The notes under the pieces were generated by a model. It was not told where the DNA came from and made no database searches. It was given only the letters and a program-made list of their open reading frames with translations. Below, piece after piece: positions 1-23,063 of a DNA stretch of 23,063 nucleotides. Location of the stretch: IMG/VR virus record IMGVR_UViG_3300046756_000186, positions 1 to 23,063 of that record; one strand, written 5' to 3'. The position numbers were made by a program, and so were the translations under genes. The stretch comes from a virus. Position 1 is the first letter of the stretch. Each line of letters starts with the position of its first letter.

Positions 1-372
1 TTCAGCGTGGGATCGCGGATCAACATTGTTATCCAAATCAGTAATAATATCCCACGAACCGGTTTGGATAACAATCCGTTCATCGTCGCTGGTTCGGGTA
101 ATTTCTAACTGCCAATGATGATGCCCTACGTCAAAAGATGCACTGGCAACAGATGTAACGGTAAAAAGATAATCATCGCCATCCGCCGAACCGGTGACTG
201 AAAATTCGTGCGTGCCACCGCCTGATGAAGCTCTGGCAACATAGCCAACTGTATATGAAGATGATGGATAATCCTGACCTAAGTTCTTTTTGCGCCAAGT
301 AACGCGATCACCGACAACGATCTGATCAGGTTCAAGTGTCGGTGCATTATCGGTATCAAATAGATTTGCCAT
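1..372 (-). CDS. Head-completion/head-tail joining type protein, partial (C-terminus off the left edge)
   Basis: An open frame starts at the ATG at 372-370, overlapping the TerL stop by one base (TAATG), and stays open for 124 codons to the window edge. It begins MANLFDTDNAPTLEPDQ and reads as a beta-rich domain, ending ...NVDPRSHAE. In lambda-like genomes the gene after the large terminase is a gpW-type head-completion protein followed by the portal. Proteins that I remember in this position share the beta-rich N-terminus and a 'D-x-R-S-H' stretch leading into a helical gpW-like tail, which here would lie outside the window. The reading frame and coupling to TerL are seen directly. The head-completion role is inferred from position and from this remembered resemblance. 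Confidence 0.6.
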   Translation of the reverse strand, partial: MANLFDTDNAPTLEPDQIVVGDRVTWRKKNLGQDYPSSSYTVGYVARASSGGGTHEFSVTGSADGDDYLFTVTSVASASFDVGHHHWQLEITRTSDDERIVIQTGSWDIITDLDNNVDPRSHAE

Positions 373-2231
373 TAACGCCACCCATTAACAAAACCGCCCG
401 GCTTCCGATAAGCACGGCGCGGCTGATGGTTAACTGGCGCATCGTCTTTAGGCTGTTCTGCCTTGTGCGCCTGTCGATCTGCCAGTGTGTTTAGGTTCGT
501 GTTCAAAATAGCCAATGCCCCTATTGCATACACGCGGCAGTCTAACGCTTCGTTTCGAGTTCTTGTCTTCACAAATTCCCTGCGCGGAAACCCTTTTGAG
601 AATTTCGTAACAATTTTTTCCGATGATGCCAGTTGCTTAAAATACTCATCTGGACGATCAGCCGGAAAATGACAATATCCCGCACCTTCCGATTGTATCT
701 TAAGTCTGGAAAAAATCAATTCTTTTATGTTGTCAACGCCCAAAGTAAATAATCGTATCTTTCCGATGTTATTTCTGGTCGGTCTTGACACGATAGGGCG
801 GCTTTCCCCAGCCATCCCCTTTATGGCAAAAATGCGGCGACCTTCACGCGGCCTAACAAAATCATAGACCGCTTTCGTGTAATGACCGCCGGAGTCGATG
901 CAAGTCGCGCGTGGCTGTAATATGCGATCATCTTCGGTTTCGTATTTAGACATCAAGACGTTATCAACATCTTGCCACAGTTGAGGCGAAGACGGATCAC
1001 CATAAACCGTTCGATAGTCAAGCGACCAGCTTTCTTCATCACGCCCCCAGCCGACCGTTTCAATCTCAACGCGATCATCTTGAACGTCAGCACCGCAAGT
1101 GATCATCAATATGCGCTTATCAAGTCGGTCGCCAAATTGTTCAGCGCGTTCCGCAACCGCATAGTCATCAACACGTTCACCCTGTTCTTCCCAGACTTCA
1201 GCCAAGGTTGTATTCACAAAAACGCGAAGCGTGTCAGGCAATACTTTAGCCGCGACAAAGTCCTTCGCCACATCGCCAAGCGGTGTCCACGGTGAATATA
1301 ATCCCGACAAATGAAAGCCAGCCGTGCCGCTAAAGGGTTCGGACGCACGCCATTCACCACCCTTAACCGCGCGATAACGCTTTGCGTCATCCCACGCGCT
1401 TCCGCATTCTTCACATATATATTCTGCCGTGTCTGGTTCGTCTTTATTCCAATGCACATTTGACCATTTAAGCGTTTGCATATGATCGCAATCAGGACAC
1501 GGCACATAATAATAACGCTGGTCACTCTGGCTAAACGCGGTTTCTATCCGCGATGCGCCTTTGTTAGTAGGCGTGGAAACCATTACAATTTTGCGATTGT
1601 GGGTGAATGTTTTTGTTCTAGCGACACCCAGATTGATCGGATCGCCTTCTGATCCGGCTGATGGTGGATATCTATCAACCTCATCGAAGAATACTGCACG
1701 CACCGGACGCGATGCCAACCCTGCCGCGCTGTTCGCGCCAACGATAGCAAGATAGCCGCCGGGGAAAGATTTTTGATATAGCGTGTTGCCGCTATCGCGT
1801 GATCGTGCATCATTAACCTTGTTTTTAAGAACTGGCGTATCCCGAAGCATAGGTGCAAGGCGGTCGTTAGACCACATTTTTGCCATCTCAAGCGTGGGCT
1901 GAACGATAAGCATAGGCGACGGCGATTGATCGATGTAATAACCGACCGCATTGTTTATTATTTCCGTCTTGCCAACCTGTGCGCCTGTCATAAACACAAC
2001 ACGCTCAATAGTCGGATCGGATATCGCTTGCATCATTCCGCGCTGGTAAGGCGCACGATCCGTTGACCAGAACCCCGGTTCAGCCGAAGCCTCTGGCGAT
2101 AGCCGCCGGTATATATCAGCCCATTCGTCAATCGCCAGATTTGGCGGCGGTTGCATTGCCGCCATTATTTTCTGACTGATCTTCGCCACTGTCGGATGAC
2201 CTGATAGGGTTAATGACTTTGACTTTGACAT
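372..2231 (-). CDS. terL: Terminase large subunit, GpA family (DNA packaging ATPase/nuclease)
   Basis: The 619-aa packaging motor cuts concatemeric DNA and pumps it into the prohead. The ATPase has a Walker A-type loop GAQVGKTE at residues 83-90 and Walker B FFDEVD at 181-186. A zinc-binding pair of CxxC motifs lies at C245/C248 and C273/C276, as in lambda gpA-type proteins. The nuclease half carries GADVQDD around D381, IDSGG around D446 and the NEALDC motif with D564, the expected acidic metal ligands. Its length is close to lambda gpA (641 aa). The ATG at 2231 has an AGGAA Shine-Dalgarno sequence nine bases upstream. This start overlaps the TerS gene by 104 nt in another frame. Internal ATGs at codons 23 and 26 are alternatives, because the conserved domain starts around residue 26. 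The gene is translationally coupled to the downstream head gene by a 1-nt overlap. Confidence 0.95.
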   Translation of the reverse strand: MSKSKSLTLSGHPTVAKISQKIMAAMQPPPNLAIDEWADIYRRLSPEASAEPGFWSTDRAPYQRGMMQAISDPTIERVVFMTGAQVGKTEIINNAVGYYIDQSPSPMLIVQPTLEMAKMWSNDRLAPMLRDTPVLKNKVNDARSRDSGNTLYQKSFPGGYLAIVGANSAAGLASRPVRAVFFDEVDRYPPSAGSEGDPINLGVARTKTFTHNRKIVMVSTPTNKGASRIETAFSQSDQRYYYVPCPDCDHMQTLKWSNVHWNKDEPDTAEYICEECGSAWDDAKRYRAVKGGEWRASEPFSGTAGFHLSGLYSPWTPLGDVAKDFVAAKVLPDTLRVFVNTTLAEVWEEQGERVDDYAVAERAEQFGDRLDKRILMITCGADVQDDRVEIETVGWGRDEESWSLDYRTVYGDPSSPQLWQDVDNVLMSKYETEDDRILQPRATCIDSGGHYTKAVYDFVRPREGRRIFAIKGMAGESRPIVSRPTRNNIGKIRLFTLGVDNIKELIFSRLKIQSEGAGYCHFPADRPDEYFKQLASSEKIVTKFSKGFPRREFVKTRTRNEALDCRVYAIGALAILNTNLNTLADRQAHKAEQPKDDAPVNHQPRRAYRKPGGFVNGWR

Positions 2232-2679
2232 CAGCTATTTCCTGTAATGCGTCATAAATATGATCTTTTAGTATGCTTTTAACTTCAACTAACTTTTCTG
2301 CGGCATAGACTTCCGGCGCAACGCGCTGTGGAAACGCCAGCAATTTTTGCTTCATATTTTGCGAGACTTCCATCCACGCGGCTTCCACATCAGCTGATGG
2401 AATAAGTTGTTCTTCTATCTGCGCCTTTTCCATTTCGGCTAGATCGGCTTTTACCTTGGTTAGCCGCGTGCGGTGCGCGTTATAATCATCACCGCTAACA
2501 TCCGCACGCAATCCACGTTCGCGCAAATACTTAATATAACCCCGAACCACCGGCACAAGTTCATATCTGCCACGCGCCTTCTTCGGAATAATCCCCTGAT
2601 TAACAAGTTGCAAAACGCGCTGTGGCGTTAAATCGAGCAGTTTAGATATCGTTTCAAGCGGAAATGTTTGATCAGACAT
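2128..2679 (-). CDS. terS: Terminase small subunit, Nu1-like
   Basis: This 183-aa protein has an N-terminal winged helix-turn-helix (about residues 8-32, TISKLLDLTPQRVLQLVNQG), like the DNA-recognition domain of lambda Nu1. A charged helical middle follows (DYNAHRTRLTKVKADLAEMEK, about 65-85) that would oligomerise, and the Ser/Gly/Asn-rich tail (about 160-183) is probably disordered. The role is to recognise the phage packaging site and hand DNA to TerL. It lies directly upstream of TerL in the same transcription direction, the standard terS-terL order, and overlaps the methyltransferase stop by 8 nt. Its disordered C-terminal tail is encoded by the same DNA that encodes the start of TerL in a different frame, which may explain its low complexity. 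Confidence 0.88.
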   Translation of the reverse strand: MSDQTFPLETISKLLDLTPQRVLQLVNQGIIPKKARGRYELVPVVRGYIKYLRERGLRADVSGDDYNAHRTRLTKVKADLAEMEKAQIEEQLIPSADVEAAWMEVSQNMKQKLLAFPQRVAPEVYAAEKLVEVKSILKDHIYDALQEIADVKVKVINPIRSSDSGEDQSENNGGNATAAKSGD

Positions 2680-3895
2680 TGCTTAACTCATTAAATGTTT
2701 TGCCTGTTTCCGCGTGGATCGCTTCCCTGCCGGTGTAATCTTGCCAGCGTTTAATAATGACATCGATATATTTCGGATCAAGTTCCATCAAACGCGCCTT
2801 ACGCCCAGACTTTTCACAAGCAATAAGTGTTGATCCAGAACCGCCGAAAAGATCAAGAACAGCGGCACGAACAGGAGAAGAATGCCTTATTCCATATTCA
2901 CAAATCTCGACAGGTTTCATTGTCGGATGTAATTCTGATTTTTTAGGACGGGCAAAATCCCAAACATTTGTTAACTTTCTATCATCGGTAAAAGCCTGTC
3001 CGTTGTTATTCCAACCAAACCAGCAAGGTTCCCACTTGTTTTGATATTTGCCTCTACCAAGAGTGAATTGATCTTTATTCCATACAATAGTTGTCGAACA
3101 ATGAAACATCTCATCTAAAACAGAAAACATTATGCGTCCATCTGCACCCGGAGCAGACCAGCAATAAATTATTCCATCGCAATAAGCCTTAATTGCAGTT
3201 GCAAAAGACAAACAAAAATCACGAAATTGATCCTTACTCATATTATCATTTTCAATGCTTCTTTGCTTGAACTTCGAATGCTTTATATTTCCATAATCAA
3301 TATTATAAGGCGGATCAGTGAAAACCATATCTGCTTTATGGCCTTCCATTAATTTATCAACCGCATCAATGCTGGTGCTATCGCCGCACATAAGCCGGTG
3401 CTGGTCTAACTTCCAAACATCACCCAACACGCTAACAGGTTCTTCCGGCACATCAGGAACTTGATCTTCATCAACTAGACCTTCTTCAACCGCCTTCGCC
3501 AGCAACGCATCTAACTCATCATCGCCGAAGCCGGTAAGTGATAAGTCAAAATCTAGTTCCTGCAACTCGCCCATTTCTAACGCAAGCATCTCATCATCCC
3601 AGCCAGCGTTTAACGCTAATTTGTTGTCGGCAATGACGTATGCTTTCTTCTGCGCTTCGGTCAAATGCGACAGGCGCAAGCACGGAACGTCTTTAATTTT
3701 AAGGCGTTGCGCCGCGATGGTTCTGCCGTGACCGGCAATGATCATCCCATCCGCATCAATCAAAACAGGGTTCGTAAAGCCGAACTCCTTGATGGAAGCG
3801 CATATTTGCGCCACCTGTTCATCCGAATGTGTTCGCGAATTACGGGCATATGGTATTAATTCTTCTGTCGATACATACTCAATTTCGTGCTTCAT
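2672..3895 (-). CDS. ParB-like nuclease domain / DNA methyltransferase fusion (beta-class, N6-adenine or N4-cytosine)
   Basis: This 407-aa two-domain protein opens with a ParB/Srx-type N domain (residues about 5-130), marked by IPYARNSRTHSD and AGHGRTIAAQRL (54-65). The rest is an amino-methyltransferase: catalytic motif IV DPPYN at 194-198 precedes the S-adenosylmethionine-binding motif DLFGGSGST at 348-356, the order seen in beta-class enzymes, with HPTMKP at 323-328. Such fusions are common in phages and prophages and methylate adenine or N4 of cytosine. The recognition sequence cannot be read from the protein. The likely role is protection from host restriction or marking DNA for packaging or regulation, given its position directly before TerS. 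The start has a GGGGA ribosome site seven bases upstream, and the stop overlaps the TerS start by 8 nt. No cognate restriction enzyme is adjacent. Confidence 0.92.
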   Translation of the reverse strand: MKHEIEYVSTEELIPYARNSRTHSDEQVAQICASIKEFGFTNPVLIDADGMIIAGHGRTIAAQRLKIKDVPCLRLSHLTEAQKKAYVIADNKLALNAGWDDEMLALEMGELQELDFDLSLTGFGDDELDALLAKAVEEGLVDEDQVPDVPEEPVSVLGDVWKLDQHRLMCGDSTSIDAVDKLMEGHKADMVFTDPPYNIDYGNIKHSKFKQRSIENDNMSKDQFRDFCLSFATAIKAYCDGIIYCWSAPGADGRIMFSVLDEMFHCSTTIVWNKDQFTLGRGKYQNKWEPCWFGWNNNGQAFTDDRKLTNVWDFARPKKSELHPTMKPVEICEYGIRHSSPVRAAVLDLFGGSGSTLIACEKSGRKARLMELDPKYIDVIIKRWQDYTGREAIHAETGKTFNELSNV

Positions 3896-3996
3896 TTTAT
3901 TCCCCAGTGAAAATTAAAGACCTCATTTCAATTCTATCGCTAAAAAACTTCTGCGGTCGCGCGTTACCCGTAATAGAACAAGCTAGACAGTACCTT

Positions 3997-4611
3997 TTAC
4001 CGCCGGGCAGTGCGCTTTGCCGCCGCGAACCGCTTCGCAAACGACTTATCAAACGACCGGACGGCAGTCCTTCGACCATCTTCATAAAACGGAAACCGCT
4101 TCGGTATTCTAACCGCAGTATCTTCTAACAGATATAAACGCTTCAACGGATAACGCTTCTTCGTGCGCCGTTCTAATATCATCTCCTGATTTCCTACGGT
4201 CTGCACGAACGCACGCGGTCTTCCCAACACAGTGCGTGGCTTATTCCTGTTATAACTGGCGCGGCCTCGCACGACTGGACGGTCTTGCGCTGGGATAGCG
4301 ATAGATTTACCGCGTGGAACTTTTATGCCGCCCTCTGCTTGGTTAACCATATATTCACGACCAAGCCGGTCAAACACTGCCGCAACCAGCACACGCTTAG
4401 ATGGCGAACGCTCAACGCGAAACATTGTTTTAGCAAACTGTTTATTCTTAACTAAGAACGATGACGGATAAGTTCTTTCGACAATCTCTTTACGAACTGC
4501 AAACGCTGTATCATTAAGCGCACGATGCGTGGCGAACGGTATCTGGTTCTTGCCGAACGCATCAATCGCTTTAGCCAGCGTGGATATATTAGAAGCGATG
4601 TTGATGTTCAT
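3997..4611 (-). CDS. Minor tail protein Z / head-tail completion-like protein
   Basis: This 204-aa, very basic protein rich in Arg and Lys has an N-terminal stretch, NQIPFATHRALNDTAFAVRKEI (about 22-43, split here for reading), that matches the opening helix of the phage minor tail protein Z (GpZ/gp10-like) family as I know it. That family finishes tail tubes or head-tail connectors. The C-terminal third (about 150-204) is strongly positive and could touch DNA or RNA. The ATG at 4611 overlaps the upstream zinc-ribbon stop by 4 nt (ATGA). The location is odd, because GpZ-like genes usually sit with tail genes, whereas this one precedes the methyltransferase and terminase. A DNA-binding role is an alternative. 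Family assignment is moderate and function is uncertain. Confidence 0.55.
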   Translation of the reverse strand: MNINIASNISTLAKAIDAFGKNQIPFATHRALNDTAFAVRKEIVERTYPSSFLVKNKQFAKTMFRVERSPSKRVLVAAVFDRLGREYMVNQAEGGIKVPRGKSIAIPAQDRPVVRGRASYNRNKPRTVLGRPRAFVQTVGNQEMILERRTKKRYPLKRLYLLEDTAVRIPKRFPFYEDGRRTAVRSFDKSFAKRFAAAKRTARR

Positions 4612-4793
4612 TGAACCGTTCCACCGTCCATCGTAAAGACAACAACATCATCATCGTCATTGCTGAAGTCAGCTAACACATAACCACAGTTATCGCACGC
4701 GATTATGCCGCTGAATTCCTCAACGATGCAGTGCGTTTCTTTATCACACTGATTACAGATGATCTCATCACTAAAGAACAAAACCTGACTCAT
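4608..4793 (-). CDS. Small zinc-ribbon protein, unknown function
   Basis: This 61-aa protein has two CxxC knuckles, C13/C16 (CNQC) and C33/C36 (CDNC), spaced 17 residues apart, which is a classic zinc ribbon. An acidic patch (NDDDD, about 45-49) and a hydrophobic beta-like end follow. It is the first gene after the intrinsic terminator and is coupled by ATGA to the GpZ-like gene. Its ATG follows the terminator T-tract by only 17 bases, with a weak AGGTTA ribosome site. Zinc ribbons of this size in phages often bind nucleic acid or host RNA polymerase. Here that is speculation, though the position at the junction between early and late genes makes a transcription role conceivable. Confidence 0.7.
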   Translation of the reverse strand: MSQVLFFSDEIICNQCDKETHCIVEEFSGIIACDNCGYVLADFSNDDDDVVVFTMDGGTVQ

Positions 4794-4809
4794 ATGCTTA
4801 ACCTAACCT

Positions 4810-4836
4810 AAAAAAATCCCCAGCACAAGGCTGGGG
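4810..4836 (-). terminator. Rho-independent terminator ending the replication operon
   Basis: On the minus strand, a perfect 7-bp stem CCCCAGC / GCTGGGG with a 5-nt loop is followed by ATTTTTTT. It lies 14 nt after the stop of the DUF6378 gene and before the zinc-ribbon gene. The plus strand lacks a T-tract on its 3' side, so it acts only leftwards. Confidence 0.88.
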
Positions 4837-4849
4837 CAGTTGGGAGGAA

Positions 4850-5149
4850 CTAATCATCTTTAGCATAATCATCGTAATTAACCACGTTGTCAACATCAAC
4901 GCATTCAGCACCGACAGCCGCATAGCCGGCTATATCAACCCAACTATCGCGATGCGCTGGATTGTCAAGCAATCGCGCCATCTTTATTCCGATCATCGCC
5001 AATGGTACTTGATGCGGTGCTATCTCAATATCTAACAGCCCCATCCAGATAACCGCGATCTTAGCGTGTAGGTCATACGCATCGCCATATTCACCACCAC
5101 GTTCTTTAATGATCTTCAGCGCGTCTTTCAGTATATCTTCTTTGTTCAT
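4850..5149 (-). CDS. DUF6378-type phage protein (unknown function)
   Basis: This 99-aa all-helical protein has the pattern I associate with DUF6378: an RGGEYGD motif (about 17-23), a central IAVIWMGLL helix, an MARLLDNPAHRDSWVDIAGY block (split: MARLLDNP at about 57-64, DSWVDIAGYAA at about 68-78) and an acidic end. Such proteins are common in phage early regions. The fold resembles MazG/dUTPase-like helical bundles, hinting at nucleotide metabolism, but no function is established that I can cite. The start follows AGGGAGTTGTT, in which the upstream gene's TAG stop is part of the ribosome site. It is the last gene before the terminator at 4810-4836. Confidence 0.8.
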   Translation of the reverse strand: MNKEDILKDALKIIKERGGEYGDAYDLHAKIAVIWMGLLDIEIAPHQVPLAMIGIKMARLLDNPAHRDSWVDIAGYAAVGAECVDVDNVVNYDDYAKDD

Positions 5150-5158
5150 AACAACTCC

Positions 5159-5761
5159 CTAGAATGGAATTTCATCATCTAACACATCATCGATAGGTTT
5201 TATGCTAACGACTTCAGCGCCGGCGAAGATTGACTTAACTTCATTAACCGCCTCGACCACCGGCTTGTTCTGTATGGATAACAGGTGCGCTATCTCACTG
5301 ACAGAATATACTAACATCTCACGGTTATCCCGCGCAACCTTTGTGCAATCGCCCTTGGTCTTGCATACCGCCAGCACCTTACCATCAGCCATCGGTGCTT
5401 CAAAGTAATCACCGGTCACTTCACTATGACCACGCGCAATAGCCTCTTGTTCTAGTTTTGCGTAAGCGCGTCCAGTCACTTCCACCTGACGCACGACTTC
5501 CATACCATCGTTGCCATCGATAGCCTTGTTCAGCCGGTCACGTTGCTGATAGAACTTCTCGCGCAACTCGAACGATACAAGTTCTTGTAATCGATCCACG
5601 CCCCACCGAACTTCATACGAACTAACCGTTGCATCGTGATCCATCAATGCACCCTGTATGCGTTTAAAATTAACATCATCATTTCTTGCGATACGTTGAA
5701 CCATACCCCACCACCCTCTCATCGGTTGTTTAACTCTTTTCGTAACCATCAGATTAACCAT
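5159..5761 (-). CDS. Hypothetical replication-operon protein with SSB-like acidic C-terminal tip
   Basis: This 200-aa protein is not recognised as a family member. It is charged and largely helical, with a Trp pair (GWWG, about 16-19), a long helical middle (about 50-105) and a last stretch ending DDVLDDEIPF. That tip closely resembles the DDDIPF tail by which bacterial single-strand-binding proteins recruit partners, so a single-strand-binding or partner-recruiting role is plausible but unproved. It lies between the primase-helicase and the DUF6378 gene. The ATG at 5761 lies three bases after a hairpin whose 3' arm carries the only G-rich ribosome site (5765-5783). Alternative ATGs are at codons 5, 14 and 20, so the exact start is uncertain. 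Confidence 0.7.
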   Translation of the reverse strand: MVNLMVTKRVKQPMRGWWGMVQRIARNDDVNFKRIQGALMDHDATVSSYEVRWGVDRLQELVSFELREKFYQQRDRLNKAIDGNDGMEVVRQVEVTGRAYAKLEQEAIARGHSEVTGDYFEAPMADGKVLAVCKTKGDCTKVARDNREMLVYSVSEIAHLLSIQNKPVVEAVNEVKSIFAGAEVVSIKPIDDVLDDEIPF

Positions 5762-5764
5762 TTA

Positions 5765-5783
5765 ACCACCCCTATAGGGTGGT
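5765..5783 (-). promoter_or_regulatory. Hairpin covering the ribosome site of the 5761 gene
   Basis: On the minus strand, ACCACCC, a 5-nt loop TATAG, and GGGTGGT form a perfect 7-bp stem that ends three bases before the ATG at 5761. The only purine-rich ribosome-binding sequence (GGGGTGG) lies in the loop end and 3' arm. If it folds, translation initiation would be occluded. The CCCTATAGGG core is also a DNA palindrome, so protein binding is an alternative. Confidence 0.6.
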
Positions 5784-5845
5784 GGTTAAAATAGTTAACA
5801 TTCTGCGGATTAACCATAACATTAACTTTTTTAACTATTTTAACC
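5784..5845 (-). repeat. Perfect 15-bp inverted repeat with iteron-like GGTTAA copies, directly after the primase stop
   Basis: Arms GGTTAAAATAGTTAA (5784-5798) and TTAACTATTTTAACC (5831-5845) are exact reverse complements around a 32-nt AT-rich loop. The left end abuts the hairpin at 5765-5783 and the right end abuts the primase stop codon. TTAACC (plus strand) occurs at 5754, 5762, 5810 and 5840, with an inverted copy at 5784. It could be an mRNA processing or stability structure, an operator, or a replication origin with iterons next to its initiator/primase gene. No T-tract makes it a standard terminator. Confidence 0.65.
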
Positions 5846-7699
5846 TTAGAACAAATCAGCATCAAAAGCCTCACCATCTAAGTTCCTGATAAGAGTAATA
5901 AAATTCTTACCTTGGTCTTGCGTGATTAACCCTAGCGTTTCATCCAAATAGTTAACCGCCTTATTTCTGGCATTTGACGGATGTTTAACGCCAAAGTTAT
6001 TAAAGTTAACCCATTCGGCCTTCATTCTGTCCAAAACAGCCTGTCTGCTAACCGGATTTTTCCCTGTTACGGAGTATTCCGCCAATATATTTTCCCAAGC
6101 ACTTAACTGTTGAGGGTTCAGGGTTATGCCCTTTTTTTCCTTCTTAACCTGAACTGATTTAATGACCGCGCTATCGTCAGCGACCAATGCAACCTTCTCG
6201 AAAGCAAACTGCATATCCGGTACTGGTTCAGCATCTTTCTGCTTCTCAACGTGTATCACGACATCTTCGCCAGCCGCCTTGACTTGCAATGACGTATCAA
6301 CCGCCCCTAGAAGCGCGTTAGAACCACGCATACCGCGACTAGTGTCCTTACCACTATGGTGTATCGCCAGCAACGCACAACCGGCGTGTGTGCGTACCCT
6401 GTCGCACGCTTCAACGAATATTCCAATTTCTGAACTGCTATTTTCTTCCATACCAACCATCGATCTTGCGACGGTGTCTATAACGATAAGCCCGTAATCA
6501 CCGCCGAAGTAATCTATGGTGTCGATCAGTTCCTGTATATCCGCTTCATCACGAAACTGCACCGCCTTCGGCACAACCTGCAACGGCACGTTATCGTTAA
6601 GACCATAATGGGTTTCCCAAGCTTTGACGCGCTTACCAAGGCCGCCTACGCCTTCGCCAGCTATATATAGCACCTTGCCGCCGTCAACCGTCCTGTCGTG
6701 CCACGCACGCCCATAGGCAACCGATAACGCTATGTCTAAGGCTATAAACGATTTACCTACGCCGGGTGCGCCATATAATGCGCTGAAGCCGTGTTTAGTT
6801 ATCACGCCATCAACCAGCCATTTGACCGGCGGCATATTACGCAATTCGTTAAGCCCCAAGATAGGCAGTATTTTTGCTGGCGGTTCATCCACCTTCGCTT
6901 CGATCTTCGGTGCGTTCTTAACCAGTTCGCGTAACTGCTCTGGCGTGTTACCAGCGTCAAGCCAATCAACCGCATCGCCTTTATCTGGCAGATTAGGCAG
7001 ATCAACGCGCTTAACGGCTTTTGCGACAGGCAGTAGTTCATTAATCACTTTTATCGCGTGCTTATCGCCAGCTTCATCGTTATCGGGGATTATGACCACA
7101 TTACGCCCAGCGAAATATGTGTTTAACTCTGGTTTCCAATTACCAGCACCGCCGTGGTTAGTTGACGTTATAACGCTATAACGCTTTAACGCTTCTGCGG
7201 CTTTCTCGCCTTCAACTATATAAATGGTCTTATCAGGGTTAGTCAGGATATCGGGCAGATTGTACGGAAGCGGATTAATGTCTTTGACCGACCATATCCA
7301 ACCGCCGCTATCATCTGGTCTGCGTTGTCGATATGTTTTCTTGCCGCCTTCATCAATGCGAATAACCTGATACGCCTCAACGCCGTCAGCGTCATAATAA
7401 CTATATTCGGTCGTACGCTTTAGCGTACGCTCTAAGGCCGGCTGTACTTTCTTAGATATGTTGAATTTCTTTTCGGCTATGTCAGCGATAGATTGCAGTG
7501 ATGCGCCTTCGTGCATCCTAATCATATCCATAACGCCACCACCTTCACCTAGTTCGTGGTCATAGAACGTGCCGGCTTTTAGATCAATCACCTTGCTGAA
7601 CTTATTGCCGAAATAAATCTTATCACCGCTTCGCTTTGTCGGGTTTCCCAGATAATGCGTGGCAACAGGTTCTATATAAGCCGCATAATTTGTTGTCAT
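5846..7699 (-). CDS. DNA primase-helicase (zinc-less TOPRIM primase fused to RepA/DnaB-type ATPase)
   Basis: This 617-aa bifunctional replication protein is encoded from the ATG at 7699, which has GGGAG nine bases upstream. A TTG further out at 7729 is in frame but lacks such a site. The N-terminal part (about 1-95) resembles a primase leader (GEGGGVMDMI, 51-60) without the usual zinc cysteines. The TOPRIM domain has IVEGEKAAEAL from about 161 and PDNDEAGD at 205-212. The helicase half has Walker A GAPGVGKS (310-317), Walker B-like LIVIDTVARS (about 404-413) and a sensor-type IHHSGKD (446-452), typical of RepA-like hexameric helicases. The last 80 residues look like a winged helix and end in FDADLF, an acidic/aromatic tip. 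It should unwind and prime phage DNA at the fork. The upstream leader has a striking hairpin (7734-7769). Confidence 0.92.
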   Translation of the reverse strand: MTTNYAAYIEPVATHYLGNPTKRSGDKIYFGNKFSKVIDLKAGTFYDHELGEGGGVMDMIRMHEGASLQSIADIAEKKFNISKKVQPALERTLKRTTEYSYYDADGVEAYQVIRIDEGGKKTYRQRRPDDSGGWIWSVKDINPLPYNLPDILTNPDKTIYIVEGEKAAEALKRYSVITSTNHGGAGNWKPELNTYFAGRNVVIIPDNDEAGDKHAIKVINELLPVAKAVKRVDLPNLPDKGDAVDWLDAGNTPEQLRELVKNAPKIEAKVDEPPAKILPILGLNELRNMPPVKWLVDGVITKHGFSALYGAPGVGKSFIALDIALSVAYGRAWHDRTVDGGKVLYIAGEGVGGLGKRVKAWETHYGLNDNVPLQVVPKAVQFRDEADIQELIDTIDYFGGDYGLIVIDTVARSMVGMEENSSSEIGIFVEACDRVRTHAGCALLAIHHSGKDTSRGMRGSNALLGAVDTSLQVKAAGEDVVIHVEKQKDAEPVPDMQFAFEKVALVADDSAVIKSVQVKKEKKGITLNPQQLSAWENILAEYSVTGKNPVSRQAVLDRMKAEWVNFNNFGVKHPSNARNKAVNYLDETLGLITQDQGKNFITLIRNLDGEAFDADLF

Positions 7700-7710
7700 T
7701 GGTATTCTCC

Positions 7711-7769
7711 CAGTTCTCCCAGACGCCAAGAGCGATGGCGGTCTAGCTGGGAGAGGCTAGACCGCCATC
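7711..7769 (-). promoter_or_regulatory. Leader hairpin with loop complementary to tandem Shine-Dalgarno copies of the primase-helicase
   Basis: On the minus strand, a perfect 14-bp stem GATGGCGGTCTAGC / GCTAGACCGCCATC (7756-7769 and 7734-7747) encloses the 8-nt loop CTCTCCCA. Fifteen to thirty bases downstream lie two copies of TGGGAGA separated by AC, the second being the ribosome site of the ATG at 7699. Seven loop bases (TCTCCCA) are exactly complementary to each copy, allowing a pseudoknot that would hide the ribosome site. No T-tract follows, so it is not a standard terminator. Confidence 0.75.
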
Positions 7770-7778
7770 TTCTACGAC

Positions 7779-8387
7779 CTAAAACAAGTCGTCATCCGAC
7801 TGAGCCGCTGGGGTCGGCGCAGGAGCGACAGGTTCAGGCGCAGAACCTGTCAACATATCAGGAGCATCCACCCAGCCTGATATGTTCCATTCGGGTGCTT
7901 TAAAACGCAAATCGCCTTGTGGCGTGCTAACCTTCACCGCAACCGTGCCAGTGATTTCAACAACCGGAACTTGACCGGGATGTTGTGCTTTGGTTGCCTC
8001 GAAAGCATTATGCAATTCGTCTAAAGCCCTCATTACAGTTTTAGCAGAGTGTGAGAACTCACGCAAACCTAACTGCTTAGAACAGATGCGAACGCGAAAC
8101 GCACGCTTAAAGTCGCCTTCCGGTTTTGCCGGAATAGCCTCGCCAACTTTGACCATCTGAAAGTCTGGTCTGCCTGACTCGAAAGATAACCACCCAACTT
8201 CCAGATTATGCATATCCATTACAAATTTGACCGGCAGAGCAATTTCGCTTTCATCTTTCATCCATTGACCGGATGCGTCTTGAACGCGATCTTGCTTAAT
8301 CAAATCACCAGCCTTCGCATCATATTTGACGATAGGCAGAATATCCCCAGTTGAAGTTGACTCATCTAAATTAAAACCTAATGCCAT
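7779..8387 (-). CDS. Putative phage single-stranded DNA-binding protein
   Basis: This 202-aa protein starts at the ATG at 8387, chosen because AGGAG lies eight bases upstream; the longer frame to 8483 would run far into the upstream nuclease gene. It is beta-rich (about 1-180), followed by a Pro/Ala linker (PEPVAPAPTPAAQ) and an acidic aromatic tip SDDDLF. That layout (OB-like body, flexible linker, acidic tail with terminal Phe) is that of phage ssDNA-binding proteins such as T7 gp2.5. Similar proteins occur beside primases in alphaproteobacterial phages, usually as hypotheticals. The gene lies directly upstream of the primase-helicase. The assignment rests on architecture and context, not a diagnostic motif. 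Confidence 0.6.
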   Translation of the reverse strand: MALGFNLDESTSTGDILPIVKYDAKAGDLIKQDRVQDASGQWMKDESEIALPVKFVMDMHNLEVGWLSFESGRPDFQMVKVGEAIPAKPEGDFKRAFRVRICSKQLGLREFSHSAKTVMRALDELHNAFEATKAQHPGQVPVVEITGTVAVKVSTPQGDLRFKAPEWNISGWVDAPDMLTGSAPEPVAPAPTPAAQSDDDLF

Positions 8388-8411
8388 AACAATAACTCCT
8401 ATAACAATAAC
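8386..8411 (-). repeat. 11-bp direct repeat flanking a ribosome site
   Basis: ATAACAATAAC (plus strand) occurs at 8386-8396 and 8401-8411, a 15-nt period, with the AGGAG ribosome site of the putative ssDNA-binding gene between and overlapping the copies. It could be a binding site for a translational repressor, as in T4 gp32 and gp43 autoregulation, or simple AT-rich drift. Confidence 0.5.
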
Positions 8412-8412
8412 A

Positions 8413-8832
8413 TTAGTTGCATTTGACCTCACCAAAAGTGAAGCCGCTAATCGGGTAAAAAGCAAACAGATCAACCGGATCATCCCGATCAGTGCGTCTG
8501 CTTATCCCGATATCGTGTTCAGCATCGAAATTAATGATGCCGATACGATCCGTCCATTCGACTAATAACTTGCATTTCAGCCCAGTTGCGCTGGTTAGGT
8601 TAGACGCGGCAATGACTTTATGCAAGTTAACCATCATCGATGGGTATTCCGTTGATGCGAAACTGCGCGTCTTTATTTCGATAAAACCAATAGATTTATC
8701 GCCGCGCATCAATAACGCATCCATAATATATTTGTTAGGTAGATCGACACATTCGCATTTGTATCGTTCAGCGATTGCCGTCATAAGTTGCTTTTCACGC
8801 GCGATTGCGTCTGGAGTATCATACCAAGTCAT
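8413..8832 (-). CDS. PD-(D/E)XK nuclease-fold protein
   Basis: This 139-aa protein has the core of the PD-(D/E)XK nuclease fold: D38 in YIMDALL, then E52-I-K54 in GFIEIKTR, with a strand-loop-strand between. The N-terminal helix (about 8-22) carries an acidic residue that could complete the metal site. Short stand-alone members of this fold in phages act as resolvases, VRR-type nucleases or recombination nucleases. Specificity cannot be told here. It overlaps the Mom-like stop by 4 nt (ATGA) and precedes the ssDNA-binding protein. The plus-strand open frame across this gene is a shadow. Confidence 0.75.
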   Translation of the reverse strand: MTWYDTPDAIAREKQLMTAIAERYKCECVDLPNKYIMDALLMRGDKSIGFIEIKTRSFASTEYPSMMVNLHKVIAASNLTSATGLKCKLLVEWTDRIGIINFDAEHDIGISRRTDRDDPVDLFAFYPISGFTFGEVKCN

Positions 8833-9449
8833 ATCAATAACCCTTGAGTTTCTATATCACCTGAAGCGTCATAATTATTATTGTCACCTTTTGGATAATC
8901 CTCAATTTTATATCGAAGATTTTTTAGGTATTCGCGCTTTTGTCGTTTGTCAGCCGCAAAATAAACATAGCGATGTTTTCTTGGGCGTTCCACAGTTTCA
9001 CCACCTTTTACCCACTTGCCTCTGCTATGTTTCCCAGATGTGCAATCAAAACCAACAGGATCAAACCTTTTTTCACTTAATCCGCAATAAATGAAATTAG
9101 TCGCCTGATAAATATAACCGTGATGCCCCATCTTTGTGTCAGCATAAGAAACAACTATTTTAGGTCTTGGCAACAATTTAAGAGAGTTTCCGATCAAGAA
9201 ACTAGCTTGATTTCTTTTATTGCTGTTAAGAACCAATCTATTTAATTCTAGAACTTGATCCGCGTATTCAGCTCCACAAATGCCAATGCACAAATGACGA
9301 CTTGGCGGCAATCCATAAGTGATAACGCCTTCAAGAACACTATCAACATAAAGACCATAAGCGAACATCACGACAGGCAATCTTTTTGCGTAATGCTTTT
9401 TCCGCAACCACGGATGCGCTTCTTCTTTCTTTATGGGTGACACAATCAT
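8829..9449 (-). CDS. mom: Mom-like DNA adenine modification protein
   Basis: This 206-aa protein starts at the ATG at 9449, selected by AGGGAG just upstream and the 4-nt ATGA overlap with the previous gene; the longer frame to 9509 intrudes on that gene. The sequence matches the phage Mu Mom family: KKHYAKRLP near the start (HY at 19-20), ELNRLVL (68-74), a PKIVVSYADTKMGHHG block (96-111) and IYQATNF (113-119), then GKHSRGKW. Mom is a GNAT-fold enzyme that converts adenines to N6-carbamoylmethyl-adenine and protects phage DNA from many restriction enzymes. The fold and family are supported by motifs; the exact chemical product here is inferred. Unlike Mu, where mom is expressed late under Dam and Com control, this gene sits in an operon with replication nucleases. 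Confidence 0.85.
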   Translation of the reverse strand: MIVSPIKKEEAHPWLRKKHYAKRLPVVMFAYGLYVDSVLEGVITYGLPPSRHLCIGICGAEYADQVLELNRLVLNSNKRNQASFLIGNSLKLLPRPKIVVSYADTKMGHHGYIYQATNFIYCGLSEKRFDPVGFDCTSGKHSRGKWVKGGETVERPRKHRYVYFAADKRQKREYLKNLRYKIEDYPKGDNNNYDASGDIETQGLLI

Positions 9450-9883
9450 AGCAACTCCCTGCACACATAGAAGAACGTTTCCATATCCATTTCGCACGCA
9501 TAACGCCAATCGTGGGGCATACCGCCACCAGAACGAACATTGAAGTCTTTAATGTTGGCAACGGCCTCAAGCGGAACACGCACACGCGGCTGTTGCCTAT
9601 CATAACGATAGATTAGGCACGGAAACTTGTTACCGCCAGCCTTACGCGCCGCAACGCAAATCTGATCCCACCATTCCGGCTTTGCCTGATAGCCAAGGCC
9701 GTAACGCTTGCACTCTATCACGAATGGAAAGTTAGTAACTTGAACTGGTTCGATGTCGGCTAGGCCACCTTCGCGCGTTTGCGATAGGATGCGCTGAAAC
9801 TTGATGCCAAGAGCTTCTTCAAGCAATTTACAGCATTCACGTTCCCACGCGTGACCTTTATCACGACCACCACCCGGACGCAT
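9446..9883 (-). CDS. PD-(D/E)XK nuclease, Holliday-junction-resolvase-like
   Basis: This 145-aa protein opens with a glycine-rich GGGRDKGHAWERECC segment carrying E14, then SQTREGGLADIEP with D43, and FPFVIECKRY with E57-C-K59. This E...D...ExK order is that of Hjc-type resolvases and phage endonucleases of the PD-(D/E)XK fold. It would cleave branched DNA before packaging or during recombination. It is second in the operon, joined to the ribbon-helix-helix regulator by a TAATG overlap and to the Mom-like gene by ATGA. Catalytic residues look intact. Resolvase versus other branch-specific nuclease is not decided by sequence alone. Confidence 0.78.
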   Translation of the reverse strand: MRPGGGRDKGHAWERECCKLLEEALGIKFQRILSQTREGGLADIEPVQVTNFPFVIECKRYGLGYQAKPEWWDQICVAARKAGGNKFPCLIYRYDRQQPRVRVPLEAVANIKDFNVRSGGGMPHDWRYACEMDMETFFYVCRELL

Positions 9884-10077
9884 TAGCTGATTGCCCCAGC
9901 GTTGCGCGTTGCAATTTCTATCCGTTCTTCTTCATCACGGATGTGCTTCAGTTCCACAAGCATCGTTTGGTCAACAAATGCCGCCATCGAACTGCGGTTC
10001 TTGCGTGAATATTCCGCGATCAGATCATAGGTTTCTGGTCTGATTCGGATAAAAAGGTTTTTCATTTGGTCTGACAT
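9883..10077 (-). CDS. Ribbon-helix-helix (Arc/CopG-type) transcriptional regulator
   Basis: This 64-aa protein starts at the ATG at 10077. The alternative TTG at 10107 lacks a ribosome site, while GGAAC lies nine bases before 10077. The layout MKNLFIRIRPETYDLIAEYS shows a short beta strand (NLFIRIR, about 7-13) followed by two helices with RKNRSSMAAFVDQTM (24-38), the ribbon-helix-helix pattern for dimeric DNA binding. As the first gene of the leftward early operon, beside the divergent control region with repeated GATATCAA sites, it is the natural candidate for an autorepressor that also controls the rightward promoter. Its tail is charged. Confidence 0.82.
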   Translation of the reverse strand: MSDQMKNLFIRIRPETYDLIAEYSRKNRSSMAAFVDQTMLVELKHIRDEEERIEIATRNAGAIS

Positions 10078-10216
10078 AGTCTGTTCCAATACGTTATAAG
10101 ATATCAACCAGCAATATAACCGATATTTTTTTTAAAAAAAGGGTATTTTTTTGTTGCAATGATATCAAAATGCTATATATTAAGGATTATCAGATAGACA
10201 TATGGGAGATTTACTG
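10078..10216. promoter_or_regulatory. Divergent early control region with repeated GATATCAA sites and A/T tract
   Basis: This region separates the leftward regulator operon from the rightward operon. The 8-mer GATATCAA occurs at 10100-10107 and 10161-10168, in the same orientation and 61 bp apart (about six helical turns). Between them, 10124-10152 is a run of T and A tracts likely to be bent. One copy falls inside the rightward promoter spacer; the other abuts TTATAA (10094-10099), a possible leftward -10. The leftward -35 box is poor and not assigned. An operator function for the ribbon-helix-helix protein is inferred. Confidence 0.6.
10151..10179 (+). promoter_or_regulatory. Putative sigma-70-type promoter for the rightward operon
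   Basis: TTGTTG (10151-10156) and TATATA (10174-10179) are separated by 17 bp. Transcription would begin near 10186, giving a leader of about 30 nt before the ATG at 10217, which has GGGAG at 10204-10208. The spacer holds the palindrome TGATATCA (10160-10167). TTGCAA with TATATT at 16 bp is an overlapping alternative. Confidence 0.55.
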
Positions 10217-10393
10217 ATGGAAAGATTGAGCAACGAAGTTAATGCAGAAGCTAATATCTTATCAATAATGGAAACTATTTTGGCTCTGCACTACCACCAA
10301 ACTAAAGATGCAAACCCAGAATATTCAGAATATTGCAAGCAGACAAGGGAGTGGATCAAACTGTTAAAGAAGGTTCACTGTGCGAAGCAATAG
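10217..10393 (+). CDS. Small hypothetical early protein
   Basis: This 58-aa protein is the first gene of the rightward operon. The start is set at the ATG at 10217, with GGGAG eight bases upstream; an in-frame ATG at 10202 lies upstream of that site and lacks one of its own. It is predicted helical and slightly basic at the end (KLLKKVHCAKQ), with no recognised family, signal peptide or membrane segment. A 50-nt gap with a hairpin separates it from the next gene. It may be an early host-interaction protein, as is common for first genes of phage operons, but nothing in the sequence shows this. Confidence 0.65.
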   Translation: MERLSNEVNAEANILSIMETILALHYHQTKDANPEYSEYCKQTREWIKLLKKVHCAKQ

Positions 10394-10406
10394 CGCAACA
10401 ATTAAA

Positions 10407-10427
10407 GGGGTGGCGTAGAGCCGCCCC
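10407..10427 (+). promoter_or_regulatory. Intercistronic hairpin before the lipoprotein gene
   Basis: GGGGTGGC (10407-10414), loop GTAGA and GCCGCCCC (10420-10427) form an 8-bp GC-rich stem with one G-U pair, four bases before the GGGAG ribosome site. No T-tract follows, so it is not a standard terminator. It may stabilise or attenuate the downstream message. Confidence 0.6.
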
Positions 10428-10443
10428 AACAGGGAGCAAATCA

Positions 10444-10677
10444 ATGATTAGAATGTTTATTATAACCACCGCAATCGCATTAGCCGGTTGCACCACATAT
10501 GAACCGATTGTGGATTTACGCGCATCAGAAGATAAGGCGCAACTGTTTCAGCGTGACCTTAACGAATGCCGCCAGCTAGTCGATCCGGCTAAATCAATCT
10601 GGACGATGGGTGATGAATACTGGGTTATCGAAATGATTAACAACTGCTTAACCGGTCGGGGGCATTCGGTATTATGA
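10444..10677 (+). CDS. Small lipoprotein
   Basis: This 77-aa protein has an N-terminal signal, MIRMFIITTAIALAGC, whose lipobox LAGC ends at C16, so the mature 62-aa chain would be lipid-anchored to a membrane. It has two further cysteines (NECRQ and NNCLTGRG), which could pair in the periplasm. The ending NCLTGRGHSVL and the YEPIVD start after the lipobox resemble small phage and bacterial glycine-zipper lipoproteins with the zipper missing. The ATG at 10444 follows GGGAG at eight bases; the frame upstream of it is not coding. Early-expressed phage lipoproteins often block superinfection (Cor, Llp types). An outer-membrane spanin is less likely, given the distance from the lysis genes. Confidence 0.75.
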   Translation: MIRMFIITTAIALAGCTTYEPIVDLRASEDKAQLFQRDLNECRQLVDPAKSIWTMGDEYWVIEMINNCLTGRGHSVL

Positions 10678-10895
10678 TGGATTATAATAAAAAAATATCC
10701 GCATCAATCTTTGTGCTTGAAGACAGTGAATATCGTATGGGCAACGATTTGCCGATAGAAATCTTCAGCACACGAAACGAAGCGTTAGACGCGTGGCGAG
10801 ATGCCGGTGGTCGGGTTAGTGACTTCCAAGGTTATTTTGCACGCTTCAACTGTAAGAAAGGTTTAATCGACTTCATAAAGGAGAAACTGGGATGA
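10674..10895 (+). CDS. Small hypothetical protein
   Basis: This 73-aa, mixed alpha/beta, charged protein has no family that I recognise. The segment IEIFSTRNEALDAWRDAGG (about 29-47) looks like a strand followed by a helix. It overlaps the lipoprotein stop in the arrangement ATGATG, so either of two adjacent ATGs (10674 or 10677) may be used, both coupled to the upstream stop. It ends with a basic helix (KKGLIDFIKEKLG) and is coupled to the next gene by a 4-nt overlap. Confidence 0.65.
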   Translation: MMDYNKKISASIFVLEDSEYRMGNDLPIEIFSTRNEALDAWRDAGGRVSDFQGYFARFNCKKGLIDFIKEKLG

Positions 10896-11089
10896 TTAGA
10901 CGACCGGAAGAAGAATTTATTGTTACGTTCGAGGCGAAGGCGAACATCAGCGTGCTGATCAGCGCACCGGATCACGAACTGGCAATAGAACGCGCACAAC
11001 TAACAATAGAAAATATGACTAAAAAAGAGTTGTGTGAAAATATTGACGATTTTTTCATTAGCGAATTTATGGAGATTAACGATGCTTAG
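10892..11089 (+). CDS. Small hypothetical protein
   Basis: This 65-aa protein opens with beta-like FIVTFEAKANISVLISAP and then has a helix with HELAIERAQLTIENM, an ACT/ferredoxin-like beta-alpha start that recurs in small phage proteins of unknown function (e.g. 'sensing' or binding domains). It overlaps the preceding stop by ATGA and the following membrane peptide by 8 nt. It is acidic overall. No function is assigned. Confidence 0.65.
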   Translation: MIRRPEEEFIVTFEAKANISVLISAPDHELAIERAQLTIENMTKKELCENIDDFFISEFMEINDA

Positions 11090-11198
11090 ATTTTTAGGAT
11101 ATATCGCCGCCGCTATTTTTGTAATGGGTTGGCTAAATGTTACCGGTGATCCGTGGATCACTTGGTGGGGTGCAATCGCTTATATGGGGAATATGTAA
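11082..11198 (+). CDS. 38-residue membrane peptide
   Basis: This short frame begins at the ATG at 11082, within the last codons of the previous gene, with GGAG eight bases upstream, and ends at TAA 11196-11198, one base before the ATG at 11200. The product starts MLRFLGYIAAAIFVMGW and contains DPWITWWGAIAYM, that is, one hydrophobic segment (about 4-18) and a Trp-rich second one (about 24-35). It should insert in the cytoplasmic membrane. The tight spacing on both sides and a good ribosome site argue it is translated. The role is unknown; next to a lipoprotein gene, a membrane-level exclusion function is possible. Confidence 0.65.
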   Translation: MLRFLGYIAAAIFVMGWLNVTGDPWITWWGAIAYMGNM

Positions 11199-11199
11199 A

Positions 11200-11649
11200 A
11201 TGACTGATACATTTCGTGTAACAATTGAATGCAATGAATTAAAACTTGTTCAACTGATCCGAAGCGGTCTTATTGAAAACGCAAAAATCGAAAGCGTGGA
11301 AAATGACAAGCAACCGGAGCAATCACCGCCACTGTTTGACGTTAATGCTGTACAGCATCGCGTCAGCCGATGGGATGTTTATAGAAACATAACGGATCAT
11401 TTCAGCGATGACACATTTACCGTTGAGAATATAAAAGATGTTTTCAGCAAACAAAAAATAAATGCTGTTAGCAATAATATATCAGCGTTTTTGTGTCACC
11501 TAACAGCGATGGGGTTAGTAAAAGTTGTCGATAAAGTTGGGAAAAAGAACGTGTTTCGATTGAAAAGAAAGATTGGTCAAAACAAATTTATGCAAGCGCA
11601 ACGCAGTTATAGCGTAAAGCAGAATGCGAGATATGCAAATGGTCGGTAA
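11200..11649 (+). CDS. Winged-helix-like hypothetical protein
   Basis: This 149-aa protein starts at the ATG at 11200 (GGGGA upstream, one base after the previous stop); an in-frame start at 11137 would lie inside the membrane peptide gene and is rejected. The segment from about 60 to 125 has alternating helices ending in LTAMGLVKVVDKVGKKNVFRL, the look of a winged helix whose wing is the last two strands. The C-terminal 30 residues are basic (RLKRKIGQNKF). It may bind DNA as a regulator or recombination accessory, just upstream of the exonuclease gene with which it overlaps by 11-26 nt. No family is named with confidence. Confidence 0.6.
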   Translation: MTDTFRVTIECNELKLVQLIRSGLIENAKIESVENDKQPEQSPPLFDVNAVQHRVSRWDVYRNITDHFSDDTFTVENIKDVFSKQKINAVSNNISAFLCHLTAMGLVKVVDKVGKKNVFRLKRKIGQNKFMQAQRSYSVKQNARYANGR

Positions 11650-12604
11650 ATTAACGCCTGATGATATGATCAGCGCATCGGTAGTCCCAGTGATACTGGG
11701 GCTATCGCCTTACAAAACGCCTAACGAACATCTAAAGCGCATCATCGCTTTAGATAGCGGCGAACCTGATCCCGAAACCTTTACCGGCAACGAAGCCACG
11801 CATCACGGCGATGCGTTAGAACCGTATATCTTAAAGACTGCTTGTCAGCGTTTAGGCATCATCGAAGCCGATCTTAAACTTGATAAACCGTTCTTTTACG
11901 ATAAGGCGCGTCTGGCGGCATCGCTTGATGGTATGGGCAAGCTAACCGGCACGATCAAGACCGATCCTAATAACGGCATATACGTTATGAACGAACGCGG
12001 CTGGATCGATGTTGATGGCTGGGGCTGTTTAGAAGCAAAATTAACCAGCGCAAATGTTGAAGACCGACCAGCCGCTTATCGTGGGCTTTGGCAGATACAA
12101 GCGCAGATGATGTGTGCTGGCTTCAACTGGGGAGCAATCGCAACCCTTTATCAAGGCGTAACGCTTCGGATATTCGTATATAAAGCAGATCGCGCGATGC
12201 AGTCACAGATCATCGAAGCGATAGACGAATTTGAACGCCGCAGAACGGCTAAAGAACCATATCCGGTCATATCTAGTGAAGATGGGAATAACGCCTATCC
12301 TATCGCATCTGAGGCCGTTCCGGCGATAGATTTCGCAAGCGTTCAAGGTGGGCAGAAGTTGTTGTTAGACTTAGCGCAAGCCAAAGACGACAAGAAAGAG
12401 GCTGAACGCCGTATCGATGAACTGGAAGCATCCATTAAAGAAGTTATGGGTGATGCGTCAGCCGGTCAAACGGAAATCGCCGGCAAGCGTTATATCGTGA
12501 AATGGCCTATGCGGAAGGTTCGGGAGCAACCGGAAAAGATTGTGCCGGCTAAACCCGAAACCGTATCGCGACAAAAGACGTTAACGCTGAAGGTTATTTC
12601 TTAG
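11624..12604 (+). CDS. YqaJ/lambda-exonuclease-type recombinase nuclease
   Basis: This 326-aa protein is of the YqaJ viral recombinase family, a PD-(D/E)XK 5'-3' exonuclease. The N-terminus SASVVPVILGLSPYKTP (17-33) is the family signature. Catalytic positions follow: E66 in GDALEPYIL, D102 in AASLDGM, E137 and K139 in CLEAKLTS, and the glutamines of WQIQAQM (156-161). A charged coiled coil (about 240-275, DDKKEAERRIDELEASIKE) and a strand-rich tail complete it. It would resect double-strand ends for single-strand annealing. No annealing partner (RecT, Erf, Beta) is seen beside it; the putative ssDNA-binding protein could serve, or the partner lies elsewhere. ATGs at codons 4 and 6 are alternative starts. 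It ends 11 bases into the oppositely directed holin gene. Confidence 0.88.
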   Translation: MRDMQMVGKLTPDDMISASVVPVILGLSPYKTPNEHLKRIIALDSGEPDPETFTGNEATHHGDALEPYILKTACQRLGIIEADLKLDKPFFYDKARLAASLDGMGKLTGTIKTDPNNGIYVMNERGWIDVDGWGCLEAKLTSANVEDRPAAYRGLWQIQAQMMCAGFNWGAIATLYQGVTLRIFVYKADRAMQSQIIEAIDEFERRRTAKEPYPVISSEDGNNAYPIASEAVPAIDFASVQGGQKLLLDLAQAKDDKKEAERRIDELEASIKEVMGDASAGQTEIAGKRYIVKWPMRKVREQPEKIVPAKPETVSRQKTLTLKVIS

Positions 12605-12953
12605 CTTTGACGCTATCAATAACCCCACCGCCGAAGTAAAACCCAAGAATAATCAGCATCGCGTAATTGATGCTGAACTGCTCCATCACCTTAGTAACGG
12701 CATCCGGGTCACCATACCCGGATATCGTCATTCCCAGCACAATAAGATAACTGCCCAAGAACGTGCCGCCGAACATCAACGCAAGATAACGTTGCGCGAT
12801 CTTGAATGGAGCATACGCACCCATAAGAGCTATTTTCGCATCGCTCTTAGCCTTGATTTCTTCTTCGGTGCTTGTGTGCATATCATCGATCAGATCAAGA
12901 CCTTTCTTGATGACATCACCGCCGCCAAGAATATTATTCAGTACACCCATCAT
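12594..12953 (-). CDS. Holin (3TM holin-family-like)
   Basis: This 119-aa membrane protein starts at the ATG at 12953, with GGAG eight bases upstream and next to the endolysin stop. An amphipathic, acidic N-terminal half (GLDLIDDMHTSTEEEIKAKSD) is followed by YLALMFGGTFLGSYLIVLGMTI (split at about 63-84) and INYAMLIILGFYFGGGVIDSV (about 98-118), two clear membrane helices, ending with SVKAKK. The pattern agrees with the phage 3TM-holin family, in which the first segment is weak. It would permeabilise the inner membrane so that the M15 endolysin can reach peptidoglycan. It is the last gene of the leftward tail/lysis operon and overlaps the convergent exonuclease gene by 11 nt. Confidence 0.8.
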   Translation of the reverse strand: MMGVLNNILGGGDVIKKGLDLIDDMHTSTEEEIKAKSDAKIALMGAYAPFKIAQRYLALMFGGTFLGSYLIVLGMTISGYGDPDAVTKVMEQFSINYAMLIILGFYFGGGVIDSVKAKK

Positions 12954-12954
12954 A

Positions 12955-13326
12955 TCAATAACTCCATACGTTCGGACGCGGATCGCCGGTGTAGGTGTCC
13001 AGATGCAAGAAACGCGATGAGCCGCGTTGCTGAACGCCAATGCCGGTGAAGCCTAATTCTAAAGCAATCTTCATTATGTCATACGCCTGTTGACCGTCAC
13101 AAGCTATATCAACGGCACAGCCGCGCGTGTGTACGCCGGGTGCTGACTTAGATGCTTCGATACTGTGGCGCGGATCACGAAAGCCGCTAGTGACGCGCAT
13201 AGGCGCACCATAGGCAGTTCGCAGTTCCTGTAACTTTTCCATAAACGCTTCTTGCATATGGTTCGTTCCGGTTTCCTGACAATCAAATTCTTTTTCCGTA
13301 AAGTTCGGATACTTTGACCAATCCAT
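12955..13326 (-). CDS. Endolysin: M15-family zinc D-Ala-D-Ala peptidase
   Basis: This 123-aa peptidoglycan peptidase of the M15 family cuts peptide cross-links for lysis. Zinc ligands are in place: H66 and D73 in HTRGCAVDIA and H108 in FLHLD, with the preceding VTSGFRDPRH (45-54) typical of the family. The start WSKYPNFTEKEFDC is the usual N-terminal arm; there is no signal peptide, consistent with release through the downstream holin. It overlaps the nuclease-like gene stop by one base, and its own stop lies one base before the holin ATG. Confidence 0.92.
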   Translation of the reverse strand: MDWSKYPNFTEKEFDCQETGTNHMQEAFMEKLQELRTAYGAPMRVTSGFRDPRHSIEASKSAPGVHTRGCAVDIACDGQQAYDIMKIALELGFTGIGVQQRGSSRFLHLDTYTGDPRPNVWSY

Positions 13327-13739
13327 TATATTCTGCCTCTTATGATTTCAATTGCTTTGTCAAAACTGTCTTCTTCGATATTACGATTTTCAAAATACCT
13401 TTGACTAAACCGCTTTGAGTATTGTTGTATCTGTTCTGTTGCGTAAAAGACAACTCTGCGGTCGTTAATCGAGCAACAAGCAAGCATATCATAATCGTCA
13501 ACCCTTGGCAGTATCTTCTTGCTTGATCCAGTTCCTAGCTGAAACTGATAGCCATATGTGCTTTTGCTTTTCGGCTTTAACGTGGCTGACTTGACTTGAA
13601 CCCGAAGGAACTCACGTTCAGACCAACAAACCAGATCAACCTTATCTTGCGCCGCCAACGATACGCGCCAGCCCATCTGTAATAGCGATGCGGCGGTTAT
13701 ATATTCACCGATCAGACCAACGGTAGTTTCTGTTAGCAT
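13326..13739 (-). CDS. PD-(D/E)XK nuclease-like protein (group I intron endonuclease-like fold)
   Basis: This 137-aa protein begins with GLIGEYITAASLLQMGW (E12), then has DKVDLVCW (D35) and FLRVQVKSA with Q48-V-K50. The order E...D...QxK is found in PD-(D/E)XK proteins of the type grouped with intron-encoded endonucleases, in which Q replaces E. It may be a homing or DNA-repair-type nuclease, or an inactive relative. It sits, with 1-nt overlap, between a membrane protein and the endolysin, an unusual place for a nuclease, suggesting a late insertion or a moron gene. There is no promoter of its own in view. Confidence 0.7.
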   Translation of the reverse strand: MLTETTVGLIGEYITAASLLQMGWRVSLAAQDKVDLVCWSEREFLRVQVKSATLKPKSKSTYGYQFQLGTGSSKKILPRVDDYDMLACCSINDRRVVFYATEQIQQYSKRFSQRYFENRNIEEDSFDKAIEIIRGRI

Positions 13740-14168
13740 CTACTTTTTTAAATAATATGCAACTGTACCAGCAATGCCGACCATAATAAAGACAGCCATT
13801 GCACCTACGAACATTTCTAATATGAATTGTTTGCGTCTTCTAGCTTTCTTCTGTGCTTCACGTCTCTCTGTGCGACACTTAGCTTGAAAAGCTTGCCAGT
13901 CAGACCAAAGCCTTGGTCTACCAGTGTATATCATTATTTGTTTTAGTTGATATTCAGCTTCCTTGACTTGCTCTAGTGCAAGAAACGCTTGAAGGTCTGA
14001 GCCGCCAACAGATGACTTGCTCTTGCCAGCAACTTTCTTTTCCAAGTCTTCTTTAGCACCGACAAATTTAGCAATAGCAGTCCCTGCCCTAGCCAAATCA
14101 CCAGAGTTCGTCACTGCTTGCTTAATAACGCTAAAAGCGGCATTGGCGGCGGCTAGTTCTGCTAACAT
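13740..14168 (-). CDS. Membrane-anchored coiled-coil phage protein, unknown
   Basis: This 142-aa protein has an Ala-rich start (LAELAAANAAFSVIKQAV), a Lys-rich coil (about 36-52), a conserved-looking stretch YTGRPRLWSDWQAFQ (about 81-95), a strongly basic helix (RREAQKKARRRK) and one C-terminal membrane helix (MFVGAMAVFIMVGIAGTVAY, about 119-138). I recall similar sequences in marine phage genomes, always as hypotheticals near tail/lysis genes. The orientation (long cytoplasmic part, C-terminal membrane anchor) is opposite to that of a classical Rz spanin. It starts one base after the next gene begins to end (TAATG coupling). The role is unknown; lysis control or virion assembly at the membrane are possible. 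Confidence 0.7.
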   Translation of the reverse strand: MLAELAAANAAFSVIKQAVTNSGDLARAGTAIAKFVGAKEDLEKKVAGKSKSSVGGSDLQAFLALEQVKEAEYQLKQIMIYTGRPRLWSDWQAFQAKCRTERREAQKKARRRKQFILEMFVGAMAVFIMVGIAGTVAYYLKK

Positions 14169-14407
14169 TAAAACACCTTCGTCTTACTAGGGTCTACAGC
14201 TTTTGGTAGGCAGTATGTTGTAAGCCTATCTTTAGCTGGGATTAAATCCACATACTTGTAATTTCCATACTGTCGAGCGAGTTGCCTCGCATACCACTGG
14301 CAATCACTAACGCTATAAAAAATAAGATTTGTAGGTATCTCTCTTCTAACATCACCAGCCCCCTGATACATTATCAAAGAAAATGCAACTATCCACTCGT
14401 TCATCAC
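14168..14407 (-). CDS. Small secreted or membrane protein with two cysteines
   Basis: This 79-aa protein has a short hydrophobic start (MMNEWIVAFSLIMYQGAG) that could be a signal or anchor. It is followed by FYSVSDCQWYARQLARQYGNY and TYCLP, giving two cysteines about 30 residues apart that would fit a periplasmic disulfide. It overlaps the neighbouring 60-aa gene by ATGA and shares with it the same layout (hydrophobic start, 'DC...Y...' helix, late Cys), suggesting distant duplication. No family is recognised. Confidence 0.6.
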   Translation of the reverse strand: MMNEWIVAFSLIMYQGAGDVRREIPTNLIFYSVSDCQWYARQLARQYGNYKYVDLIPAKDRLTTYCLPKAVDPSKTKVF

Positions 14408-14586
14408 ACATTACTGCCTCTGCTAAAACACTTATAAGACCAATGCTTTACATCATACTCTTTATATAAAAGTCTGACGTTTTGCTGTGCTTCTTGGTAG
14501 CTAGGGCAATGGTCAAGGTCGAATGGCTTAATAATAAATGTCATCTGCTGAGTTAATACTACAACAATGACAAGAAACTCGCTCAT
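14404..14586 (-). CDS. Small secreted or membrane protein with two cysteines (likely paralogue of its neighbour)
   Basis: This 60-aa protein starts MSEFLVIVVVLTQQMTFII, an apparent signal/anchor, followed by DHCPSYQEAQQNVRLLYKEY and a second Cys in YKCFS. The layout mirrors the 79-aa neighbour downstream. It begins one base inside the preceding gene's stop (TGATG). No family is recognised; a role in the envelope at lysis is suggested only by its position. Confidence 0.6.
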   Translation of the reverse strand: MSEFLVIVVVLTQQMTFIIKPFDLDHCPSYQEAQQNVRLLYKEYDVKHWSYKCFSRGSNV

Positions 14587-14765
14587 CAGATTAGCCTAGC
14601 AAATACTGCGGCGGCCATAGCAACCATTGCCAAAGTAGAACCCATTATCAGAGCCTCTAACCGCCACATACGCTTGTCTAATGCCTTAATCCAGCCCTGT
14701 AACTGCTCATAACGAACAGCACATTCTGCTTCGTGACGCTCTAGATGTGCTTTAGTTTCGTCCAT
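14586..14765 (-). CDS. 59-residue coiled-coil/membrane-tail protein
   Basis: This frame runs from the ATG at 14765 to TGA 14588-14586 and is flanked by 1-nt overlaps (TGATG) on both sides, strong evidence that it is a real, coupled gene. The product begins MDETKAHLERHEAECAVRYE, forms a charged helix to about residue 38, and ends with a membrane helix (LIMGSTLAMVAMAAAVFARL, 40-59). The layout resembles hemolysin XhlA-type phage proteins, which associate with the membrane near lysis genes; the similarity is architectural only. Confidence 0.75.
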   Translation of the reverse strand: MDETKAHLERHEAECAVRYEQLQGWIKALDKRMWRLEALIMGSTLAMVAMAAAVFARLI

Positions 14766-15307
14766 CAGTCAGTCTCAGGCCAGTCAGCAATTGGTGCATT
14801 GCCAGTTGGGTTATTGTCAGCATCAACAGGCACATCGAACAACGCAACAAAAGCAGTATGGTTAGCCGCCGCATCTATTGCCGACTCTATGGTATTGCTG
14901 GCGGTGCGGATTGCGGCACGATGCGTTAAAACCGTTGATGAAACTGAATATGAGTCAATCTCACTGGCCTTGATTACCATCCAGTCGGTAGGCGCAAGTA
15001 ATCCACCAGCCTGTTGCTTGATGGTGGCTTTCCATACTGACTTGAGGCCAAGGATGACCATCTGCTCACCGTCTTCTAAGACAGGATTGCCGTCTTCATC
15101 AACAGCGTTGATATCATCAAGAGCTTTTGGCGTGTTGGCATCCCACCAGAAACGATTGTCAAATGACGCTGGTGGGTCAACCCATACGAGGCCAGCCGCA
15201 GTCTTCTCATCGTCAGACCATCTGCCCCAGCTAGTAGGGTGCTGAATGCCGTCAGCGTTCTTCCAGCTACGGCCTTCTCTGATTCGTTTACCTTGATATG
15301 TCCACAT
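14765..15307 (-). CDS. Tail fibre assembly/chaperone-like protein
   Basis: This 180-aa protein starts at the ATG at 15307, with GAGGT eight bases upstream that is also part of the fibre gene's final codon and stop. The N-terminal half has WTYQGKRIREGRSW and HPTSWGRWSDDEK, a pattern seen in short proteins after phage fibre genes. The C-terminal half has a DWMVIKASE segment, then a long helix with THRAAIRTASNTIESAIDAA and PIADWPE near the end, as in tail fibre assembly proteins of the DUF4376/XkdW kind. The role is to help fold or attach the fibre encoded directly upstream. Family placement is by layout and position. Confidence 0.6.
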   Translation of the reverse strand: MWTYQGKRIREGRSWKNADGIQHPTSWGRWSDDEKTAAGLVWVDPPASFDNRFWWDANTPKALDDINAVDEDGNPVLEDGEQMVILGLKSVWKATIKQQAGGLLAPTDWMVIKASEIDSYSVSSTVLTHRAAIRTASNTIESAIDAAANHTAFVALFDVPVDADNNPTGNAPIADWPETD

Positions 15308-15311
15308 AATA

Positions 15312-18300
15312 TTACCTCGCGTTTGCAAATTTGAATGGTTGTTCGGCTATGGCTAAGTAAATGTAATTTCCACCTGATACGTTTTGTGCTGACCCACGCA
15401 TCTTAAATCCATTGCTTAGGAAATCTCTCAAATCAACAGTTCCTTCAGCACCATTGGTGTCAGCCAACAAATAATTTCTGTTAAGGTTTGATGGGTTTCT
15501 TTTGTTGTCCTCGATAGGCCAGTTATCTACCGCATCTGTACGTTTAATTAACAGAAATGACGGCCGAAATCCGGTATAGACAAACGTGCCGTCACCAGTA
15601 TTTCCATTGCCCACATATGACCCCACGCGGCACAGCCCTTCAGCACTTGCGAAACAGTAGGCTATTATTCCGTCACCACTTCCGTTAACACCATTACTTG
15701 TACCAACAGAGAAAACACTGGTTGCCGGGGCGGTGTTGTTCCAAACTGAGCTGGCTGTAAGAACCGCTGAAGTATCATTTAATCGTTGATAGTTTTGCCA
15801 GCCGTTAGGATAGTGGGTACATCCAGCAGTCCAATTTGTAGAATCGTTACGATTTTTCAATAGGATAAGTTCGGGCGTAGCACCATTTAATCCGTGACCA
15901 ACAGTAGCGTTAGCCCCAGTACCTGTCCAAGACACCACACTAAACCAGTTCTGTTGACTGGTTGCACCCACGCTCACTGTGCTGGTAATGCTGCCATCGG
16001 TGTTGCTGACGCCAGAGCCGTTTGCTTTCCAGTTCCAACCAACATAGGTTTGGCTTGATTGGTTGACTGCACCTGATGAACCTAAAGTGTAGCCATCACT
16101 GTCAAAACTAGTAATCTTATTAGAATCTGTCGCTTCTGCATCAGTTGTGTTTGATGAAAGTAACTTAGTTGCACCAGCGATTGCGTTGCTAAGAATATGA
16201 CCGCTTGTACTACTGCGTTCCTTAATCCACGCAAAATCTGGCTGGAAACCAACACCTGTCACTGTGCGTCCAGTATTACCATCACCAGTATAAAGCACCG
16301 TATTAAAATAATCCTGTGGCGTTTCATTAGCCAGCGTGTCTATCGCACCTGTTGGCAGATTGGCGGAGCAGAGCGACAATGCGCCACTTGGCACTGTGCT
16401 AAAGAAATCACCCAAGCCGTTAGCATCTGTGTTGCCGCCAGAGGCTTCGTTCCCAGCGAATGTGCTGTCCTGACCGAAGTTCCAAATACCTTCAACACTT
16501 GTACCACTTGCCGCAGACGAAAAGATAAACCCAACGCCCTGATTGCCGCCATTGTCAGTTGTTAAGAAACTATCCCCAAGCGCGATTGCGGTGGTAGGAG
16601 TTGCTTCATCAAAGTTGCCAGAGCCATCACCCCAACTACCGTTCTTGCTATAATAAACTTCTGGTGTTGATGCGTCTAAGTCAAGATAAACACCGAAAAC
16701 ATCACCAACAGCCCCAGCTGAACCATAGTTACTAGTTATATTTTCGCTTGAGCCTGTTCTAGTATAAACATCAGCCGCCAGAGGTCTAATGTAAGAATAC
16801 CTTGTGTTGTTTGCTGTAGGTGAAATCTCTACTTGATATGTTCCAACCCCAATGAATTGATTTGTTGAGGATTGAACACGACATTCAGCATACCATTTTC
16901 CACTGGCTGGAAGGATTGTTGATATTGCTTGTCTGTTTAAATTTCTTCCTGACCCACTACTACCTGTTGTGTAATGTAGATTTCCTTCTTGTAAGCCCGC
17001 CCCTGATGCTGGTGGCGTTCCCATATTCCGCAACACCGCAAAGTTATTAGTACCATCAGGCACAACGTCACTGAACACTAGGTTGTTCGGTTGCCAGTCA
17101 TTGCCCTGCCCAGACGTGTCCTTCCAGAAAGCCGCATTGCGTGTGTCTGCAAAGGCCATATAGACGTATGTGCCGCCAGAACCATTGCCTACCGCACTAC
17201 CGCCTTGGAAAGTGAAACCATCATCGTCAAAGTCTACACCAACACTTGAAGCATTGCCTTCTGCGTTTGAAAGGTCAGCAATTAAATACTTGGTAATAGT
17301 TCCTTCGGTGTCCCTAGTATTATCCCACATTCCCCAGTTGCCAGTTGAGTCAGTGCGCTTCGCCAACAAAAAGGCTGGCTTAAATCCCAGCCCCGTGATG
17401 CTATTACCAGCCGCCCCAGTTCCACTGTATGTACCAAACTTTGAGTAGCCAGTCTTTTCAGCGAAACAGTAGGCTATGTAGTCTTCACCGCTCCCATTTA
17501 CGGTAGTCACATTGCCTATACTAAAGACTGAAGATGTTGGTTCAGTATTGTTCCAGAAAGCAGAGGATGTGTTGGCGGCATCAGTTTTGTTTAATTGTAT
17601 AGCTTTTGTTGCACCTAATGATGAATGATATACACGCCAATCTCTAGCGTTATCTCGGCTTTTCACTATAATCATATCAGGCTGAACGCCCAACGAATGT
17701 CCAACCGTAGCCCCAGCAGAGCCATTCCCAGTATAGGATGTTATGGAAAAACCGTAATCTGTATTAGCCTTGACCGTGCTGGTAATGTCACCATCAGTAT
17801 TGCTTGCGGCAGAACCAGAGCCAGCGTCCCACGCCCAAGCTATATAAGTCTGACCTGATTGATTTGACCTATTGTTATTATCAACAGTAAATCCATCGCT
17901 ATCAAAAGAAGAAAACTCTCCAGATGAAAGATTTTCTTCTACCGATGTAGCGTTTGAGGCCAGTCCTTTTGATGCGCCACGAACAGAATCAACAAGAAGA
18001 TGCGATGATGTAGAACTCCGTTCTTTAATCCAAACAAAGTCAGGCGAAGATGAAAATCCTACCCCACTAATGGCGTGACCGTTTGTTTGATTGCCAGTAT
18101 AGGTAACAGCATTAAACCCATTGGCATCTGTCGTGTCACCGAATTGCAAGCGAAAACCATTCGTGCCGAAGGTCAGGTCAGCCGTGTCTTTGGGAATCCA
18201 TATGCCTGACTTTAGCTCTCCGAAGCTAGTAGGGTTTAGGGCTTGATTGTCTACAAAGTTAATTTCGGCCATATAGCCATCGTAATATTGATTTGAACCA

Positions 18301-18806
18301 GATGCGTGTTTACCTAGCTGTTGTGGAACATTGTTATTAATTCTTGTGTTAATGCCTGAAAGGGGAGTGGATTCAGTACTAAAAGATGTGATGCGTTCGC
18401 CATTGACATAAAGCCTAACTCTTTCAGTTGTTGTCGCATTTGAAATGTCTGCGACTACTGTAATATTGTAGAACGCTGACACATCTCTGAATACAGCATT
18501 GGTGATGTATCTAAAATTATAACTACCAGTATAATCATCAATTTCTATATTGTCAGATGACCCAAAACGAATAATTGTTCTATCAGTATCACTGCTTCCG
18601 CCAGCCAGTATCATCTGAGTAGAGCCTAGATTTCCACGCTTCAGCCACGCAGAAAACGTCCAAGTCTTTCTGTTGCCAGCCGACGCAGGTGTGCGACTTA
18701 GATATGCGCTGTCGCCATCCTCAAACCGCAAAGACTGCCCGATGGGGAAGTCGTAGAAACCAGCCGCAGATTGATACATCCACTGTTCTGAACCAACAAT
18801 ACTCAT
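15312..18806 (-). CDS. Large tail fibre/receptor-binding protein: LamG, six DUF7483-like repeats, SPRY-like domain
   Basis: This 1164-aa protein has a concanavalin/LamG domain near the N-terminus (about 25-215, with TWTFSAWLKRG and RLYVNGERI). A first block of three repeats (about 232-330, 357-450, 458-555) follows, each with the pattern YTGxG...GxGFxPDFxWIKxR. A SPRY-like beta sandwich (about 610-780, GKWYAECRVQ, GDVFGVYLDLD, YYSKNGSW) comes next, then a second block of three repeats (about 834-930, 955-1055, 1062-1155). Units 1 and 4 share WIKERSSTSxHxL and SFDSDGxT. Such repeats resemble DUF7483 fibres of marine phages and probably bind surface sugars. The ATG at 18806 directly follows the upstream TAG. 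No reverse transcriptase or template repeat is present that would mark a diversity-generating element. Confidence 0.85.
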   Translation of the reverse strand: MSIVGSEQWMYQSAAGFYDFPIGQSLRFEDGDSAYLSRTPASAGNRKTWTFSAWLKRGNLGSTQMILAGGSSDTDRTIIRFGSSDNIEIDDYTGSYNFRYITNAVFRDVSAFYNITVVADISNATTTERVRLYVNGERITSFSTESTPLSGINTRINNNVPQQLGKHASGSNQYYDGYMAEINFVDNQALNPTSFGELKSGIWIPKDTADLTFGTNGFRLQFGDTTDANGFNAVTYTGNQTNGHAISGVGFSSSPDFVWIKERSSTSSHLLVDSVRGASKGLASNATSVEENLSSGEFSSFDSDGFTVDNNNRSNQSGQTYIAWAWDAGSGSAASNTDGDITSTVKANTDYGFSITSYTGNGSAGATVGHSLGVQPDMIIVKSRDNARDWRVYHSSLGATKAIQLNKTDAANTSSAFWNNTEPTSSVFSIGNVTTVNGSGEDYIAYCFAEKTGYSKFGTYSGTGAAGNSITGLGFKPAFLLAKRTDSTGNWGMWDNTRDTEGTITKYLIADLSNAEGNASSVGVDFDDDGFTFQGGSAVGNGSGGTYVYMAFADTRNAAFWKDTSGQGNDWQPNNLVFSDVVPDGTNNFAVLRNMGTPPASGAGLQEGNLHYTTGSSGSGRNLNRQAISTILPASGKWYAECRVQSSTNQFIGVGTYQVEISPTANNTRYSYIRPLAADVYTRTGSSENITSNYGSAGAVGDVFGVYLDLDASTPEVYYSKNGSWGDGSGNFDEATPTTAIALGDSFLTTDNGGNQGVGFIFSSAASGTSVEGIWNFGQDSTFAGNEASGGNTDANGLGDFFSTVPSGALSLCSANLPTGAIDTLANETPQDYFNTVLYTGDGNTGRTVTGVGFQPDFAWIKERSSTSGHILSNAIAGATKLLSSNTTDAEATDSNKITSFDSDGYTLGSSGAVNQSSQTYVGWNWKANGSGVSNTDGSITSTVSVGATSQQNWFSVVSWTGTGANATVGHGLNGATPELILLKNRNDSTNWTAGCTHYPNGWQNYQRLNDTSAVLTASSVWNNTAPATSVFSVGTSNGVNGSGDGIIAYCFASAEGLCRVGSYVGNGNTGDGTFVYTGFRPSFLLIKRTDAVDNWPIEDNKRNPSNLNRNYLLADTNGAEGTVDLRDFLSNGFKMRGSAQNVSGGNYIYLAIAEQPFKFANAR

Positions 18807-19610
18807 CTAAGCAAACGCCAGTTGTGGCGCACCCAATAATATTCTGCCCGAAGCAACAACAACATATGGCACAATGTCAGTTGTGCTTGCCGTGCTTGAA
18901 AGAGTAATCCCAGCCGCCCCAGCCGTTTCATAGTCAGTGCCTAGTGACACAGTTCTGCCGCCAGTTGCATCCTGTATGAATGTGATGAAGCCTGACTGAC
19001 CTACCTGTTCGGTGGTGGGATTAGCAAGCGTAACATTACCTGTTAGCGTCAAGACAAAGTTTTGATTGGCCGCAAAGTCTAAAGTGACTGAACCAGTGTT
19101 AGTTGTATCGGTGTCTGTTGTCGCAACGGCCGTGCCGGTGATTGCCACGCCTGTTGCAGTAACTTCTAGCTTATCCGAACCACCTTGCTGGAGTTTAAGC
19201 GAACCAGTACCGGCATCGTTGATAATCGTGTTAGAACCATCGTGGTAAAGTTGACCATCAGAACTTCCGCCCAGCAAGACCTTATCATTGTCTGCCATAA
19301 CGATATCATTGCCGTTGCTTTGCAAATCGCCGCCAAGTTGAGGAGTCGTATCGTCAACCAGTTCTTCACCAGAAACCTTCACACTGTTTGCTGTTTGATC
19401 AAAAGTAAAAAGCGTGATCCACGCATCGTTATCATCGTTGCGTATCTTTAAAACATCTGCGCTTTCATCATACCAAAGTTGGTATGCAAATTTCGTTGAT
19501 GGTTCTGTTGATCCAGCCGATAATGTGACTGTCGCTGATAATGCGTTGTTAAGATCAGCCCGGAATGCTGGAAAACCTTGGTTAGCAATATTAAAATCGT
19601 GTTGTGCCAT
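18807..19610 (-). CDS. Tail fibre/virion structural protein
   Basis: This 267-aa protein has an N-terminus (MAQHDFNIANQGFPAFRADL) and the block YQLWYDESADVLKIRNDDND (split at about 43-62) characteristic of short tail fibre or appendage proteins in marine phages. A beta-helical, Gly/Asn/Thr-rich body follows (DDTTPQLGGDLQSNGND, LYHDGSNTIINDAGTG), and the end is beta-rich. It probably forms a trimeric stalk linking the tail tip to the large fibre encoded next. The ATG at 19610 has GAGGTG nearby, overlapping the gpJ stop. Confidence 0.75.
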   Translation of the reverse strand: MAQHDFNIANQGFPAFRADLNNALSATVTLSAGSTEPSTKFAYQLWYDESADVLKIRNDDNDAWITLFTFDQTANSVKVSGEELVDDTTPQLGGDLQSNGNDIVMADNDKVLLGGSSDGQLYHDGSNTIINDAGTGSLKLQQGGSDKLEVTATGVAITGTAVATTDTDTTNTGSVTLDFAANQNFVLTLTGNVTLANPTTEQVGQSGFITFIQDATGGRTVSLGTDYETAGAAGITLSSTASTTDIVPYVVVASGRILLGAPQLAFA

Positions 19611-19618
19611 TTTTCACC

Positions 19619-22504
19619 TCAAGCGGCTAATTCGCCATATCCTTTTGCAACGTAATCAAAAGTTCTGCTTATAACCGCATCACTGCTATTATAAAATGTA
19701 ATTGTGAAGCCGATCGAGCTTTTACCAGTTATAACATAATAATCACCGGATTGTAAATCTTGTGCGGCAACTCCGATGCCTTGAACCGCTTTATATGCTG
19801 GGCTGAATGTTATCGCCTTAGAACCAACGCCAGAAGAAACATCCGCTTCAGAAACCACGCGATCCGGCATATCAACAGTTACCGATAGTTGCGTTACTTC
19901 TGGCGTTGTTTCATTGTCAGATGTTTTTAAGACCGCGCGGAACTTTAGGCCACGCGCTTTATAGTCACCGACAAAAAACTTTCTAAAGTCGGTAAATGTT
20001 GGCGAACCAGCCGGATCATCTTCTGTTGTTGCGATAAACAATTCAACATTAGTATCGTCAAACGCCTGTACATCGCCATCAAACGTGCCTGTGCGGTCAT
20101 CAAATAGACCTTCAGCATCGTCAAACAGATTTACATAATCAGCGCGAGTGACGTTTATATTGGCAGTAACGCGGCTAGTATATACAGAACCAAGATCAAC
20201 AACGCTGTCGAAATCATAAGTTCCTTCAGATGCCACATTACCACTGCCGCCATCAAAAGAACCAGAAGCATCATCAAAATCCCCTGTCGCATCATCAAAA
20301 TTAATTGATGTATCCAAGATTAACTTGCTATCAGTCACAACCGTTGAGGATTTTGCGCCAGAGAAAGTCGGCGATTGCGTGGATGTTGTGACCGCGTTCA
20401 GACCTTTTATGCTTTCGATAATCGCAACCTTGTTAGTCGGGTTGGTCGATGCGTTGCCTAGCTTATCAACCGCCTTGATAAAATATGTGCCGGTCATCGC
20501 TGGAACGATAGCGGTATTAGCTGGTCGTGATACCTTTTCCGCAATAGTTACTGCGTTAGCGTATTCCGCGCCGCTGGTTTCGCGCGCGTGCCTTATAATG
20601 TAATGCGATAAGTCTAAGTCAGCAACCGGTGTCCAGCTAAGATGCGCTTGCGTTTCAATGATGTTAACACTGAAATCAGTAACGTCAGCCGGTGGTGCGG
20701 TTTTGCCGACAACCTGATGCTGATCCGTTGTATATGCAGAACGAACGCCAATCGCGTTGACAATACGCGCACGCACATCATAAACCGCGTTATCCTCAAC
20801 ATCCACAAGTTCAAAGCGGTTGCTGGCAGATGTGCCAAGCGAAATATATTCGGTTGCCCCTGATTTCTTTGCCTCGACTTCAAACTGGTTCGCATAGGCA
20901 GATGACGACGATACATCAATAACAAGAACTGAAACCGCTTTCTGGTTAAATATTTGCAGTTCGTCAGTAACGGTCAAGCCCGGCGGTGTTAACGTGAATG
21001 GATCAGGAAGTGTTGTATTATCAAGCAAGAACGCAGTTTCTTCAGCATCCCAATCGAACACTGCGCTATTTAATTCACGGAGCAACAGACCAACAGTCAG
21101 AACAATGCTATCGCCAGATGAAGCAACGCCCATTTGCCATTCGGCAACCTCGAAAACCTTATTGGTAAAGCCGAAGCGTTCGTTAGTAAATTGTATGGTG
21201 TCACCGACATCTAACTTAAACGCGGCTAAGTTGCACGACACTTCCATAGTCACTTGCTGGCGGTTGCGAAATAAAGCAACTTTAGCCAATCGTTGCGCCA
21301 TTGCAGATGATGTAGTGTAAGTTAGATCGTAATCAAGAAACTGTTGTTCGCCGCCATCTTCGGTTTGAAATGTGGATGACGTATATGCCGGATAATCAAC
21401 AGGAATATAGTTTGTGTCGGGTGATGTGAATACGCCCTTCACCGCGTTATAGTTATCGCGGCGCGACTGCCTTGTTTGAACGCTAATCGATGAGATCATA
21501 TCATCTTCGGTTAGTGTTACGGTTGGCGATACATATTTAGCGGCCTTTATAGAAAACTTGCCATTCGCATAAGTAATAATACCACCACAAGACGATAGCA
21601 TTGCCTCTAGCACCTGTTTAGGTGGTGCGGCAGTAGTTATCGTTCCGTTTATGGTATAGCGATTTTCTGTACCGCCAGCCGCCAGCGAAATGCTTTCATC
21701 GCAGATATCTGCGGCAGTGCTAAACGCAGTATCGTTTATTTCTGCGCTAGTCGCGCGAAACCCATAACGCTGATCCAGCAAATAATCCCTGATACATAAA
21801 GCAGGATTATCGGAATAAGCGGTCGATGCAGTTCGTGGATCATAAACCTTTTTGCCACGAACAATTGCGCTGATATTCGGGATGCCATTCGGGAACGCAT
21901 CAACAGAATATTTTAACCGAACATATAAATAGGCGATGCCGCGCAATCGATGTGAAGTCGTCCATTTATCGCTTTCGGCAACTAGATCGCTGTCTGCTAA
22001 CTGATCATCCGCGCCTAAGTGTTTATTAATTCTAATTTTTCCGACATATTTAGATGGCGCAGTTACATTTCCATTACCGTCTAACGTAACCGCTTCATCG
22101 TTAATATAGACAGTCGTTATGGCATCGATTTCGTGTGATGCCAGCATAAGAACTAAATGCAAGTTTGTATCGTTATCGGTGCTTTCCGCAAACGCCATAA
22201 CTCCAGAAAGCCGCGTTGTTCCATAGACCAATCGCCGTGGTTCAATAGGGTTTTTAATAATCCGCGTTCTGTTTTGCAGATCGCCAGTGAAGTCAGAAAG
22301 CGATGGCAGTTCTGGTTTAGGCGCAAGCGCAGATGCGGCAGAAGTTAGCGCGGCAGAAATACCAGCGCGAATAGCGACAGAAGTTGCAATCCCATAACCA
22401 GCAATAGCACCACTAAAAAAAGTGCTTGCACCGCCAGTTGCAACCGCCAAAATAAGCGTTTCCGGCTTGGTTAGTGATTTAACGAAGTTACTAAAAAAAC
22501 CCAT
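19619..22504 (-). CDS. gpJ-like tail tip attachment / host-specificity protein
   Basis: This 961-aa protein sits at the tail tip and contacts the host receptor. A hydrophobic Ala/Gly-rich start (about 16-62) may plug or line the tip. The body (about 85-480) has the gpJ landmarks NPIEPRRLVYGTTRLSG (85-101), VYINDEAVTLDG (132-143), YVRLKYSVDAFP (194-205) and LDVGDTIQFTNERFGF (431-446). Two fibronectin-III-like domains follow (about 515-600 and 605-700). After that come two clusters of acidic FDD/FDG repeats (736-756 and 794-817) and beta-rich C-terminal domains. It starts at the ATG at 22504, overlapping the upstream stop by 1 nt. Lambda J is 1132 aa, so this is on the short side, with its fibre work passed to separate proteins downstream. 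Confidence 0.88.
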   Translation of the reverse strand: MGFFSNFVKSLTKPETLILAVATGGASTFFSGAIAGYGIATSVAIRAGISAALTSAASALAPKPELPSLSDFTGDLQNRTRIIKNPIEPRRLVYGTTRLSGVMAFAESTDNDTNLHLVLMLASHEIDAITTVYINDEAVTLDGNGNVTAPSKYVGKIRINKHLGADDQLADSDLVAESDKWTTSHRLRGIAYLYVRLKYSVDAFPNGIPNISAIVRGKKVYDPRTASTAYSDNPALCIRDYLLDQRYGFRATSAEINDTAFSTAADICDESISLAAGGTENRYTINGTITTAAPPKQVLEAMLSSCGGIITYANGKFSIKAAKYVSPTVTLTEDDMISSISVQTRQSRRDNYNAVKGVFTSPDTNYIPVDYPAYTSSTFQTEDGGEQQFLDYDLTYTTSSAMAQRLAKVALFRNRQQVTMEVSCNLAAFKLDVGDTIQFTNERFGFTNKVFEVAEWQMGVASSGDSIVLTVGLLLRELNSAVFDWDAEETAFLLDNTTLPDPFTLTPPGLTVTDELQIFNQKAVSVLVIDVSSSSAYANQFEVEAKKSGATEYISLGTSASNRFELVDVEDNAVYDVRARIVNAIGVRSAYTTDQHQVVGKTAPPADVTDFSVNIIETQAHLSWTPVADLDLSHYIIRHARETSGAEYANAVTIAEKVSRPANTAIVPAMTGTYFIKAVDKLGNASTNPTNKVAIIESIKGLNAVTTSTQSPTFSGAKSSTVVTDSKLILDTSINFDDATGDFDDASGSFDGGSGNVASEGTYDFDSVVDLGSVYTSRVTANINVTRADYVNLFDDAEGLFDDRTGTFDGDVQAFDDTNVELFIATTEDDPAGSPTFTDFRKFFVGDYKARGLKFRAVLKTSDNETTPEVTQLSVTVDMPDRVVSEADVSSGVGSKAITFSPAYKAVQGIGVAAQDLQSGDYYVITGKSSIGFTITFYNSSDAVISRTFDYVAKGYGELAA

Positions 22505-23063
22505 TATCCGCCGCCCCAGACAATCTGTTTATCTTGAATATCAGCTATAAACTCTAGCCCCTTATCGTCAGGAAAGTCTATCTTTTGGTCGGCATCAGTA
22601 TATCGCCTTTCACGCGTTACGTCCAAATCTATTAGACGGCTTTCGGCTGTTACCGACATCGTTGAAGACTCCGCACCTTCGTCAATGGTCATAACATCCA
22701 TACGGCCTTTAAAGACAATATACGGATCATCAATAATAGCACCGGCATCACTCAAAACACCGAAATAAACCTTCATTTCTCGACCTTGGTATGCTTCAGA
22801 TAAGGCGGCAGAAATAAGGCTGTTATCGATGCCAGAAAGCGTAACGGTTATTCCGTTTGCTTGTACTTCTGACGTTTCAGAAATCGCCGATATATTAAGC
22901 AGTGTGGCCGCGCCAGCATAAGCATCGCCATCTATCACCATATTACCGTAACCGCCCCACAAGCGCACAGGATCGCCGTCAAAGTCCATTTCAACAGCAA
23001 AAAAAGGCGACAGTTCTTTAGCCGCCAATTCCGTTTGAAAGTTAGAACCAAGTGTGCGTGTCA
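22504..23063 (-). CDS. Tail tip/baseplate hub protein, partial at N-terminus
   Basis: The frame is open to the window edge. The last visible codon is ?TG followed by ACA CGC ACA (TRTLGSNFQTELAAKEL), so an A just outside would give ATG one base beyond the window; a TTG at 23028 is unlikely to be the start. The visible 185 residues are beta-rich, with RLWGGYGNMVIDGDAY, then a second strand block (YIVFKGRMDVMTI) and an ending RRYTDADQKIDFPDDKGLEF with QDKQIVWGGG. This is the pattern of the tail-hub proteins located before gpJ-like genes in siphoviruses and gene transfer agents. It would form part of the tail tip ring to which gpJ attaches. Confidence 0.72.
   Translation of the reverse strand, partial: TRTLGSNFQTELAAKELSPFFAVEMDFDGDPVRLWGGYGNMVIDGDAYAGAATLLNISAISETSEVQANGITVTLSGIDNSLISAALSEAYQGREMKVYFGVLSDAGAIIDDPYIVFKGRMDVMTIDEGAESSTMSVTAESRLIDLDVTRERRYTDADQKIDFPDDKGLEFIADIQDKQIVWGGG

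Follow-up and report, generated by a model that had tools for sequence, protein, structure and literature searches.

A predicted pseudoknot ahead of the primase-helicase gene in a clade of uncultured phages

Between the genes for an SSB-like protein and a primase-helicase, the window (the whole 23,063-nucleotide stretch analysed, IMG/VR record IMGVR_UViG_3300046756_000186) carries a hairpin whose loop is complementary to sequence just ahead of the primase-helicase start codon. Judged by comparative sequence analysis, the hairpin stem (S1), the loop-leader helix (S2), the strand on which they act, their position and their confinement to one phage group are established. From this we infer control of primase-helicase translation initiation, because S2 is always Shine-Dalgarno-like even though S1 varies, and because it adjoins the ribosome site. 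The reading that we favour, and consider reasonably probable, is a cis-acting pseudoknot on the SSB-like/primase-helicase transcript that would control primase-helicase translation, most likely as a throttle. Few pseudoknots control translation initiation in bacteria and phages, and predicting them is difficult; comparative support for this one is unusually strong, and it lies between two core replication genes of a widespread, uncultured phage clade seen mostly in environmental metagenomes.

The leader and its flanking genes

The features of the junction, in window positions, are as follows.

7779 to 8387, minus strand: upstream gene, putative SSB-like protein of 202 aa with C-terminus DDDLF (acidic tail and synteny)
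7770 to 7778, minus strand: spacer of 9 nt from the upstream stop codon to the stem (family median 9)
7756 to 7769, minus strand: 5′ arm of S1, GATGGCGGTCTAGC (inverted repeat and covariation)
7748 to 7755, minus strand: loop CTCTCCCA, in which TCTCCCA is the 5′ strand of S2 (sequence and S2 comparison)
7734 to 7747, minus strand: 3′ arm of S1, GCTAGACCGCCATC (inverted repeat and covariation)
7722 to 7733, minus strand: linker of 12 nt, loop 3 of the predicted pseudoknot, without a U-tract
7715 to 7721, minus strand: upstream TGGGAGA copy, the conserved 3′ strand of S2 and predicted pseudoknot target (loop-leader comparison)
7706 to 7712, minus strand: downstream TGGGAGA copy, the primase-helicase Shine-Dalgarno; alternative loop target in some clades only
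5846 to 7699, minus strand: primase-helicase (Toprim and AAA_25/RepA-like), ATG at 7699 (domain searches)

The stem (7769-7756 with 7747-7734) is perfect in 14/14 pairs. The two TGGGAGA copies (7721-7715 and 7712-7706) are spaced by AC, and the second is followed by ATACCA and then the ATG at 7699-7697. A preliminary description of this DNA had reported the 14-bp stem with its loop, the tandem copies with the second as ribosome site, and seven loop bases complementary to either copy. All of this holds on the minus strand, TCTCCCA being the exact complement of both copies, and pairing with the upstream copy reaches 8 bp once the first G of the stem is included. Shuffles of the window give 0 expected occurrences of the tandem TGGGAGA..TGGGAG, and only three inverted repeats of at least 13 nt within 60 nt, this stem among them, occur in the window. 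The hairpin is the strongest ahead of any gene start tested (score 37 versus 22 for the next best), and the 131-nt region folds with z = -3.1. The linker of the window clade contains CUCUUGG, which can pair weakly with the first copy; this local CUCUUGG/CUGGGAG hairpin was dropped as a part of the element, as it is largely specific to that clade.

Searches with the downstream protein gave an AAA_25 domain, Toprim as a weak match, and primase/helicase PHROGs. The upstream gene ends in a TAG at 7781-7779, and the start of its product, MALGFN, is conserved. Pfam and PHROG profile searches gave no SSB match for this protein, and its AlphaFold model had no significant match in a search of PDB structures. 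Roseobacter phage CRP-406 encodes a primase-helicase 33% identical to that of the window over part of its length, and the same slot there is occupied by a gp2.5-like ssDNA-binding protein, unrelated in sequence to the upstream protein of the window. Given this occupant, it is reasonable to regard the upstream protein as a putative SSB from its acidic tail and synteny.

Covariation in the stem and the loop-leader helix

Against annotated phage records, blastn returned no matches and tblastn with the upstream protein a single one, so most of the sequences compared come from IMG/VR contigs that were retrieved by way of the primase or the SSB-like protein. Deduplication left 48 pseudoknot-type leaders and 20 leaders of other types. 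The 48 distinct leaders come from related uncultured phages and are not independent sequences. In all of them the hairpin persists between the SSB-like and primase-helicase genes, its sequence largely rewritten, and the primase-helicase ATG at 7699 is kept in relatives. A covariance model built from 11 leaders finds divergent leaders at the SSB/primase junction and, in the sources tested, only weak matches elsewhere.

Among 42 aligned matches, all 14 of the 14 pairs of S1 show two-sided changes and 98.1% of cells are paired, versus 64.9% when shuffled and 31-61% when slid by 1-3 columns; this count leans in favour of the stem, since the alignment was fitted to it and contains one palindromic reverse-strand match of the window. 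Two MAFFT alignments (A4 and A7) that misplace the stem in some rows are excluded from the counts. A hand-defined stem set of 276 cells comprises 245 Watson-Crick and 31 G·U pairs, with 0 A·C and no other combination. The presence of G·U together with the complete absence of A·C points to selection on RNA of the coding strand, and the element, by this pattern of substitution, acts as RNA on that strand; the same counts rule out a DNA-level element such as a cruciform or origin hairpin.

For S2, each loop was compared with its own downstream sequence, 6-18 nt past the stem. The best helices have 5-11 bp, start a median of 11 nt past the stem and end a median of 13 nt before the ATG (11-15 nt in most leaders). 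Copies lying 3-5 nt past the stem, as in L073 and similar leaders, were judged too close to span a 14-bp stem and were not taken as S2. The partners were picked as best matches, and the swap test follows the identical rule, with loops and downstream parts exchanged among 21 representatives so that the controls are themselves pyrimidine-rich loops and purine-rich leaders. At the upstream site, own loops score 407 versus 343 ± 12 for swaps (z = 5.4, p = 0.00025), and a set of 17 representatives with fewer near relatives gives p = 0.0005. S2 reaches 91.7% pairing when 11 leaders are aligned by plain MAFFT, and two of its pairs have changed on both sides. Compensation is seen directly where UCUCCCA/UGGGAGA is replaced by UCUCCCGA/UCGGGGGA, where L341 has GUUCUCCC/GGGAGAAC and its sister L345 has GCUCUCCC/GGGAGAGC, and between UCCCUUGACC/GGUCAAGGGA and UCCCUUGCCC/GGGCAAGGGA. 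The helix is weak (5-6 bp) in four leaders (L071, L166, L193 and L199). Every S2 site contains GGG or GGAG, although S1 changes freely, which points to ribosome-site chemistry.

Pairing of the loop outside its own hairpin, the mark of an H-type pseudoknot, is thus kept with compensatory changes, and the lengths suit such a fold: in the window loop 1 is 1 nt with a 7-bp S2, and loop 3, with a median of 11 nt, spans ~14 bp, as judged on lengths only. By a rough energy estimate that includes a pseudoknot penalty, the pseudoknot is favoured in 44 of the 48 leaders (median -2.9 kcal/mol). For the window the same estimate puts it level with the nested fold (+0.4 kcal/mol), the CUCUUGG hairpin competing for the first copy; this near-balance fits a regulatable structure, without being evidence for one. 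The preliminary description had proposed the pseudoknot and named loss of covariation or of complementarity in related phages as grounds for abandoning it. The comparison finds neither lost, and the predicted pseudoknot is well supported by covariation in both the stem and the loop-leader helix.

Translational control, its rivals and known pseudoknots

In relatives outside the clade, the slot is filled by plain hairpins or by short GC stems with tails of 6-8 T. At least 6 T in the first 8 nt past the stem occur in 0/48 pseudoknot leaders versus 10/20 others, and several pseudoknot leaders retain 4-5 T there. An intrinsic (rho-independent) terminator is ruled out for the pseudoknot clade, as no U run follows immediately (the window tail is GCTCTTGG). 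In a primase tree (61 sequences) the pseudoknot leaders group together, with 2 label changes versus 12.4 when shuffled, and the terminator-bearing relatives fall mostly outside. Inside the cluster lies L235, a relative in a metagenome-assembled Opitutae contig (CAKZOI010000014.1), with a CUCC loop and a U5 run. In its leader, a stem with CCCTCC in its long loop and a T5 run precede the ribosome site; this leader is possibly an intermediate between the two forms. Because support for some branches is weak and the rooting arbitrary, a terminator that came first and a pseudoknot that came later would be the simplest reading of the tree, not proof. Leaders and primase genes also appear to have recombined: near-identical leaders in L333/L335/L338/L340 and L353/L361/L366/L370 precede primases of separate, well-supported clades, which suggests recombination near the SSB-like/primase junction. 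The apparent origin of the element where relatives use a terminator makes a swap between transcriptional and translational control at one phage junction testable.

In the mechanism that we propose, the 14-bp S1 would present a pyrimidine loop with a CUCCC core, which would form the 5-11 bp of S2 with a purine, Shine-Dalgarno-like box ~11 nt downstream. The resulting H-type pseudoknot would adjoin the true Shine-Dalgarno, and 30S subunits would have to displace it, which would hold helicase output down relative to that of the upstream gene. It would have replaced or modified a terminator and assumed the job that the intrinsic terminator has at the same place in outside relatives. A throttle is favoured because the slot in those relatives holds a terminator, which lowers downstream expression, and the element probably tunes the amount of replication helicase made relative to the upstream gene. 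More tentatively, it could represent a new class of riboregulator in which the terminator hairpin of an SSB/primase-helicase junction became a translational pseudoknot, with a loop that mimics the 16S anti-Shine-Dalgarno and competes with the ribosome. Such a device, for which free SSB or ribosomes completing the upstream gene might act as the gate, would couple helicase synthesis to the replication state; we regard this extension as doubtful.

The main rival to a throttle is activation of the kind seen in timP and tisB, in which the S1/S2 stack would be a platform or standby structure beside a free Shine-Dalgarno and would recruit or position the 30S subunit. In most clades the conserved S2 does not cover the Shine-Dalgarno, and activating pseudoknots close to the ribosome site exist in the timP and tisB mRNAs (PMC11295053) and, by a title cited in PMC10724649, in plasmid repZ. 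However, every paired box is Shine-Dalgarno-like, which means that a potential docking site is hidden by the pairing, and the known activators rely on an antisense RNA or a processing step; we consider activation rather unlikely. A different use of the same parts was suggested by the preliminary description, namely a switch: the loop would leave translation open when paired with the upstream copy and shut it when paired with the Shine-Dalgarno copy. Such a switch might answer to a protein, for instance the SSB-like product. The proposal stands in part, as the upstream pairing is conserved (z = 5.4) but strong Shine-Dalgarno pairing occurs in some clades only. In the window and three close leader types the loop is complementary to either copy, dual targets also occur in L194/L347 and L341/L345, and the Shine-Dalgarno region also exceeds swaps (p = 0.003), a result driven by the window clade, L194/L347, L341/L345, L349 and L359. 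Strong pairing of that copy is limited to the window and L001-L009, L194/L347, L341/L345 and, partly, L349 and L359; most other clades retain the upstream target alone, their Shine-Dalgarno offering 4-5 complementary bases, and in many it is a distinct GAGG, GGGGU or GGGA. Moreover, with a loop core similar to an anti-Shine-Dalgarno, some degree of match is expected for any strong Shine-Dalgarno. Both copies are therefore not loop complements across the family, a two-target switch is not the conserved feature, and we think it improbable. By the same comparison, the conserved partner is the upstream copy, ~11 nt past the stem and directly 5′ of the Shine-Dalgarno. A closed, Shine-Dalgarno-occluding state is possible in the window clade and other dual-target clades, and in the window clade it could be a fully closed one, since the Shine-Dalgarno there is a second perfect loop target.

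Least probable is an ordinary hairpin (a degenerate terminator, an RNase processing site or a 3′-end stabiliser of the upstream mRNA) with loop complementarity as a by-product. The GC stems with T6-T8 tails in outside relatives and the 4-5 T kept by some pseudoknot leaders would agree with such an origin. Yet the U-tract has been lost, the simple terminators and plain hairpins of relatives have no comparable loop complement, and own loops match own leaders better than swapped ones of the same composition.

The preQ1-I and SAM-II riboswitches and rpsO/S15 use H-type pseudoknots that sequester the Shine-Dalgarno through a loop-to-ribosome-site helix. The window leader, in contrast, has no visible ligand aptamer, its S1 is a plain 14-bp rod, and the S2 of the family usually lies upstream of the Shine-Dalgarno. 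In repZ of ColIb-P9, a leader pseudoknot close to the ribosome site controls initiation. Closeness to the ribosome site is shared with repZ, timP and tisB, but these are plasmid or toxin genes with antisense RNA or processing within their control. The pseudoknot of T4 gene 32 was called in 2010 perhaps the sole viral case in translational autoregulation (PMC3014915). Like the window element, the gene 32 (SSB) operator of T4, T2 and RB69 is a phage H-type pseudoknot in a replication-gene leader, 5′ of the ribosome site (PMC3014915, PMC535899). In T4 it is found ~67 nt ahead of gene 32, the SSB gene itself, separated from the start by a less structured UUAAA region, and these papers do not characterise its partner strand as Shine-Dalgarno-like, as that of the window element is. 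The window element instead adjoins the Shine-Dalgarno, and it follows the SSB-like gene and precedes the primase-helicase, an order that does not fit an autogenous operator of the gene 32 type. The STAXI motif also consists of repeated pseudoknots near SSB and DNA-processing genes, but in arrays of two or three (PMC2864571), whereas the window element is a single pseudoknot. No Rfam family scored above its gathering threshold, the best sub-threshold match in the leader being C4 antisense (19.6 bits versus 45), and a search of freely available papers gave no earlier description. In architecture the element is distinct, and we regard it as a new RNA family, though one of a known kind.

Other features of the window

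Past the primase stop, positions 5735-5848 (minus strand) hold a ~110-nt array in which short repeats, both direct and inverted, surround a palindrome. A similar array follows the primase in L001-L008, L070, L071, L074, L075 and L167, with palindromes such as CCCTATAGGG, CCCTTAGGG and CCCTTAAGGG and a repeat unit that varies by clade (GTTAA, GGTAAGGTT, ATCGCA, ATACGGTC or ATCACA). It looks like an iteron-type origin or a protein-binding array whose unit changes wholesale. Within it, two overlapping hairpins (5762-5789 and 5784-5845, minus strand), one with 15-bp arms around a 32-nt loop, the other of 9 bp and adjoining the ATG at 5761, could be alternative folds. Elsewhere, positions 8829-9509 (minus strand) encode a protein of the Mom family (Pfam Mom, E 6.5e-35), with a RusA-like resolvase and a PDDEXK nuclease encoded close by, which makes DNA modification by the window phage possible.
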